Under the pieces are notes generated by a model. That model did no database searches. It was not told where the DNA came from and worked only from the letters and a program-made list of their open reading frames with translations. Shown in pieces: positions 1-64,000 of a stretch of DNA of 64,000 nucleotides. The translations under genes were made by a program, and so were the position numbers. The DNA is from Sphingomonadaceae bacterium 3R27C6 (GTDB lineage: Bacteria; Pseudomonadota; Alphaproteobacteria; Sphingomonadales; Sphingomonadaceae). Location of the stretch: the NCBI GenBank assembly GCA_005503215.1, contig SCNS01000014.1, positions 1 through 64,000 of the forward strand, given 5' to 3'. Position 1 is the first letter of the stretch, and the number at the start of each line of letters is the position of its first letter.

Positions 1-43
1 CCCCCACTTTCCCCCTTGCACCCGCTCCCCTTCGCGCGCAGTC

Positions 44-59
44 TTGACGTTAACGTCAA
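44..59. promoter_or_regulatory. 16-bp perfect palindrome, candidate operator of the PQQ alcohol dehydrogenase gene
   Basis: TTGACGTTAACGTCAA reads the same on both strands and ends 28 bases before the chosen ATG at 88. Its form (TTGACGT/ACGTCAA arms) resembles sites of MerR-family regulators of the LiuR type. That link is from memory and is only a suggestion; no such regulator gene is in the window. Its position argues against a coding start upstream of 88. Confidence 0.55.
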
Positions 60-87
60 CGATAGGCGTCGAACGGGAGAGCAAGGG

Positions 88-2274
88 ATGGCGAAACGGG
101 TCTTTACGGCCGCGCTGCTGGGCTGCGCAGCACTGGCACTGGCTTCATGCAATGCATCGAAGAATGAGAGCATCTCGGCCGGCGGATCGCTCGACGATGC
201 CGAGAAAGCCAGCGAGACCCTGCTCAAGACCGGCGGCAACGGCGACAATTGGGGCGCGATCGGTTACAGCTATGACGAGCAGCGCTTCAGCCCGCTGACC
301 GATATCGACGACAAGAATGTGGGCAACCTCGGCATCGCATGGACCGCCGACCTCGACGATGCGCGCGGGCAGGAAGCGACCCCGGTGGTCGTCGATGGCG
401 TGATGTATGTCACCCACGCCTGGTCAAAGGTCAGCGCATGGGATGCCGCAACCGGCAAACCTTTATGGAAATTCGATCCCAAGGTTCCCGGTGAGCGCGC
501 AGTTTCGGCGTGCTGCGACGTCGTCAATCGCGGCGTCGCGGTCTGGGGCGACAAGGTCTTTGTCGGCGCGCTCGACGGCCGCCTGATCGCGCTCGACAAG
601 AAGACAGGCAAGGAGCTGTGGTCGACGCAGACCTTCGACACGTCCAAACCCTATACGATCACCGGCGCGCCGCGCGTCGTGAAGGACATGGTGCTGATCG
701 GCAACGGCGGCGCCGAATTCGGGGTGCGCGGTTATGTCACCGCTTACGACGCCGACACGGGCAAGGAGCGCTGGCGCTTCTACACTGCGCCGAACCCGAC
801 CAAAGCCAAGGACGGCGCGGCGTCGGACGACATCTTCGCAACCAAGGCCAACGCGACATGGTCCGACAAGGGCGAGTGGCAGACCTCGGGTGGCGGCGGC
901 ACCGTGTGGGACGCGATCGTCTACGACAAGGATCTCGACCAGATCTATCTCGGCGTCGGCAACGGCAATCCGTGGAACCATGGCACGCGATCGAATGGCG
1001 AAGGCGACAACTGGTTCCTCTCGTCGGTCGTCGCGCTCGATGCCTCGACCGGCAAATATAAGTGGCATTATCAGGAAACGCCGGGCGAGACGTGGGACTA
1101 TACCGCGACCCAGCCAATCATCCTCGCCGAGCAGGCGGTGAACGGTACGCCCACCAAGGTGCTGTACCACGCGCCGAAAAACGGCTTCTTCTTCACGATC
1201 GACCGCACGAACGGCAAGCTGATCGACGCCAAGCCTTTCGTCGACGGGATCAACTGGGCGACGGGTTACGACATGGCCACCGGCCGGCCGATCGAAAATC
1301 CCGAGGCGCGCTTCTACAAGACGGGTAAGCCTTTCATCGCGATCCCGGGTGCCTTGGGCGCGCACAACTGGCACCCGATGAGCTATAATCCGGCGACGGG
1401 GCTCGTTTACATCCCCGCACAGCAGATTCCGCAGGGCTATCTCGCCGACATGACCGAGCTCGACAAGCGCAAGGTCGTCGGCTTCAACATCGGTTCGTCG
1501 CTGACCGCGACGATGATGCCCGACGACAAGGCGGCGTATCGCGCCGCGGTCGCCGCGACGACCGGCCGCCTCGTCGCTTTCGACCCGCGCACCGGCAAGG
1601 TCGCGTGGGCGGTCGACCATCCCGCGGCGTGGAACGGCGGCACGATGACGACCGCGGGCAATCTGGTGTTCCAGGGGACGAGCACGGGCCGCTTCCGCGC
1701 CTATGCCGCCGACACCGGCAAGCAATTGCTCGACCTCGACATGCAGTCAGGGATCGTCAGCGCGCCGTCGACCTTCCGCGTCGGGGGGGTGCAATATGTC
1801 GCCTTCCAGACGAGCAAGGGCGGCGCCTTCCCTCTCGTCGCCGGGGTCGCCGGCGGCGTGACGCGCAAGGTGCCCAACATCCCGCGCCTCGTCGTGATGA
1901 AGATCGGCGGCACGGTGAAGCTCCCCGCCCCGCCCGCCGCAGCGGCGCTCGCGTGGAACCCGCCGCCGCAGTTCGGTACGCCCGCACAGGTCGCGGCGGG
2001 CAAGGCGCATTTCGGCCGCTATTGCATCGTCTGTCACGGCGACAGCGCGATCGGCAATGGCTTCACCCCCGACCTGCGCGTCTCGGGCACGCTCGCCAAC
2101 GCCGATGCGTGGAAGTCGGTGATCATCGACGGGGCGCTCAAGGACCGCGGCATGGTGAGCTTCGCCAAGGTGCTCACGCCCGCCGACGCCGAAGCGCTGC
2201 GCGCCTATGTCATCGACCGGTCGAACTGGACCAAGGCCAATCTGGCGGACTCTTCAGCCCCGATGGGGCGCTGA
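88..2274 (+). CDS. PQQ-dependent quinohaemoprotein alcohol dehydrogenase, predicted lipoprotein
   Basis: A 728-residue periplasmic quinoprotein of the type that oxidises alcohols and passes electrons to PQQ and then to a covalent haem. A lipoprotein signal ends in LASC with Cys21. An eight-bladed propeller follows, containing the adjacent Cys-Cys pair (ACCDVVNRG) typical of PQQ alcohol dehydrogenases and repeated tryptophan-docking-like motifs. A C-terminal cytochrome c domain has CIVCH at residues 646-650 and a likely axial Met near 689. The start at 88 follows a GAGAGCAAGGG ribosome site and leaves the palindrome at 44-59 upstream. Most homologues have an ordinary cleaved signal, so the lipobox is slightly unusual. 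The substrate cannot be read from the sequence. Confidence 0.9.
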   Translation: MAKRVFTAALLGCAALALASCNASKNESISAGGSLDDAEKASETLLKTGGNGDNWGAIGYSYDEQRFSPLTDIDDKNVGNLGIAWTADLDDARGQEATPVVVDGVMYVTHAWSKVSAWDAATGKPLWKFDPKVPGERAVSACCDVVNRGVAVWGDKVFVGALDGRLIALDKKTGKELWSTQTFDTSKPYTITGAPRVVKDMVLIGNGGAEFGVRGYVTAYDADTGKERWRFYTAPNPTKAKDGAASDDIFATKANATWSDKGEWQTSGGGGTVWDAIVYDKDLDQIYLGVGNGNPWNHGTRSNGEGDNWFLSSVVALDASTGKYKWHYQETPGETWDYTATQPIILAEQAVNGTPTKVLYHAPKNGFFFTIDRTNGKLIDAKPFVDGINWATGYDMATGRPIENPEARFYKTGKPFIAIPGALGAHNWHPMSYNPATGLVYIPAQQIPQGYLADMTELDKRKVVGFNIGSSLTATMMPDDKAAYRAAVAATTGRLVAFDPRTGKVAWAVDHPAAWNGGTMTTAGNLVFQGTSTGRFRAYAADTGKQLLDLDMQSGIVSAPSTFRVGGVQYVAFQTSKGGAFPLVAGVAGGVTRKVPNIPRLVVMKIGGTVKLPAPPAAAALAWNPPPQFGTPAQVAAGKAHFGRYCIVCHGDSAIGNGFTPDLRVSGTLANADAWKSVIIDGALKDRGMVSFAKVLTPADAEALRAYVIDRSNWTKANLADSSAPMGR

Positions 2275-2374
2275 CTGCTCAAAAATTGGGCAGCCACAGA
2301 ACGTCGTTGCCCACCCCTTGGGCAGCGGCGGGTTTTCGTTTCAAATTTCTTACCAAAACCCCGCGATTCGCCAA

Positions 2375-2390
2375 TTGGCACGGCTTTTGA
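2375..2390 (+). promoter_or_regulatory. Candidate sigma-54 (-24/-12) promoter of glnB-glnA
   Basis: TTGGCACGGCTTTTGA matches the TGGCACG-N4-TTGC sigma-54 consensus with correct spacing, but has A where the -12 element normally has C. Transcription would start near 2402, about 100 bases before glnB. NtrC/sigma-54 control of glnBA is established in many proteobacteria. Only a half-site, TTGGTGCA just downstream, resembles an NtrC box. Nothing else was recognised in the 227-base gap 2275-2501. Confidence 0.4.
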
Positions 2391-2450
2391 TTGGTGCAAG
2401 ATGGCGGGACACCGCACCGACTCGACGGCGAACCGGGCAGGCACACCTGA

Positions 2451-2840
<390 letters not shown>

Positions 2841-2911
2841 TCTTTCGCATTTTTCATACCCTCAACAATCCCCGGCACGCCGGACCATTTCGCAAGAAGG
2901 AAGCATAGACG

Positions 2912-4324
2912 ATGGCTACGAAGCCCAAGGATATCATCGCGCGGATCAAGGAAAACGACATCGAGTGGGTCGACCTCCGCTTCACCGACCCCAAGGGCAA
3001 GTGGCAGCACCTGACGATGGTCGCCTCGGTCCTCGGCGAGGACGAGCTCGAAGACGGCCTGATGTTCGACGGTTCGTCGATCGAAGGCTGGAAGGCGATC
3101 AACGAGTCGGACATGATCCTGAAGCCCGACCTCGACGCCGTCTATGACGACCCCTTCTCGGCGACGCCGATGCTCGTGATCTTCTGCGACATCGTCGAGC
3201 CCTCGACCGGCGAAGGCTATGCCCGCGACCCGCGCACCACGGCAAAGCGCGCCGAAGCCTATGTCGCCTCGACCGGCATCGGCGACACCGTCTATGTCGG
3301 CCCCGAAGCCGAATTCTTCATGTTCGACGACGTCCGTTTCGAAACCGGCTACAACAAGTCGGGCTTCGAGATCGACGATATCGAACTGCCGACCAACACC
3401 GGCCGCAGCTATGAAGGCGGCAACCTCGCGCACCGCCCGCGCGCCAAGGGCGGCTATTTCCCCGTCGCGCCGGTCGACAGCGCCGTCGACATCCGTGCCG
3501 AAATGGTCTCGACGATGCTCGAACTCGGCCTGCCGTGCGACAAGCATCACCATGAAGTCGCCGCCGCACAGCACGAGCTCGGCCTGACCTTCGGCACGCT
3601 CACCGAAACCGCCGACCGCATGCAGATCTACAAGTACGTCGTGCACCAGGTCGCGCATGCCTATGGCAAGACCGCGACCTTCATGCCGAAGCCGATCAAG
3701 GACGACAACGGCAGCGGCATGCACACGCACATCTCGATCTGGGAAAAGGGCAAGCCGCTCTTCGCCGGCAACGGCTATGCGGGCCTCAGCGACATGTGCC
3801 TCTATTTCATCGGCGGCGTCGTCAAGCACGCCAAGGCGCTCAACGCCTTCACCAACCCGACGACGAACAGCTACAAGCGCCTCGTCCCCGGCTTCGAAGC
3901 CCCGGTGCTGCTCGCTTATTCGAGCCGCAACCGTTCGGCCTCGTGCCGCATCCCGTACGGCGCGGGCGCCAAGTCGAAGCGCGTCGAGTTCCGCTTCCCC
4001 GACGCGATGGCGAACCCTTATCTCTGCTATTCGGCGCTGCTGATGGCGGGCCTCGACGGCATCCAGAACAAGATCCACCCGGGCGACCCGATGGACAAGA
4101 ACCTCTATGATCTGCCGCCCGAGGAACTGAGCGAAGTCCCGACCGTCTGCGCGTCCTTGCGCGAAGCGCTCGACAGCCTGCTCGCCGACCACGACTTCCT
4201 GCTCAAGGGCGACGTGTTCAGCAAGGATCAGATCGAAGCCTATGTCGAACTGAAGTGGGACGAAGTCTATCGTTTCGAACAGACCCCGAGCCCGGTTGAA
4301 TTCGATATGTACTACAGCGCCTGA
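2912..4324 (+). CDS. glnA: Type I glutamine synthetase
   Basis: Catalyses ATP-dependent amidation of glutamate to glutamine in the cytoplasm as a dodecamer. The 470-residue length is that of GSI-beta enzymes. Visible signatures are FDGSSIEGW near residue 50, the [10 protein letters not shown] metal/glutamate segment, [17 protein letters not shown], and NLYDLPPEE, whose Tyr is the adenylylation site. Adenylylation control fits the adjacent glnB, which normally drives GlnE. An AAGAAGGAAG ribosome site precedes the ATG. A strong terminator follows directly. Confidence 0.98.
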
Positions 4325-4351
4325 TCCAACAGGGTCAGATCGCCTAAGGGA

Positions 4352-4386
4352 GGGCGTCCGGTTCGGGGGAACCGGGCGCCCTTTTT
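4352..4386 (+). terminator. Rho-independent terminator of glnBA
   Basis: GGGCGTCCGGTT pairs with AACCGGGCGCCC around a GC-rich loop with one G-T wobble, followed by TTTTT. It sits 28 bases after the glnA stop and just before the convergent membrane-protein gene. Confidence 0.85.
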
Positions 4387-4390
4387 CGTA

Positions 4391-5050
4391 TCAGCGCGTC
4401 ATCATACCGCGCCGCCCGATCGCAACGAACGCGCCAAGGAGCATCATCGCTGCAAGCGTCGAGACGACGTCGATCGGGGTCAGCGTCGCGCCCCAGCCGA
4501 GAAAATCGGCGGCCGCCCACATAGTGAGCAGCGCCCAGCTGAGGCAAAACGCCCAGAAACAGCCTTCGAGCCCCAGTTGGTGGTTGAGTTCGTCGAAATC
4601 GTTCCGCCAGCGCCACGATGCAAGCGCGCCGCCGGAGAAGGCAATCAGCAACAAACCCATGGCGACGCCGGGCGGGACAGGTCCAGCAGCGAAACCGGGG
4701 CCGCGGGCCAGCGCCAGCAAGATGAGCACCAAGCCGATCGACGCCATCGTCACGGTCGATCGGATCATTCCCCGCCGTTCGTCGCGCAGTTCGTCGGCGT
4801 CGCCGACATTCAGCAAGGCCGCGCCGGCTCGCGGTGCTGCCAGGCCGAAGCCGACGAGCGCGGCCATCAGCGCATAGACGACGCCCACGGCGCCCAGCGC
4901 GAGGCGCGAAGGCCCCATCGCATCGAGCAGGTCCGATCCTGCAGCGGCCAGCAGGGCCGCCATCGCGGCGCCGCCAACGAATGCACCGACCAGCATCCGC
5001 ATCGCCGATCGTTTCCACGTTGCGGGCTGGTTCTCGGTCATGCTGTTCAT
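4391..5050 (-). CDS. Predicted multi-pass membrane protein, partner of the XRE regulator
   Basis: The 219 residues contain about six hydrophobic segments, roughly at residues 17-40, 52-72, 98-115, 128-148, 165-185 and 195-213, and short polar loops such as ADELRDERR. No enzymatic motif was recognised. Its start overlaps the stop of the upstream HTH gene by four bases (ATGA), so the two are translationally coupled and co-regulated. Small XRE repressor plus membrane protein pairs are common in sphingomonads; the function of the membrane member is not known to me. A role as membrane-borne sensor or anti-repressor would be pure inference. Confidence 0.75.
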   Translation of the reverse strand: MNSMTENQPATWKRSAMRMLVGAFVGGAAMAALLAAAGSDLLDAMGPSRLALGAVGVVYALMAALVGFGLAAPRAGAALLNVGDADELRDERRGMIRSTVTMASIGLVLILLALARGPGFAAGPVPPGVAMGLLLIAFSGGALASWRWRNDFDELNHQLGLEGCFWAFCLSWALLTMWAAADFLGWGATLTPIDVVSTLAAMMLLGAFVAIGRRGMMTR

Positions 5051-5259
5051 CCTTCAATCTCCGGTGTCCAATGATCGATAAACAGTTCGCGCACCTCGAG
5101 CCCGAACAGGCGGGCCATGCGAAGCGCGAGCGGCAGGCTGGGGTCGTATTTGTCGGTTTCGACCGCATTGATCGTCTGACGCGACACGCCGAGCCGGCGG
5201 GCCAGTTCGCCCTGGCTCCACGCCGCCTTCTCCCGATATTCGCGAACCCGATTTTCCAA
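5047..5259 (-). CDS. Small XRE-family (Cro/CI-type HTH) regulator
   Basis: A 70-residue one-domain repressor. The helix-turn-helix spans about residues 15-40 (SQGELARRLGVSRQTINAVE), followed by DPSLPLALRMARLFG typical of this family. The start is a TTG at 5259, supported by an AGGAGGGG ribosome site nine bases upstream. Two related inverted repeats at 5276-5293 and 5309-5326 lie immediately upstream, and the nearer one abuts the ribosome site, which suggests autorepression. It overlaps the membrane-protein gene by four bases. There is no sensor domain, so the signal must come from the partner or from protein turnover. Confidence 0.88.
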   Translation of the reverse strand: MENRVREYREKAAWSQGELARRLGVSRQTINAVETDKYDPSLPLALRMARLFGLEVRELFIDHWTPEIEG

Positions 5260-5275
5260 CAGCCGACGCCCCTCC

Positions 5276-5293
5276 TGTAAAGAGTTCTTTACA
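5276..5293. promoter_or_regulatory. XRE operator, proximal copy
   Basis: TGTAAAGAGTTCTTTACA is a perfect inverted repeat with 8-base arms around GT. It directly abuts the ribosome-binding site of the leftward HTH gene. Its centre is 33 bases, about three helical turns, from the centre of the distal copy. Confidence 0.65.
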
Positions 5294-5308
5294 TAGCACC
5301 AGCTGGAC

Positions 5309-5326
5309 TGTCAAACATTCTTTACA
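5309..5326. promoter_or_regulatory. XRE operator, distal degenerate copy
   Basis: TGTCAAACATTCTTTACA matches the proximal site at 14 of 18 positions and keeps the TTCTTTACA half intact. It is nested in a longer imperfect repeat with GACTGT/ACAGTC arms at 5306-5329. It also lies upstream of the rightward lipoprotein gene at 5406. Confidence 0.55.
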
Positions 5327-5405
5327 GTCATCGCTCCTTCGCGATTACGCTTTGGTAAGCCGTGCGTGCTAAGAGGAGACCGGTCTTTTCCGGAGGAAAT
5401 GCTCG

Positions 5406-5924
5406 ATGTTTCGCATGATAATTCCGATTGCTGCGATGCTGCTGGCGACCGGCTGCGGCAAGATGGCCGAACTGGTGAACCAGACGCGGACCGTCGCGGC
5501 GCCGCGCGAACAGGTGTTCGCCAAGATGTTCGGCAACGACAGCGCCTTCACCGGCCTGCCGCTCGTCACCAACGGCGGGTCAACGCGCCTCTACGAACTT
5601 GTCGTGCAAAAGGGCGAGCCCGGGTTCGAACAAATGGTGCCCGACGAGCGGCCCGAGGCGTATAAGGTCAAGATCGCCGTCGCGATGGAGATCCCGCGCG
5701 AGGCGCACCTGATTTACAGCGTCGACGACGGTGCGCTGTCCACGGGGCTGAAGTTCACCTTCGACGAGCTGGCGCCCGATCGCACCCGCGTCGCGTTCGC
5801 CATCGACGACCTGACGGGCACCGAGACGAAAGGCTTGGCGGTCAATCGCTCCGCACTGACCAAAATTGCCCGCGACGCGCTTGGCAAGCTCGACGATTTC
5901 GAGGAGGTCAAAGAGCCCGCCTGA
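5406..5924 (+). CDS. Predicted lipoprotein of unknown function
   Basis: A 172-residue exported protein with a short hydrophobic signal ending in LLATGC, giving a lipidated Cys17. The mature part is mixed alpha/beta with no recognised catalytic motif. Segments such as FTFDELAPDRTRVAFAID and the overall spacing are reminiscent of a small SRPBCC-like fold, but this is too weak to name. It is divergent from the XRE module and followed by another lipoprotein gene after about 110 bases. A GGAGG ribosome site lies at about 5393. Confidence 0.75.
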   Translation: MFRMIIPIAAMLLATGCGKMAELVNQTRTVAAPREQVFAKMFGNDSAFTGLPLVTNGGSTRLYELVVQKGEPGFEQMVPDERPEAYKVKIAVAMEIPREAHLIYSVDDGALSTGLKFTFDELAPDRTRVAFAIDDLTGTETKGLAVNRSALTKIARDALGKLDDFEEVKEPA

Positions 5925-6033
5925 GGCGGCCCGGGATCGCCGCCCTTATGGCGAACCCGCCGGGGTTGCGATCCCCGCCCCCCGATGGCAGGTTGCGGCC
6001 GGGGTGGGTTCGATCACGAAAGGCTGTTCGGCC

Positions 6034-7515
6034 ATGCGGATGCGCGTCTTTGCCGCCCTTACCCCTTTCCTCCTCGCGTCGTGCGGCGGAGGCGATGGCG
6101 GGGGCAGCACACCGCCCGCGGCCAATGCGCCGCCAGCCTTCACCTCGCTCCAGACCGCCAGCGTCGCGGAAAACACGGCGGCCGCCTATCAGGCGACCGC
6201 GAGCGACCCCAATGGCGATACCCTGACCTTTGCGATCGACGGCGGCGCCGACGCGGCACGCTTCTCGATCACCGCCGCCGGCGCGCTCCGCTTCAACGAG
6301 GCGCCCGATTACGACCTGCCCGGAGATGCCAATGGCGACAATGTCTATACGGTCCAGCTCCGCGTCAGCGACGCCAGCGCCAGTGCGACGCAAACGGTCA
6401 ACATCACCGTCACCAACAGCCGCGAGGGCATCGCGGTCGCGCGCGTCGGCACCGGCTTCACCCAGCCAACCTATGTTCTCGGCATTCCGGGCAGCAGCGA
6501 CGTCTATGTGCTGGAAAAGGCCGGCCGGGTCTATCGCCTGAATCCCTCGACCGGCGTGAAGACATTGCGCTTCACGGTCGGCGATCTCTCGACCGACGGC
6601 GAGCGCGGATTGCTGAGCATGGCGCTGTTGCCGAATCCGGCGAATTCCGATCGCTTTATGATCTATTGCACCAATGCCGCGGGCGATATCGAGATTCGCG
6701 AATATGGAACCCTCTCCGGATCGCCGCAAATATTGGAAAGGCTCACGATACCGCATCCCGGAGCGAATAATCATAACGGCGGCTCGATGGTCTTCGGTCC
6801 CGACGGCTTTCTCTATGTCGGGGTGGGCGACGGCGGCGGCGCGGGCGATCCCGGCAACAATGCCCAGAACCCCAATTCGCGGCTCGGCAAGATATTGCGG
6901 ATCAGGGTCGTCGAAGATCCCTATGCGGGTGCGTCGCCGACCTTTTTCACCCCGGCGCCCGGCAACCCCTATATCGGCGGGGGTGGTGATCCGTACGTCT
7001 ATGCACTTGGCCTCCGCAATCCGTTCCGTACCTCCTTCTCGGGCTCGACGCTGATCATCGGCGACGTTGGGCAAGGCGCGGTCGAAGAAATCGACATGGT
7101 GACGACCACCGGGCCGGGGCTGAACTTCGGCTGGCGCTTCAAGGAAGGGACCCAGCCTTTCACCGGCACGGCACCCGGCGGGCTCACCGACCCGGTCGCC
7201 GAATATGGCCATGGCAGCGGTCCGCGGCAGGGCAATTCGATCACCGGCGGCTATGTCTACCGCGGCCCGGTGACGTCCTTGCAGGGTCAATATGTCTTCG
7301 CCGATTTCGTCTCGAACAACATCTGGTCGGTGCCTTTCGCCAGCCTCGTCCCCGGCCAGACGCTCGCCTCCTCGCGCTTCGCCCGGCGGAACGAGGATTT
7401 TGCACCCGACGCCGGGACGCTGAATTCGATCGCCTCGTTCGGCGAGGACAGCGCGGGCAACCTCTTCCTCATCAGCATCGGCGGCGACATTTTCATGGTC
7501 CGCCCCGGAACCTGA
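6034..7515 (+). CDS. PQQ-dependent sugar (glucose/sorbosone) dehydrogenase with N-terminal cadherin-like domain, lipoprotein
   Basis: A 493-residue exported protein. A lipoprotein signal ends in LLASC (Cys17), followed by a GGGDGGGS linker. A cadherin-like domain at about residues 35-130 contains the SVAENTAAAYQATASDPNGD segment and the DVYTVQLRVSDA-like strand. A GSDH-type six-bladed propeller follows, with GGSMVFGPDGFLYVGVGDGGG, NSRLGKILRI and GLRNPFR motifs. Family members oxidise aldoses or related sugars periplasmically using PQQ and Ca2+. The start was taken at 6034 because it begins the signal peptide behind GAAAGGC; a second ATG at 6040 is equally possible. The substrate is unknown. 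Confidence 0.88.
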   Translation: MRMRVFAALTPFLLASCGGGDGGGSTPPAANAPPAFTSLQTASVAENTAAAYQATASDPNGDTLTFAIDGGADAARFSITAAGALRFNEAPDYDLPGDANGDNVYTVQLRVSDASASATQTVNITVTNSREGIAVARVGTGFTQPTYVLGIPGSSDVYVLEKAGRVYRLNPSTGVKTLRFTVGDLSTDGERGLLSMALLPNPANSDRFMIYCTNAAGDIEIREYGTLSGSPQILERLTIPHPGANNHNGGSMVFGPDGFLYVGVGDGGGAGDPGNNAQNPNSRLGKILRIRVVEDPYAGASPTFFTPAPGNPYIGGGGDPYVYALGLRNPFRTSFSGSTLIIGDVGQGAVEEIDMVTTTGPGLNFGWRFKEGTQPFTGTAPGGLTDPVAEYGHGSGPRQGNSITGGYVYRGPVTSLQGQYVFADFVSNNIWSVPFASLVPGQTLASSRFARRNEDFAPDAGTLNSIASFGEDSAGNLFLISIGGDIFMVRPGT

Positions 7516-7528
7516 GCGGGTTCCCGGC

Positions 7529-7565
7529 CATTTCCTTGAGGGGGGTGCCAGCCCGCAAGGAAATG
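7529..7565 (+). promoter_or_regulatory. Hairpin sequestering the ribosome-binding site of the next gene
   Basis: CATTTCCTTG at 7529-7538 is perfectly complementary to CAAGGAAATG at 7556-7565, with a 17-base loop. The right arm contains the AAGGAAA ribosome site of the ATG at 7568. There is no T-run, so it is not a classical terminator of the upstream gene; translational masking is the more natural reading. Confidence 0.5.
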
Positions 7566-7567
7566 AC

Positions 7568-8179
7568 ATGCCTGCTCCCCTGACCGCCGCCGCCATCAAC
7601 TGCTCGCTTTCGGCCAAGGGCCGCGCCAGTTCGACCGACGCAATGATCGCGGTGCTCGCCGAACATTTCGCCGCGCTGGGCGTGACGGTCGCCGACCCGA
7701 TCCGCATCGCCGCGCACAACGTCAAATGGGGTGTGAGCTCAAATCAGGGGCTGGACGACGACTGGCCGAAAATCCGCGAGCAGATCCTCGCCGCCGACAT
7801 CTTGATCTTCGGCACCCCGATCTGGATGGGGCAGGCGTCGAGCGTCGCCAAGCTCGTGATGGAGCGCATGGACGCCTTCCTGTCGGAAACCGACGATCGG
7901 GGCCGCATGCCGAGCTATTCGAAGGTCGCGGTCGCCGCGATCGTCGGCAATGAGGATGGCGCGCACAATGTCTCGGCGCAAATCTTCCAGGCGCTGAACG
8001 ATGTCGGCTGGACGATCCCCGCGGTCGCCGCCTGCTATTGGGTCGGCGAGGCGATGGGATCGATCGACTTCAAGGATCTCGAGCATCGCCCGCGCAAGGT
8101 CACCGAAACCGCGAAAATGGTCGCCGCCAACGCGGCGCACCTCGCAAGACTGCTCAAACAGGCACCCTACCCCGGCTGA
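7568..8179 (+). CDS. Flavodoxin-fold NAD(P)H-dependent oxidoreductase (FMN reductase family)
   Basis: A 203-residue cytoplasmic protein with the flavodoxin-like fold: INCSLSAKGRASST is the phosphate-binding loop, IFGTPIWMGQASSVAKLVMERMD follows, and AAIVGNEDGAHNV is the isoalloxazine-side loop. Members reduce FMN, quinones or small electrophiles with NAD(P)H. It is probably monocistronic, lying about 50 bases after the sugar dehydrogenase and 56 before the peptidase. Translation may be limited by the hairpin at 7529-7565. The precise substrate cannot be assigned. Confidence 0.85.
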   Translation: MPAPLTAAAINCSLSAKGRASSTDAMIAVLAEHFAALGVTVADPIRIAAHNVKWGVSSNQGLDDDWPKIREQILAADILIFGTPIWMGQASSVAKLVMERMDAFLSETDDRGRMPSYSKVAVAAIVGNEDGAHNVSAQIFQALNDVGWTIPAVAACYWVGEAMGSIDFKDLEHRPRKVTETAKMVAANAAHLARLLKQAPYPG

Positions 8180-8235
8180 GCGCTTGCCGAGGCGTGGTCG
8201 AGGCGGCACAAGAGGCTGTCCAGAGGAGCCTCCCC

Positions 8236-9546
8236 ATGAAATCACTGCCGCTTGCCGCTCTCGTCGCCCTTCAACTCGCGCTCGCCCCGGCGGCGGAGGC
8301 CAAGCTCTCGAAGGCCGAAAGCGGCATGGCGAAGACGGTCGCGGCCGAGCAGGACCGCTCGCTCGCCTTGCTGGAAAAGCTCGTCAACCAGAACAGCGGC
8401 TCGCTCAATCTCGAAGGCGTCGAGAAGGTCGGGGCGATGATGCGCGCCGAACTCGAACCCTTGGGTTTCAAGGTCGAGTGGAAGCCGATGCGCGACACCG
8501 GCCGCGCGGGGCACCTGATCGCGACGCACAGCGGCAAACCCGATGCAAAGCGCCTGCTCCTGATCGCGCATCTCGACACGGTGTTCGAACCCGACTCGCC
8601 GTTCCAGAAATTCGTCCGCAAAGGCGATATGGGCGAAGGCCCCGGCGCGGGCGACGACAAGGGCGGTATGGTCGTGATCGTCGCGGCGCTGCGCGCGATG
8701 CAGGCGGCGGGGACGCTGAAGGATGCCAATATCGAAATCCACATGACCGGCGACGAGGAGGATTCGGGCAGCCCGATCGAGAAGGCGCGCGCGGACCTGA
8801 TCGCCGCGGGCAAGCGCAGCGACGTCGCGCTCGATTTCGAGGGGCTCGTCCGCGACAATGGCGCCGACATGGGATCGGTCGCGCGGCGCTCGTCGGACAG
8901 CTGGACCGTCACCGCGACGGGCAAGAGCGCGCACAGTTCGGGCATCTTCAGCGCCGCGGCGGGCGACGGCGCGATCTATGAACTCACGCGCATCGTCCAC
9001 CGCTTCCGCACCGAGCTGCCCGAGCCGAACCTCACCTTCAACGTCGGGCTGATCGCGGGCGGGCAGCAGGCCGATCTCGACGCGGGTGGTATCCGCGCGA
9101 CGGTGACCGGCAAGACCAACATCATCGCACCCGTAGCGGTCGCGCGCGGCGATCTGCGCGCGCTGTCGCCCGAACAGATCGCGCGGGTGAAAGCGAAGAT
9201 GGCGGCGATCGTCGCCGAGCATGCGCCCGGCACCGATGCCAAGATCGCTTTCGATCCGGGCGGCTATCCCTCGATGGCGCCGACCGACGGCAACCGCGCG
9301 TTGCTCACGAAACTCAACGGCGTAAACCGCGACCTCGGGCTGGCCGAAATGGCGCCGCTCGATCCGCTGAAGCGCGGCGCGGGCGATATCAGCTTCGTCG
9401 CCGCCGATGTCGACGGGCTCGCGGGACTCGGGCCGTACAGCACCGGCGACCATGCGCCGGGCGAGGCCGTCGACATCCCCAGCATCGCGCGCCAGGCGAC
9501 GCGCGCTGCCATCCTGATGTCACGCCTTTCTGCTGAAAAACGCTGA
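8236..9546 (+). CDS. M20-family metallopeptidase, exported (glutamate-carboxypeptidase-like)
   Basis: A 436-residue protein with a cleavable signal (KSLPLAALVALQLALAPAAEA). It has the M20 zinc motifs LIAHLDTVFEPD, GPGAGDDKGGM and TGDEEDSGSP, whose Asp/His/Glu residues bind two metals, and a dimerisation domain in the middle. The family hydrolyses C-terminal or N-acyl amino-acid bonds; the CPG2-like members release glutamate. The start at 8236 follows AGAGGAG and begins the signal peptide. A weak hairpin (CTGCC/GGCAG, 9548-9563) lies after the stop but lacks a T-run. Confidence 0.9.
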   Translation: MKSLPLAALVALQLALAPAAEAKLSKAESGMAKTVAAEQDRSLALLEKLVNQNSGSLNLEGVEKVGAMMRAELEPLGFKVEWKPMRDTGRAGHLIATHSGKPDAKRLLLIAHLDTVFEPDSPFQKFVRKGDMGEGPGAGDDKGGMVVIVAALRAMQAAGTLKDANIEIHMTGDEEDSGSPIEKARADLIAAGKRSDVALDFEGLVRDNGADMGSVARRSSDSWTVTATGKSAHSSGIFSAAAGDGAIYELTRIVHRFRTELPEPNLTFNVGLIAGGQQADLDAGGIRATVTGKTNIIAPVAVARGDLRALSPEQIARVKAKMAAIVAEHAPGTDAKIAFDPGGYPSMAPTDGNRALLTKLNGVNRDLGLAEMAPLDPLKRGAGDISFVAADVDGLAGLGPYSTGDHAPGEAVDIPSIARQATRAAILMSRLSAEKR

Positions 9547-9604
9547 CCTGCCGCAATTGGCAGTTGGCCTTTGCTTGATTCATCCGCCACAGTGATTAGG
9601 TAGC

Positions 9605-9619
9605 AATCCGAGACGGATT
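9605..9619. promoter_or_regulatory. Short inverted repeat before the aldehyde dehydrogenase gene
   Basis: AATCCG and CGGATT form a perfect inverted repeat with a 3-base spacer, 23 bases before the ATG at 9642. It could be an operator or a leader hairpin. No regulator gene is adjacent. Confidence 0.3.
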
Positions 9620-9641
9620 CACCGCCGATGGGAGACAGGAC

Positions 9642-11075
9642 ATGAGCACCGAAACGCACCTCAAACAGAATTACATCGGCGGCCGTTGGGTCGACAGCAA
9701 GGGCGGCAAGCCGCACGACGTCATCAACCCGGCGACCGAAGAAGCGGCCTCGACGATCGTCCTCGGCACCGCCGCCGACGTCGACGATGCCGTCGCCGCG
9801 GCGCGCGAAGCGCTGAAGAGCTGGTCGCGGACGACGCGCGAAGAACGGCTCGACCTGCTGAACCGCATCGTCGAGGAATATAAGAAGCGCGCCCCCGACC
9901 TTGCCAAGTCGATGGCGAGTGAAATGGGCGCCCCGGTCAGCTTCGCGGGCACCGCGCAGGTCGGCGCGGGCATCGGCGGCTTCCTCGGCACCATCGCGGC
10001 ATTGAAGGATTTCGCCTTCACCGAAAAATATGCCGCGGGCGTCATCGCTTACGAACCGATCGGCGTCGTCGGCATGATCACGCCGTGGAACTGGCCGCTC
10101 AACCAGATCGCATTGAAGGTCGCCCCCGCGCTCGCCGCGGGCAACACGATGGTGCTCAAGCCGTCGGAAGAATGCCCCGGCAACGCGACGATCTTCGCCG
10201 AAATCCTCGACGCCGCGGGCGTGCCGCCGGGCGTGTTCAACCTCGTCCAGGGCGACGGCCCGACCGTCGGCAACGCGATCAGCGCGCATCCCGGCATCGA
10301 AATGGTGAGCTTCACCGGATCGACCCGCGCGGGTATCCTCGTCGCCAAGGCCGCGGCCGACACGGTGAAGCGCGTCCATCAGGAACTCGGCGGCAAGTCG
10401 CCGAACATCGTCCTGCCCGACGCCGATTTCGCCGCGGTGTTGCCGCCGACGGTCCAGGGCGTGCTCGTCAACACCGGCCAGAGCTGCATCGCCCCGACGC
10501 GTATCCTCGTCCAGAAGGACCGCGAAGCCGAAGCCGTCGGCGTCATCAAGGCGATGTTCGACGGCACCTCGGTCGGCGACCCGCAGGCCGAGGGCGGCCA
10601 CATCGGCCCCGTCGTCAACAAGGCGCAGTTCGACAAGATCCAGGGCCTGATCCAGTCGGCGATCGACGAGGGCGCGACGCTTGAGACCGGCGGCACCGGC
10701 CTGCCCTCGAACGTCAACCGCGGCTATTATATCAAGCCGACGGTCTTCTCGGGCGTCACCCGCGATATGCGCATCGCCAACGAGGAAATCTTTGGCCCCG
10801 TCGCGACGATCATGGCCTATGGCGACCTCGACGAAGCCGTCGATATCGCCAACGACACCGAATATGGCCTGTCGGCGGTGATCTCGGGCGATCCCGCCAA
10901 GGCCGCCGACGTGGCACCGAAGCTGCGCGCCGGCATGGTCGCGGTCAACGCGTGGGGTCCCGGTCCGGGCGCGGCGTTCGGCGGCTACAAGGCCTCGGGC
11001 AACGGCCGCGAAGGCGGCGTGTTCGGGCTGAAGGATTTCATGGAAGTGAAGTCGATCAGCGGCATTCCGGGCTGA
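9642..11075 (+). CDS. NAD(P)-dependent aldehyde dehydrogenase
   Basis: A 477-residue cytoplasmic enzyme oxidising an aldehyde to a carboxylate. Family landmarks are ITPWNWPLNQI near 146, KPSEECPG near 173, FTGSTRAG near 224, the general-base Glu248 in QELGGKSPN, and the catalytic Cys282 in NTGQSCIAPTR. NEEIFGPVATI and the C-terminal GGYKASGNGREGG complete the fold. A GGAGACAGGA ribosome site precedes the ATG. It stands alone, so its aldehyde is not indicated by neighbours; the PQQ alcohol dehydrogenase at the window start is too far away to pair with it confidently. Confidence 0.95.
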   Translation: MSTETHLKQNYIGGRWVDSKGGKPHDVINPATEEAASTIVLGTAADVDDAVAAAREALKSWSRTTREERLDLLNRIVEEYKKRAPDLAKSMASEMGAPVSFAGTAQVGAGIGGFLGTIAALKDFAFTEKYAAGVIAYEPIGVVGMITPWNWPLNQIALKVAPALAAGNTMVLKPSEECPGNATIFAEILDAAGVPPGVFNLVQGDGPTVGNAISAHPGIEMVSFTGSTRAGILVAKAAADTVKRVHQELGGKSPNIVLPDADFAAVLPPTVQGVLVNTGQSCIAPTRILVQKDREAEAVGVIKAMFDGTSVGDPQAEGGHIGPVVNKAQFDKIQGLIQSAIDEGATLETGGTGLPSNVNRGYYIKPTVFSGVTRDMRIANEEIFGPVATIMAYGDLDEAVDIANDTEYGLSAVISGDPAKAADVAPKLRAGMVAVNAWGPGPGAAFGGYKASGNGREGGVFGLKDFMEVKSISGIPG

Positions 11076-11081
11076 TCTTCT

Positions 11082-11200
11082 CCCCTCCCGCTTGCGGGAG
11101 GGGCCCGGGTTGGGCCGGCAACGTCGCCATACCCACCCCGCTGCGACTAGCGAGCAAGCTCGCAAGTCCCACTGCCCCTCCCGTTTACGGGAGGGGTTTT
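11082..11200. repeat. Composite palindromic intergenic repeat
   Basis: Three hairpins in a row: CCCCTCCCGC/GCGGGAGGGG at 11082-11103, GACTAGCGAGC/GCTCGCAAGTC (one mismatch) at 11145-11168, and CCCCTCCCGT/ACGGGAGGGG at 11175-11196. The outer two are near-identical to each other. The layout looks like a dispersed non-coding repeat that fills the gap between the aldehyde dehydrogenase and argJ. Confidence 0.7.
11175..11200 (+). terminator. Terminator-like hairpin after the aldehyde dehydrogenase
   Basis: The last hairpin of the composite repeat (CCCCTCCCG/CGGGAGGGG, loop TTTA) is followed by TTTT, so the repeat probably doubles as a terminator before argJ. Confidence 0.6.
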
Positions 11201-11232
11201 GCTTTGGGCGAACTGCGATTAAGCGCGTCCCC

Positions 11233-12459
11233 ATGACCACCCGCTCGCCGCTCGCCCCCGACTCATTCCCGGCCCTCCCTGAGATCGCCGGGGTCACGCG
11301 CCGCGTCGCGCGCGCGCAATACAAGAATTGGGACCGCTGCGACCTGACCTATGTCGAACTCGCGCCCGGCACGACGGTCGCGGGCGTGTTCACGCGCAAC
11401 GTCTGCTGCTCGTCCGAAGTCGAGCTCGGCCGCGAGCAGGTCAAGGGCGGCACCGGCCGCGCGCTGATCGTCAATGCGGGCAACAGCAACGCCTTCACCG
11501 GCTATCGCGGGCGCGAAGCGGTCGAACAGATCATGGCGCAGGTCGCCGCCCACCTCGGCTGCGAGCCGAGCGAGGTGTTCGTCAGCTCGACCGGCGTCAT
11601 CGGCGTTCCCTTGCCCAAGGACAAGGCGCGCGCCGGGGTCGAGGCCGCGCTCACCGCCGAGCCCTGCTCGTGGGAAGCCGCCGCCGACACCATCGGCACG
11701 ACCGACACCTTCGCCAAGGGCTCGGGCGCGAGCGCGATCGTCGGCGGCAAGACCGTCCATGTCGCGGGCATCGTCAAGGGATCGGGCATGATCGCCCCCG
11801 ACATGGCGACGATGCTCGGCTATATCTTCACCGACGCCGCGGTCGCGCCCGCGCTGCTGCAGGAAATGCTGAGCGAAGCGACCGGCGGCAGCTTCAACAG
11901 CATCACCGTCGACAGCGACACCTCGACCAGCGACACGGTGCTGCTCTTCGCGACCGGGCATGCGGGCAATGCCACCCTAACCACGCGCGACGATCCGGGC
12001 GCCGATGCACTCTACGCGGCGATCCGCGAGGTCGCGCTCGACCTTGCACAACAGGTCGTGCGCGACGGCGAAGGCGCGTCGAAGTTCATCGAGATACAAG
12101 TGACCGGCGCAACAAGCGACGACAGCGCCAAGCGCGTCGCGCTCGCGATCGCCAATTCGCCGCTGGTGAAGACCGCGATCGCGGGCGAGGACGCCAACTG
12201 GGGCCGCGTCGTGATGGCGGTGGGCAAGGCGGGTGAACCCGCCGACCGCGACCGCCTCGCGATCCGCTTCGGCGATCATTGGGTGGCAAAGGACGGGCTG
12301 CCCGTCGACGGCTATGACGAAGCGCCGGTTGCGGCGCACCTCAAAGGTCAAAACATCCGCGTCGGCGCCGACCTGGGGCTCGGCGAAGGCCGCGCGACCG
12401 TTTGGACGTGCGACCTCACCCACGGATATATCAGCATCAACGCCGACTATCGGAGCTGA
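11233..12459 (+). CDS. argJ: Bifunctional ornithine acetyltransferase / N-acetylglutamate synthase
   Basis: A 408-residue member of the ArgJ family, which moves the acetyl group from N-acetylornithine to glutamate in arginine synthesis. The precursor self-cleaves before Thr193 in IAPDMATMLG, and that Thr becomes the nucleophile. Other signatures are NAGNSNAFTG near 81, VSSTGVIGVPLP near 118, KGSGMIAPDM, and the C-terminal DLTHGYISINADYRS. The start at 11233 leaves the repeat array outside the gene. It stands alone, which is common for argJ in this group. Confidence 0.96.
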   Translation: MTTRSPLAPDSFPALPEIAGVTRRVARAQYKNWDRCDLTYVELAPGTTVAGVFTRNVCCSSEVELGREQVKGGTGRALIVNAGNSNAFTGYRGREAVEQIMAQVAAHLGCEPSEVFVSSTGVIGVPLPKDKARAGVEAALTAEPCSWEAAADTIGTTDTFAKGSGASAIVGGKTVHVAGIVKGSGMIAPDMATMLGYIFTDAAVAPALLQEMLSEATGGSFNSITVDSDTSTSDTVLLFATGHAGNATLTTRDDPGADALYAAIREVALDLAQQVVRDGEGASKFIEIQVTGATSDDSAKRVALAIANSPLVKTAIAGEDANWGRVVMAVGKAGEPADRDRLAIRFGDHWVAKDGLPVDGYDEAPVAAHLKGQNIRVGADLGLGEGRATVWTCDLTHGYISINADYRS

Positions 12460-12473
12460 TGATCGCCTCCATG

Positions 12474-12487
12474 GAGTTATATAACTC
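12474..12487. promoter_or_regulatory. AT-rich palindrome between argJ and the GH97 gene
   Basis: GAGTTATATAACTC is a perfect 14-base palindrome in an AT-rich patch that contrasts with the surrounding GC-rich DNA. It lies between two convergent genes, so no promoter role is obvious. The rest of 12460-12591 shows no gene. Confidence 0.3.
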
Positions 12488-12591
12488 TAAAGTTTGTGAA
12501 TTTCTCCGAGTTTTGTATCCTGACGCTGTGAACCCGCGTCACCCTTGCGGCACTTTCGCCGTGGACCCGGCCTGGCCGTACGACGCCTTCG

Positions 12592-14634
12592 TCAGTCCCG
12601 TGAAAGCCGCATCGCTGCGCCCCCGCCCGGCGCGAGCCAAAGCTTGTACGTATCGCCCTTCTTCACCTTGACCCTGTCATAGGCGATGCGGTGGCGCGCG
12701 TCGGTCAGATAGGTGGCGCCCTCGCCATCTTTCCAGACCGCCATGGTATAGGTTTTTCCCGGCTCGAGGAAATCGAAGCGCAGCGTCAGCGTGCGTTCGG
12801 TCGCGTCGTTGACCCCGCCGACATACCAGTCCGCGCTGCCCCGGTCCTTGCGCGCGAAGATCGCATAATCGCCGACCTCACCCGCGATCAAGCGGCTTTC
12901 GGACCAGTCGGCGGGAACCGCCTTGATGAATTCCAGCTCGCGCGGATGCGCTTCCAGATTCTCGACGAAATCGGCGGCCATCTGGATCGGCGAATAGATG
13001 GCGAGATAGAGCCCGAGCTGCTTCGCGAGCGTCGAGGCGAGCGGCGCCTTGTTCGCGCCCTCGAGGCTCAGCACGCCCGGCGTGAAGTCCATCGGCCCCG
13101 ACAGCATGCGCGTATAGACGAGCGTCGGTTCATGGTCCGGGCCGTTCGCGAACGCGCCCCACGCGTTATATTCCATGCCGCGCGCGCCCTCGCGCGCAAC
13201 CCAATTGGGATATGTGCGGCGGAGGCCCGTATCCTTGATCGGTTCGTGCGGATTAACCGCGACATGATATTTGGCGGCGGTTTCGACGACCTTCAGATGG
13301 TGCTGCACCTGTCGCTGTCCGTCGTGCCATTCCATCGCCGTCGTTCCGGGTGTCGCGCCGGGCGCAATGATCCCGCCGGCGTCGGCGACATAGCCGGTCT
13401 TGACCGTCCCGACGCCGAGCTGGCCATAGAGCTTCATCGCGTCGTCGAGCTGCGCCTCATAGACCGCGATATTGCCGCCGGTCTCGTGGTGGCCGATCAA
13501 CTGGACGCCCTTCTTGCGCGCATAGTCGGTCACGGCTTTCAGGTTGAAATCGGGGGTGGCCTCGGTAAAGCTGAATTCGTCGCCATGGCCGAACCAATTG
13601 CCGTTCCAGCCCTTGTTCCAGCCCTCGACAAGCACGCCGCCGAAGCCGTGCTTCGCTGCGAAGTCGATATATTGCTTGGTGCGCTCGGTTGTCGCGCTAT
13701 GCTTGGGTCCCTCGGCCCAGCTCCAGTCGCCGCGGATCATCCCCCACCAGATGCCGATATATTTCATCGGCTTGAACCAGCTGACATCACCCAGCTTGTT
13801 CGGCTCGTTGAGGTTGAGTTCGAGGTCGCTTGCGACGAGGCCCGCTGCATTGTCGGCGATGCGGATGGTGCGCCACGGCGTCGCGAACGGCAGGTCGCGA
13901 ATGACGCGCGCGCCTTTCGAGGACGGCGAGAGCGTGGCGCGGAACTTCTGCCCCTCGGCGCGCTTGAACCACATGCCGGCATAATCGACGAGCGCGGCTT
14001 CGTGGAACGCAAGATGCGTCCCGTCGTCGAGGCGCATCGTGATCGGCGTGTGCGCCGTCGCGACCGCGTCGATCGGCGTTTTTTGATAAATTTGCTCGTA
14101 GCGGTTCCACTCGCCGCCGGTGATCCACCACGCGGTGCCCTTGGGCGCGATGTCGAATTCGGTGATTTCGTCGATGATCTTCGCGGTCGGGAGGCCCGCC
14201 TGTTCGGGGAGTTCGTAGCGGAAGCCGATGCCGTCGTCGAAGAGGCGGAAGCGGACGTTCATCGCATGGCCGCCCCAGCTTTCGTTCTGGCGGAAGCGGA
14301 CGAGCAGTTCGTTGTGCCGGTCGCGGACGAAGCGGCGTTCGCCCCACGGCTGTTCCCAGCGCGTGTCGCCGCTCGCGCGCTCGACGCTTTCGATCGCGAA
14401 GCCGCGCTGTAGTCCGATGCGGTCCGCGAGGATGAAGCCGAGCTTCGACGGCGCGATCAACAGCTTGCCCTTACGCGACAGCGACCAGGTCGGCCGCTGG
14501 TCATTGTCGGTCGAAACCGTCAGCACGATGCCGCCGTCGGGCGACGATGCCGTCTGCTCGGGCCGCGTGTCCTGCGCGAAGGCGGGCGCCGCTGCCGCGA
14601 CGAGCAGCGGGAGGGCGGCGAACAGGCTACGCAT
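12592..14634 (-). CDS. Glycoside hydrolase family 97 alpha-glucosidase (SusB-like), exported
   Basis: A 680-residue protein with a cleavable signal (RSLFAALPLLVAAAAPAFAQ). GH97 inverting alpha-glucosidases use two Glu bases and a Glu acid. The equivalents here are probably Glu384 (HHETGGN), Glu464 (NPHEPI) and Glu488 (GARGMEYN); the last two are 24 residues apart, as in SusB. This points to the inverting type acting on maltodextrins. Its ATG overlaps the stop of the upstream GH13 gene by one base (TGATG), making it the last gene of the glucan operon. Confidence 0.93.
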   Translation of the reverse strand: MRSLFAALPLLVAAAAPAFAQDTRPEQTASSPDGGIVLTVSTDNDQRPTWSLSRKGKLLIAPSKLGFILADRIGLQRGFAIESVERASGDTRWEQPWGERRFVRDRHNELLVRFRQNESWGGHAMNVRFRLFDDGIGFRYELPEQAGLPTAKIIDEITEFDIAPKGTAWWITGGEWNRYEQIYQKTPIDAVATAHTPITMRLDDGTHLAFHEAALVDYAGMWFKRAEGQKFRATLSPSSKGARVIRDLPFATPWRTIRIADNAAGLVASDLELNLNEPNKLGDVSWFKPMKYIGIWWGMIRGDWSWAEGPKHSATTERTKQYIDFAAKHGFGGVLVEGWNKGWNGNWFGHGDEFSFTEATPDFNLKAVTDYARKKGVQLIGHHETGGNIAVYEAQLDDAMKLYGQLGVGTVKTGYVADAGGIIAPGATPGTTAMEWHDGQRQVQHHLKVVETAAKYHVAVNPHEPIKDTGLRRTYPNWVAREGARGMEYNAWGAFANGPDHEPTLVYTRMLSGPMDFTPGVLSLEGANKAPLASTLAKQLGLYLAIYSPIQMAADFVENLEAHPRELEFIKAVPADWSESRLIAGEVGDYAIFARKDRGSADWYVGGVNDATERTLTLRFDFLEPGKTYTMAVWKDGEGATYLTDARHRIAYDRVKVKKGDTYKLWLAPGGGAAMRLSRD

Positions 14635-16274
14635 CAATTTGTTCCTTCGAATTTCAGCCAGAGGGCACCGCAAGGCGACAAATGCGCCGGATCGGCGCCG
14701 TTCAGTGCAACGACCGGAACGCCGCCCGCGCCATGGGCCGCGACATCGATCGTCCCGCCGCCGAGATTGAAGAGGCAGCGGATATGCTCGCCGTCCGCGA
14801 TCCGGTCGAAAACGAGCAGGTCGCCCTCGGCGATCCAGCGCGCGTCGCGGCCGATCCGCAGCGCCGGGTGCGCGGCGCGCAGCGCGACCAGCTGGCGCGT
14901 CAAGTTAAGCAGCGACGCGGGATCGTCCTGCTGCCGGTCGACCGCGAGCGCGCCGTGCGCGGCGCCGAGCGGCAACCACGGATCGACGGCCGAAAAGCCC
15001 GCATGCGTTTCGCCCGCCGCCCACGGCAGCGGCGTGCGCGCGCCGTCGCGCGACAGCGTCAGCGGCCAGTTCTTGAGCGCCTCGGGGTCTTTCACCAGCT
15101 CGAACGGAATTTCGACCTGATCGAGCCCCAATTCCTCGCCATTATAGAGGATGATATTGCCGCGCAGCGCGCAGAGCAGCGCCATCTTCATTCGCGCATA
15201 GGCCGCGGCGTCGACGCCTTCGGGGGTCCATCGCGACAGCGCGCGCGGCGCGTCGTGATTTTCGAACGCCCAGCTCGGCCAGCCAATTCCGGGCGTATCG
15301 GGCCATTGTTCGGCCGCCTCGCGCACCAGCTGCGGCGTCAGCCGGTCGGCATAGAGGAAGTCGAAGCCATAGGCGCTGTTCAGCCGGCGCTCGCCCGCGG
15401 TGAACAGCTTCATCTCGCGCACCGCATCGTCGCCGCCAACCTCGGCGACGGTGAAGCTGCCCGGATATTGATCGGTCAGCGCGCGGATGCGTTCGAGGAA
15501 GATCGGAATGTCGGGGTGCGACTGGTTATGGATTTTCTGCTGGAAATCGAACGGCCGGGTACGGACCTTGTTCGACGGCGGCGCGGGCGGATTGTCGCGC
15601 AGTTCAGGATCGTGCATCGAGAAGTTGATCGCATCGATGCGAAACCCGTCGACGCCGCGGTCGAGCCAAAAACGCACGACGCCGAGCAACGCGTCCTGCA
15701 CCTCCGGGTTATGGACGTTGAGCTGCGGCTGCGAGCCGAGGAAATTGTGCATATAATATTGGCCGCGCCGCGCGTCCCACGTCCACGCCGGGCCGCCGAA
15801 CACCGACTGCCAGTTGGTCGGCGGCGACCCGTCGGGCTTGGCATCGGCCCAGACATACCAGTCGGCCTTGTCATTGTCCTTGCTCGCGCGGCTCTCCGCG
15901 AACCAGGCGTGACGATCGGAGGTGTGCGCGAACACAAGATCGGTCGTCACCTTCAGTCCCAGCGCATGCGCGCGCGCCACCAGCGCGTCGAAATCGGCGA
16001 GCGTGCCGAAGATCGGGTCGACGCCCTCATAGTCGGCGATGTCATAGCCGAAATCGTCCATCGGCGATGGGTAGAAGGGCGACAGCCAGATCGCCTCGAC
16101 GCCGAGGCTCGCGATATAGTCGAGCCGCGCGGTGATGCCGGCGAGGTCGCCGATCCCGTCGCCGTTCGAATCGGCGAAACTGCGCGGATAGATCTGATAG
16201 ATCGCGGCGCCCTTCCACCACGGCGCCTCTGCGGCGGCGGACAAGCTGGATTCCTGAACGAGGGGCTGGGTCAT
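14634..16274 (-). CDS. GH13 alpha-glucosidase (GH13_23-like)
   Basis: A 546-residue enzyme without a convincing signal peptide, so probably cytoplasmic. The four GH13 regions are readable: TDLVFAHTS (His117), DGFRIDAINF (nucleophile Asp214), VAEVGG (acid/base Glu278) and FENHDAPRA (Asp341). The segment after region II (FSMHDPELRDNPPAPPSN) is typical of exo-acting proteobacterial alpha-glucosidases that cleave maltose and short oligomers. The start at 16274 leaves an 18-base gap from the upstream stop; an in-frame ATG at 16310 would overlap that gene. It would finish hydrolysis of sugar imported by the locus transporter. Confidence 0.93.
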   Translation of the reverse strand: MTQPLVQESSLSAAAEAPWWKGAAIYQIYPRSFADSNGDGIGDLAGITARLDYIASLGVEAIWLSPFYPSPMDDFGYDIADYEGVDPIFGTLADFDALVARAHALGLKVTTDLVFAHTSDRHAWFAESRASKDNDKADWYVWADAKPDGSPPTNWQSVFGGPAWTWDARRGQYYMHNFLGSQPQLNVHNPEVQDALLGVVRFWLDRGVDGFRIDAINFSMHDPELRDNPPAPPSNKVRTRPFDFQQKIHNQSHPDIPIFLERIRALTDQYPGSFTVAEVGGDDAVREMKLFTAGERRLNSAYGFDFLYADRLTPQLVREAAEQWPDTPGIGWPSWAFENHDAPRALSRWTPEGVDAAAYARMKMALLCALRGNIILYNGEELGLDQVEIPFELVKDPEALKNWPLTLSRDGARTPLPWAAGETHAGFSAVDPWLPLGAAHGALAVDRQQDDPASLLNLTRQLVALRAAHPALRIGRDARWIAEGDLLVFDRIADGEHIRCLFNLGGGTIDVAAHGAGGVPVVALNGADPAHLSPCGALWLKFEGTN

Positions 16275-16291
16275 TATGGCGTGGTCTTCGC

Positions 16292-18085
16292 TTATTCGCT
16301 GGCTTGGCAAATGATGGTGCCGAAAGCGGGGAGGGATAGATGGAGGCTGCCCGGCGCAGCGGGGCTTGCCGGACAGTCACCGTGGAGTGCGGTAAAGCCC
16401 GCACTTTTCATATCGATGGCAATATTCGCCGACAGCGGCGCCGCCGACGTGTTGAAGGCGAGCAGCACTTCGCGGCCCGTGACCGGATCGAAGCGCGATA
16501 CTGCGAGCAGTCCGGGCTTTTCGGAAAAGGCGCGAACCTTTGTCGCGCCGCGCGTCAGCGCGGGTGTCTTGCGCCGGATTTCGGACAGCGCCGCGATATG
16601 GCGATAGAGCGGATGCGCGGGGTCGAAATTGGCGGTCGCGGTCGTCGCGTCGCTGCCGATCAGGTCATTGTCGTTATACGCCGCGACCTGCGACGCGAAC
16701 ATATCCTCGCGCGCGAGCTGGTCCTTGTCGTCCGACACGAACCCCTGCTCGTCGCCATAATAGATCGTCGGTACCCCGCGCAGCGTCAGCAGCATCGCAT
16801 GGCCGAGCATCACGCGCTGCAGCAGTTCGGCCTCGCTCGCACCCGGGTTCGCCGCCTTCACGAACATCGCAAAGCGGCCCATGTCATGATTTCCGAGGAA
16901 GGTCGGCAACCCTAGCGCCGCCCCTGCCCCGCCCTTGTAGAGCGCGTCGCCGTCGAACAGCTTGGCGAACTGGTCTGTCCCCTTCGTTCCGCTCACCGCA
17001 TCGATCGCGGCGCGCGCGAAACCGAAATCGAGCACCGCGGGCAAGCCCGCCGCATGCGTGTACCAGGCGAGCGCGCCCGGATCGACCGCGTCGACATAGA
17101 CTTCACCGAAGATGTGGAAATTGGGGATGCCGCGCGCCTTCGCGCGCGCCTGCATCGCGGGGACGAAGGCTTGCCAGAATTCGGGGTTCACATGCTTCGC
17201 GGTGTCGATGCGGAAACCGTCGATCCCGAATTCGTCGATCCAGCGGCCGTAGATGTCGATAAAGCCCTGCACGACGCGCGGGTGCTCGGTCGCGAGATCG
17301 TCGAGCCCGGCGAAATCGCCATAGAGCGAAGATTCGCCAACCCAGTCGCTGTTGCCGCGGTTGTGATAATAGATCGGGTCGTTGAGCCAGGCGGGGACCT
17401 TCACCCGTTCCTCGCCCTTCGGCACAACGGGCGTGTAGGCGAAAGCCGGGTCGGTCAGCTTCTGCCAGTTGCCGGCGTCGGCGACATGATCGTCCGCGAA
17501 ACCCGGATTGACCGGTGCGCCCTTCACCCCGCTGCGCCGCGAGAAGGGATAGTCCGCAAGGCTGCGGTATCGGAACCCGCCGGCCGCGCCCTCCTTATAG
17601 GTGATCACATCGGCGGTATGGTTGGCGATGATGTCCATATAGACCTTCATCCCGCGCGCGTGCGCCGCGTCGACGAACGCCTTGAATTCGGCGTTGGTGC
17701 CGAAATGCGGGTCGACCTGCGTGAAATCGGTGACCCAATAGCCATGATAGCCCGCGCTTTCGTCGCCCTTCGGGCCCTGCACCGGCTTGTTCTTGAAGAT
17801 CGGGGCGAACCAGATCGCGGTCGTCCCCATGCCCTGGATATAGTCCAGCCGCCTGGTCAGCCCCGCGAGGTCACCGCCATGGAAAAAGCCCTTGGCCGTG
17901 GGGTCGTAGCCGGTCTGGAGCCGGTCGCCCTTCAGCCCGCCGCGGTCGTTCTTCGGATCGCCATTCTCGAAGCGGTCGGGAAGGACGAAATAGATGATTT
18001 CGTCCTCGGGCGGACGTTGGCGGTAATCCGCAGCGGGCGCGGCGCCCGAAAGGCTCATCGCGATAATCGATGCAAACAGGCTCAT
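16292..18085 (-). CDS. GH13 alpha-amylase-family enzyme, exported (cyclomaltodextrinase/neopullulanase-like)
   Basis: A 597-residue enzyme with a signal peptide (MSLFASIIAMSLSGAAPAA). GH13 motifs are DIIANHT (His156), DGFRIDTAKH (nucleophile Asp294), FGEVY (acid/base Glu328) and FLGNHDMGR (His400, Asp401). YFVLPDRFENGDPKNDRGG near the N-terminus is characteristic of periplasmic alpha-amylases next to sus/mal-type receptors. It starts inside the end of the halogenase gene with a 4-base ATGA overlap. It probably cuts larger alpha-glucans in the periplasm after TonB-receptor uptake. Substrate preference is inference. Confidence 0.93.
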   Translation of the reverse strand: MSLFASIIAMSLSGAAPAADYRQRPPEDEIIYFVLPDRFENGDPKNDRGGLKGDRLQTGYDPTAKGFFHGGDLAGLTRRLDYIQGMGTTAIWFAPIFKNKPVQGPKGDESAGYHGYWVTDFTQVDPHFGTNAEFKAFVDAAHARGMKVYMDIIANHTADVITYKEGAAGGFRYRSLADYPFSRRSGVKGAPVNPGFADDHVADAGNWQKLTDPAFAYTPVVPKGEERVKVPAWLNDPIYYHNRGNSDWVGESSLYGDFAGLDDLATEHPRVVQGFIDIYGRWIDEFGIDGFRIDTAKHVNPEFWQAFVPAMQARAKARGIPNFHIFGEVYVDAVDPGALAWYTHAAGLPAVLDFGFARAAIDAVSGTKGTDQFAKLFDGDALYKGGAGAALGLPTFLGNHDMGRFAMFVKAANPGASEAELLQRVMLGHAMLLTLRGVPTIYYGDEQGFVSDDKDQLAREDMFASQVAAYNDNDLIGSDATTATANFDPAHPLYRHIAALSEIRRKTPALTRGATKVRAFSEKPGLLAVSRFDPVTGREVLLAFNTSAAPLSANIAIDMKSAGFTALHGDCPASPAAPGSLHLSLPAFGTIICQASE

Positions 18086-19599
18086 GCGGGCACTCCTGCC
18101 GCGCAATGCTGCGCGATAAAATCCTCGTGGGTCGGCAGATGCGAAGCGGTGCGCGCGACGATCGTTTCGATGTCGGCGAAAAAGCCCGCGAGTTCGTCGT
18201 GCGTGAGCTGGTCGGCCATCGGATGATAGCTGCGCGGCATGATATTCTGCCCCGTCAGCACCTGAAACCAGCCGATCTCGATGAACAATTCGTCGCCCTC
18301 GCGAACGATCTGGCCCTGGCTTTTGAACAGCTCGATCTTGCGCGCCAGCGTTTCGGGAATGCCCATCTCGCGGCACCGGATCCAGAAGGGCGCGTCGGTG
18401 CGCTGGTTGGCGTGATAGTGGAGGATGACGAAGTCGCGGATGCGTTCGTAATCAAAGCGGACCCGGCGGTTGTAAGCATCGATATTGGCGGCATCGAAAT
18501 CGCGATCGGGAAAGTGCGCGAGCAGCTTGGCGATGCCGTTCTGGATCAGGTGGATGCTCGTCGATTCGAGCGGCTCGAGGAATCCCGAGGCGAGGCCCAG
18601 CGCGACGACGTTGCCGTTCCATGCCTTCCTGCGCATCCCGGTCCGGAAACGCAGCGTTCGCGGCTCGGCGAGCGGGCGGCCTTCGATATTGGCGAGCAGG
18701 ACCGCAGTCGCCTCATCCTCGCTGATGAAGTCGCTGCAAAAGACATGGCCGTTGCCGGTGCGGTGCTGGAGCGGGATGCGCCATTGCCAGCCTGCCTTGT
18801 GCGCGATCGCCTGCGTATAGGGCCGCGCCGGGCCGGCATTTTCGCTCGGCACCGCAATCGCGCGGTCGCAGGGAAGCCAGTGCGTCCAATCCTCGAAGCC
18901 GGTTTCGAGCGCCTCCTCGATCAGCAGCGCGCGAAAGCCCGAGCAGTCGATGAAGAGTTCGCCGTCGATCGCGGTGCCATTTTCCAGCACGACAGCCTCG
19001 ACATGGCCGCTTTCGCCACTGCGCCGGACACCGGCGATCTTGCCTTCGGTCCGTTCGACCCCGGCGGCTTCGGCAACCTTGCGCAGATAGGCGGCATAAA
19101 GCGCGGCGTCGAAATGAAAGGCATAGGCGATGCCGTCGAGGCTGGTGTTCGGGATTTGCGGCAGCCGCGCGAAGCGGTTCTGCTGCCCTGCGGTTTCGTT
19201 CAGCGAATAATCGCCGAGCCGTCCCGCGACGCCCTCGTTCCGGCCGCGGAGCCAATATTGCTGGAACGGCAGCATGCCGAGGCTGCGCCCGATCTGCCCG
19301 AAGGCGTGCATATAGACGTCGCCGACCCGACCCCAGTCGTGGAACTGGATGCCAAGCTTAAAGGTGCCGCCCGTTTCGCGAATGAACTCATTTTCGTCGA
19401 TGCCGATCAGCGCGTTGAACAGGCGGATCGCGGGGATCGTCGCCTCGCCGACCCCGACGGTGCCGATCTCGTCGCTTTCGACCAGCCGGATCGACAGATT
19501 GTCCATCGTGCGCGACAGCGCCGCGGCGGCCATCCAGCCCGCGGTTCCGCCACCGACGATCACCACCTTCGTGATGCGGTTCTCACCCACGCTGCCCAT
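18082..19599 (-). CDS. Flavin-dependent tryptophan-halogenase-like protein
   Basis: A 505-residue FAD protein of the PrnA/RebH superfamily. Visible are the GGGTAGWM dinucleotide motif at 16-23, the catalytic-type Lys81 (TFKLG), the WxWxIP motif at 271-276 (WQWRIP) that excludes monooxygenation, and the Glu345 equivalent of PrnA Glu346 in LEPLESTSI. All core halogenase residues are therefore kept. It sits between a TonB receptor gene (50-base gap) and a GH13 gene (4-base overlap). Halogenase homologues next to TonB receptors of sugar loci are common in sphingomonads, Caulobacter and xanthomonads; their real substrate is unclear. Confidence 0.92.
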   Translation of the reverse strand: MGSVGENRITKVVIVGGGTAGWMAAAALSRTMDNLSIRLVESDEIGTVGVGEATIPAIRLFNALIGIDENEFIRETGGTFKLGIQFHDWGRVGDVYMHAFGQIGRSLGMLPFQQYWLRGRNEGVAGRLGDYSLNETAGQQNRFARLPQIPNTSLDGIAYAFHFDAALYAAYLRKVAEAAGVERTEGKIAGVRRSGESGHVEAVVLENGTAIDGELFIDCSGFRALLIEEALETGFEDWTHWLPCDRAIAVPSENAGPARPYTQAIAHKAGWQWRIPLQHRTGNGHVFCSDFISEDEATAVLLANIEGRPLAEPRTLRFRTGMRRKAWNGNVVALGLASGFLEPLESTSIHLIQNGIAKLLAHFPDRDFDAANIDAYNRRVRFDYERIRDFVILHYHANQRTDAPFWIRCREMGIPETLARKIELFKSQGQIVREGDELFIEIGWFQVLTGQNIMPRSYHPMADQLTHDELAGFFADIETIVARTASHLPTHEDFIAQHCAAGVPA

Positions 19600-19649
19600 T
19601 CCTCTCGTCAGGAAGCGGGCCGGACAAGGTGGCCGGCCCGCTTATTCCG

Positions 19650-22400
19650 TCAGAACTTGTAGGTGATACCGGCCATGAAGTTGCGACCATAATTCTGATA
19701 GTCGCGGATCTGGCGCGGATCATTGTTGTAATAGGTCACGAACGGCTCGTTGGTCAGGTTCGACGCCTGCAGCAGGACCCCCAGCCCCTCGAGCGCGCCG
19801 CTCTGGAAGGTGTAGCCGATCTGCGCATCGACGACGAATTCGCTTTTCGCCATGAACATGTCGCGTGCGAGACTGATCGTCGACACTTCGGCGAGGAATT
19901 TCGAGCGGTAGCGGCCCGACGCGCGGACCTGGAACCCGTCCTTTTCGAAATAGGCGGTTCCGTTGATGACCCATTTCGACAGGCCGGGCATCGAAATCGG
20001 CTTTTCTTCGCCTTCACGCACGCGGCTCTTGGTATAGGAGGCGCTGCCGAGCACCCCGAAGCCGTCGAGCGCCTGGGTGAAGTTGGCGAAGGGCAGCGAG
20101 AAGGAGGCCTCGGCGCCGTAGACGCGACCGGCATTGCCATTCAGCCACTGCTTGCTGAGCCCGGCCCGCGTACCGGCCGTCCCGCCGTCGGGGACCTCGA
20201 AGTCGGTGAAATCGAACGGATTGATCTGACGGTAGATATAATTTTCGAGATATTTGTAGAAGCCGCCGACCGAGACATAGCCGCCCTGCCCGAAATATTT
20301 CTCGAGCCCGATATCGACCGTGTCGGCCATCAGCGGACGCAGCTTCGCATTGCCAAGATCGAGCGACCAGGGCGAGGCGTTGACGTCGGTGTTGTTGCGC
20401 TTCGACGTATCGAAATTGACGCCGCCGCCGGGCTTCAGCTGGTCCATGCGCGCCCGCGCCAAAACGCGCGCTGCACCGAAGCGCAGGAAGGTGTTGTCGG
20501 CGAATTCGACCGACAGGTTCATGCTGGGCAGGATGTCGGTATATTTGTCGCCATCGGTCACCGGCGTCGACTGGGTGACGCCGCCGACGACCTGCGCATA
20601 GAAGCTCGAGCCCGTCTGGTCCGAATGAATGACCTGGACGCCGACGTTGCCGCGGATCGGAGTGCTTCCCGCATCGGCGTCGAAATTCGCCTGGACGAAG
20701 CCGGTCAGCACCTTTTCGCGGATCGTATAATCGTTGAAGACGCGCGCCGGGTCGAAGCCCGCGCCGTCGGTCAGATTATAATTCCCGTCATTGTAGAAAC
20801 GCCAGCTGTCGAACGCGACCATGCCGGGGATGCCGATGAAATCGAGCGACACCGGGTCATAGAGATAGTCGGCGGGCACCGGCGTATTCGCCGGATAATT
20901 TTTGCTGGTCAGCACGAAGCCGCGGTCGTCGAGGCTTTTCTTGCGGTCCGAATAATTGGCGCCGACGCGGATGCTGCTGAGCACGCCGTCGAGTTCCTGC
21001 GTCGCCTGCAGACGCAGCGATTTCAGCTGGTCCTTGACGCGCGGCGTGTTGACGAACCCGTCCTGACAGTTTGCCACCGCGCCGCCGCAGCTGTTCCAGC
21101 CCTGCGGATCGGTGATCACGAACAAATTGGGATCGGAATAGTCGAGCGACGGGTCGAACATGATCCCGCCGTTCGGACGCATCTCGAACCCCAGCGCGGT
21201 TTCGCGCGCGCCGACGCCCGCGCCGCGGCCGGTGCCGAGATAGATTTCGAGATTTTCCTCGGTCTTCTTGATCCGCGAATAGCCAAGGTCGAGTTCGAGC
21301 GTCAGTTTCTCATTGGGCTTGAACTGCGTGTTCCAGCCGCCCGCGATGATCGTCGAGTTGCGGTGGACGACGTCGTTGCGCATCACCGCCTCGGTGCCCG
21401 ACCAGACGCCCTTGGTCACCAGACCGTCCTCGACGGTGAAGCCGGGCTGGAGCGTCGAATTGCCCCAGAACAGCGGGAATTCGATGCCGCGCAGGCGCTG
21501 TTCGTCCTTGAACTTCGACCAATAGCCGTCGATCGTCGTGTGGAATTTGTCGCTCGGTTCCCATTCGACGACCGCCATCACGCCGTCGCGCTTGAGCTCG
21601 TTCGATTTCACATAGGGCTTGGCGCCGCCGATGACGAAAGCGGTGTTCGTGCCGTCGGTCGCCTCGGGATAGCCCCAGGCGTTGAAGCGTTCCTCGGCGG
21701 TCGGCGACTGCATGCGCGCATAACCGATCGCCCAGCCGAGCGTGCCGTCGGCATTCTGGTCGATATAGGAGAGGTTGGCGCGATAACCCTTGTTCGAAAT
21801 ATCGGGGTTGAGCTTGCCAAGGTCGTTGATCTCGAAGCGCGCCCCCGCGGCGATCGCGCGCTTGCCATAAGCGAGCGGGCGCACCGTCCGCATGTCGATC
21901 GTGCCACCGATCGCCTGCCCGATCAGCGACGCGTCGGGGGTCTTGTAGACGATGGCGCCGTTCAAAAGTTCGGAGGGATATTGGTCGAGCTCGACGCCGC
22001 GATTGTTGCTCGCCGAAACCTGTTCGCGGCCGTTGAGCAGCGTCGTGGTGAAATCGGGGGCAAGGCCGCGGATCGACACGACATTGGCGCGGCCGTCGAG
22101 GCGCTGCGTCGCAAGGCCCGGCAGGCGCGAGAGCGATTCGGCGATCGACAGGTCGGGCAGCTTGCCGATATCCTCGGCCGAGACGACCTCGACGATCGAG
22201 GTGCTGTTCTTCTTCGCCTGAACCGAATTGTTGATCGCGCCGCGGATGCCGCTGACGACGATTTCGCCGTCGACCGGCGCCTCGTCGACGGGCGCGGTGT
22301 TCGCGTCCTGCGCCATCGCGGCGCCAGGCAGCAAAACGGTCAAGGCAAGGCCGAGCGCGATGGCGCTGACACCGCGGTTGAGGTTGTTCGGCATGGTCAT
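19650..22400 (-). CDS. TonB-dependent outer-membrane receptor of the alpha-glucan locus
   Basis: A 916-residue receptor with signal peptide (ending LLPGAAMAQ), a TonB-box-like region (GEIVVSGIRGAINNSVQAKK), a plug domain (VSAEDIGKLPDLSIAESLSRLPG, VSIRGLAPDFTTTLLNGR) and a long beta-barrel ending in aromatic YKF. The plug subtype with IGKLPDLSIAESL is the one linked to sugar uptake and halogenase partners in this group. The start at 22400 (MTMPNN) begins the signal; a second ATG at 22394 is possible. It is first in the operon with the halogenase and three glycosidases, so maltodextrin-like sugars are the likely ligand. Confidence 0.93.
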   Translation of the reverse strand: MTMPNNLNRGVSAIALGLALTVLLPGAAMAQDANTAPVDEAPVDGEIVVSGIRGAINNSVQAKKNSTSIVEVVSAEDIGKLPDLSIAESLSRLPGLATQRLDGRANVVSIRGLAPDFTTTLLNGREQVSASNNRGVELDQYPSELLNGAIVYKTPDASLIGQAIGGTIDMRTVRPLAYGKRAIAAGARFEINDLGKLNPDISNKGYRANLSYIDQNADGTLGWAIGYARMQSPTAEERFNAWGYPEATDGTNTAFVIGGAKPYVKSNELKRDGVMAVVEWEPSDKFHTTIDGYWSKFKDEQRLRGIEFPLFWGNSTLQPGFTVEDGLVTKGVWSGTEAVMRNDVVHRNSTIIAGGWNTQFKPNEKLTLELDLGYSRIKKTEENLEIYLGTGRGAGVGARETALGFEMRPNGGIMFDPSLDYSDPNLFVITDPQGWNSCGGAVANCQDGFVNTPRVKDQLKSLRLQATQELDGVLSSIRVGANYSDRKKSLDDRGFVLTSKNYPANTPVPADYLYDPVSLDFIGIPGMVAFDSWRFYNDGNYNLTDGAGFDPARVFNDYTIREKVLTGFVQANFDADAGSTPIRGNVGVQVIHSDQTGSSFYAQVVGGVTQSTPVTDGDKYTDILPSMNLSVEFADNTFLRFGAARVLARARMDQLKPGGGVNFDTSKRNNTDVNASPWSLDLGNAKLRPLMADTVDIGLEKYFGQGGYVSVGGFYKYLENYIYRQINPFDFTDFEVPDGGTAGTRAGLSKQWLNGNAGRVYGAEASFSLPFANFTQALDGFGVLGSASYTKSRVREGEEKPISMPGLSKWVINGTAYFEKDGFQVRASGRYRSKFLAEVSTISLARDMFMAKSEFVVDAQIGYTFQSGALEGLGVLLQASNLTNEPFVTYYNNDPRQIRDYQNYGRNFMAGITYKF

Positions 22401-22718
22401 ATGTGGCTCCCCTGGCACGGACGGGTGGTCTTGACCCATGCACCGGGAGGGGGACGCGGGGCGTCCGTCAGGCTCCTCTCCGGCACGTGGGCTTTCCCAT
22501 CTTGAGCCTCGCAATTGAAACCAATCCCGCCGCGCCGCTATAGGGTATACGTATACGCATAATATGCAGAGCCGCGCCCTGTCGCAGAAATGCAACGCTT
22601 TCGGGGCAGAAAACCGCGGGACTCGACCGCGTGCAATTTCTTGGCATCCACCGGACCAATCGCTACTCTGCGGGGCGAGCGGCGGCCACCAGGAAGGCCG
22701 CGGCGCCGGGAGAGAGAC
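22401..22718. promoter_or_regulatory. Divergent promoter region between TonB receptor and LacI genes
   Basis: This 318-base gap holds the operator at 22545-22556 and no gene. On the minus strand a TATTAT -10-like element (about 22557-22562) lies directly before the operator, so bound repressor would cover the receptor-operon start point. The plus strand has TATAGG just before the same operator. Both promoter calls are by eye. Confidence 0.45.
22545..22556. promoter_or_regulatory. LacI-type operator in the divergent promoter region
   Basis: GTATACGTATAC is a perfect 12-base palindrome. It lies 145 bases from the receptor ATG and 163 bases from the lacI-family ATG, and is repeated with one mismatch before the transporter gene. 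Assignment to the LacI protein rests on this pairing. Confidence 0.75.
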
Positions 22719-23753
22719 ATGGGGCGCCAGCCCTCGGCCAAGCCGACGAGTTTCGACATCGCCTATCTGGCGGGCGTCTCGCAGCCGACGGTTTCACGCG
22801 CGCTGCGCGGCAGCAAATCGGTCAGCGCCGCGACGCGCGCGAACATTCAGCGCATCGCGCAGGAACTCAACTACACCGTCGACAAGAATGCTTCGAGCCT
22901 GCGCTCGCAGCGCACCCACACGCTCGCCTTGCTCTTCTTCGAGGATCCGAACCCCGACGAATCGATGATCAACCCCTTCTTCCTGTCGATGCTGGGATCG
23001 ATCACGCGCGAATGCGCGCGGCGCGGTTACGACCTGCTGATCAGTTTCCAGCAGATGCACAATGACTGGCACGTCACCTATCAGGACAGCCACCGCTCGG
23101 ACGGCATCATCCTGCTCGGTTACGGGGATTATCAGCTCTATCTCACCAAGCTCGAGCATCTGGTCGAGATGGGGACAAAGTTCGTGCGCTGGGGATCGGT
23201 GTCCGAAGACGGGATCGGGCTGACCGTCGGGTCGGACAATGTCGGCGCGGGCGAGCAGGCGGGCGCGCACCTGGTCGAGATCGGGCGGCGGCGTATCGCC
23301 TTTCTCGGCGATGCGTCGGACCATGCGCCCGAATTTCAGGATCGGTACGACGGGCTGTGCCGCGCGATGCGCGCCGCGGCCCTCGAACCCGACCCGGCGT
23401 TGCAGCGCGATGCGGTGTCGTCGGAGGATTCGGGCTATGCCGCCGCAAGGTCGCTGATCGAAAGCGGCCGGCCTTTCGATGCGGTGTTCGCCGCAAGCGA
23501 CCTGATCGCGATCGGCGCGATGCGCGCGCTCGCCGAAGCCGGGCTGCGGCTGCCGCAGGACGTCGCGATCATCGGCTTCGACGATATTCCCGCCGCCAGC
23601 CTGACCACGCCGACATTGACCACGGTGATGCAGGATATGAAGGGCGCGGGGACATTGCTCGTCGACGCTCTGCTTGCGCGCATCGACGACCGCCCGGTCG
23701 AACAGCGGATCTTGCCGGCCCGGCTGATCCGGCGCCGGAGCACGGCCGTCTAA
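22719..23753 (+). CDS. LacI-family regulator of the alpha-glucan locus
   Basis: A 344-residue repressor/activator. The N-terminal HTH (FDIAYLAGVSQPTVSRALRG, about residues 11-30) and hinge (NYTVDKNASSLRSQRT) are standard; residues 60-340 form the periplasmic-binding-like sensor (DGIILLGYG, AVFAASDLIAIGAMRAL, IIGFDDIPAASLTTPTLTT). The start at 22719 follows GGGAGAGAGA. Matching palindromes flank the gene at 22545 and 23761, so it probably controls the receptor operon, itself and the MFS gene. It is comparable to maltose regulators of Caulobacter and sphingomonads; the inducer is not shown by the sequence. Confidence 0.92.
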   Translation: MGRQPSAKPTSFDIAYLAGVSQPTVSRALRGSKSVSAATRANIQRIAQELNYTVDKNASSLRSQRTHTLALLFFEDPNPDESMINPFFLSMLGSITRECARRGYDLLISFQQMHNDWHVTYQDSHRSDGIILLGYGDYQLYLTKLEHLVEMGTKFVRWGSVSEDGIGLTVGSDNVGAGEQAGAHLVEIGRRRIAFLGDASDHAPEFQDRYDGLCRAMRAAALEPDPALQRDAVSSEDSGYAAARSLIESGRPFDAVFAASDLIAIGAMRALAEAGLRLPQDVAIIGFDDIPAASLTTPTLTTVMQDMKGAGTLLVDALLARIDDRPVEQRILPARLIRRRSTAV

Positions 23754-23760
23754 CGCCAAC

Positions 23761-23772
23761 GTATTCGTATAC
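23761..23772. promoter_or_regulatory. LacI-type operator before the MFS transporter gene
   Basis: GTATTCGTATAC differs from the divergent operator GTATACGTATAC at one base. It lies 7 bases after the regulator stop and about 90 bases before the transporter start, so the transporter probably has its own regulated promoter. Confidence 0.65.
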
Positions 23773-23858
23773 GTAGCCGCACTACGCTTGCCCTGCCCGG
23801 TGTGCGCTGCAACACCCGCACCAACGCGAACCGCGACAGCGGCCGCAAGGGGAGACGC

Positions 23859-25355
23859 ATGATGGAAAAGCCGAAGCAGGGCTTTGCCGGCCTATGGAAT
23901 ATCAGCTTCGGCTTTTTCGGCATCCAGATCGGCTTCGCGCTGCAAAATGCGAATATGAGCCGGATATTCCAGTCGCTGGGCGAGGATATCGAACGCCTCC
24001 CCGGCCTGTGGGTCGCCGCGCCGCTGACCGGGCTGCTCGTCCAGCCGATCGTCGGGCATATGAGCGACCGGACCTGGCTCGGCCGGCTCGGGCGCCGCCG
24101 TCCTTATTTTCTCGCCGGCGCGATCCTTGCCGCGATCGCGCTGTTCGTCATGCCCGAAAGCCCCGCGATCTGGTTCGCCGCGATGATGCTGTGGATCCTC
24201 GACGCCTCGCTCAACATCTCGATGGAACCCTTCCGCGCCTTCGTCGGCGACATGCTGCGCAAGGACCAGCACAGCGTCGGCTATGCGGTGCAGACCGCGT
24301 TCATCGGCGCGGGCGCCGTCGTCGGGTCGCTGTTCCCCTCGCTGATGGAGGCGATGGGCGTCGCGAATGTCGCGCCGCCCGGGCAGATTCCCGATACGGT
24401 GCGCTATGCCTTCTGGTTCGGCGGGATCGCGCTGTTCCTCGCGGTGCTGTGGACCGTCGTCACAACGGGCGAATATAGCCCCGAACAGATGGCGGCCTTC
24501 GAAGCCGGATCGCCCGGCGACGGGTCTCCGGTCCGCGCGCTCGCATCGCACAGCTATGGCGCCAGCATGCTCTGGATCGGCGCGGGACTGCTCATCCTCC
24601 TCGCCCAGCATCATTTCGCGCTGCTTCGCGAAGTATTGCTGCTCGGCGCGCTGCTCATCGGCTACGGCCTTGCAAGCATTGTCGCGATCGCGCTGGCGCG
24701 GCGCGGCAACGACAAGAATATGCTGTCGAGCATCGTCGGGGATTTCGCCGGCATGCCCCCGCTGATGAAGCGGCTGGCGCTTGTCCAGTTCTTCAGCTGG
24801 TCGGCGCTGTTCATCATGTGGATCAACACCACCCCGATCGTCGCCCAATATCATTTCGGAACGACCGACGCCGCGAGCGCCGCCTATCAGGACGCGGGCA
24901 ACTGGGTCGGCCAGCTGTTCGCGATCTATAACGGCGTCGCCGCAGTCGCGGCGCTGACCCTGCTCCCCTGGCTCGCGCGCCGCTTTGGACAGGCGCGCAC
25001 GCACATGGTCGGGCTGGCGTGCGGCGCGGCGGGATATGCCAGCTTCTTCCTGCTGCGCGATCCGTCGCAGCTGATCGTCAGCGAAATCTTCATCGGCATT
25101 TTCTGGGCGTCGGTCCTCGCCATGCCCTATGCGATCCTCGCCTCCAGCCTGCCGCAAGCCAAGCTCGGCATCTATATGGGGCTCTTCAATGTCTTCGTCG
25201 TCGTCCCGCAATTGCTCGTCGCAACGGTGATGGGCTCGATCATGAAAGCGCTGTTTCCTGGCGAGCCCATCTATACGATGGCCTTCGCTGCCTTTGCCCT
25301 GCTGCTTGCAATCGCTGCGATGACCCGCGTCGACGCCAAAACCAGCCAGGGCTGA
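23859..25355 (+). CDS. MFS sugar transporter (maltose/sucrose type)
   Basis: A 498-residue inner-membrane protein with about twelve hydrophobic segments. SDRTWLGRLGRRRPYFLAGA is the loop 2-3 signature of the GPH/SLC45-like sugar transporters used for maltose in alphaproteobacteria, and LDASLNISMEPFRAFVGDM is typical of the same group. The start was set at 23859 behind AAGGGGAGA; an adjacent ATG at 23862 is equivalent. Lying after the LacI gene and its own operator, it would move maltose or maltodextrins released in the periplasm into the cytoplasm. Confidence 0.9.
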   Translation: MMEKPKQGFAGLWNISFGFFGIQIGFALQNANMSRIFQSLGEDIERLPGLWVAAPLTGLLVQPIVGHMSDRTWLGRLGRRRPYFLAGAILAAIALFVMPESPAIWFAAMMLWILDASLNISMEPFRAFVGDMLRKDQHSVGYAVQTAFIGAGAVVGSLFPSLMEAMGVANVAPPGQIPDTVRYAFWFGGIALFLAVLWTVVTTGEYSPEQMAAFEAGSPGDGSPVRALASHSYGASMLWIGAGLLILLAQHHFALLREVLLLGALLIGYGLASIVAIALARRGNDKNMLSSIVGDFAGMPPLMKRLALVQFFSWSALFIMWINTTPIVAQYHFGTTDAASAAYQDAGNWVGQLFAIYNGVAAVAALTLLPWLARRFGQARTHMVGLACGAAGYASFFLLRDPSQLIVSEIFIGIFWASVLAMPYAILASSLPQAKLGIYMGLFNVFVVVPQLLVATVMGSIMKALFPGEPIYTMAFAAFALLLAIAAMTRVDAKTSQG

Positions 25356-25365
25356 CCGTCCGCCT

Positions 25366-27066
25366 TCATCCCGGCCAAGGCCGATTATATATCTCGGTCG
25401 GCCCCGGATATTCGCTGCCATCGTCCTTCCCGACCTCGCGCGCGATCAGCGCATTGGCCATGGCGTTGAGGCGCAGCAGATTTCGTCGTTGATCCGGATG
25501 CGATGCCAGGTTGACGATTTCATTGGGATCGGCCTGCGTATCGTAAAGTTCGAGGTCGTTATTCCGCGACAGCTCCGCCCAGTTTCGCGGCTGCTGGTGA
25601 TGCGCCGGCGCGAAATAGCGCGCGAACTTCCAGCGGCCGTCATGCACCCCGCGGTGCAGTCGCCGGCGCGAGAGATCGAAACGGTCCGTGAAGGGGGCGG
25701 TCGCGGGCTGTCCCGCCTTCGGCGCCCAGCCATAACCCACCGCATAGTTGAACAAATGCCCCCGAATGTCGCGTTCGGTCCGGGCAGCGGGGTCCGCCAG
25801 CAAGGGCGTCATATCGACCCCCGGCAGATTCGGACAATGCTCCTTCCGCCAGCCGGCATCCTTGCCAGCGAGCGCGAGTAGGGTCGGCGCGATGTCGACC
25901 GCGCTCATCAGGCCGCGCGACCGTCGTCCGCCCGGCACGTCGGGATGGACGATCATCATCGGCACGTTGGTTTCCTCGCGATAGATGGTGCCGCCCTTTT
26001 GCCGCATCCCGTGGGCGCCGGCGCGTTCGCCATGATCGGAGGTGAAGAGGATGATGGTGTTTTCCAACTGGCCGCTGGCTTCCAGCGCCCACAAAAGCTG
26101 GCCGATCCGCCGGTCCATGTCGCGAATGCAATTGTAGTAATAGTTGCGGAAGCGGCGCCACGACGCTTCGTCGGCGAGTTCCAGCGCGCCATAGGTGCGG
26201 ACGTTCGATGCCGCGATGCCGCGATGCGCCTCGGGCTTGCCGCTCAGATCGTCGCGGTGGAAGCTTTCGGGCAGATCGAAGCCATTATCCTCGGCATAGA
26301 GCGGGTCGCCGGGTTCGCGGCGCAGCGGCCCCAGAAGATTGGGATGCGCGCGCGATGCCGTCTGTTTTCCGGTCGCATCATAGAACATGATGTCGTGCGG
26401 ATTGAGCAGGCCGACGACCATGAACCAGGGTTTTCCGGCCGCCTTGTCGCGTTCCTTGAAATCGAGGATGCTGCGCGAGGCGTCGGCGGCGATATATTGA
26501 TCGTGCCGATAGCCGTCCCACGTCAGCCCGACCGCCTCGCCGTCGAAGCCGTAATCGTCGAAGCCATATTCTTCCATGGCCTTCTCGGTGGCCGGGTAGA
26601 TCATGCCCGACACCTGGTTCCAGTTCCGCTTTTCGTTGATCGGCGAAAGGTGCCATTTGCCCTTGTAGCTGGTGTAATAACCCGCTGCGCGCATCATATG
26701 CCCCAGCGTCGGCAGGTCGGTCGGCAGCACCGGATCGTCGGCGCCGCTCGAGTTCAGATAGATGCCCGTGCGCTGCGTGTGATGCCCCGTGAAGATCGTC
26801 GAGCGCGACGGGCTGCACGGCGTCGTCTGGACATGATAATTTTCGACGAGCAGCCCGCGCGCCATCAGTTCGCGGTGCCCCGGCAGCTTTTCGAGCAGCC
26901 CCTTCGGGAAGCTCGCGATACTCTGTTCCTGATCGGTGACGATCATCAGGATGTTGAGCTTGCGCCCGTCCGCCGCGGACACGCTGGCCCGCGCGCCCGA
27001 CGCCGCGAGCGCCCCGGCGCCGCCCAGCCCGCCTACGAATGTGCGGCGGTCAACAGTCCAAACCAT
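25366..27066 (-). CDS. Tat-exported type I sulfatase
   Basis: A 566-residue sulfatase. The N-terminus DRRTFVGGLGGAGALAASGA is a Tat signal. The active-site motif CSPSR puts the Cys to be converted to formylglycine at residue 84, and metal-binding residues are in LMIVTDQEQ and FTSDHGERAGAHGM. This Cys-type motif needs a formylglycine-generating enzyme, which is not in the window. Length and the KGKWHLSPINEKRNW segment resemble arylsulfatase A-like or carbohydrate sulfatases. It lies 34 bases after the TonB receptor gene on the same strand, so the two form an operon for a sulfated substrate. It converges on the MFS gene with a 10-base gap. Confidence 0.92.
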   Translation of the reverse strand: MVWTVDRRTFVGGLGGAGALAASGARASVSAADGRKLNILMIVTDQEQSIASFPKGLLEKLPGHRELMARGLLVENYHVQTTPCSPSRSTIFTGHHTQRTGIYLNSSGADDPVLPTDLPTLGHMMRAAGYYTSYKGKWHLSPINEKRNWNQVSGMIYPATEKAMEEYGFDDYGFDGEAVGLTWDGYRHDQYIAADASRSILDFKERDKAAGKPWFMVVGLLNPHDIMFYDATGKQTASRAHPNLLGPLRREPGDPLYAEDNGFDLPESFHRDDLSGKPEAHRGIAASNVRTYGALELADEASWRRFRNYYYNCIRDMDRRIGQLLWALEASGQLENTIILFTSDHGERAGAHGMRQKGGTIYREETNVPMMIVHPDVPGGRRSRGLMSAVDIAPTLLALAGKDAGWRKEHCPNLPGVDMTPLLADPAARTERDIRGHLFNYAVGYGWAPKAGQPATAPFTDRFDLSRRRLHRGVHDGRWKFARYFAPAHHQQPRNWAELSRNNDLELYDTQADPNEIVNLASHPDQRRNLLRLNAMANALIAREVGKDDGSEYPGPTEIYNRPWPG

Positions 27067-27100
27067 CTCAGGGCCTTTCCATGTCCAATCGATGCCGTGC

Positions 27101-29362
27101 CTAGAAACGCACGACCGCTTCCAGATTGACCGTCCGCGGCGCGTTGATCATCACGACATGGCTGTTCCCGCCGAGCAGCGGCGTGTTGATCGCCTGGCTG
27201 AAGGTCACCTCGTTCGTCAGGTTACGCCCGACGAGTGCGAGTTCCCACGCGCCATCTTCCTTGCGGATGGCGAGGCGCGCATCGAACTTCGCATAACCCG
27301 GCTGCGTATTGAGCGGGTTCAGGTCACCCTGCAGATAGGATTTCGACGTGTAGTCGGCGGCGCCGCGGGCGCTGACGATCAGGTCTTCGCTCACTGGCAC
27401 GTCGAACTGCACATAGCCCGATGCCTTCCATTCGGGCGCGCGGGTCAGGCGCACGCCGGACAGATTGTTCGTCGCGGGCGTGCAGGTCGCCGGGGCATTG
27501 TAGAGGCAGGGGCCGCCCGGATAGTCGTTATATTTCGCATCCAGGTACGCCCCCGTGGCGCCGAAGCTGACGACCGAGCTCGGCCGGTAGCGCGCCTCGA
27601 CCTCGACGCCTTGCGCGGTCGCCTTGGCGGCGTTGCCGGTGATGAAGGCCGTGCCGTTGTACGACGACACCTGCAGATTGGCGAAGCGCGTCCGGAACAG
27701 CGCGATGTCGAGGTCGAGCTTGCGGTCGAACAGGCGCATCTTCGTGCCGAGTTCCCACGCCCGCGCGCGCTCGTCGTCGAAGTCGAAACGGCCGTTATTG
27801 TTGCGGATATTATAGAGGAGCAGGCCGTCGTTCGACAGGAACCCCCCGCCCTTCGTCCCCGTCGCATAGCTGACATAGGCCGAGACCGCCGGGCTGAATT
27901 CGTAACGGAGGCGGAGCGAATAATCCCAAAGTTTCTCGGTGCGGCTGCCGCTGATGTCGAAATCCAGATTGTTCGCGGGGATGCGCGGACCGACATTGGT
28001 GCTCGTCCCGCGCGCCTCCTTCTTTTCATGGCTGTAGCGCAGGCTGCCGCTGAAGGTCAGCGCATCGGTCAGTTCGGCCTCGACGATCGCAAAGGGCGAC
28101 AGCGACCAGGACGACTGGGTGAAGCCGCGCTTCCCCTCGGCCTGCGGCAGCGTCGTCCCCACCAGATTGCCATTGAAGCTGACGAGCTGCAAAATATCGA
28201 GGTCGGCGTCGGCATAGGTGGCGCCGAATGCGAGGTTGATACCCGCCGCGACATCGCGCGAGACGCGCAGTTCCTGAAAGAACTGGCTGCTCTCTTCGGC
28301 CTGCAATGTGTTGAGCAGGTTGATCGGGCCGGGAATCGTGTTGAACGTACGCTCCGAATCCACCGCCTGATAGGCGGTGATCGAGGTGACCGTCCAGTCG
28401 CCCGGGGTCCAGTTCATCGTCATCGCGCCGGTGCGCGACTTGGTGACATCATATTCCTTGGGGAAGCCGCGGCTGAACCGCCAGAAACCGGGCTTGTCCT
28501 GCGCATCGGCGCCGCCGCTGGCATTGCGGATGATGTTGCAGAGGTTGCAGTTCGGATTGCCGATATTGTTATAGACGGCGTTCGATCCGTTGATCTCGTT
28601 GCGGAACCCCTCGGCCTTGAGCAGGATTTCGAAATCGTCGCTCGGTTCCCACAGCAATTGCGCGCGCCCCGAGCGGTATTTCGACCCATTGTCGTCGAAA
28701 CCCGTCAGCCGGTTTTCGATATAGCCGTCGGCCTGCCCGGCGCCGCCGCTCAGCCGGACGCTCAGCGTGTCGCTGATCGGCCCCGACAGATAGCCGCTGA
28801 AATTCATGCCGCCCTCGGCCAGTTCGGTTCCGGCGCGGAACTCGGCCTCGAAATCGCGGGTCGGGCGGCGCGTCACCATGCTGATCGCGCCGGCATTGGT
28901 GTTCTTGCCGAACAGCGCACCCTGCGGTCCGCGCACGACCTCGATGCGTTCGACATCGAGGAACGGCACCTGCAACGACCGCGCGCGGCTGGAATAGACG
29001 CCGTCGACGAACAGCCCGACCGATTGCTCGAACGCCAGATTGTTCGCGCCCGATCCGAGCCCGCGGATCGTGATCGCGTAATTGCCGTTGGTGTTGTCGA
29101 TCTGGAGATTGGGAACCGACGACTGAAGATCGGTGAACAGGCGCTGGCCCTGCTGCTCGATCGCGGCGCCGGTGACGACGCCCACCGAAATCGGCACTTC
29201 CTGAAGCGTCTGCGGGCGGCGCGAGGCGGTGACGATGATGTCTTCGCTAGCCGCATCGGTCGCCGCGGCCGCTTCGGCCTCCTGCGCCGCCGCGGGGTGG
29301 GCAGCCGCGATCATCAAGCTTCCGGTGGCGAGCGCCGTCAAGGCCCGGTGGTGGCGTGTCAT
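27101..29362 (-). CDS. TonB-dependent receptor linked to the sulfatase
   Basis: A 753-residue outer-membrane receptor with a signal peptide ending AAAHPAAAQ, a TonB-box region (DIIVTASRRPQTLQEVPISV), a plug (ITIRGLGSGANNLAFEQSVGLFVDGVYSSR, VRGPQGALFGKN) and a barrel ending NLEAVVRF. This plug type is the FecA/CirA-like class abundant in sphingomonads, distinct from the receptor at 19650-22400. The start at 29362 begins the signal peptide; a TTG at 29449 would add 29 unlikely residues. It is co-transcribed with the sulfatase and divergent from a TetR gene. The ligand is unknown. Confidence 0.92.
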   Translation of the reverse strand: MTRHHRALTALATGSLMIAAAHPAAAQEAEAAAATDAASEDIIVTASRRPQTLQEVPISVGVVTGAAIEQQGQRLFTDLQSSVPNLQIDNTNGNYAITIRGLGSGANNLAFEQSVGLFVDGVYSSRARSLQVPFLDVERIEVVRGPQGALFGKNTNAGAISMVTRRPTRDFEAEFRAGTELAEGGMNFSGYLSGPISDTLSVRLSGGAGQADGYIENRLTGFDDNGSKYRSGRAQLLWEPSDDFEILLKAEGFRNEINGSNAVYNNIGNPNCNLCNIIRNASGGADAQDKPGFWRFSRGFPKEYDVTKSRTGAMTMNWTPGDWTVTSITAYQAVDSERTFNTIPGPINLLNTLQAEESSQFFQELRVSRDVAAGINLAFGATYADADLDILQLVSFNGNLVGTTLPQAEGKRGFTQSSWSLSPFAIVEAELTDALTFSGSLRYSHEKKEARGTSTNVGPRIPANNLDFDISGSRTEKLWDYSLRLRYEFSPAVSAYVSYATGTKGGGFLSNDGLLLYNIRNNNGRFDFDDERARAWELGTKMRLFDRKLDLDIALFRTRFANLQVSSYNGTAFITGNAAKATAQGVEVEARYRPSSVVSFGATGAYLDAKYNDYPGGPCLYNAPATCTPATNNLSGVRLTRAPEWKASGYVQFDVPVSEDLIVSARGAADYTSKSYLQGDLNPLNTQPGYAKFDARLAIRKEDGAWELALVGRNLTNEVTFSQAINTPLLGGNSHVVMINAPRTVNLEAVVRF

Positions 29363-29443
29363 CCCTCTCTCTCCCATGTTCGCGGCCAACGCCCCCGGAG
29401 GCGCGTTCCCAGCGCCCTCGACTCCGCAGCCTCCCATATTATG

Positions 29444-29455
29444 TATCAAGTGATA
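29444..29455. promoter_or_regulatory. Inverted repeat between TonB receptor and tetR genes
   Basis: TATCA and TGATA flank AG in a clearly AT-rich patch (about 29430-29510) in the 247-base divergent gap. It is a candidate operator or promoter element for the receptor-sulfatase operon. The arms are short, so the call is weak. Confidence 0.3.
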
Positions 29456-29609
29456 TATTTCGAAATGACCGAAATCAATAGCATTCTAAGTATTTTTTCA
29501 AAGGGCGCCAAAAGCCCGATATTCCGCCGTAAACCGGATGTTTGCCAACGTGCGGGCATTTGCTTTACGCATGGTAGGCCGGTTGCGGCGAAGCGCTTTG
29601 AGGTTGATC

Positions 29610-30305
29610 ATGACGATGGGAGATTCGGTCGAAGGGCCCGTTGCACAGCCCGGAAGAGACGCGGTGTCGAACGCGTCGCGCAAGGGCGACCAATCGCGTC
29701 AGCGCATATTGGACGCGGCGCTGATCGAGTTCGGGGCGGCGGGATTCAGATCCGCGACCACGCGCCGCATCGCCGAACGGGCGAAGACGACGCTTCCGCC
29801 GCTGAACTATTATTTCGGCAGCAAGGAAGGACTGTATCGCGCGTGCGCCGAAGAGATTGTGGCGCGTTTCGAACACGCGAACCACGACGCCGGGGCCGCG
29901 GCAAGGCGGACCATCGAGGCGGAATCGGGCCCGGAAGAAGCGCGCGACGCGCTCAAAAAGCTGATGGCCGCATCGGTGGACCTGATATTGGGTAACGAGA
30001 CCTATGGCCTCGGCAGCGGAATCATCGCCCGCGAACTCGCCGAGCCGGGTCCGGCCTTCGATATCTTTTACGACCGCCTTTGGTTGCCCGGCATCGAACG
30101 CAACGCACGGCTGATATCGCGGATCAAGTCGGAACCCGACGTGTCCGCTGAATCGCGCGTGCAATCGATCTTGCTCGTATCGAGCATCCCGTCGTTCCAT
30201 ACCCGGAGGGTCGTCGCGCAAAAGGCCATGGGCTGGTCGGCAATCGGCGCCGCGGAGCTAGCGCTTGTCACGAAAGTCCTGCATCTCCAGATCGACCGGA
30301 TGTAA
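29610..30305 (+). CDS. TetR-family regulator
   Basis: A 231-residue regulator with an N-terminal HTH at about residues 25-70 (RQRILDAALIEFGAAGFRSATTRRIAERAKTTLPPLNYYFGSKEGLYRA) and a helical ligand/dimer domain of the CerR/DUF1956 type (IIARELAEPGPAFDIFYDRLWLP). The start was placed at 29610 after a GAGG ribosome site; in-frame starts at 29538 and 29616 are possible. It is divergent from the receptor-sulfatase operon and probably controls it. A palindromic repeat 26 bases after the stop separates it from trxA. Confidence 0.88.
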   Translation: MTMGDSVEGPVAQPGRDAVSNASRKGDQSRQRILDAALIEFGAAGFRSATTRRIAERAKTTLPPLNYYFGSKEGLYRACAEEIVARFEHANHDAGAAARRTIEAESGPEEARDALKKLMAASVDLILGNETYGLGSGIIARELAEPGPAFDIFYDRLWLPGIERNARLISRIKSEPDVSAESRVQSILLVSSIPSFHTRRVVAQKAMGWSAIGAAELALVTKVLHLQIDRM

Positions 30306-30331
30306 GCTCGATGGCTGAGCTCAAATAATAT

Positions 30332-30360
30332 CGTCACCCCGGACTTGGTCCGGGATGACG
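30332..30360. repeat. Palindromic repeat between tetR and trxA genes
   Basis: A 29-base hairpin with CGTCA/TGACG ends, CCCCGGAC/GTCCGGG inner arms, a TTG loop and one mismatch. It lies between two convergent genes and may act as a two-way terminator. Its CGTCA...TGACG ends recall the hairpins at 46941-47012. Confidence 0.65.
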
Positions 30361-30368
30361 AAACAGGG

Positions 30369-30689
30369 TCAGAGCGCGCCTTCGAGCCAGCCCTTGAGCG
30401 CGCTCTTCGGCGCCGCGCCGACCTTGGTGTCGGCGATCTCGCCATTTTTGAACAGGATCATCGTCGGAATGCCGCGCACGCCATATTTGCCCGGCGCGTC
30501 GGGATTTTCGTCGATGTTGATCTTGGCGATCACCACCTTGCCCGCGAGTTCGTCGGAGATTTCCTCGAGCGACGGGCCGATCATCTTGCACGGACCGCAC
30601 CATTCGGCCCAGAAATCGACGAGCACGGGGGTGTCGCTGTCGAGCACGTCGCTCTGGAAGCTGGCGTCGGTGATCGCTTTGGTACTCAT
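30369..30689 (-). CDS. trxA: Thioredoxin
   Basis: A 106-residue cytoplasmic disulfide reductant with the active site WCGPC (Cys31, Cys34), the conserved [11 protein letters not shown] segment and the cis-proline in [12 protein letters not shown]. It is the last gene of the leftward block that starts with divL, lying 33 bases after addA, the position it holds in many alphaproteobacteria. This supports the housekeeping trxA rather than a specialised paralogue. Confidence 0.97.
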
Positions 30690-30722
30690 AGTCTGAACTC
30701 CTGAAATATCGTTGCCTTCAAG

Positions 30723-33700
30723 CTAAGGCGTCGGCGCGTCCGGCTCAAGGGTTGAACCCGGCAAATTCGCCTTGGTTGCGGGCAAGCCCGGCTTGTACGC
30801 ATCGAGCAGATCATCGCCCGGCACGACCAGCCGGGGTCCGGCCGTATAGAGCAACGCCGCCTCGACGCGCCGGCCGGGAAAAATCACCCGCAGCGCATCG
30901 CGATAGGCCGCCATCTGCCGCAGATAGGCGGGCGCGACATCGGCGGCGTGCGCCGGCACATGCCGCCCGGTCTTATAGTCGATCACCGTTACCGTGTCGG
31001 GCGTGACGAGCAGCCGGTCGACGATTCCCGCCACGACCACGCCATCAACGACCGCCGACAGCGGCACTTCGCCCAGCGAACCGGGGCCGAAGAGCGCGGC
31101 GTGCGCCGGATCCTCGAGAACGCCAAGCACCTCGTCGACCATCGCCGCGCGCGCGCCCTCGTCAAGCGCCGCCGCCTGTACCGAAAGCCAGTGCAACGCG
31201 GCAGCGCGCCGGCGCCCGGTCAGGACCGGCGGCAACCGTTCGAACAGCGCGTGGAGCAGCAAACCGCGCTCGACCGCGACCGCACGCTCGCCCCCCTGCG
31301 GCGGCGACGCGACATCGTCCTCGCCCAGCGCCGATGGCGCGAGCGGCCGCGGCGGGCGCGCCTCCTCGGGGGCGGGCTTCGTTGCCCAAGACGGCACGAC
31401 GACGGGCGGCGCCGCTTGCCGTGCCTTGTCCTTCGGCGGACGCGCCCATTTCTTCGGCTGCACCGCATAAACCCGCTTGCGGCCCCAGCGCGGCCCGGCA
31501 TCCTGCCAATCGGCGCCCATGTCGGCCATCACCGCATCGACCGCGCTGTGCCAATTATTGTCGGGCAGCGTGCGGTCGGCGGTCTTGGTGATCCCGGTGA
31601 CCACCAGCAATTCCTCGGCGCGCGTCATCGCGACATAGAGCAAGCGCCAATGCTCCTCGCGCTCGGCCGCTTCCTTGTCGTCATGCGCCTTGGCGATCGC
31701 GCCGTGCCGTTCGTCCTTGCCCAGCCCGAATACCGGCAGCTTCTCCCACGCCCCCATCGACACGTCGAAGGTCAGGCGCCGCGGCCGCGGATCGTCGGTC
31801 GCGTCGGCGAGGATGACGATCGGCGCCTGCAGCCCCTTGGACCCGTGCACCGTCATCACCCGCACAACGTCGCTGCGCGCCTCGGTCTGGCGTTTGATCT
31901 CGGCCGTGCTGGCGGCGATGTGGGCGAGGAAGCCGAGCAGCGACGGCGCCTCCCGCCGTTCGAAGGCGAGCGCCTGCCCGAGCAATTCGTCGATCGGATC
32001 GCGCGCTTCGCGGCCCAGCCGGCGGTAGAGCTTGTGCCGCCCGCCCAACGGCCCCGACAAGATGGCATCGAGGAAACGGAAGGGCGTGGTGAAGTCGGCC
32101 ATGCCGAGCAATCCGCGCAAGGCCGCCATCGTTTCGGGCGGCGCTTCGCTTTCGCGCGCGCGGAGCTGTTCCCACAAGGCGCGGCCCTTGCGGCCATGAG
32201 CAAAGCCGAACAGATCGTCCTGCGTCCAGCCGAGCAGCGGCGAGACAAGCAAGGCGGCGAGGTTGAGGTCGTCGAGCGGCTGGACCGCGAAGCGCATCGC
32301 CGCGAGCAGATCCTGCACCGCGAGCGACTGCGTCAGCGAAAAACGATCGACCCCCGCGACCGGCACGTGCCGCGATTGCAGCCGCGCGACGATCCGCGCC
32401 GCAAGGTCGCGGCGGCGACGGACGAGGATCAATATATCGCCCGGCGCGACGCTCCGCCCGTCCTTGCCATGTTCGATCCAGTCCTGCACCTCGTCGGCGA
32501 TCGCGCGCGACAGGCGCAGGCTTGCGGGGTCGCTCGCCGCCGCAGAGGAGTCGCCCGGTCCGGCGTCTTCGTCGCCGTCCTCGCGATCGCCCTCGTCGTC
32601 GGCGGCGGCATCGAGCGCCTTGCCGACCGGCAGCGGTTCCCACAGCTCGACGCGGCCCGCGCGGTCGCGGTTGAAATCGGCGGGGATGTGCGGCGGCTCG
32701 TCGCTTTCCAGCCCCATCAGTTCGGGCGCGCCCGCCGCGATCCATGCATCGACGACGTCGAGCACCGCGGGGCTTGAGCGGTAGTTGGTGTCGAGATCGA
32801 CATCCTCGAACGGCCTGCCGCCCGCCGCCGCGCGCTCGCCAAAGCGGATTCGCGCCGCCTCGAACGCCGCGGGTTCGGTGCCCTGAAAGCCGAAGATCGC
32901 CTGCTTGCGGTCGCCGACGGTGAACATCGTGCGGACGCGGTCGTCCTTCGCGCCCAGCCCGGCGAAAAACTCCGCCGCGAGCGACAGGATGATCGCCCAT
33001 TGCCGCGCGTTGGTGTCCTGCGCCTCGTCGACCAATATATGATCGGTGCGCTGGTCGAGCTTGAAGCGCACCCAGTCGCCGAAATCGCCGGTGGCCAGCA
33101 GGTGCCCGGCGATGCTGATCAGGTCGTCGAAATCGGCATAGCCCTTGTCGCGCTTGGCGAACGCATAGGCTTCGGCAAAGCGGCTGCCGAGGTCCCACGC
33201 CGCCGCCAGCTCGTCGGCGACCTGCATCGCGGTGGCGGTGGCCAAAAGATCGCCGGTGGCAGCAACGATCCGTTCGGCGGCGCCAAGACAGCCGCGCATC
33301 GCGCCCTTTTCCTTGGTGTAGTCGGCGCGCAGATCGCCCGTCCCGGTCAGGAAGCAGCCGCGCACCGCAGCCAGCATCGCCGCGCGTCCACGCGAATCGG
33401 CGCGGTGCCAGTCGTCCATGATATCGGCGCGCGCATCGCCGGTCTTGGTCGCCCAGTCGCGGCCGCTGAGCGCGACGGCCGCGATATCGGCATCGGCAAT
33501 GGCGCCGCCCGCAATCGCCGCCGCGCGCCAGTCGGCGGGGTCACCCTGCGGCAGGCCGAGCGCCGTTCGCAAATCGGTCGGCCGTGGTGCAAGGCGCGGC
33601 GCATTCGCTGCGGTAAAGCTGCTCGCGCAGCGCGCGAGGAAGGCGATCGCGGCATCCTGCCCCAACCGGCGCGACAGCATCGCGGCGATGCTTCGCATAA

Positions 33701-34253
33701 GGTCGCCGTCGTCCCCCGATTGCGACAAGAGCTTGCCCAGCACCTCGCGTTGCAGCGCGCGCGCCTCGCTGTCTTCGAGCGCGCGGAACCCCGGTAATAT
33801 CCGCGCCTCGAGCGGGAAGCTGGCGAGCAAGGTCTGGCAAAAACTGTGGATCGTCTGGACGCGAACCGCACCGCCGGGGCTGTCGATGACCGTCGCGAAC
33901 AAGGATCGCGCGCGTTCGATCAGCGCCGGGACGCCGCGGTCATAGCCGATGAATTCAAGGTCCAATCCGAGCGCCCGGAGTTCGGTGCGCAGGTCGCCGT
34001 CGTCCATCCGCACCCACATCGCGAGCCGCTCGTGGATGCGGTGCGCCATTTCGGCGGCGCCCGCCTTGGTGAAGGTGATGCACAGGATCGCCTCGGGCGA
34101 CACGCCTTCGAGCATGAGGCGCAGCACGCGCGCCGACAGCACCTGCGTCTTGCCCGTCCCCGCCGACGCGCCCAGCCAGACATGATCGTCGGGCTGCGCC
34201 GCGGCGCGCTGCCCGACATCGAGCATTTTGAGCAGCTTGTCGGGATCGATCAT
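30723..34253 (-). CDS. addA: AddA helicase-nuclease subunit of double-strand break repair
   Basis: A 1176-residue UvrD-like ATPase and nuclease. Walker A lies at about 28-36 (GASAGTGKT), followed by CITFTKAGAAEMAHRI (motif Ia), VDEAQDTNARQW (Walker B/motif II), VGDRKQAIFGFQG (motif III) and MTVHGSKGLQAPIV (motif V). The C-terminus carries the RecB-like nuclease motif VTVIDYKTGRHVP. It overlaps addB by four bases (ATGA). With AddB it resects broken ends and loads RecA after a Chi-like signal. The C-terminal third is shorter than in Bacillus AddA but normal for alphaproteobacteria. Confidence 0.96.
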   Translation of the reverse strand: MIDPDKLLKMLDVGQRAAAQPDDHVWLGASAGTGKTQVLSARVLRLMLEGVSPEAILCITFTKAGAAEMAHRIHERLAMWVRMDDGDLRTELRALGLDLEFIGYDRGVPALIERARSLFATVIDSPGGAVRVQTIHSFCQTLLASFPLEARILPGFRALEDSEARALQREVLGKLLSQSGDDGDLMRSIAAMLSRRLGQDAAIAFLARCASSFTAANAPRLAPRPTDLRTALGLPQGDPADWRAAAIAGGAIADADIAAVALSGRDWATKTGDARADIMDDWHRADSRGRAAMLAAVRGCFLTGTGDLRADYTKEKGAMRGCLGAAERIVAATGDLLATATAMQVADELAAAWDLGSRFAEAYAFAKRDKGYADFDDLISIAGHLLATGDFGDWVRFKLDQRTDHILVDEAQDTNARQWAIILSLAAEFFAGLGAKDDRVRTMFTVGDRKQAIFGFQGTEPAAFEAARIRFGERAAAGGRPFEDVDLDTNYRSSPAVLDVVDAWIAAGAPELMGLESDEPPHIPADFNRDRAGRVELWEPLPVGKALDAAADDEGDREDGDEDAGPGDSSAAASDPASLRLSRAIADEVQDWIEHGKDGRSVAPGDILILVRRRRDLAARIVARLQSRHVPVAGVDRFSLTQSLAVQDLLAAMRFAVQPLDDLNLAALLVSPLLGWTQDDLFGFAHGRKGRALWEQLRARESEAPPETMAALRGLLGMADFTTPFRFLDAILSGPLGGRHKLYRRLGREARDPIDELLGQALAFERREAPSLLGFLAHIAASTAEIKRQTEARSDVVRVMTVHGSKGLQAPIVILADATDDPRPRRLTFDVSMGAWEKLPVFGLGKDERHGAIAKAHDDKEAAEREEHWRLLYVAMTRAEELLVVTGITKTADRTLPDNNWHSAVDAVMADMGADWQDAGPRWGRKRVYAVQPKKWARPPKDKARQAAPPVVVPSWATKPAPEEARPPRPLAPSALGEDDVASPPQGGERAVAVERGLLLHALFERLPPVLTGRRRAAALHWLSVQAAALDEGARAAMVDEVLGVLEDPAHAALFGPGSLGEVPLSAVVDGVVVAGIVDRLLVTPDTVTVIDYKTGRHVPAHAADVAPAYLRQMAAYRDALRVIFPGRRVEAALLYTAGPRLVVPGDDLLDAYKPGLPATKANLPGSTLEPDAPTP

Positions 34254-37200
34254 GCCGCGCCCTCGTGGGTCGCGCGATCGTCGGCGTCGCCGCGCCCGAA
34301 CCATTCGTCGCGGCGCATCAAATGGTCGAAATCGGCATAGCGCTTGCCCGTATCGCCCGGAACAAAGGGCTCCTGCCCCAGCAGGTAGCGCGCACTCAGG
34401 TCGGCGAGCACTTCGCACGCGCGCTCGACGACCGCGGCGGCGGTCGCGGGTTTGGGTTTTTGCCCGCGGATCGCCTTGACCGCGCCATCGACATCCTTTT
34501 TCCGGTCGCGCTTCAGCTCCCAATATTCGAATGCGTCGACGATTTCGGGCGCGAGGTCGCCAAGGCCCGCCTCCTGCGCGAGCAAGCCCAGAAGGCCGAG
34601 CTGGCTGTTGAGCCCATCGCCCGTCGATTTGGCCGACGGCGCCGCACCCGTCTTGTAATCGACGATCGCCAGCGTGCCGTCGGCGGTCTGGTCGACGCGG
34701 TCGGCAGTCCCGTAAAGCCGGATGCCATCGACGATCCGTTCGCCGCGCACCTCATTCGCCACCGGCCAGCGTTCGTCGCGCGACGCCCAGACGCGCTCCG
34801 CCGCCCAGCGCAGCGACGGCTCGATCCGCGGCAGCCAAAAAGCGCTGGCCAGCGAATCGAGCGCCGGGTCGGCACGCAGCGCCGCCAGTTCGACATGGAA
34901 CGCGGCTTCGGTCAGTCCGGCCGTCTGCCAGTCCTGCAGGAATTTATGGACGCGAATGCCGAACCATTTGGCGTCGGGGCCGCTGCTCAGCGGATCGAGT
35001 TCGCTCAGCCGCAAGATCTTTGCCGCATAAAAGGCAAAGGGATCGCGCGCGAGCTGGTCGACCCCGGTCACGCTGATCCGGTCGGGGCGCGCCGCGGGCG
35101 GCGGCGCGGGGTGCGGTTTTTCGGCCGGCGTGCTGACGCCCGGCGGCACGTCGAGCACGCCCGCGAGCGCCACCACGGACTGCTCGCCGAGCCGCGCCTC
35201 GGGCAATTCGCCCGCGAGCGCCGCGAGCCGCAGCCAGAAGCGCGACGCGACCGCGGGATCGCCGCCGCTGCGCTGCGCGCGCGTCACCACCACCTCGCGC
35301 GCCGCGAAGGCGCCCGCGAAATCATGCGCCGCCGCGCCCTGCTGTCGTTCGGGCGCGGCGAGCCCGAGCATCCGGCGGATGCCCGGCGCGAGCCAGGGGT
35401 CAGGGCTCTGCTGCTGCGGCCAGCGGCCTTCGTCGAGCCCGCCGAGGATCATCAGGTCGGCGCGCTGCAAGCGCGCTTCGAGCAGGCCCCAGATGAACAG
35501 GCGCGGGTGCCCGCCATAGGGCGGCCGAACGCTCTCACCCGACAAGAGGTCGGCGAGCATCGCGGGGAAATCGGCGGGTGCGACGAGCGCCGGGCCGTCG
35601 CCCTTTGCGAGCGCCCAGCGGTCGAACAATTCGGACAGCGCGCGCCCGGCATGGCCCGTCCATGCGCCTTCGCCGGTCAGCCAGCCGAGCGCCGCTTGCA
35701 ACGCGCCGAGCAGGACCGACGGCGGCGCCGGAACGCCGGCCGCGAACGGCGCAAGCGCCGTGCCCAATCCGGCGGCGACATCGCCCCACCAGTCGCCGAT
35801 CGCCTCTGCTTCGGCATGGCCGCGCGATTTCGAATCGGCGGCGCGCTCGGCGATCCGCGCGGTCACCCCGTCCCAGCCCGGCACCAGCCCCGGGCCGCGC
35901 AGCACGAGGTCGACCCGCCGCACCTGATCGAGCCAGCCGAGCCGCGTCCCGCCCGCGCGCACGAGCGGATGCCCGAGCAGCGCCACCAGCCGCACCGGAT
36001 CGAACGCAGCGGCAAATTCGGCGAGCGCGAGCAGCAGCGCGCCCGGCGGCGTCTGCCCAAGCGGCTGCCCCGCGCTGTCGTCGACCGAAATGTCCCAGCG
36101 CGCGAGCGCCGCCGCGACCCTAGTGGCAAGCGCGCGGTCGGGGGTCACCAGCGCGGCGGTGCGCGTCGGCGTTTCGAGCGCGTGGCGCATCATCAGCGCG
36201 ATCCCCTGCGCCTCCTGTCCGTCGTCGGCGAACACCGCCGCGGTGACGCCGGCGATACCGGGGCTCAAATCGCCCGCCTGCTGCCAGCGCGCCGTGTACG
36301 CAGCGGGCGCGAAGAGCAGTGAGGTGAAAGGCGCGCGCGCATCGGGGCCGTCGAAGGGCGACGTCGCGTCCCACGCCTGCACCTCGCCCCGCGCCACGCC
36401 CATGCGGCCGAGCAGCAGCTTCAGATGATATTGCGGGTGCGTCTCGAGCGGGCGCTCCCCAAATTGTTCGGCGCCAGGCTTGTCGGGATCGGCTTTCACC
36501 GGCCCCAGCGCATCCCACTCCTCGCCCGCCATGCCGAGGTCGAGCCCCGGCAGCACGACCATGCCCTCGGCGAGATCGGCGACGGTGCGCAACAGCCGCG
36601 CGATCGCGGGCGCCGCGGTGGTGACACCGGCCGCCACCACAAAGCGCGCGGGCGGCGCGACGCGCCATCCCTTGGTGACGCGATCCAGCAGGCGGTTGCG
36701 GCGATCAGCGCGGTCGATATGCCCCGTTGCGGCGAGCAGTTTCGGCCACTGATCGACGAGCAGCGACAGTCGCCGCCACGACGCCTGCCAATGCCCGGCA
36801 AGGTCGCCGAGCGCGCTTTCGATGTCGGCGAGCCGCGCGGGCGCGATCTCTTCATAATGGAGCTGGTCGATCACGCGCCCCAGCCCCTCGGCGAGCTGGA
36901 ACGCCGCGGCGCCGGTGATTGGCTCTTCGCCTGCGGGATTATGCTTCTCGATCAGCCCCGCGAGCATCAGACGCCGTTTCAGCGCATCGATCGCGGGCGG
37001 AATGGCGTCGCTCTCGTCGATCGGGTCGAGCGCGAGCGCAACGCTTTCATCGAGATCGGCGTCGCCGATCACCGCAAGCCGCGGCATCAGCAGGCCCGTG
37101 CCGCCCGCGCGCACAAACGCCGCCTGCACCGCGCTCCGCGCACGATTGCTCGGCAATATGATCAGGCCCTGTGCGAGTCCCAACGCACCGTCGGCGTAGC

Positions 37201-37282
37201 GGGCGATCAATCCGGCGGCGAGCGCGTCGGCGAAGGCCCGCTGGACGGGAATGGAAAAGACGGTGGGTTTGGCGTCAGCCAT
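34250..37282 (-). CDS. addB: AddB subunit of the AddAB helicase-nuclease
   Basis: A 1010-residue inactivated-helicase/nuclease partner of AddA. The N-terminal half contains LIILPSNRARSAVQAAF in place of a clean Walker A, as in the alphaproteobacterial AddB branch. MILGGLDEGRWPQQQSPDPWL is the recognisable central motif. The C-terminal RecB-type nuclease has YGTADRVDQTADGTLAIVDY with the D...DYK metal and catalytic residues. The four-Cys iron-sulfur cluster of Bacillus AddB was not evident. It overlaps murU by 8 bases at its start and addA by 4 at its end. Confidence 0.94.
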   Translation of the reverse strand: MADAKPTVFSIPVQRAFADALAAGLIARYADGALGLAQGLIILPSNRARSAVQAAFVRAGGTGLLMPRLAVIGDADLDESVALALDPIDESDAIPPAIDALKRRLMLAGLIEKHNPAGEEPITGAAAFQLAEGLGRVIDQLHYEEIAPARLADIESALGDLAGHWQASWRRLSLLVDQWPKLLAATGHIDRADRRNRLLDRVTKGWRVAPPARFVVAAGVTTAAPAIARLLRTVADLAEGMVVLPGLDLGMAGEEWDALGPVKADPDKPGAEQFGERPLETHPQYHLKLLLGRMGVARGEVQAWDATSPFDGPDARAPFTSLLFAPAAYTARWQQAGDLSPGIAGVTAAVFADDGQEAQGIALMMRHALETPTRTAALVTPDRALATRVAAALARWDISVDDSAGQPLGQTPPGALLLALAEFAAAFDPVRLVALLGHPLVRAGGTRLGWLDQVRRVDLVLRGPGLVPGWDGVTARIAERAADSKSRGHAEAEAIGDWWGDVAAGLGTALAPFAAGVPAPPSVLLGALQAALGWLTGEGAWTGHAGRALSELFDRWALAKGDGPALVAPADFPAMLADLLSGESVRPPYGGHPRLFIWGLLEARLQRADLMILGGLDEGRWPQQQSPDPWLAPGIRRMLGLAAPERQQGAAAHDFAGAFAAREVVVTRAQRSGGDPAVASRFWLRLAALAGELPEARLGEQSVVALAGVLDVPPGVSTPAEKPHPAPPPAARPDRISVTGVDQLARDPFAFYAAKILRLSELDPLSSGPDAKWFGIRVHKFLQDWQTAGLTEAAFHVELAALRADPALDSLASAFWLPRIEPSLRWAAERVWASRDERWPVANEVRGERIVDGIRLYGTADRVDQTADGTLAIVDYKTGAAPSAKSTGDGLNSQLGLLGLLAQEAGLGDLAPEIVDAFEYWELKRDRKKDVDGAVKAIRGQKPKPATAAAVVERACEVLADLSARYLLGQEPFVPGDTGKRYADFDHLMRRDEWFGRGDADDRATHEGAA

Positions 37283-37994
37283 CCGTCAGCGCGGCTTCGG
37301 TCGGAGCGATGCTCGCCGGGGTGCCGACGTCGAACCACTGCCCCATGTGCGACAGGCCGTAGAGCCGCCCCGCCGCAATCGCGCGATCCCACAAGATGTT
37401 GGTCGAAAATGCCCCCTCGGGCGCATCTTCGAGCAGGCGCGGCGAAATGAGCTGGATGCCGGTGTAGACAAAGGGCGCGATCCGCCCCGGCTTGCGGCGA
37501 GACAGCTTGCCGTCGCCGTCCATATGGAAATCGCCGCGTCCGCTATGCCCCGTCGCGCTCGCCTGCCGGATCAGCAGCAGCAGTGCGTCCATCCGCTCAC
37601 CGTCCCAGTGGCGCGCCAGATGCCGGATGCTGTCCTGCGGCCCGTCGGTCCAGATATTGTCGCTATTGACGATCAGGATCGGGTCGCCGCGAAGCTGCGG
37701 CAGCGCCTTGACCATCCCGCCGCCGGTTTCGAGCAGCAGGTCGCGCTCGTCCGAAATCGCGATGCTGAAGCGGCGTTTCTGCGCCGCCAGATGCGCTTCG
37801 AGCGCGTCGGCGAGATAATGGACGTTGACGACGACATGCTCGACGCCCGCCGCCTCGATGCGATCGAGGCTATGGTCGATCAGCGCCTTGCCCGCGACGC
37901 GCACCAGCGGCTTGGGCCGCGTCGCGGTGAGCGGGCGCATGCGCTTGCCGATCCCGGCCGCCATCACCATCGCGCTTTCGATTTTTGCCGTCAC
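37275..37994 (-). CDS. murU: N-acetylmuramate-1-phosphate uridylyltransferase-like nucleotidyltransferase
   Basis: A 239-residue sugar-1-phosphate nucleotidyltransferase. The N-terminal MVMAAGIGKRMRPLTATRPKPL is the nucleotide-binding signature with the catalytic Arg and Lys, and LIVNSDNIWTDG holds the metal Asp. A GTG at 37994 was chosen because it overlaps the upstream stop as GTGA; an internal ATG would waste this coupling. Directly after an AmgK-like kinase, it would convert MurNAc-1-phosphate to UDP-MurNAc in the cell-wall recycling route that bypasses the fosfomycin target. Assignment depends on this pairing. Confidence 0.85.
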   Translation of the reverse strand: MTAKIESAMVMAAGIGKRMRPLTATRPKPLVRVAGKALIDHSLDRIEAAGVEHVVVNVHYLADALEAHLAAQKRRFSIAISDERDLLLETGGGMVKALPQLRGDPILIVNSDNIWTDGPQDSIRHLARHWDGERMDALLLLIRQASATGHSGRGDFHMDGDGKLSRRKPGRIAPFVYTGIQLISPRLLEDAPEGAFSTNILWDRAIAAGRLYGLSHMGQWFDVGTPASIAPTEAALTDG

Positions 37995-38986
37995 TGCCCC
38001 ATTGCCTTCCAAATCTCCGCCCGTTTCGAAGCGGGGACATTGGCGTCGAACCATTGCCGAACGGGGACAAGCGCCGGATGCTTAAGATCGCGTTCGAGCA
38101 GCCCCCACATGCGCGGCTGGAAGCTTTTGTAATGCGGCTTGTTGTCGCGCTTCCACAGGCGGACGAAAACGCCGAGGATGCGCGTGTTGCGCTGCGCGGC
38201 GAGCGCCCAATAGGCATTCTCGATGTCGCGCCCAGTCTCCGCCTGATAGCGCGCGAGCATCGCGGCCTCGACCGGCGGGCTCACGTCGCGCCGCGCGTCT
38301 TCGAGCACCGAGGCGAGGTCGTAGGCAGGATGGCCGACGAGCGCGTCCTGGAAATCGAGCAGGCCATAATGCGCGATGCCGTCCTTGCCGGGCACCAGCA
38401 TGATATTTTCGGCATGATAATCGCGCAGCACCGTGACACGCGGCAAGCCGTCCTGCTCGACCGGCGTCAGCACTTCGGCCCACGCGGCGCGAAACGCGTC
38501 GCGATCGACCTCGATATCGAAGGCGGGGCAATACCAGTCGCTGAACAACATCACCTCGTCGAGCCATTGCTCGAGCCCATGTACCGGCAGCCCGTCCATC
38601 GGCGGCCGCGCGTGGAGGTGGACGAGCAGGTCGGTGACCCCCGCATAATAACCGGCCTCGGTATGCGGTGCCTCATCGACCGTTTCGCGCAGCCGCACAT
38701 CGCCGAAATCGTCGATCAACAGCAGGCCCTGCTCCAGATCGCGCGCGAGGATCGTCGGCGCGGTCAGCCCCTGTTCGCACAGAAATTCGGCGACCGCGAT
38801 AAACGGCCGCGGATCCTCATGAGGCGGCGGCGCGTCCATCAGCACCGCCTGCCGGTCGCCGTCGACGATCCGGAAATAGCGGCGGAAAGACGCGTCGCCG
38901 GCGAGCGGCAAAATCTGGGCATCGCCCCAGCCATGCGCGGCAAGGAACGCCGGGGCATGGGCGGGCGGAATCATCGGAGCGGCCAT
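37991..38986 (-). CDS. amgK: Anomeric N-acetylmuramate/N-acetylglucosamine kinase-like phosphotransferase
   Basis: A 331-residue APH-fold kinase. LRDYHAENIMLV contains the catalytic Asp/Asn, LLDFQDALVGHPAYDLAS is the metal-binding DFxD-like segment, and GDASFRRYFRI is the N-lobe. AmgK phosphorylates MurNAc or GlcNAc at C1 in peptidoglycan recycling, and with MurU next door that is the best reading over an antibiotic kinase. The ATG at 38986 follows GGGGAG; an ATG at 38974 overlapping the tsaE stop as ATGA is the alternative. Confidence 0.85.
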   Translation of the reverse strand: MAAPMIPPAHAPAFLAAHGWGDAQILPLAGDASFRRYFRIVDGDRQAVLMDAPPPHEDPRPFIAVAEFLCEQGLTAPTILARDLEQGLLLIDDFGDVRLRETVDEAPHTEAGYYAGVTDLLVHLHARPPMDGLPVHGLEQWLDEVMLFSDWYCPAFDIEVDRDAFRAAWAEVLTPVEQDGLPRVTVLRDYHAENIMLVPGKDGIAHYGLLDFQDALVGHPAYDLASVLEDARRDVSPPVEAAMLARYQAETGRDIENAYWALAAQRNTRILGVFVRLWKRDNKPHYKSFQPRMWGLLERDLKHPALVPVRQWFDANVPASKRAEIWKAMGQ

Positions 38987-39423
38987 CTTGCTCCCCAAGC
39001 GGGCGGCACATCGGCTGTCAAGACGCGCGCGTCGCCCTCACCCGAAATCGTGAGCAGCAGCGCGCCCGGCCAGCCTTCGCCGCCCAGCCGTTCGGGCCAT
39101 TCGATCAGCAGCGCGCCGTCGTAGAGATAGTCGTCGAGACCCAGCTCGATCAGCTCGTCGCTATCTTCGATCCGATAGAGATCGACATGCGCGATGGGCA
39201 GATCGACCTCGGGCGGCGCATAGGGCTGGACGATTGCAAAGGTCGGGCTGGGCGCCTCGCCCGCGAGCCCGCGCGCCTTCAGCATCGCGCGCGCCAGCGT
39301 CGTCTTGCCCGCGCCAAGCCCGCCCGACAGCAACACGACGTCGCCCGCGATCAGCGCCGTCCCGATCGCAGCGCCGATCCGCCCGGCATCGTCCAAGCCA
39401 TAGTTGTAGGTGAAAACCGTCAT
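38971..39423 (-). CDS. tsaE: TsaE, ATPase for tRNA threonylcarbamoyladenosine synthesis
   Basis: A 150-residue P-loop protein: GGLGAGKTT at about 34-42, SPTFAIVQPY and HVDLYRIEDSDELIELGLDDYL are the family signatures. TsaE works with TsaB and TsaD to modify A37 of ANN-decoding tRNAs. It overlaps the divL-like gene by 4 bases and amgK by about 16, fixing it inside the conserved alphaproteobacterial block. Confidence 0.95.
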   Translation of the reverse strand: MTVFTYNYGLDDAGRIGAAIGTALIAGDVVLLSGGLGAGKTTLARAMLKARGLAGEAPSPTFAIVQPYAPPEVDLPIAHVDLYRIEDSDELIELGLDDYLYDGALLIEWPERLGGEGWPGALLLTISGEGDARVLTADVPPAWGARWPLR

Positions 39424-41783
39424 GCGCCGCGCGGCAGACTGATCCGCACGAGCGTGCCCTGGCCTTGCTCGCTCACGACTTCCATCGTCCCGCCGTGCGC
39501 GGCGACGAGCTGGCGCGCGAGCGCGAGGCCGATGCCGCCGGTCGCGGTCCCCGCCTGCTGTCCCTTGGCGACTGCCGCGGCGGCCTCGGGCATGCCCGGC
39601 CCGTTATCCGAAACGATGATGTCGACGCCGCGCGCATCGCCATCGGCGTGGAGCAGCACGCGCGCTCCCGATTTGCGCGTCGGCGCGGTGAAGCGCACCG
39701 CATTGTCGAGCAGCCCCGCGACGAGCCGCGACAGCCGCGGCGCGTCGCCGTCGATGCTGCCGAGGTTCGCCGAGATATTGCCGACCAGCTCCACCTTCTC
39801 GCTGTCGGCAAAGGGCTTGGCGGCGGTAAGCGCGCCTTCGAGCAGCGCGCCGATATCGACTGGCGCACGCTCGACCGCGAGCGTCCCCGCCTCACCCTGC
39901 GCGAGGTCGAGCACATTGTCGATCTGGCGCGAGAGCACCGCGACCGAATCCATGATCGCATCGATATAGACGCGCTGCTGGTCGCCGAGCTTGCCGGCAT
40001 AACCCGCCTGCAGCATCTCGCCGAAACCGCCGATCGAGGTGAGCGGCGTGCGGAGTTCATAGCTCATCCGCGACAGGAAGGCGGTCTTCGCCTTGTCGGC
40101 AGCCTCGAGCGCCTCGTTGCGTTCGCGCAGCGCGCCCTCCATCTTCCGGCTCGCGGTGATGTCGAGCATGATGAGCAGCGCATTGCCGTCGGGCAGCGGG
40201 ATCGACGCGAAATCGAAATGGCGCCCGTCGGCAAAGCGAACCTCGCCGACGCGCTGCTGGCGCTCCAGCGTCGCGGCGCGGATCACTTCCTGCACGATGC
40301 TGATCTGGTTCGGCTTCGCCAGCCGGTCGGCCAGCCCGCCCATCAGCGCATCGACACGCGGATGCGCCGCGAGCGTCCCCTCGTCGATACCCCACAGGCG
40401 GCGGAAACGCTGGTTCCACAGATGCAGCCGGCCGTCGGGCGCGAACACCGCGACCGCCTCGAACAGATTGTCGAAGGTCGCGGTGCGCACCCGCAGCAAC
40501 GTGTCGCGCGCACCCGCAAGCTGCACCTGCTCGGTCTTGTCCTCGGCGATCAGCAGCAGCCCCCCATCGGGGGTCGGCTGCGCGACGACATGGAGATGCG
40601 TGCCGTCGCGCAGCAGCCAATCCTCTTCGCTTGCACCCGGCTGCGCGAACCAGTCGACATGGACCTGCCGCCATTCGGGATAGTTGCGCACCTCGGGCGT
40701 CCGCCCGCGTTCGCGCCAGGCATCGAGCAGACGCGCGAACGGCAGTGCCTCCGCGACATCGTCGGACTCGATCCCGAACAGGCGGCGGAACGGCAGATTG
40801 GCAAAATTGAGCCCCTGATCGGGGCCGAATTGCGCAACCGCGGCCGACAATCGGTCGAGCAGTTCGCGCTGCGTATCGACGAAGCGGCGGTGCGCGCCGC
40901 GCTCGGTTTCGAGTTCCTGAATGTCGATCGCATAGCCCGCGATCCCGATCACGCGGCCGCCCTGCGGCGCCAGCGGCACGTCGACCACGCGCATAATCCG
41001 CCGTTCGCCTTCGATCGTCACCGGGATCGTGCGGACCTGCGCCGACCCCGCAATGCGCGCTTCATCGGCGGCTTCGGCGGCGCTCACACCGGCCACGGTT
41101 TCGCAGAGCTCGATCGCGCCATCGATCACCGCGACCGCGCTCTTCGCTTCGACCGCGCGGACATAGGCGGTGTTGACGAGCGCGAGATGGAGGTCGGTGT
41201 CGCGGAACCACATTGGGAAAGGCGCCGCTTCGATCAGCCCCGACAAGGCTTCGAACGCCGCCATCGCCTCGTCGCGCTCGCTGCGCGCGTGCGCCAGCGC
41301 GCGCTGCCCGTCGGTCGCGTCGCTCAGCCAGAGCAGCACGCCCCCGGGGCCGCCGACCGCGTTCGGCGCCGCGGCGCCATGGATGATGATCGCCCGGTCG
41401 CCGCCTTCGGGCTTCAGGCTCAGCGTAAAGGGCTTCGCGCCGCGCTGCGCGCCGAGGATCGCTTGTCGCAACGCATCATGGCCCGCCGCGTCAAGCCCGC
41501 TGCCCAGCCCGCGCAGCTCGTCGAAATTGCGCGGGCCCTGGCTGAGCCCCAGCCAGCGGCCGAGCCGCTCGCTCGCTTCGATCCGCCAGTCGGCGCGGAC
41601 GATGACGGGAAGCTGCGGCGACGCTTCGACCAGGCTCGCGAGCCGTTCGGCCTGCCCGGCGACGAACGCCGCGCGCCGCTGCATCGCGATTCCGCGCACG
41701 GTCGCCCAAAATCCGGCAAGCAGCCAAAGGGCGGCGAACAGACCGAGGGCGAACAAAAAGGTCGGGGAAAGCGATCCGCTCAT
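39420..41783 (-). CDS. divL: DivL-like PAS-domain histidine pseudokinase with Tyr phospho-acceptor
   Basis: A 787-residue membrane sensor. One N-terminal transmembrane segment lies at about 8-28, then several PAS-like domains (about 50-130, 185-290, 310-400, 430-540), and a HisKA/HATPase module. Where a kinase has His in SHELRTP, this has SYELRTPLTS with Tyr575. The ATP lid is otherwise intact (NAVRF, DNGPGMP, GGIGLALARQLVAAHGG). Caulobacter DivL has Tyr550 at this place, is about the same size, and feeds the CckA-CtrA cell-cycle pathway; gene order with tsaE and ahcY also fits. DivL identity is a strong inference rather than a proof. Confidence 0.88.
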   Translation of the reverse strand: MSGSLSPTFLFALGLFAALWLLAGFWATVRGIAMQRRAAFVAGQAERLASLVEASPQLPVIVRADWRIEASERLGRWLGLSQGPRNFDELRGLGSGLDAAGHDALRQAILGAQRGAKPFTLSLKPEGGDRAIIIHGAAAPNAVGGPGGVLLWLSDATDGQRALAHARSERDEAMAAFEALSGLIEAAPFPMWFRDTDLHLALVNTAYVRAVEAKSAVAVIDGAIELCETVAGVSAAEAADEARIAGSAQVRTIPVTIEGERRIMRVVDVPLAPQGGRVIGIAGYAIDIQELETERGAHRRFVDTQRELLDRLSAAVAQFGPDQGLNFANLPFRRLFGIESDDVAEALPFARLLDAWRERGRTPEVRNYPEWRQVHVDWFAQPGASEEDWLLRDGTHLHVVAQPTPDGGLLLIAEDKTEQVQLAGARDTLLRVRTATFDNLFEAVAVFAPDGRLHLWNQRFRRLWGIDEGTLAAHPRVDALMGGLADRLAKPNQISIVQEVIRAATLERQQRVGEVRFADGRHFDFASIPLPDGNALLIMLDITASRKMEGALRERNEALEAADKAKTAFLSRMSYELRTPLTSIGGFGEMLQAGYAGKLGDQQRVYIDAIMDSVAVLSRQIDNVLDLAQGEAGTLAVERAPVDIGALLEGALTAAKPFADSEKVELVGNISANLGSIDGDAPRLSRLVAGLLDNAVRFTAPTRKSGARVLLHADGDARGVDIIVSDNGPGMPEAAAAVAKGQQAGTATGGIGLALARQLVAAHGGTMEVVSEQGQGTLVRISLPRGA

Positions 41784-41933
41784 CCCGTCTTATGTCCTCG
41801 CTTGTCCGGATGTCCCGCGCGCATGATCGCCAGCCCTAAAGGCGATAGAGTCATGTTTCAATCGCATGTCATTACGGATCGGCGCGCCGCATCGTCCGAT
41901 GGGCGCGCCGTCCACAGTTTTTATCGTTGCGAA

Positions 41934-41948
41934 GAGGGCGAGGCCCTC
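41934..41948 (-). terminator. Weak hairpin after ahcY
   Basis: GAGGGC/GCCCTC around a 3-base loop begins 7 bases past the ahcY stop on the minus strand, but only TTCGC follows instead of a T-run. It may attenuate rather than end transcription. Nothing else was recognised in 41784-41954, which must also hold the divL promoter if divL is not read from ahcY. Confidence 0.3.
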
Positions 41949-41954
41949 GACCGG

Positions 41955-43370
<1,416 letters not shown>

Positions 43371-43469
43371 GATCAAGTCTCCTGTAGGCGAGTTCGGCCG
43401 CAGGCGAGCGGCCACGAAAAGTCAGGTAATTATGCCCGGCGCCCTAGCCGAAACGCCGCCGCCGATCAA

Positions 43470-43489
43470 ATATAAACTTTTCTTTATAT
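43470..43489. promoter_or_regulatory. Candidate operator of ahcY
   Basis: ATATAAA and TTTATAT form perfect 7-base arms around CTTTTC, 100 bases before the ahcY GTG. ArsR-type SahR/SamR regulators of S-adenosylhomocysteine metabolism use AT-rich palindromes before ahcY in proteobacteria; whether this one belongs to them is inference. Confidence 0.5.
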
Positions 43490-43581
43490 CGCAATATCGA
43501 CACCGCCCGCCCGGATGCTGGACGCGCGAATCGGCGGCGCAAAACGCACCGGCCTCATGAAAATAATTTTGAGCGGGCGCA

Positions 43582-43703
43582 ATTGTGACAATCGCGGCCA
43601 CGATTTTGTGACAACGAGTCGAGATCGCCAAGATTCTGAAAATCCTGACTTATAATGCGCCTTGCGTTTAGCTTAATTCGCTATTGTGACAAGAGTGTTA
43701 CAA
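43582..43703 (+). promoter_or_regulatory. Array of TTGTGACAA sites before the TPR gene
   Basis: TTGTGACAA (odd palindrome TTGT-G-ACAA) occurs exactly at 43584, 43606 and 43684, and as GTGTTACAA at 43695. Spacings of 22 and 11 bases put paired sites on the same DNA face. The array ends 71 bases before the ATG at 43775. This looks like a multi-site activator or repressor region; the protein that reads it is unknown. Confidence 0.55.
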
Positions 43704-43774
43704 ACCCCCGAAAATATTGACTTTTTGCCCGCTGCGCGAGAAAATCGGCGAAAGTTTTCGGGGAGATACGAAAG

Positions 43775-44173
43775 ATGAAAAAAATTCTGCTGCCGCTCTT
43801 CGCACTGGCTTTCGCGAGTCCCGCCGCGGCGCAATCGATCGTTGTTGTTACCGCGCCGCAGGCCGATTCGGAGGTTCTTCCGGTCGCTTATGCCGAGCTG
43901 AAGGCCGGCGAAAATCGGGCTGCTGTCGAAAAGCTGACCGGCGACACCGGCCTCGATGCCCGCGACCCGTCGCGGCTGATCAATCTTGGCACCGCTTACG
44001 CTCGTCTGGGTCGCACCGCCGAAGCCGCCGCCGCCTACGACAATGCGATCGGCAGCCCGATCCGCTACGATCTCGAACTTGCCGACGGCCGCTATGTCGA
44101 TTCGCGCTGGGCAGCGCGCACCGCACGCGCCAACCTCAATCAGGGCCGCCCGCTGCTCGCGCTCGCGCGCTAA
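43775..44173 (+). CDS. Exported tetratricopeptide-repeat protein
   Basis: A 132-residue protein with signal peptide KKILLPLFALAFASPAAAQ. The mature part has at least one TPR-like pair (about residues 66-95, LINLGTAYARLGRTAEAAAAYDNAIG) and a C-terminal half without catalytic features. A GGGGAGATACG ribosome site precedes the ATG. It has an unusually elaborate upstream region, so expression is probably high or tightly regulated. Its stop overlaps that of the convergent yqgE gene. Periplasmic scaffolding is inferred only from the repeats. Confidence 0.8.
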   Translation: MKKILLPLFALAFASPAAAQSIVVVTAPQADSEVLPVAYAELKAGENRAAVEKLTGDTGLDARDPSRLINLGTAYARLGRTAEAAAAYDNAIGSPIRYDLELADGRYVDSRWAARTARANLNQGRPLLALAR

Positions 44174-44733
44174 GCCTCGCCGCCTTCGGTCGTGAGCAAG
44201 CGGGCGTCCACTCCCGCTTCGGCAAACGCCGCCTGCCATCGTTCGGCGGGCGGCGTTTCGAACAACAGGCCATCGCTGCCGGGGGTGACGTGCCAGCCGT
44301 GGCGAACCATTTCGCCCTCGAGCTGCCCCGGCGACCATCCCGCATAACCGAGTGCGACCAGCCAGCGCGACGGGCCGCGCCCTTCACCGATCGCGCGCAA
44401 GATGTCGTGTGAACTCGAGACCATCCAGCGATCGCCGACCTGCACCGCCTCCTGCCCGCCCCAGTCGAGGCTGTGGAGGACGAAGCCCCGCGACGGCTCG
44501 ACCGGTCCACCAAGAAACACCGGCTGGTCGAGCGGCACCTCGTGCGCGATTTCGAGCTGGTCGAGCACCGCGCCGACGGTCATGCCGTCGATCGGATCGT
44601 CGATGCCGATCCCCATCGCGCCCTCTTCGTCATGGCTGATCATCGCGATCACCGAATGTTCGAAACGGGGATCGCCGATGCCCGGCAGCGCAAGCAGCAG
44701 CTGGCCGGTGAACCAGGTGGGGTCTGTGCTCAT
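44170..44733 (-). CDS. YqgE/AlgH family protein (UPF0301)
   Basis: A 187-residue member of the YqgE family. FTGQLLLALPGIGDPRFEHSVI at the N-terminus, MGIGIDDP and VFLGGPVEPSRGFVLHS are the family signatures. The biochemical role is unsettled despite the AlgH name from Pseudomonas alginate work. ATGs at 44745 and 44742 would add 3-4 residues; none has a clear ribosome site. It stands alone and converges on the TPR gene with a 4-base overlap. Confidence 0.9.
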   Translation of the reverse strand: MSTDPTWFTGQLLLALPGIGDPRFEHSVIAMISHDEEGAMGIGIDDPIDGMTVGAVLDQLEIAHEVPLDQPVFLGGPVEPSRGFVLHSLDWGGQEAVQVGDRWMVSSSHDILRAIGEGRGPSRWLVALGYAGWSPGQLEGEMVRHGWHVTPGSDGLLFETPPAERWQAAFAEAGVDARLLTTEGGEA

Positions 44734-44864
44734 GGACGCCATCATGCCGCGTCGCGACGGCGCGGTCCAGCTTTTCGATCAACCGCCGCGCCGCGCTTGA
44801 CTTGGCGACCGGCGCACCCGATGTCACCGCCATCAAAATCCCCTCGAGTGAAAGGATGCCGACC

Positions 44865-45347
44865 ATGACGATCCAGACCGGAGACAAGCTGCCCGGCGCC
44901 ACCTTCGTAAAGGTTACCGAAAGCGGCCCCGAACAGGTCAATACCGCCGATTATTTCAAGGGCCGCCGCGTCGCGCTCTTCTCGGTCCCCGGTGCCTTCA
45001 CCCCGACCTGCTCGGCCAAGCATCTGCCGGGCTATGTCGACAAGGCCGGCGAGCTCAAGGCCAAGGGCGTCGACGAAATCGTCTGCACCGCGGTCAACGA
45101 CGCCTTTGTGATGGGCGCATGGGGCAAGAATGCCAATGCCGGCGACGCGGTGACGATGCTCGCCGACGGCAATGGCGATTTCGCCGAAGCCGTGGGCCTG
45201 ACGATGGACGGCAAGGCGTTCGGCATGGGCAAGCGCGGCCAGCGTTTCTCGATGATCGTCAACGACGGCGTCGTCGAACAGCTCAACGTCGAAGCGCCCG
45301 GCGAGTTCAAGGTGTCGAGCGCGGATCATATGCTCGAACAGCTGTAA
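44865..45347 (+). CDS. Prx5-type peroxiredoxin
   Basis: A 160-residue thiol peroxidase of the AhpC/TSA-Prx5 group. The peroxidatic Cys49 lies in VPGAFTPTCSAKHLPGY, followed by the family segments VCTAVNDAFVMGAWGK and MLADGNGDFAEAVGL. No resolving Cys in the usual 2-Cys position is obvious, so it is probably a 1-Cys or glutathione-dependent enzyme. The ATG at 44865 follows GAAAGGA at an ideal distance; upstream in-frame codons do not. A strong terminator follows. Confidence 0.95.
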   Translation: MTIQTGDKLPGATFVKVTESGPEQVNTADYFKGRRVALFSVPGAFTPTCSAKHLPGYVDKAGELKAKGVDEIVCTAVNDAFVMGAWGKNANAGDAVTMLADGNGDFAEAVGLTMDGKAFGMGKRGQRFSMIVNDGVVEQLNVEAPGEFKVSSADHMLEQL

Positions 45348-45358
45348 GAATCCGGGGC

Positions 45359-45390
45359 GGGGCAGCCATCGGGCTGCCCCCTTCCCTTTT
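45359..45390 (+). terminator. Terminator of the peroxiredoxin gene
   Basis: GGGGCAGCC pairs perfectly with GGCTGCCCC around ATCG, followed by CTTCCCTTTT. Confidence 0.75.
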
Positions 45391-45417
45391 GTCACATTTT
45401 CATGCAACAGCGACGCG

Positions 45418-46899
45418 ATGACATCCAACTCATCGCAAGACACCACCGACCCCACCGCGCTCGTCGACGACATCATCGCCGAACTTCAAACCGCGTTCCG
45501 CACGTCGGTCTCCAATCTCAAATCGGCGATCGCCGCCTATGTCCGCGATCGCACGTTGCCGCCGGCCGACGCCGCGGCGACGGGCCTGTTCGACTATCCC
45601 GCGATCCGCCTCGTCACCACCGGCGAACAGCGCGAGGGACAGAAGGGGCATAACCTCTCCTTCGGCCGCTTCGAACGCGCGGGCATTTTCGAAACCACGG
45701 TGACGCGCCCCGACCTGTTCGCCGATTACCTGCGTGACCAGCTCATGCTCCTCGCGCGCCACTACGACATCACGCTCGAAGTCACGCGCACCGGACAGCA
45801 GATCCCCTTCCCTTACGTGCTCGACGCCAGCGACGGGTCGGACATGGGCGGGGTCACACCGCTCGAACTCGCGCGCCATTTTCCGACCACCGAATTGGCC
45901 GACATCGGCGACGAACTCGCCGACGGCCTCTTCGGGCAAGACCCGGCGGCGTCGCAGCCGCTCGCGCTTTTCGATGCGCTGCGCACCGATTTCAGCCTCG
46001 CGCGCCTCCGCCACTACACCGGCACCGCGCCCGAGCATTTCCAGCGCTATATCCTGTTCACCAACTATCACCGCTATGTCGACGAATTCGTCGCCTGGGC
46101 GGGATCACAGGTCGGTCAAGGCCGCTACACCGCGCTCGCCGGTGCCGCGGGGCTCTATGTCGACCAGCCGGGCATCAACGCCAGCGCGCTCGTCGCCGAC
46201 AGTGCGTGGCGCCGGCACCAAATGCCTGCCTACCACCTCATTGCCCCCGACGGCGGCGGCATCACGCTCGTCAACATCGGTGTCGGCCCGTCGAACGCGA
46301 AGACGATCTGCGACCATCTCGCGGTGCTGCGGCCCGAAGCGTGGTTGATGATCGGCCACTGCGGCGGCCTCCGCCCCAGCCAGCGGATCGGCGACTATGT
46401 GCTCGCGCACGCGTATCTGCGCGACGATCATATCCTCGACACGGTGCTGCCGGTCGCCATCCCGATCCCGCCGATCGCCGAGGTGCAGGTCGCGCTCGCG
46501 ACCGCCGCCGAAGCCGTGTCCGGGGCCACAGGCGCCGACCTCAAGAAACGCATGCGTACCGGCACCGTCGTCACCACCGACGACCGCAACTGGGAGCTGC
46601 GCTACACCGACAGCGCGTTGCGCTTCTCGCAGTCGCGCGCGATCGGCATCGACATGGAGTCGGCGACGATCGCCGCGCAAGGCTACCGCTTCCGCGTGCC
46701 CTACGGGACGCTGCTCTGCGTCAGCGACAAACCGCTCCACGGCGAACTCAAGCTGCCCGGACAGGCGAACCGCTTCTACGAGGAAGCGATCGCCGCGCAC
46801 CTCCAGATCGGCATTCGCGCGTGCGAGACGATGCGCGACGAGGGCGCCAAGCTCCACAGCCGCAAACTCCGCGCGTTCAACGAGCCGCCTTTCCGTTAA
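45418..46899 (+). CDS. amn: AMP nucleosidase
   Basis: A 493-residue enzyme that hydrolyses AMP to adenine and ribose-5-phosphate and so sets adenylate pools. The N-terminal regulatory domain (about 1-230) ends in FTNYHRYVDEFVAWA. The C-terminal purine-phosphorylase-like catalytic domain has VNIGVGPSNAKTICDHLA, MIGHCGGLRPSQRIGDYVLA and the substrate motif GIDMESATIAAQGYRF. The length is that of Amn. It is preceded by a terminator, so it has its own promoter; a TTGTCACAT close to the array motif seen at 43584 lies about 30 bases upstream. Confidence 0.95.
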   Translation: MTSNSSQDTTDPTALVDDIIAELQTAFRTSVSNLKSAIAAYVRDRTLPPADAAATGLFDYPAIRLVTTGEQREGQKGHNLSFGRFERAGIFETTVTRPDLFADYLRDQLMLLARHYDITLEVTRTGQQIPFPYVLDASDGSDMGGVTPLELARHFPTTELADIGDELADGLFGQDPAASQPLALFDALRTDFSLARLRHYTGTAPEHFQRYILFTNYHRYVDEFVAWAGSQVGQGRYTALAGAAGLYVDQPGINASALVADSAWRRHQMPAYHLIAPDGGGITLVNIGVGPSNAKTICDHLAVLRPEAWLMIGHCGGLRPSQRIGDYVLAHAYLRDDHILDTVLPVAIPIPPIAEVQVALATAAEAVSGATGADLKKRMRTGTVVTTDDRNWELRYTDSALRFSQSRAIGIDMESATIAAQGYRFRVPYGTLLCVSDKPLHGELKLPGQANRFYEEAIAAHLQIGIRACETMRDEGAKLHSRKLRAFNEPPFR

Positions 46900-46940
46900 T
46901 GACGGCTTTCGCCCCGTAGTCGCCGCCCCACTTCCTACTT

Positions 46941-47012
46941 CGTCATCCCCGCGAAAGCGGGGACACAGCGAGCTGACGTTGCCTCTGGGTTCCCGCTTTC
47001 GCGGGAATGACG
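46941..47012. repeat. Paired inverted palindromic repeat after amn
   Basis: Two GC hairpins in opposite orientation: CGTCATCCCCGCGAAAGCGG at 46941-46960 and its near-complement ending in GCGGGAATGACG at 46991-47012. Each folds alone (CCCCGC-GAAA-GCGGGG; CCCGC-TTTC-GCGGG) and the pair can also fold together. It lies between convergent genes amn and the SDR. Its CGTCAT ends are shared with the repeat at 30332. Confidence 0.7.
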
Positions 47013-47044
47013 AATTTTGGGAACATCACTGACCCAGCGGGATT

Positions 47045-47848
47045 TCAAACAGCTTCGGTTGCCCGATAGCGCTCGGCAACGTCGCGCCGCGACAGCCCGG
47101 GTCCCATCGCCAGCCGCGCCGCGTGATAGGCATCCCACTGGCCTGCGTCGGCGAGCGGCGGGATCGTCACGTCCTCGCCGCGATCGAGCCCGAGCAGTGC
47201 GGCATCGACGAGATCGCCGGCATCCATCACCATCTCGGCCGGAAAGGCGTCGATATCCTTGCCCGAGCGTTCCCAGATTTCGGTGCGCGTCGCGCCGGGG
47301 AGCACGGCCTGCACCACGACGCCCTGTTCGCGCAGGCTGTTGGCGAGCGACAGGCTGAGGTTGAGCAGGAACGCCTTCGACCCGCTGTAGACCCCTTCAT
47401 AGGCTTCGGGCGCGAGCGCGAGGACCGAGGCGATATTGACGATCGCACCCTTGCCGCGCGCGCCGAATGCCATGCCCGCAGCGATCGCGAGCCGCGCGGC
47501 GGCGGTGATGTTGAGGGCGATGATCGTCTGGACCTCGGCGGCGCTGTTTTCGAGCGTGCCGCCGTTCAGCGACATGCCGGCATTGTTGACGAACAGCGTA
47601 ATCGCGGCATCGCCCGCCAGCCGCTGTTCGATCCGCGCCACATCGTCCCCGTTGGTGAGGTCGGCGGCGATCACATCGACCTGGGCGCCGGTTTCGGCGC
47701 GCAGCTTCGCGGCGAGTTCCTCCATCTGCGCACCGTTGCGCGCGACGAGGATCAGGTCGTGCCCACGCTTGGCGAGGCGGTCGGCATAGACGGCGCCCAG
47801 GCCGGTCGAAGCGCCCGTGATCAGGGCCGTTCCACTCGGGATAGTCAT
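47045..47848 (-). CDS. SDR-family oxidoreductase
   Basis: A 267-residue classical short-chain dehydrogenase: the cofactor motif TGASTGLG is at 11-18, NNAG near 88, a Ser in the NIASVLAL segment, and the YSGSK catalytic Tyr/Lys near 155. The RN following the second strand (LVARN) suggests NADP(H). An AGGAG ribosome site precedes the ATG. It is divergent from an HxlR regulator, which probably controls it and may respond to its substrate. Substrate unknown. Confidence 0.92.
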   Translation of the reverse strand: MTIPSGTALITGASTGLGAVYADRLAKRGHDLILVARNGAQMEELAAKLRAETGAQVDVIAADLTNGDDVARIEQRLAGDAAITLFVNNAGMSLNGGTLENSAAEVQTIIALNITAAARLAIAAGMAFGARGKGAIVNIASVLALAPEAYEGVYSGSKAFLLNLSLSLANSLREQGVVVQAVLPGATRTEIWERSGKDIDAFPAEMVMDAGDLVDAALLGLDRGEDVTIPPLADAGQWDAYHAARLAMGPGLSRRDVAERYRATEAV

Positions 47849-47920
47849 ATCATTGCTCCTTGTGAGGCGGCCCGGAGCGAGTCGCTTGCAAAATGATAGT
47901 GACTGCCTTATGTGACTTCA

Positions 47921-48358
47921 ATGAGCAACGACGAAAATAATTTGGGCACCTGTCCCGTCGACCGCGGGTTGATGCGCGTCGGCGACCGCTGGAGCATGTT
48001 GGTGCTCCGCGATATCGAGCGCGGGCTGACGCGGTACGAGCAATTGCGCACCAGCCTCGGCATCGCGCCGAACATCTTGTCGCGGCGGCTGTCGGCGCTC
48101 GCCGACGCAGGACTGATCGAGAAGAGGCGCTACAGTCAGCGCCCGCCGCGCGACGAATATCTGCTCACCGACGCGGGGCGTGACTTCCTGCCGATCCTGA
48201 TGGCGATCGGCGCGTGGGGGCGCAAATATAACGGCGCCGGCACGCTCAGCCGCCACATCGACGATGAAACGGGCGAAGCCGTGCGCCCGGTGGTGGTCGA
48301 CGCCAACACCGGCGCCCCGATCGGCTCGCGACCGCTACGTTTCGAAGTTCCCGGCTGA
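47921..48358 (+). CDS. HxlR-family winged-helix regulator
   Basis: A 145-residue regulator. TCPVDRGLMRVGDRWSMLVLRDI is the HxlR signature with a near-N-terminal Cys11 that in relatives can sense electrophiles or redox state. LGIAPNILSRRLSALADAGLIEKRRYSQRPPRDEYLLTDAG is the wing-helix region. The ATG at 47921 was chosen; a GTG at 47912 is in frame. The 72-base gap to the divergent SDR gene contains GTGACT twice (about 47899 and 47912), a possible direct-repeat operator. Confidence 0.92.
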   Translation: MSNDENNLGTCPVDRGLMRVGDRWSMLVLRDIERGLTRYEQLRTSLGIAPNILSRRLSALADAGLIEKRRYSQRPPRDEYLLTDAGRDFLPILMAIGAWGRKYNGAGTLSRHIDDETGEAVRPVVVDANTGAPIGSRPLRFEVPG

Positions 48359-48367
48359 CGCCCGTCC

Positions 48368-49114
48368 TCAGCGCCGATTTCGAACCGGGGCGCGGTAGCC
48401 GAGCGCCTGAGCCGTCTCGCCGACGATATCCCAGATCGCGGTGACCTCTTCGTCGGTCAGATTCTCGCGCCAGCGGTCGACGCGGACCTTATGGTCCGGT
48501 CGCGAATAGCTCCGCGAGGTCTGCGCTTCGATAAAGTCCTTGTTGTTGCTGTTCTGCACCCGCTTCGCCCACCTCGCGAGATGCGGGGCATTGGCGGCGG
48601 GATCGACCGCCAGAGCCTCGCAGATCCGCGCCGAGAACCGCGCCGGATCGGCGATCATATCCTCGAACCAGACCAGCGTGGCGCAATGTTCGACCTGCGC
48701 ATATCCGGCGCGATTGAGGAACTCCCAATGATGCGCGCATTGCGCAAGCAACGGCTCGCCAAGCCGGTCGCGCCAATCGGGCGGCCGCGGATGATGTCCC
48801 CATTGCTTCGCGATTCCGACGCGCAGCGAACAGACGGCGTCGAGCGGATTCCGCACGATCCAGAACAGGCGGGCGCGGGGCGCCACCTCCAGAAAACGGT
48901 CAAGCGGAAAGGACAGACCCGGCCCTGGCGGATGAAGGTCGCTTTCGCGCGGCACCTTGAACGCCTGCGGCATGCTGTAGTCGGCGGTCAACACCACCTC
49001 GAACGCCGGTTCGCTTTGATAGTTGTAGCGATCGAGGCCGTCGAACAGCTCGCCAAAGATCGAGGTGCCGCTGCGACCGCAACCGAGGACCATCACCGGC
49101 GGTGCGCTTGTCAT
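48368..49114 (-). CDS. Sulfotransferase-family protein
   Basis: A 248-residue PAPS-type sulfotransferase fold. The N-terminal GCGRSGTS at 11-18 is the 5'-phosphosulfate loop and VRNPLDAVCSLR near 88 is the 3'-phosphate motif. A conserved catalytic His is not obvious. There is no signal peptide, so a cytoplasmic enzyme sulfating a small molecule, lipid or glycan is likely. It is flanked by unrelated genes and converges on hxlR; the sulfatase at 25.4 kb is too distant to link. Confidence 0.85.
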   Translation of the reverse strand: MTSAPPVMVLGCGRSGTSIFGELFDGLDRYNYQSEPAFEVVLTADYSMPQAFKVPRESDLHPPGPGLSFPLDRFLEVAPRARLFWIVRNPLDAVCSLRVGIAKQWGHHPRPPDWRDRLGEPLLAQCAHHWEFLNRAGYAQVEHCATLVWFEDMIADPARFSARICEALAVDPAANAPHLARWAKRVQNSNNKDFIEAQTSRSYSRPDHKVRVDRWRENLTDEEVTAIWDIVGETAQALGYRAPVRNRR

Positions 49115-49178
49115 GCAGCCACCCTATCGCCCGGCCGCGCCGTTCGCAACGCCGCCCGCAATATCCGTTCTGCGGCAG

Positions 49179-49661
49179 CTAAATATACATGCCCTCGCGC
49201 AAGTTGATCCCGTGCTCGGTCCACGCCTTGAGCGCGCACAGCATCTGTGCCCAGCCCTGGCAATTGCCGTAGGAGGCGCTGAGCGCGCCCTGATTCTCGC
49301 GCCAGCCTTCCTCGGCGATCTCGACCAAAGTGCGTCCGTCGTCGAGCCCCTTGAAGCGCATCGTCACCTTGGTGCGATAATCGCTGTCCTTCTGCTCGGC
49401 GCCCTCGACATTGTGAGGCTCGCCTTCGCTCGCCTGCCATTCAAGGACGATCTTCTCGTCCTTCACCACTTCGGTCACATAGACCGGAAAGGCGCCGGGG
49501 AAATCGGCGAAATCCCACGTCACCGTCGCGCCGGCCTCGAGTCGGCCGTCGGCGCCTCCGGTGGTGAAATATTCGGACAATGTCTTCGGATCGGCGACCG
49601 CCTCGAACACCTCGTGCACCGGCTTCGCGATCCGCGCCGCGACCCTGAATTTCAGTTCCAT
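49179..49661 (-). CDS. SRPBCC (AHSA1-like) protein
   Basis: A 160-residue START/Bet v1-fold protein of the Aha1-C-terminal-like group: PVHEVFEAVADPKTLSEYFTTGG at the N-terminus and GWRENQGALSASYGNCQGWAQMLCALKAWTEHG at the C-terminus. It is divergent from an ArsR regulator across 48 bases that contain one palindromic operator. ArsR/AHSA1 pairs are widespread; the ligand is unknown. The start at 49661 is the ATG of MELKFRV; an upstream in-frame start at 49685 would cover part of the gap. Confidence 0.9.
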   Translation of the reverse strand: MELKFRVAARIAKPVHEVFEAVADPKTLSEYFTTGGADGRLEAGATVTWDFADFPGAFPVYVTEVVKDEKIVLEWQASEGEPHNVEGAEQKDSDYRTKVTMRFKGLDDGRTLVEIAEEGWRENQGALSASYGNCQGWAQMLCALKAWTEHGINLREGMYI

Positions 49662-49691
49662 GTCGATTCTCCGCTTGAGTCGCACTCTTTT

Positions 49692-49711
49692 ATGTTATAT
49701 TTATATAACAT
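49692..49711. promoter_or_regulatory. ArsR-type operator overlapping the arsR-family start codon
   Basis: ATGTTATAT and ATATAACAT are perfect 9-base arms around TT. The right arm includes the first bases of the ATG at 49710, and the left end is 31 bases from the SRPBCC start. One bound repressor dimer could silence both genes. Confidence 0.7.
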
Positions 49712-50036
49712 GTCAATTCACGACCAGTTCGACGCGACGTTCAAGGCGCTCGCCTCGCCGATCCGGCGCCAGATTCTCGACGATTTGAAGGACCAGCCGC
49801 TGACCACGGGCGCGCTGTGCGGCCATTTTGCCGACATCGACCGCTGCACGGTGATGCAACATCTGAAAGTGCTGGAGGATGCGGGGCTGGTGATCGCCGA
49901 GCGCCGCGGCCGCGAACGCTGGAACCACCTCAACGCGGTGCCGATCCAGGATATCCACGACCGCTGGATCGGGCCGCACGCCGCCGCGGCGAGCGCGCGG
50001 CTTGTGCGGTTCAAGCAGGCGGTAGAGGCGCAATGA
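49710..50036 (+). CDS. ArsR-family (SmtB-like) transcriptional regulator
   Basis: A 108-residue winged-helix repressor: FKALASPIRRQILDDLKDQPLTTGALCGHFADIDRCTVMQHLKVLEDAGLVIAERRGRERWNHLN covers the DNA-binding domain. The metal-box ELCVCDL motif of arsenic/zinc sensors is absent (GALCGHF instead), so it is probably not a classic metal sensor. It is divergent from its SRPBCC partner and its start codon lies in its own operator. No ribosome site is visible before the ATG. A two-way terminator follows. Confidence 0.92.
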   Translation: MSIHDQFDATFKALASPIRRQILDDLKDQPLTTGALCGHFADIDRCTVMQHLKVLEDAGLVIAERRGRERWNHLNAVPIQDIHDRWIGPHAAAASARLVRFKQAVEAQ

Positions 50037-50067
50037 AAAAGGCCGGGGTGTTGCCGCCCCGGCCTTT
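50035..50067. terminator. Bidirectional terminator between arsR-family and M2 peptidase genes
   Basis: AAAAA, GGCCGGGG, an 8-base loop, CCCCGGCC, then TTT. It reads as a terminator from both sides of this convergent gap. Confidence 0.85.
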
Positions 50068-50090
50068 CTGCTTGTCGTCGATCGCCCGGC

Positions 50091-51917
50091 TCACCAGCCC
50101 TGCGGTTTGCCCTTGTTCTGCTGGTCGAGCCACGTCTTCAGCGGCGCGAAATAATCGGCCATCGCCTTGCCCGACATCTCGCGGCTGCCGGTGAAGGCTT
50201 GCAGCGCGTCGGGCCAGGGCTTTGACGCGCCCATTTCGAGCATCGCATTCAGCTTCGCGCCGACTTCCTTGTTGCCATAGAAGGAGCAGCGGTGGAGCGG
50301 CCCCTTCCACCCGGCCTGCTTGCACGCCGCCTGATAGAATTGGAACTGCAGCACGCGCGCGAGGAAATAGCGCGTGTAGGGCGTGTTGCCCGGGATGTGG
50401 AATTTCGCGCCCGCGTCGAACGCGTTCGCCGGCCGCGCGCCCGGCGGGACGATACCCTGATATTGGGTGCGCAGCTCGGTCCATTTCTTGTTGTAGTCGG
50501 CGGGCTGGATCGACCCGTCGAAGACGCCCCAGCGCCAGCGGTCGACGAGCAGGCCGAAGGGCAGGAAGGCGACCTTGTCCATCGCCTGCCGCAGCAGCAG
50601 GCCGATGTCCTTGTCGGCGCTCGGCACCTTCGCCTTGTCGAGCAGGCCGATGTCGACCAGATATTGCGGCGTGATCGACAGCGCGACGAAATCGCCGATC
50701 GCCTCGTGGAAGCCGTCGTTCGCACCGTTGAGGTAGAGGAACGGCTGCTTGTTATACGCGCGCTGGTAATAATTATGGCCGAGCTCGTGGTGGATCGTGA
50801 TGAAGTCGTCGGCATTCACCTTGATGCACATCTTGATGCGAATATCGTCCTTGTTGTCGATATCCCACGCCGAGGCGTGGCAGACGACTTCGCGGTCGGC
50901 GGGCTTCAGGAACTGGCTGCGCTTCCAGAAGGTCTCGGGCAGCGGCGCCATGCCGAGCGATGAGTAGAAATTCTCGCCCGCCTTGACCATGTCGAGCGGC
51001 TTCTTGCCCTGTGCGGTCAAGAGGTCGCCGATGTCATAGCCGAGGTCGCCGGTCCCCGGGGGGGCAACGAGCGGGTAGATATTGCCCCATTCCTGCGCCC
51101 ACATATTGCCGAGCAGATCGGCGCGGATCGGGCCGGTCTTGGCCTGTACCGCGTCGCCATATTTCTCGTTCAGCTTCCAGCGGACATAGGTGTGGAGCGC
51201 GACATAGAGCGGCTTCATGTCCTGCCAGATTTTCTCGGTGACCTTGGCGAATTCCTCGGGCGGCATGTCGTAACCCGAACGCCACATCGCGCCGGTGTCG
51301 GCGAAGCCCAGCTCCTTCGCGCCGGCGTTGGCGATGCCGACCAGCTTGGCATAGTCGTCCTTCATCGGCGCGCCGACCTTGTCGTGCCAGCTCGTCCACA
51401 TCTCGGCGAATTGCGCCGGCGTGTGCTTGAGGTCGCCCATCGCGGCCTCGATGTCCGAGCCCGAGATTTCCTTGCCGTCCAGCGTGCCGCGGCCCTTGCC
51501 ATACTGCGACTGCAGGTCCGTCGCGATCGTATTGAGCTCGGTCGCGGCGCCCGGCGTCGTCGGCGCGGGCAGCACGATCCCGGTGCGCAATATGTCGAGC
51601 TTGCGCTTGGTGTCGGCGCTGAGCCCCGCCACATCCTTATATTTGGCGGCTTCGAGCGCATATTTGACCGATTTTTCCGTACCGACGGCGTTGATCCGCG
51701 ACGCCATCGCATCGGTATCTTCGGTCAGGTAGGTGCTGTTGACCCAGTTCACCTGGCTCGCCTCGACCGTATAGTCGAACAGGTCCTTTTCGACCGACGC
51801 GATGAAGGCGTCGGCGTCAGCGGCGGTAGGCGCCGCCGTTGGCGCGGTTTGAGCAAAGGCGGGGGTCGCCACCGCGAGCGACAAGGCAAGCGACAGCGTC
51901 GAAATCATGGCTTTCAT
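50091..51917 (-). CDS. M2-family zinc dipeptidyl carboxypeptidase (ACE-like), exported
   Basis: A 608-residue peptidase with signal peptide ISTLSLALSLAVATPAFAQ. The zinc motif HEXXH is His377-Glu378-Leu-Gly-His381 (IHHELGH), and GFHEAIGDFVALS supplies the third zinc ligand. Further ACE-family segments are NGANDGFHEA and GNTPYTRYFLARVLQFQFY. Bacterial members cut C-terminal dipeptides in the periplasm. There is no C-terminal membrane anchor, unlike animal ACE, as is normal for bacterial forms. It stands alone after the terminator at 50035. Confidence 0.95.
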   Translation of the reverse strand: MKAMISTLSLALSLAVATPAFAQTAPTAAPTAADADAFIASVEKDLFDYTVEASQVNWVNSTYLTEDTDAMASRINAVGTEKSVKYALEAAKYKDVAGLSADTKRKLDILRTGIVLPAPTTPGAATELNTIATDLQSQYGKGRGTLDGKEISGSDIEAAMGDLKHTPAQFAEMWTSWHDKVGAPMKDDYAKLVGIANAGAKELGFADTGAMWRSGYDMPPEEFAKVTEKIWQDMKPLYVALHTYVRWKLNEKYGDAVQAKTGPIRADLLGNMWAQEWGNIYPLVAPPGTGDLGYDIGDLLTAQGKKPLDMVKAGENFYSSLGMAPLPETFWKRSQFLKPADREVVCHASAWDIDNKDDIRIKMCIKVNADDFITIHHELGHNYYQRAYNKQPFLYLNGANDGFHEAIGDFVALSITPQYLVDIGLLDKAKVPSADKDIGLLLRQAMDKVAFLPFGLLVDRWRWGVFDGSIQPADYNKKWTELRTQYQGIVPPGARPANAFDAGAKFHIPGNTPYTRYFLARVLQFQFYQAACKQAGWKGPLHRCSFYGNKEVGAKLNAMLEMGASKPWPDALQAFTGSREMSGKAMADYFAPLKTWLDQQNKGKPQGW

Positions 51918-51992
51918 GGGGTGCGTCCTCTGGAATGTTATCGCAGCGCTCTACGGCGCATGCGAACAGCTAGGCGCTTGCCGCGAGTCCGG

Positions 51993-52745
51993 TCAAGCCG
52001 CGAGAAAGGCGGCGATCGCCTCGCCCAGCTCGGGCTGGGTGACGCTCGACATGTGCGTGCCCGGGATCGTCGCGAGCCGCGCGTCGGCGAGCGCCGCGAC
52101 GAGTTCGGGCGCCGAACCATTGTCCTGATCGTCAGCGCCGCACACGACGAGCGTCGGCATCGTGATCGCCACCAGCATTTCGGGCGCCGTATCGGTGAAG
52201 CTGTCGAGCAAATGCCCCGCGGCGATGCGATCGACCTTCATCGTCTTCATGAACTGGGTCGACAGCCATGTGTCGTCGCCGCGTTTCGCCGTCTCATATT
52301 CGGCGATCACGCGCTTGAAGAATTGTCCGCGCCGCTGCCAGCCGGCGAGGCCCGCGAGCCCCATGCCGCCGAGGATCAGCCGTCGCGGCTTCATCCCCGC
52401 GACGACCGCGCGGACGCTGGTGCGCGCGCCGAGCGAAAAGCCGCCGAGGTCGAAATCGGTCAGGCCCAGATGTGCCACCAGATCCTCAAGGTCGCGCACG
52501 AGCACGTCGGACGGATAATATTCCTCCTCGTGCGGCGCGTCGCTCGACCCGTGGACGCGCAGGTCGGGCATGATCACCCGGTAGCCGTCGGATGCCACGC
52601 GTGCCGCGGTGCCGAACTTGATCCAGTTGACCTCACCGCTCGAAAACAGGCCGTGGAGCAGCAACAGCGGCCGCCCCTCACCCGTCTCGCGCCACGCCAG
52701 CCGCACGCCGTCGCGCGCCTCGAAATATTGGGGTTCGATCGTCAT
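51993..52745 (-). CDS. Alpha/beta-fold hydrolase
   Basis: A 250-residue hydrolase: HGLFSSGEVNW is the oxyanion region, GGFSLGAR gives nucleophile Ser104, GADDQDN the acid and GTHMSSV the His. The oxyanion segment and size are those of small esterases or peroxidase-type alpha/beta hydrolases. The ATG at 52745 starts MTIEPQYFEARDG; the longer frame upstream is not supported. It lies 44 bases after a DsbA-fold isomerase gene on the same strand, so the two may be co-transcribed. Substrate unknown. Confidence 0.9.
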   Translation of the reverse strand: MTIEPQYFEARDGVRLAWRETGEGRPLLLLHGLFSSGEVNWIKFGTAARVASDGYRVIMPDLRVHGSSDAPHEEEYYPSDVLVRDLEDLVAHLGLTDFDLGGFSLGARTSVRAVVAGMKPRRLILGGMGLAGLAGWQRRGQFFKRVIAEYETAKRGDDTWLSTQFMKTMKVDRIAAGHLLDSFTDTAPEMLVAITMPTLVVCGADDQDNGSAPELVAALADARLATIPGTHMSSVTQPELGEAIAAFLAA

Positions 52746-52789
52746 GCGCCGCGCTATGCGCCCTTCATGCCCGGTTCGGCAAGCGCCGA

Positions 52790-53437
52790 TCAGCGTGGGC
52801 GCAGGCCCTTTTGCTCCATGCGCCACTTCGCCATTTCGATGCGGTCCTGCCCGAAAAAGGGTTCGCCATCGAACACCAAAGTCGGCACCCCCCAATGACC
52901 GGCGATTTCGAGCGCGACCTGGTTGGCGGCGATTTCATTGTCGAGTAGCTCGGCGTCGCTGACGGCTTCGGCATCGAGTTCGGCCAGGTCGAGGCCCGCG
53001 CGTTTCGCAGCGCCCGCCAGATGATCGCCGAGGTGCCAGTCCTGCGCCCCGCCCCAGATGAGCTGTGCCGCTTCATGCGCAAAACCAAGTCCCTTGCCGC
53101 GCCGCGACGCCGCCTGCCCGAGCCGCGTCAGGCGATAGATATAAGGTTGCTCGGCCGCGATCGCGCGGGTCGCGATGTCCTGCACGATCGGATCGGGGCG
53201 CGGGGGGCCAAAGGGGATGCCATGAAACTGCGCGACGCGGATCATGTCGCGCACCGTATAGCTTAGCCAATTGGGATGGTTGCGCTCGAAGAAGTCGGGT
53301 TGGCGGATCGCAAGCGGATAGACCGGGCGCAGGTTGATCGTCAGATCGTGGCTGGCGGCGAGCGCGCGATAACGGCCGATAGCGAGGTAGCTGTACGGCG
53401 AGCGAAAGGACCAGAAGAGGTCTGCGGTCAAACTCAT
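52790..53437 (-). CDS. 2-hydroxychromene-2-carboxylate isomerase-like DsbA-fold protein
   Basis: A 215-residue glutathione S-transferase-kappa/HCCA-isomerase family protein. FWSFRSPYSYLA near the N-terminus has the active-site Ser region replacing the DsbA CxxC, and WGVPTLVFDGEPFFGQDRI is the family cis-Pro and C-terminal signature. Characterised members act on aromatic degradation intermediates with glutathione. No other aromatic pathway gene is near, so it may be a general family member. It is divergent from the MarR operon and precedes the alpha/beta hydrolase gene. Confidence 0.88.
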   Translation of the reverse strand: MSLTADLFWSFRSPYSYLAIGRYRALAASHDLTINLRPVYPLAIRQPDFFERNHPNWLSYTVRDMIRVAQFHGIPFGPPRPDPIVQDIATRAIAAEQPYIYRLTRLGQAASRRGKGLGFAHEAAQLIWGGAQDWHLGDHLAGAAKRAGLDLAELDAEAVSDAELLDNEIAANQVALEIAGHWGVPTLVFDGEPFFGQDRIEMAKWRMEQKGLRPR

Positions 53438-53531
53438 AACGTCATCCTGCCGAAAAACGCGCTCGGCGCAAGCAGTGTAAAGAAAATTTACACCAGATTC
53501 GAGATTGTTGGCTGCAAAATCCGAATGTTGA

Positions 53532-53565
53532 ATATAGTAGCAATTGCTATTATATCCTAGGATAT
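53532..53565. promoter_or_regulatory. Tandem MarR operators overlapping the marR start
   Basis: An almost perfect 24-base palindrome at 53532-53555, centred on TAGCAATTGCTA with one mismatch, overlaps a perfect 14-base palindrome ATATCCTAGGATAT at 53552-53565 that runs into the ATG at 53564. Together they cover the whole upstream region of the MarR-EmrA-EmrB operon. Confidence 0.7.
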
Positions 53566-54010
53566 GAGCGAAACGATCGGATTCCTGCTGAACGATACCG
53601 CACGGCTGTTCCGCCGTTCGTTCAACGCGCGCACGAAGGGCAGCGGCATTACCGCGCTGCAATGGCGCCTCATCACCTATCTGAAGCGGCATGAAGGCAT
53701 AAGGCAGGGACCGCTCGCCGAGCTGATCGAGGTCGAGCCGATCACGCTGTCGCGCATGGTCGACCGGCTGGTCGAGGCCGGACTGGTCGAGCGCCGCGCC
53801 GACCCCGCCGACCGCCGTGCCTGGCAGCTGTATCTGACCCCGCGCGCGGGCGACCTGCTCGGCGGGATGCGCGAGATGGCCGACGCGCTGACCGCCGAGG
53901 CGACCGAGGGGCTGAGTGACGCCGAGCACGACCAGCTGATCGACCTCGTCGAGCGCGTCCGCGCCAACCTCTCCCGCCGTATATGCCAAAAAGAAGAAGA
54001 GACCGTTTGA
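53564..54010 (+). CDS. MarR-family repressor of the efflux operon
   Basis: A 148-residue MarR protein: ALQWRLITYLKRHEGIRQGPLAELIEVEPITLSRMVDRLVEAGLVERRADPADRRAWQLYLT is the winged helix-turn-helix. It is the first gene of a three-gene operon with a membrane-fusion protein and a DHA2 transporter, the emrRAB arrangement. Its ATG lies inside an operator palindrome. The only purine-rich site (AGGA) is too close to the ATG, so translation may be leaderless. Its TGA overlaps the next ATG by one base. Confidence 0.93.
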   Translation: MSETIGFLLNDTARLFRRSFNARTKGSGITALQWRLITYLKRHEGIRQGPLAELIEVEPITLSRMVDRLVEAGLVERRADPADRRAWQLYLTPRAGDLLGGMREMADALTAEATEGLSDAEHDQLIDLVERVRANLSRRICQKEEETV

Positions 54011-55122
54011 TGGACCAGCTCTCCCCATCCCGCCCCGCCAAAAACCCGAGGGCCGAAGAGGCGACGCCGCCCAAGGCCGCGCCAAAGGCCGACCCCTTGC
54101 CGAGTCCGGCACTCGAAACCGAGGCCGCGCCCAAGGCGAGCTGGCGCACGCGCATCCTGATGTTCGGCCTGCCCTTCGCTCTGATCGCGGGCGGCGCCGG
54201 CTGGTGGCTGACGAGCGGCGGGTCGGTGTCGACCGACAATGCCTATGTCCAGATGGACAAGGTATCGGTCGCCGCCGAAGTCGGCGGACGGATCACCGAA
54301 GTCGCGGTGCGCGACGGCCAGCAGGTCGCCGCGGGCCAGCTTCTCTTCCGCATCGACGGCGAGCCCTATGCGCTGACCGTCGCGCAGGCGACCGCGGCGA
54401 TCGACGCCGCCGAGGTCGAGGTCGGCAATCTGTCGGCGAGCGCGAACACGTCGCGCGTCGACATCGCCGCGGCACGCGAAGACGTCAAATTCGCAGAGAT
54501 CACATTTGAGCGCCAAGCGGCGTTGATGGAGAAGGGCTTTACCACCAAGGCCGCCTATGACGCGGCGCGCCACGCGGTCGCGCAGGCACGCGAGCGCGTC
54601 CGCCAAGCCGAAGCCGCCGCGGCCGAAGCACGCACTAAGCTCGCCGCCGGCCCGTCGAGCGGGATCAACCCGCAGGTCGAGGCGGCGCGCGTCCAGCGTT
54701 CGCAGGCACAGGTGAATATGGGCCGCACGACGGTTCGCGCGCCGAGCGCCGGCCGTATCGCGCAATCGGACCGGCTGCAGGTCGGCCAGATGATGGTCGC
54801 GGGGCTGCCCGCGGTCACGTTGGTCGATACCGCGCACCCGTGGGTCGAGGCCAATTTCAAGGAAACCGACCTCGCCGACATGCGTGTCGGCCAGCGTGCC
54901 GAAATCAGCTTCGACGCCTATCCGGGAGTGAAGGTGCGCGGCCATGTGCTGACGATCGGCGCGGGCACCGGCAGCGAATTTTCGGTGTTGCCCGCGCAGA
55001 ACGCCACCGGCAACTGGGTCAAGGTGACGCAGCGCGTGCCGGTGCGCATCGCCTTCGACGAAAGGCCCGCGCGCGACATGATCGCGGGGCTGTCGGCCGA
55101 CGTGCGGGTGTTTACGAAGTAA
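54010..55122 (+). CDS. emrA: EmrA-like membrane-fusion protein of multidrug efflux
   Basis: A 370-residue HlyD-family adaptor. A cytosolic Pro/Ala-rich tail (1-45) precedes one transmembrane segment at about 49-68. The beta-barrel/lipoyl core starts with VSTDNAYVQMDKVSVAAEVGGRITEV, a coiled hairpin spans about 120-220 (rich in Ala/Glu/Arg), and APSAGRIAQSDRLQVGQMM closes the lipoyl domain. It links the inner-membrane pump to a TolC-like outer protein, which is not in this operon. The start at 54010 overlaps the marR stop as TGATG. Confidence 0.93.
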   Translation: MDQLSPSRPAKNPRAEEATPPKAAPKADPLPSPALETEAAPKASWRTRILMFGLPFALIAGGAGWWLTSGGSVSTDNAYVQMDKVSVAAEVGGRITEVAVRDGQQVAAGQLLFRIDGEPYALTVAQATAAIDAAEVEVGNLSASANTSRVDIAAAREDVKFAEITFERQAALMEKGFTTKAAYDAARHAVAQARERVRQAEAAAAEARTKLAAGPSSGINPQVEAARVQRSQAQVNMGRTTVRAPSAGRIAQSDRLQVGQMMVAGLPAVTLVDTAHPWVEANFKETDLADMRVGQRAEISFDAYPGVKVRGHVLTIGAGTGSEFSVLPAQNATGNWVKVTQRVPVRIAFDERPARDMIAGLSADVRVFTK

Positions 55123-55128
55123 GGGCCC

Positions 55129-56718
55129 GTGGCGAGCAACGCCCTTCCCCGTCGGCCTTCGGCCGCGGCGCTCCCCGAAGACGAGTCGATCCCGCTGCAC
55201 GAACGCGTGCGCTATCGCGGGCTGCTGACCGTCGCCGTCATGGGCGCGTCGATCATGCAGATCCTCGACACGACGATCGCCAACGTCGCGATCCCGCACA
55301 TGCAGTCGGCGCTCGGCGCGACGAGCGAGACGGTGACGTGGGTGCTGACGAGCTATATCCTCGCCAGCGCGGTCGCGATGCCGATCACCGGCTGGCTCGC
55401 CGACCGGATCGGGCGGCGCGAATTGTTCATGGCCGCGGTCGCGGGCTTCATCGTCGCCTCCATGGCGTGCGGCGCCGCGCAAACGCTCGAACAGATGGTC
55501 GCCTTCCGCTTCCTGCAGGGGGTCAGCGCCGCGTTCATCGGGCCGCTGTCGCAATCGGTGATGCTCGACATCAACCCGCCCGAGCGCCACGCGCGCGCGA
55601 TGTCGATCTGGGGCATGGGGATCATGATCGGCCCGATCCTGGGGCCGATATTGGGCGGCTGGCTGACCGAAAGCGTCAACTGGCGCTGGGTCTTTTACGT
55701 CAACCTGCCCGTCGGGCTCATCACGCTCGCGATGATGTGGGCGCTGCTGCCCAAGACAAAAAGCGTCACACGGCGGTTCGATCTATTCGGCTTCTCGATG
55801 CTCGCGCTTGGGCTCGCCGCATTGCAGCTGATGCTCGACCGCGGCGCGCATCAGGACTGGTTCGACAGCATCGAAATCTGGATCGAAATGGGCGTCGCCG
55901 TCTCCTGCCTGTGGATGTTCATCGTCCATATGTTCACCGCGCAGGCGCCGCTGTTCAGCCGCAAGATGCTCGCCGACCGCAACCTCGTCACCGCGATGGG
56001 TTTCATGGTCGTGATCGGCGTCGTGATGTTCGCGTCGATGGCGCTGCTGCCGCCGATGCTGCAGAACCTGTTCGGCTGGCCGGTGATCGACACCGGCGTC
56101 GCGCTCGCGCTGCGCGGGATCGGCATCCTTGCGAGCATGTGGGTCGCGGGACAATTGCTCGGCAAGATCGACGCGCGCTGGCTGGTCGGAACCGGCCTGC
56201 TCATCGCCGCTTACTCGCTCTGGCAGATGAGCCACTGGTCGCTGATGATGGGGATGCAGCCGGTGATCATCAGCGGGCTGGTGCAGGGGCTCGGCATGGG
56301 GCTGATCTTCATCCCCTTGAACACCATGGCGTTCGCGACGATCGAGCCGCAATATCGTACCGACGGGTCGAGCCTGCTCAACCTGTTCCGCAGCCTCGGC
56401 GCCTCGGTCGGCATCTCGATCGTCACCACCCTGCTCGGGTCGAACATCCAGCGGAGCCACGCGGATCTCGCGGCGCATGTCACCAACAGCTCGGTCGCCC
56501 TGCTCGACCCATCGACCGCCGACCGCTTCGGCATCGCGGGCGACGCGGCGCTGGCGATGGTCAATGCCGAGATCAACCGGCAGGCGGCGATGGTCGCCTA
56601 TATCGACGATTTCTGGGCGATGATGTGGGTCACGCTGGCGTCGGTGCCGCTGGTGCTGTTGCTACGGCCGCCGAAACCGGGCGGGCCGAAGGCGTCGGCG
56701 GCGGATATGGGGCATTAG
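55129..56718 (+). CDS. emrB: EmrB/QacA (DHA2) drug-proton antiporter
   Basis: A 529-residue inner-membrane transporter with about 14 hydrophobic segments. LDTTIANVAIPHMQ is DHA2 motif D1, GWLADRIGRRELF is motif A, and WGMGIMIGPILGPILGGWL is motif C of drug antiporters. The start is a GTG at 55129 with GTAAGGG upstream. With EmrA it would export hydrophobic toxins from the cytoplasm. It ends the operon; no strong terminator follows. Confidence 0.95.
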   Translation: MASNALPRRPSAAALPEDESIPLHERVRYRGLLTVAVMGASIMQILDTTIANVAIPHMQSALGATSETVTWVLTSYILASAVAMPITGWLADRIGRRELFMAAVAGFIVASMACGAAQTLEQMVAFRFLQGVSAAFIGPLSQSVMLDINPPERHARAMSIWGMGIMIGPILGPILGGWLTESVNWRWVFYVNLPVGLITLAMMWALLPKTKSVTRRFDLFGFSMLALGLAALQLMLDRGAHQDWFDSIEIWIEMGVAVSCLWMFIVHMFTAQAPLFSRKMLADRNLVTAMGFMVVIGVVMFASMALLPPMLQNLFGWPVIDTGVALALRGIGILASMWVAGQLLGKIDARWLVGTGLLIAAYSLWQMSHWSLMMGMQPVIISGLVQGLGMGLIFIPLNTMAFATIEPQYRTDGSSLLNLFRSLGASVGISIVTTLLGSNIQRSHADLAAHVTNSSVALLDPSTADRFGIAGDAALAMVNAEINRQAAMVAYIDDFWAMMWVTLASVPLVLLLRPPKPGGPKASAADMGH

Positions 56719-56751
56719 CAGTAATGTCTGCTTAGGGGTGGAAGCGGCCCC

Positions 56752-57027
56752 TTAAGTCAGGTTCGACAGCGATCCGAGAAGCCTTTTCCGTATAGCAAGT
56801 CGCTTGAGACGCCTCCGCCGCAAAACAAGTCCGACACAACCCCAGAGCGCGCAATAGAGCAGCGACGCCCCACCTCCCCCGATTGCGGATTCTGTCGCTT
56901 CTGGATGCCTTACCGCCATCACTCCGAAAATCACTACGGAGATGAGCGAAGACGCGGTCCAAAGTCCGAAGAACAAGCGTTCGGGCATGGTCGATGGAAC
57001 GGTTTGCGACGACGGATATGAGTGCAT
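56752..57027 (-). CDS. Small predicted membrane protein
   Basis: A 91-residue protein with two hydrophobic segments (about 19-40 and 52-69), a basic stretch (RRRRLKRLAIRKR) and no recognised family. It faces the emrB gene across 33 bases. Coding reality is moderate: the frame is clean and membrane-like, but codon bias is weaker than in its neighbours and the base composition is less GC-rich. It may be a recently acquired or decaying gene. Confidence 0.5.
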   Translation of the reverse strand: MHSYPSSQTVPSTMPERLFFGLWTASSLISVVIFGVMAVRHPEATESAIGGGGASLLYCALWGCVGLVLRRRRLKRLAIRKRLLGSLSNLT

Positions 57028-57121
57028 CGCCAGAACATACCGAATTACGCAATGTCCGCAATCGGTCGTTAGCGGCCGTTCCCGTCCCGAGGACGAAACA
57101 GGCCGATGTGTTTTGGGCTGC

Positions 57122-57577
57122 TCAGTGCGCCCGTCGCTCCATCGCCAATCGCATGAACTCTGCCGGATCGGGGCTTTCGGCGAAGGTCGGCACCGCTGGA
57201 TCGATCGCGATCCAGCCGCGCTTTCGGCTGGTCCACATATGCGCGAAGGGTTCGAGCTCCGACGGATCGTCGAGCGTCCCTGCGCGCACGATCGTCATCG
57301 CGGGATAGACGGTGTTCGCATTGCACACGCGGCTGAAACAGTCGGGGCAGTGCTGGTTGTTCGTCGTCCCGCCCGACGGGCGTTCGGTCGAAAAGGTCAC
57401 GCTCCGCCCGGTCAGTGTCAACGCGTCGGTCGATACGATCAACTGATCGGCGAACGCGCTCGCGGTCGATTTCTGGCAATCGAGGCAATGGCAGCAATAG
57501 TTGAGCAGCGGCCCGTCCTGCTCGAAGCGGTAGCGCAATTGCCCGCAGCGACAGCCGCCGGTGATTTCCCTCGCCAT
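57122..57577 (-). CDS. GFA-family (Gfa/CENP-V domain) zinc protein
   Basis: A 151-residue protein with the CENP-V/GFA zinc fold: GGCRCGQLRY (Cys9, Cys11), CCHCLDCQK and HCPDC carry the zinc ligands. Members are named after the glutathione-dependent formaldehyde-activating enzyme, but most have unproven activity. It starts 1 base after the upstream lipoprotein stop and is the last gene of a tight three-gene set with that lipoprotein and a DUF2238 membrane protein. Confidence 0.9.
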   Translation of the reverse strand: MAREITGGCRCGQLRYRFEQDGPLLNYCCHCLDCQKSTASAFADQLIVSTDALTLTGRSVTFSTERPSGGTTNNQHCPDCFSRVCNANTVYPAMTIVRAGTLDDPSELEPFAHMWTSRKRGWIAIDPAVPTFAESPDPAEFMRLAMERRAH

Positions 57578-57578
57578 A

Positions 57579-58184
57579 TCAGCGGAAGAAGCAGTTGGTG
57601 CCAGCGAACAGCGCGTCGATCTTTGCCGCGTCGCCGGGCGCGGCGAACATGCCGCCGATAACCTTGTCGCCGGTGCCGATGCTGAATTCCTCGCCCAGCG
57701 TGCTGTCTTCGAGGTCGACGATCGACACCGATTCCTTTGCCTTGGCGCGCGTCGTGCCGATGGCGATGCCGCTCATCGTCGAATAGCTGTCGGCGCCGGG
57801 TTCGTTGCCGAGGAACCAGCCCGCGAACTTGCCGTCCTGGAAGTTGAGCGTCATCGCGTCATAGCGCGTGAATTCCATCGCACCCGCGCCGCATTCCTCG
57901 TTATTGCTGCGGTCATCCTCCTTGCCCGCGACATTGGCGAGCGCGGTTTCGGCCTGCGCGCGCGGGACGCCGAAGGCGAGCAGGCTGGTCTTGCCGCTGT
58001 TCGTGTCGACGAAACGCAGCCCCTCGCCGTCGAGACTGACCGCGGTGGTCGCCGCGTTCGGCCCGTCGGCCTTCGCCTCGGGCACCGCCGGGGCGACAGG
58101 ATCGGCATCGACGGGGGCCTTGTCGGCGGCGGGTTTGCACGCGGCGAGCAGCGCCACCATCGCGAGGGTCGTGAACTTGCGCAT
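57579..58184 (-). CDS. Predicted lipoprotein of unknown function
   Basis: A 201-residue exported protein. The signal ends LLAAC (Cys16) and is followed by a Pro/Ala/Asp-rich linker (KPAADKAPVDADPVAPAVPEA). The mature domain has a YDAMTLNFQDGKFAGWFLG strand pattern and one intra-domain Cys pair (Cys near 98 and near the C-terminal CFFR), suggesting a disulfide. No family recognised. It starts 2 bases after DUF2238 and ends 1 base before GFA, so all three are co-translated. Confidence 0.8.
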   Translation of the reverse strand: MRKFTTLAMVALLAACKPAADKAPVDADPVAPAVPEAKADGPNAATTAVSLDGEGLRFVDTNSGKTSLLAFGVPRAQAETALANVAGKEDDRSNNEECGAGAMEFTRYDAMTLNFQDGKFAGWFLGNEPGADSYSTMSGIAIGTTRAKAKESVSIVDLEDSTLGEEFSIGTGDKVIGGMFAAPGDAAKIDALFAGTNCFFR

Positions 58185-58186
58185 GC

Positions 58187-58816
58187 CTATCTCCTGTTCC
58201 TGACGATCGGCCCCATCGCCATCATCCCTATCGCACCGAGCGTTGCCAGCGCCATATCCTTTTGCGCGTCCCAGATATCGCCCTGCTGCCCATTGTAACG
58301 GTCGGCCGTTTCGCCCGCCGCGACGATGGTGAGCAGCCATTCGAAGATTTCGTAGAGGCTCGAGATGGCCAGCACCCAGCCAAGCACGGCAAAGGCCGCG
58401 CCGCGTGAGCCAAGGCCGCCCCAGCGCCGTGCGATCTCGGCGACGGGGATCACCGACAGCGCGCCGAAGGCCAAATGAACGAGCCGGTCATAATGGTTGC
58501 GTGTCCAGCCGAAGGCGTCGGACAGGCTGGTGCCGGTCAGCGCGCGCGCCCAATCGTCATAGGGGACATTGCTGTAGGCGTAGCGGCCGCCGAGCGTGTG
58601 GAGCGCCATGAAGAGGGCGATGCACGCTACGGCCGGCGTCGATAGCGGCCAGCGGCGGAGCAGCCAGGGCGCCGCAACGATCAGCAGCATCGTCGGGATA
58701 TGCTGGAGCAGCGCGACCTCGGGATAGGGCTGGTCGATCTGCGCGAGGAGGAGCAGCGCAAGGAGCAGGCCGATCAGCGGCCTTTGCGCTTCGGGGCGCG
58801 CCGGAGCGGTCGTCAT
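58187..58816 (-). CDS. DUF2238 (YjdF-like) membrane protein
   Basis: A 209-residue inner-membrane protein with about six hydrophobic segments. HTLGGRYAYSNVPYDDW, NHYDRLVHLAFGAL, YEIFEWL and GQQGDIWDAQKDM are the conserved polar motifs of DUF2238, with invariant His/Asp/Glu that look catalytic or metal-binding. The function is unknown. It is the first gene of the three-gene set with a lipoprotein and a GFA protein. The 143-base gap upstream holds no recognised element. Confidence 0.9.
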   Translation of the reverse strand: MTTAPARPEAQRPLIGLLLALLLLAQIDQPYPEVALLQHIPTMLLIVAAPWLLRRWPLSTPAVACIALFMALHTLGGRYAYSNVPYDDWARALTGTSLSDAFGWTRNHYDRLVHLAFGALSVIPVAEIARRWGGLGSRGAAFAVLGWVLAISSLYEIFEWLLTIVAAGETADRYNGQQGDIWDAQKDMALATLGAIGMMAMGPIVRNRR

Positions 58817-58959
58817 CGACCGAAATCCGTCAAGGCAGAAATGGCGGAAAACTGCCTAACTTCACTCGCAAATGCAGGTATCGGGCGCGGCGTCGGTGCT
58901 GAGATCATGCCGAAGACCTAATGCAGCAAGATATTGTAGGACAGCGATTTTCGATGCCG

Positions 58960-59739
58960 TCACCAGCGCAGCGACATGCAGCTGAGCCCGGCGTCGATGC
59001 GCGCGATCTGGTCGGTCGGCAGCGGGCGGAAAGGCACGCCGCGCGCCGCCAGCATCGCCTGCGTCGCCAGCCAGCGCGCGCCGATGAGGACGGTATCGCG
59101 TACGCGCAGGATATTCGCCGCCCCCTCTTCGCCGGTCGGGGTCAGCACGACCTCGAGCCCCGCAAATTCGGGGCAATCGCGCATCGCGGGCACCGCAAGG
59201 ATCGTGCTTTCGTCGATCAGGCTGCAGCCGGTCTTGAAATGGAGCACGCCCGCGGGCGTGACGGCGATCTGGGCGCGATAACCGAGCCGCTCGAGCAAAG
59301 CCGCGAGTTCAGTGGCGCCCGCGCGGTCGGTGCGGTCGGACAGGCCGATAATCACGCGGTCGGCAAGGCGCAGCACATCGCCGCCGTCGACATGGCCGGG
59401 GCCGGTCAATTCGAGCAAAGTGGCGTGGCGCGCCGAGAGCGCCTCGCGGATATGCGCCACTTCCCCCGCGCGGCTTGGCGCGCCGGGGCGGAGCAGGATC
59501 GCGCCTTCGGGAAAGGTCAGCGCGACGTCTTCGGTGAACAGCGCGTCGGGGAAATCGTCGAGCGGCGGCAGGACGTCGACGGCGAGGCCGAGCTCGCGGA
59601 GCGCGCCGACATAGGCCGCATGTTCGGCAGCAAGGCCGGCGAAGTCGGGGTCGGGACCGCCGTTGGCGCGGATGCCGCTTACCGCCGATGGGGCAGGGGC
59701 GCGGCAGAGGGCGTGAGTGAAGGCGTAGGGACTGGTCAT
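58960..59739 (-). CDS. Dimethylargininase-like amidinotransferase-fold hydrolase
   Basis: A 259-residue protein of the DDAH/arginine deiminase superfamily. FTEDVALTF, GHVDGGDVLRL (catalytic His/Asp) and the C-terminal GLSCMSLRW with Cys254 are the triad regions. Length and the near-terminal Cys fit dimethylarginine dimethylaminohydrolase, which releases citrulline and dimethylamine from methylarginines, rather than the longer ADI. No arginine pathway gene lies nearby. Confidence 0.88.
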   Translation of the reverse strand: MTSPYAFTHALCRAPAPSAVSGIRANGGPDPDFAGLAAEHAAYVGALRELGLAVDVLPPLDDFPDALFTEDVALTFPEGAILLRPGAPSRAGEVAHIREALSARHATLLELTGPGHVDGGDVLRLADRVIIGLSDRTDRAGATELAALLERLGYRAQIAVTPAGVLHFKTGCSLIDESTILAVPAMRDCPEFAGLEVVLTPTGEEGAANILRVRDTVLIGARWLATQAMLAARGVPFRPLPTDQIARIDAGLSCMSLRW

Positions 59740-59788
59740 CTGCCCCTCTTATCCGTTCGCATCGGGCGAAGTCGAGATGCAGCGAAGC

Positions 59789-59896
59789 TGTGCCCCTGCG
59801 AAGGCAGGGGCCCATCTCCCACCGTCGCCCTTCAAAAGGAACCGCGGCATGGTACCGGAATTTTAGGTGATGGGCCCCTGCCTTCGCAGGGGCACA
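59789..59896. repeat. 28-base perfect inverted repeat between DDAH and asd genes
   Basis: Arms at 59789-59816 and 59869-59896 are exact complements and enclose 52 bases. Each arm also contains its own hairpin (GCCCCTGC-GAAG-GCAGGGGC). It fills most of the 169-base gap between two co-directional genes. This resembles a miniature mobile or dispersed repeat, but no terminal duplication was found. Confidence 0.75.
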
Positions 59897-59908
59897 CCAT
59901 CTCTACTT

Positions 59909-60934
59909 TCAGCCCTTCTTCAGATGCCGGCGGCCGAGCAGTTCGGCGATCTGCACCGCGTTCAGCGCCGCGCCTTTGCGGAGGTTATCGCTGACGCACC
60001 AGAGATTGAGGCCGTTTTCGACCGTCGGGTCTTCGCGGACGCGCGACACGAAGGTCGCGAAGTCGCCGACGCATTCGACGGGGGTGATGTAGCCGCCATC
60101 CTCGCGCTTGTCGTGGAGCACGACGCCCGGCGCTTCGCGGAGGATGCGCTGCGCGTCCTCGGCCGACAGTTCATCCTCCATCTCGATGTTGATCGCTTCC
60201 GAATGGCCGACGAAGACGGGGACGCGGACGCAGGTCGCGGTGACCTTGATCTTCGGGTCGAGGATCTTCTTGGTTTCGACAACCATCTTCCACTCTTCCT
60301 TCGTCGAGCCGTCGTCGAGGAACTTGTCGATGTGCGGGATGACGTTGAAGGCGATCTGCTTGGTGAACTTCTGCACGTCCTTTTCGTCGCCGACGAAGAT
60401 CTGGCGCGTCTGGTTCCACAGTTCGTCCATGCCCGACTTGCCCGCGCCCGACACCGACTGATAGGTCGAGACGACGACGCGCTTGATCTTGGCGGCGTCG
60501 TGGAGCGGCTTCAGCGCGACGACCATCTGCGCGGTCGAGCAGTTCGGGTTCGCGATGATGTTGCGCTTCGTATAGCCGTCGATCGCGTCGGGGTTCACCT
60601 CGGGCACGATCAGCGGCACGTCGGGGTCCATGCGATAGAGCGACGAGTTATCGATCACAACGCAGCCCGCGGCGGCGGCCTTCGGCGCGTGGATCGCGGT
60701 CGCGTCGCTGCCGATCGCGAAGATCGCCATGTCCCAGCCGGCCCAGTCGAAATTCTCGATATTCTGGCACTTCACGGTTTTACCGGTATCGCCGATTTCG
60801 ATCTCGTCGCCCTGGCTGCGCGACGATGCGACCGCCGCCAGTTCGTCGTAGGGAAATTCGCGCTCGGCGAGAATGGCGAGCACTTCGCGCCCGACATTGC
60901 CCGTGGCTCCGGCGACAACGATACGATAACCCAT
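59909..60934 (-). CDS. asd: Aspartate-semialdehyde dehydrogenase
   Basis: A 341-residue enzyme reducing aspartyl phosphate to the semialdehyde for lysine/diaminopimelate, threonine and methionine. The NADP motif GATGNVG is at 9-15, catalytic Cys132 in NPNCSTAQM, QSVSGAGKSGMDELW is the Gram-negative signature, and the catalytic His is in VGHSEA. It starts 47 bases after a DUF1287 gene on the same strand. Confidence 0.97.
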   Translation of the reverse strand: MGYRIVVAGATGNVGREVLAILAEREFPYDELAAVASSRSQGDEIEIGDTGKTVKCQNIENFDWAGWDMAIFAIGSDATAIHAPKAAAAGCVVIDNSSLYRMDPDVPLIVPEVNPDAIDGYTKRNIIANPNCSTAQMVVALKPLHDAAKIKRVVVSTYQSVSGAGKSGMDELWNQTRQIFVGDEKDVQKFTKQIAFNVIPHIDKFLDDGSTKEEWKMVVETKKILDPKIKVTATCVRVPVFVGHSEAINIEMEDELSAEDAQRILREAPGVVLHDKREDGGYITPVECVGDFATFVSRVREDPTVENGLNLWCVSDNLRKGAALNAVQIAELLGRRHLKKG

Positions 60935-60981
60935 TTACTCACTCCTCAAGGCAAGAACTCGGTTGAAAACGTTACGATAAT

Positions 60982-61593
60982 TCAGACTTTCCAGCGAAAA
61001 TGGCCGGTCAGCTTATGGTCGAACAGCGCATCCTCCTCGCGCGTGCCGCCGCCGATATTGTGGAGGACGAGCGGCACGCCGGTCGTGTCCTTGCGGTCGG
61101 ACACGATGCCGGTGTGCGGCAGACGGCCGTTCACCATCGCGGTGAAGATGTCGCCCGGGCGCCAGTCGGCGGGATTGGTCGTTACGGGCAGCGAGGCGCC
61201 CTGCCGCCGCCAATAGGTCGCCAGATTGGGCACGCGGCGATGGTCGATATTGCGGTCGGGGCGGCCGAGCCCCCAGTTTTTGGGATAGGCTGCAAAATTG
61301 GCGCGCATGTCGGCATTTACAAGCGCCTGCAGGTCGGCGCCGAGCGCATCGCGGAAGGCGCGGATCACGACGTCGGTGCACACGCCCTTGGCGCGGTCGA
61401 CGTCGCCGTTCGGGAAGCGGAGGACGGTGTAGGCGGGATCATAGGACAGCGTCACGCCGACCTGCCGCCGCGCCGCGCTCACCAGCCGCTGGGCATTGGT
61501 GAGCGCCATCGCCTCGCCCGACACGCCGAATGCGAGCACCGCGCCGATAAAGGCGCGCCGCGTCGGCTGGAACGGGAGGACGGACTGCTGCAT
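60982..61593 (-). CDS. DUF1287 family exported protein
   Basis: A 203-residue protein with an RR-containing N-terminal signal (TRRAFIGAVLAFGVSGEAMA), possibly Tat-dependent. DUF1287 members are NlpC/P60-like in fold: GVCTDVVIRAFRDALG holds the nucleophile-type Cys, PHTGIVSDRKD the His. This suggests an envelope amidase or peptidase, but no substrate is known. The ATG at 61593 is used; 61611 is an alternative inside the upstream terminator. It lies between the rplS terminator and asd. Confidence 0.87.
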   Translation of the reverse strand: MQQSVLPFQPTRRAFIGAVLAFGVSGEAMALTNAQRLVSAARRQVGVTLSYDPAYTVLRFPNGDVDRAKGVCTDVVIRAFRDALGADLQALVNADMRANFAAYPKNWGLGRPDRNIDHRRVPNLATYWRRQGASLPVTTNPADWRPGDIFTAMVNGRLPHTGIVSDRKDTTGVPLVLHNIGGGTREEDALFDHKLTGHFRWKV

Positions 61594-61610
61594 GAAATTC
61601 GCTTTGCCCA

Positions 61611-61655
61611 AAAGAAAACGACCGGCTCTGCCTGTTGGCGGAACCGGTCGTTTTT
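61611..61655 (-). terminator. Terminator of trmD-rplS
   Basis: On the minus strand AAAACGACCGG pairs perfectly with CCGGTCGTTTT, followed by a TTTTCTTT tract. It begins 37 bases after the rplS stop and explains why the DUF1287 gene needs its own promoter. Confidence 0.85.
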
Positions 61656-61691
61656 GAAAGCTGTTTCGGCTTTGGGTGAGAGAAGCTCTCC

Positions 61692-62069
61692 TTAGCCTTC
61701 GCCGGCTTCCGACCGGTATTCGCGGCGCTCCGCAATACGCGCCGATTTACCAGTGCGGCCACGAAGATAGTAAAGCTTCGCACGACGCACGGCACCCTTG
61801 CGGATGACGGTAATCGAGTCGATGTTGGGCGAATAGAGCGGGAACACGCGCTCGACACCTTCGCCGAACGACATTTTGCGCACGGTGAAGTTGGAGCCCA
61901 TGCCCTTGTTCGAGCGTGCGATGCACACGCCTTCGAAATTCTGGACGCGGGTGCGTTCGCCTTCGACCACCTTCACGCCGACTTTCAGCGTGTCGCCGGG
62001 ACGGAAGGTCGGAATCGTCTTGCCAGCCTTGGCGATTTCTTCGGCTTCGATCGTCTGGATGAGGTTCAT
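61692..62069 (-). CDS. rplS: Ribosomal protein L19
   Basis: A 125-residue large-subunit protein at the 30S-50S interface. [35 protein letters not shown] and [32 protein letters not shown] are the L19 signatures. The length is slightly above E. coli L19 because of the C-terminal [13 protein letters not shown] tail. It starts 5 bases after trmD and is followed by a strong terminator. Confidence 0.99.
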
Positions 62070-62074
62070 GTCCT

Positions 62075-62812
62075 CTAGTCCTTTTCTTTTCGCCGCGCGC
62101 CAGAGGCAGGTCGGTCCCGAGCGCCCTCATGGCGCTCCCAAAGGTCCGGCCTGCGTAACCGTGTATGATCTTCCGCCTGTTGTTTCCGCCAGGCCGCGAT
62201 CTTCGCATGATCCCCCGATCGCAGCACTTCGGGGATCGTGCGCCCTTCCCAATTTACGGGCCGGGTATAGTGCGGATATTCGAGCAAACCGTTTTCGAAC
62301 GATTCGTCGTCCCCGCTTGAAGCCGCGCCCATTACGCCGGGAAGCAGCCGAATGCAAGCGTCGAGGAGCAGCAGCGCGCCCATCTCGCCGCCCGACAGGA
62401 TGATGTCGCCCATCGACACCTCTTCGATCGGCCGCGCGTCGAAGATGCGCTCGTCGAATCCTTCGAACCGGCCGCAGAGGATGATCGCTCCCGGGCCCGC
62501 CGAAAGCTGACGCACGCGCGCCTGTGTGATCGGCGTCCCGCGCGGGGTCATCGCGAGGATCGGCAGGCCCGGATGCGCCGCCACCGCATGGTCGATCGCC
62601 GCGCCGAGCACATCGGCCTTGAGCACCATTCCGGCGCCGCCGCCCGCGGGCGTATCGTCGACGGTGCGATGCTTGTCGGTCGCGAAATCGCGGATCTGCA
62701 CCGGCGCGCAGTGCCACGTCCCGCTTTCGAGCGCGCGCCCCGCCATGCTGTGCCCCAGCGGACCGGGGAACATGTCGGGGTAGAGCGTCAGGGGAACGGC
62801 GGTGAAGGTCAT
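62075..62812 (-). CDS. trmD: tRNA (guanine-N1)-methyltransferase
   Basis: A 245-residue SPOUT (trefoil-knot) enzyme that methylates G37 of tRNAs and prevents frameshifting. [50 protein letters not shown] and [15 protein letters not shown] are the classic motifs. It is co-transcribed with rplS. In most bacteria rpsP and rimM precede trmD; here an SRPBCC gene does instead, so the usual four-gene operon is split. Confidence 0.98.
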
Positions 62813-62850
62813 GCCACCCCATGCCGCCCACCGACCCCGCTTGGCAAGCG

Positions 62851-63261
62851 TCAGCTGTCGACGCGCACGCGTTCCATATGCGCCTTCATGCGCGCCAGCC
62901 CCTCAGCCATCATCGGTGCGACTTGCTGCGCGAGTGCATCGGGCAAGATGTCGGCGGTCCAGCGCACCCGCGCGCCACCTTCGGCCCCCGCGACTTCGAG
63001 CACGCCATTATGATGTTCGAACGCCTTGATCGCCCAGACGAGGCGGCGGCGGTCATCGTCGACCGAGACGATCGTTTCGTCGGCCACCGCGCCGTTCGCA
63101 AAGGTGACGCGGCGAACCGGCGCGCCGTCGCCTTCGAGCATTTCGGTGGCGGCGACGAACCCGGGGACGAGCCGGTCGTGGAGCCGGCCGACGTCGCGCG
63201 CGGCGTCCCAGATCGTGGCGGGGTCGGCGGCAATGAAGATTTCGTGGTGAATCGAAGCCAT
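62851..63261 (-). CDS. SRPBCC (polyketide-cyclase-like) protein
   Basis: A 136-residue START-fold protein: [32 protein letters not shown] at the N-terminus and [30 protein letters not shown] at the C-terminus are typical of the SRPBCC ligand-binding family. No catalytic motif can be assigned. It lies 38 bases upstream of trmD on the same strand and may drive trmD-rplS transcription. The ATG at 63261 was used. Confidence 0.88.
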
Positions 63262-63386
63262 CGGGCTTGCTCCTGCTCTGGATATGCCGCCGATGATAGC
63301 GGCGCCGCCGCACCATCGCTGGCAGGAATCGGACGCGGTCACCGACACCCCCGGACAAGCGCGGCGGATTCCCGTATAAAGAGCGC

Positions 63387-63971
63387 ATGACGCCGCCCGA
63401 CGAACCCGACCTCGATTTCGCGCTGTGCGAACGGGTGCGCTATGCGCGCGATCCCGCCTATGATGGAATTATCTTCATCGCGGTCAAATCGACCGGCATC
63501 TATTGCCGCCCGGTCTGCCCGGTGCGCCAGCCGCTCTCGCGCAACGTCAGCTATTATCGCAGCGCGGCGGCGGCCGAGCGCGCGGGCTTTCGCCCCTGCC
63601 TGCGCTGCCGGCCGGAGACGGCGCCGCGCTCGCCGGCGTGGAACGGAACCCGCGCGACCGTCGATCGCGCGCTGCGGCTGATCGAGGACGGCGCGCTCGA
63701 CGAGGCGGACGTCGAGGCGCTGGCCGCGCGGCTCGGCATCGGCGCGCGCCATCTGACGCGGCTGTTCCGCCGCCATCTCGACACCACACCGCTGGCCGCC
63801 GCGCGCACCGCGCGCATCCAGCGCGCCAAGCGACTGATCGATACCACCGACCTTGGCATGACCGACATCGCGCTGGCGGCGGGCTTTGGCAGCGTGCGGT
63901 CGTTCAATGCGGCCTTCCAGCAGGTCTATCGCCGCGCGCCGAGCATGTTGAAACGCCGCGCGAGGCGCTAG
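63387..63971 (+). CDS. AdaA-type methylphosphotriester sensor / AraC-family regulator
   Basis: A 194-residue protein with an N-terminal Ada zinc domain whose four Cys (Cys40 and Cys44 in GIYCRPVC, Cys71 and Cys74 in PCLRC) match E. coli Ada Cys38/42/69/72. An AraC-type double helix-turn-helix follows at about 90-190. This is the Bacillus AdaA layout: it repairs DNA methylphosphotriesters by taking the methyl on a Cys and then activates repair genes. It lacks the O6-methylguanine domain of E. coli Ada. A partner methyltransferase or AlkA gene may lie just beyond the window; the last 29 bases show none. Confidence 0.92.
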   Translation: MTPPDEPDLDFALCERVRYARDPAYDGIIFIAVKSTGIYCRPVCPVRQPLSRNVSYYRSAAAAERAGFRPCLRCRPETAPRSPAWNGTRATVDRALRLIEDGALDEADVEALAARLGIGARHLTRLFRRHLDTTPLAAARTARIQRAKRLIDTTDLGMTDIALAAGFGSVRSFNAAFQQVYRRAPSMLKRRARR

Positions 63972-64000
63972 CGCGGTTCGGGCGGCGGCGGCGGCTCCAG

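Follow-up and report, generated by a model that had tools for sequence, protein, structure and literature searches.

A BrvH/Xcc4156-type halogenase paired with a TonB-dependent receptor in a maltodextrin-type uptake locus of Sphingopyxis

BrvH and the Xanthomonas halogenases are active in vitro, and the structures of BrvH and Xcc4156 have been solved (PMC7336383). According to the accessible portions of the two reports on them, the native substrates of BrvH and Xcc4156 are unknown, the substrate site is open, free tryptophan is not halogenated and peptides are possible substrates (PMC7336383; PMC5945002). BrvH, which has a neighbouring halogenase gene, brominates free indole at a low rate (PMC5945002). 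The word TonB is absent from the text of both reports. QhpG, a halogenase-like flavoprotein, dihydroxylates a protein tryptophan (PMC7876137) and, in the accessible part of PMC11340318, one transposon hit concerns a tryptophan halogenase gene. In the literature searched, outside which most subscription papers lie, no published link of a halogenase to a TonB-dependent receptor (TBDT) of the kind described below was found, and the pairing of halogenases with receptors appears to recur as an arrangement that this literature does not describe. Work on N-acetylglucosamine in Xanthomonas and Caulobacter reportedly may mention such genes near TBDTs.

The window, that is, the whole 64,000-nucleotide stretch of DNA analysed, carries what by its gene content is a maltodextrin-type uptake locus of a Sphingopyxis genome, maltodextrin being the probable transported sugar to judge from the enzymes encoded. 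The operon lies on the minus strand. Its first gene encodes the receptor (TBDT, 19650..22400), which is of the TIGR01782 Xanthomonas/Caulobacter type (580 bits, with a Plug domain), and the second a 505-residue flavin-dependent halogenase of the BrvH/Xcc4156 type (HAL, 18082..19599; PF04820). There follow the genes of a GH13 alpha-amylase family protein (16292..18085; PF00128, scanned as 16292-18079), a GH13 glucosidase-like enzyme (14634..16274; PF00128 and DUF3459) and a GH97 enzyme (12592..14634; PF10566, PF14508 and PF14509). Judged by eye, the amylase and the GH97 enzyme have an apparent signal peptide and the glucosidase-like enzyme no obvious one. The HAL stop codon and the amylase ATG lie in a 4-base overlap, as read from the sequence. 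Divergently, on the plus strand, lie the genes of a LacI-type regulator (22719..23753; PF00356, PF13377) and an MFS-type transporter (23802..25355; PF07690, PF13347). All the parts of a CUT-type locus are present by Pfam and TIGRFAM: a TBDT, glucan hydrolases, a regulator and an inner-membrane transporter. The initial annotation, which had placed the halogenase in an operon with a TonB receptor and glucan enzymes, holds in coordinates and gene order. It had counted three alpha-glucosidases or amylases; two of these are GH13 enzymes, the third hydrolase belongs to GH97, and the divergent LacI and MFS genes (22719-25355) complete the locus. A sulfatase gene and a second TBDT gene, of another class, adjoin the MFS gene (25366-29449).

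The nearest named locus is that of Sphingopyxis sp. MSC1_008, whose HAL is 94% identical. The genome that contains the window has four near-full and two short, weak matches to PF04820. Its contig C11 carries a second module with the order TBDT, HAL, SapC, Cupin_8, HAL, GH16, LacI, and the remaining near-full match is on C18, a contig without a TIGR01782 TBDT above the cut-off.

TBDT and HAL are separated by an intergenic hairpin with a G+C-rich stem (19600..19649, minus strand; fold of -26.5 kcal/mol, z of -3.2). When 97 distinct intergenic sequences of 25-160 bases between TBDT and HAL were compared with mononucleotide shuffles, 75 gave z < -2. The hairpins are strong and their sequences differ among loci. 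Such a hairpin would fit the production of much receptor and little enzyme.

HAL matches PF04820 with 656 bits, over positions 1-456 of the 458 in the profile. Direct reading places GGGTAG at residues 16-21, in agreement with the FAD-binding pattern GxGxxG, Lys81, WQWRIP at residues 271-276, Glu345 and Ser346; Lys81, the WxWxIP stretch and Glu345 are all matched in an alignment with a PrnA chain. An AlphaFold2 model of HAL, built from 69 alignment rows, has a mean pLDDT of 95.7, and the top 45 rows of its structure comparison are halogenases (Z 43.0 to 57.5). Xcc4156 ranks first (6y1w; Z 57.5, rmsd 1.2 over 491 residues, 49% identity) and BrvH third (6frl; Z 53.5, rmsd 1.4 over 488 residues, 46% identity); Z is 55.5 for 9luq, 43.7 for RebH (2oa1) and 42.0 for MibH. 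The PDB sequence matches are 9luq (592.8 bits), Xcc4156 (526.9), BrvH (475.3), LooH (299.3) and PrnA (298.3). HAL is closest, by sequence and by structure, to the BrvH/Xcc4156 subgroup, and as a protein it is an additional member of a subgroup already known. Loops were compared by sequence alignment, with positions taken from the accessible part of PMC7336383. HAL aligns with BrvH without a gap across BrvH 146-160 and 434-444, and exceeds Xcc4156 by 6 residues in the first substrate loop. In this alignment HAL has short loops, as for an open substrate site, and lacks the long C-terminal substrate loop of the free-tryptophan halogenases PrnA and RebH, whose alignment to HAL ends at residue 428 of the window's protein; the loop has the same length as in BrvH.

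Of the 217 distinct HALs in loci up to L249, 132 are the next gene after a TBDT on the same strand. Lys81, Glu345, Trp271 and Trp273 are kept in 132/132 of these TBDT-following HALs. Gly16, Gly18 and Gly21 are present in 120, the remaining 12 rows being gapped there, and Ser346 is replaced by Ala in 13. The simplest reading would be purifying selection on the halogenation residues. The FAD motif, Lys81, WxWxIP and Glu345, reported at the outset as intact, are thus borne out by direct reading, the PrnA alignment, the halogenase-fold model and the relatives, and the sequence of HAL gives no indication of the loss of halogenation that had been considered alongside. The same residues bear on the alternative that HAL, with the fold and residues of a halogenase, is a QhpG-like hydroxylase or redox enzyme acting on a receptor-linked protein. 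QhpG provides a precedent, in that the tryptophan it dihydroxylates belongs to a partner protein (PMC7876137), and HAL matches the QhpG and LodB profiles, though weakly and far under their cut-offs. Given that the halogenase Lys and Glu are invariant among the TBDT-adjacent HALs and that BrvH and Xcc4156 are published as halogenating (PMC5945002, PMC7336383), such an activity, argued by analogy, would be unlikely.

A TBDT close to that of the window (E <= 1e-120) is found in 37 of 60 genomes of the genus and is absent from the other 23. HAL adjoins the TBDT in all 37, so that the co-occurrence with this receptor type raised by the initial annotation held in every one of these genomes. The distance is within 700 bp in 36; it is 1263 bp in G026, because the TBDT is there in two frames. 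In G049 the TBDT is divided between two contigs. Thirteen genomes have no HAL at E <= 1e-60 and none of them has a close TBDT, three having a TBDT match at E <= 1e-60 of only 30-32% identity. Two of the thirteen (L255 and L256) keep a GH97 gene (54%) beside ABC transporter parts, a LacI gene and a GH1-like gene, the names other than GH97 being judged by similarity and by eye, and these gene runs contain neither a TBDT nor a HAL. In L256 the opposite strand carries, about 6 kb off, a gene resembling a TBDT that shares 29% identity with a receptor fragment. Where related ABC parts occur in Rhodanobacter loci, both an Oar-like TBDT and HAL are present. From these gene arrangements, HAL's partner looks like the receptor rather than the glucan enzymes.

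Six genomes that had not been picked by receptor contain 40 HALs by count, of which 34 have a listed place. For sixteen of the 34, a TIGR01782 TBDT is no more than 700 bp away, where random placement expects about 1.4%, and for 8 more it is within 7 kb. Conversely, 16 of the 65 TIGR01782 TBDTs of these genomes have a listed HAL within 700 bp and 49 have none; HAL is therefore not required by every such receptor. In the six genomes most listed HALs accompany TBDTs, yet most TBDTs have no listed HAL. Elsewhere, HALs without an adjacent TBDT exist (L130, L149). The 10 of 34 HALs that lie farther than 7 kb from a TIGR01782 TBDT agree with an alternative in which HAL makes or alters a small halogenated aromatic, for instance an indole-type signal, or detoxifies an aromatic entering with glycans, and is simply co-regulated with sugar receptors; the slow bromination of free indole by BrvH (PMC5945002) points the same way. 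Of the ten, however, L076 stands behind another TBDT, and two are located where a mal locus ends, at a distance only just over 7 kb. At the window locus, no biosynthetic or natural-product neighbour of HAL was seen, either by Pfam among 10 window genes or by eye in the gene list. Moreover, as described below, HAL remains with the receptor in loci that serve many different sugars, and the two genes are exchanged jointly. A small aromatic as the target is possible, but doubtful.

The exchange emerges from a comparison of 38 mal loci with complete core genes, in which identity was measured to the window locus. The 31 loci of the genus, 29 of them distinct (L077 and L078 duplicate L041 and L050 in the same genomes), fall into two types, with 23 loci of the window type, 8 of the other and none mixed. 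Between the types, identity is 42-47% for TBDT and 54-58% for HAL, against 82-98% for LacI, 61-90% for GH13a, 78-93% for GH13b and 82-96% for GH97. L070, for example, is 93% identical to the window in LacI, 89% in GH13b and 85% in GH97, yet 43% in TBDT and 57% in HAL. On a tree of LacI, GH97 and GH13b, with SH-aLRT support only, 4 changes of type are needed, as forced by the starred branches. In codon windows along three close pairs, DNA identity is high in LacI and 78-93% in the first 40 TBDT codons, drops across TBDT and HAL, and then recovers; the drop includes the first 40 codons of the amylase in the two pairs compared there. TBDT and HAL have been swapped as a single block in otherwise orthologous mal operons, with at least four type changes.

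Distance matrices of 21 and 23 nonredundant loci give a HAL-TBDT coupling of 0.81 and a partial Mantel correlation of 0.876 (0/5000 permutations). For the seven loci outside both types, among which L075 is of the same genus, the partial HAL-TBDT correlation is 0.39 and 310/5000 permutations are as high; with one locus of each type added it is 0.12 (1150/5000 permutations). Within the window's type the amylase tracks TBDT with a partial correlation of 0.85, versus 0.37 for HAL, and in the other type (7 loci) HAL does not track TBDT (partial correlation 0.05). Since the coupling rests mostly on the two-type block in one genus and the amylase co-varies, it is evidence of block replacement, not proof of molecular co-evolution. 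Divergent blocks suppress internal recombination, so that later exchanges would carry TBDT and HAL together anyway; and since the amylase tracks TBDT, and HAL fails to do so in the other type, physical linkage can explain part of the pattern. HAL might then have a separate use, receptor cassettes having been copied or swapped with whatever came behind. Divergent alleles inherited as a block need no functional tie, and such hitchhiking agrees with the amylase going partly with the block in the window's type and with the weak coupling among distant loci.

Hitchhiking is harder to reconcile with the range of settings in which the pair is found. TBDT-HAL pairs occur in Alphaproteobacteria (including Caulobacterales), Betaproteobacteria and Gammaproteobacteria, and HAL follows TBDTs of three sequence classes. 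The adjacency is kept despite altered orientation in L115 and L135 (gene starts in the relatives come from a home-made gene caller), and HAL is also missing from the two GH97 loci whose gene run has no TBDT. Taken together, these observations make hitchhiking rather unlikely. They also widen the recurrence in sphingomonads noted at first, which is real and was drawn too narrowly.

The sugar enzymes of the HAL-TBDT loci are varied, comprising GH16, GH95, GH43, GH3, sucrose-type and starch-type enzymes. On plasmids, TBDT then HAL is found with GH13 and GH97 in Qipengyuania, with GH95 in Asticcacaulis, with GH3 upstream in Catenovulum and with GH43 and a second HAL in Croceibacterium. Another Catenovulum locus has the order TBDT, 2OG-Fe(II) oxygenase gene, HAL, amylosucrase, with GH32 upstream, and in Sphingomonas parapaucimobilis TBDT and HAL are divergently oriented. 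Altogether 87 named or plasmid loci, with seven plasmid records of which one is without annotation, contain 119 HALs. By the first TBDT profile, 64 directly follow a TBDT and 2 are divergent from one; the rest stand after another HAL (11), after another gene (39) or at an edge (3). With a wider TBDT set, further receptors, Oar-like ones among them, are recognized on these loci, which were fetched because of HAL and therefore show the place of HAL, not how frequently receptors have one. That HAL halogenates an imported sugar or aglycone, as the initial annotation had suggested among other targets, would agree with its sharing an operon with glucan enzymes. The family, however, acts on electron-rich substrates, mostly aromatics, in the accessible part of PMC7336383, and HAL is common to loci with starch-, GH16-, sucrose-, GH95- and GH43-type enzymes. 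This target is disfavoured by the constancy with which HAL accompanies TBDTs for many sugars and by its absence from the two GH97 loci that have ABC parts and no TBDT in the run, and it must be considered highly improbable.

Some TBDT-HAL operons also carry accessory genes, among them Cupin_8 and 2OG-Fe(II) oxygenase types, whose folds are shared by known protein hydroxylases. Genes of SapC and Cupin_8 type, assigned with Pfam confirmation for L037 and L273 only, occur inside such operons, often between two HALs (L037, L164, L165, L167-L170, L173, L181, L273-L280). Twelve HAL-like proteins are without both the catalytic Lys and Glu, and all 12 are encoded directly after another HAL gene (L061:7416-8876, L123:8524-10005, L134:6933-8429, L182:7805-9280 and eight other loci). 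A quick tree groups the 10 nonredundant ones to one side of a branch supported by SH-aLRT 99, although long branches meet; those of L182 and L134 still match PF04820 with >220 bits. Several mal loci carry, close to their downstream end and mostly behind GH97, a member of a second distinct HAL family whose residues are intact (L062:14886-16373, L074:1248-2774, L064, L081, L114, L119, L156, L159). In the Dokdonella MAG locus L086 (7826-11506) the HAL frame is open far upstream, over 1226 codons, probably because a pullulanase-like gene overlaps it in another frame.

The reading I tentatively prefer, while holding it at less than even probability, is that HAL is a receptor-cognate enzyme that would modify its own TBDT precursor, or a receptor-specific polypeptide, before export. 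HAL would be produced together with its own TBDT, would presumably receive FADH2 from a cellular flavin reductase, and would halogenate, or possibly hydroxylate, an aromatic side chain in the cytoplasm. The substrate could be the receptor precursor or another polypeptide specific to the receptor, in either case ahead of export, and the modified receptor might then serve glycan uptake, with some benefit to it. No signal peptide is seen in HAL by eye and the first strand of the model begins at residue 11, so that HAL should act in the cytoplasm, through which the receptor precursor passes before it is exported. An unexpected target linked to the receptor had been among the first proposals; gene pairing and co-replacement, as read from sequences, speak for the link, and chemistry on the receptor is the hypothesis built on it. 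A broader version would turn a large class of orphan halogenases, the BrvH and Xcc4156 types among them, into dedicated TBDT maturases. Each would halogenate or oxygenate an aromatic residue of the receptor it belongs with, ahead of export, in some cases accompanied by SapC, a Cupin_8 oxygenase of JmjC-like kind and a catalytically dead halogenase paralogue; this generalization is distinctly speculative. If it were true, post-translational halogenation of a membrane transporter would take place in ordinary nutrient uptake, and, if the receptor is the substrate, HAL would represent a new kind of receptor maturation in that process.

A residue of the receptor that could be modified was sought by comparing receptors linked and unlinked to HAL. 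Trp435 of TBDT is present in 76% of the linked versus 19% of the unlinked receptors (weighted), raw frequencies that are biased because the linked rows were mostly fetched for HAL; it is also found in 9 of 34 unlinked receptor rows. Phylogeny-controlled pairs number 2.9 for and 0.7 against, of 11, with a median p of 0.5. Among the residues listed, Trp435 leads and none tracks HAL significantly after phylogenetic control.

As a locus, the window resembles the malA cluster of Caulobacter crescentus and the CUT loci of Xanthomonas, in which a TBDT is likewise combined with amylases, a regulator and a transporter for maltodextrins (PMC1790865, PMC3917699). The malA cluster differs in having a glucoamylase (cc2282) where the window has GH97, and in that no halogenase is among the genes named in the accessible part of its description (PMC3917699). 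A halogenase in this cluster was considered and rejected, cc2285 and cc2286 being alpha-amylase family proteins (PMC3917699).

As an enzyme, HAL is related to SrpI (PMC10858898), QhpG (PMC7876137) and MibH (PMC7336383), flavoproteins that, as far as these sources are accessible, modify tryptophan of an encoded peptide or protein. What they act on is a RiPP precursor or a subunit of an amine dehydrogenase, in contrast to the outer-membrane receptor considered here. The best PDB sequence match, 9luq, is a 'Tryptophan halogenase' of Pseudoalteromonas sp. L11, for which the literature search found no paper. Xcc4156 (6y1w, Xanthomonas campestris) is like HAL in fold, length, catalytic residues and the TBDT-operon setting of its type, and BrvH (6frl, Brevundimonas) is like HAL in fold, its type also occurring in TBDT operons. 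For this comparison eight loci of each type were fetched, from 11 listed matches for BrvH and 21 for Xcc4156, and a TBDT operon was found in 8/8 of each. The BrvH-type loci, one of a 97% relative (L265) and seven at 63-66%, have the order TBDT, HAL, HAL, that is, two tandem halogenase genes where the window has one. Two Xcc4156-type loci at 89-90% read TBDT, SapC, Cupin_8, HAL and, unlike the window, are without the GH13/GH97 operon; the six at 62-71% are TBDT operons too, with genes of SapC/Cupin_8 size and start. Pairing with a receptor thus offers a concrete partner for halogenases that lack a published native substrate.
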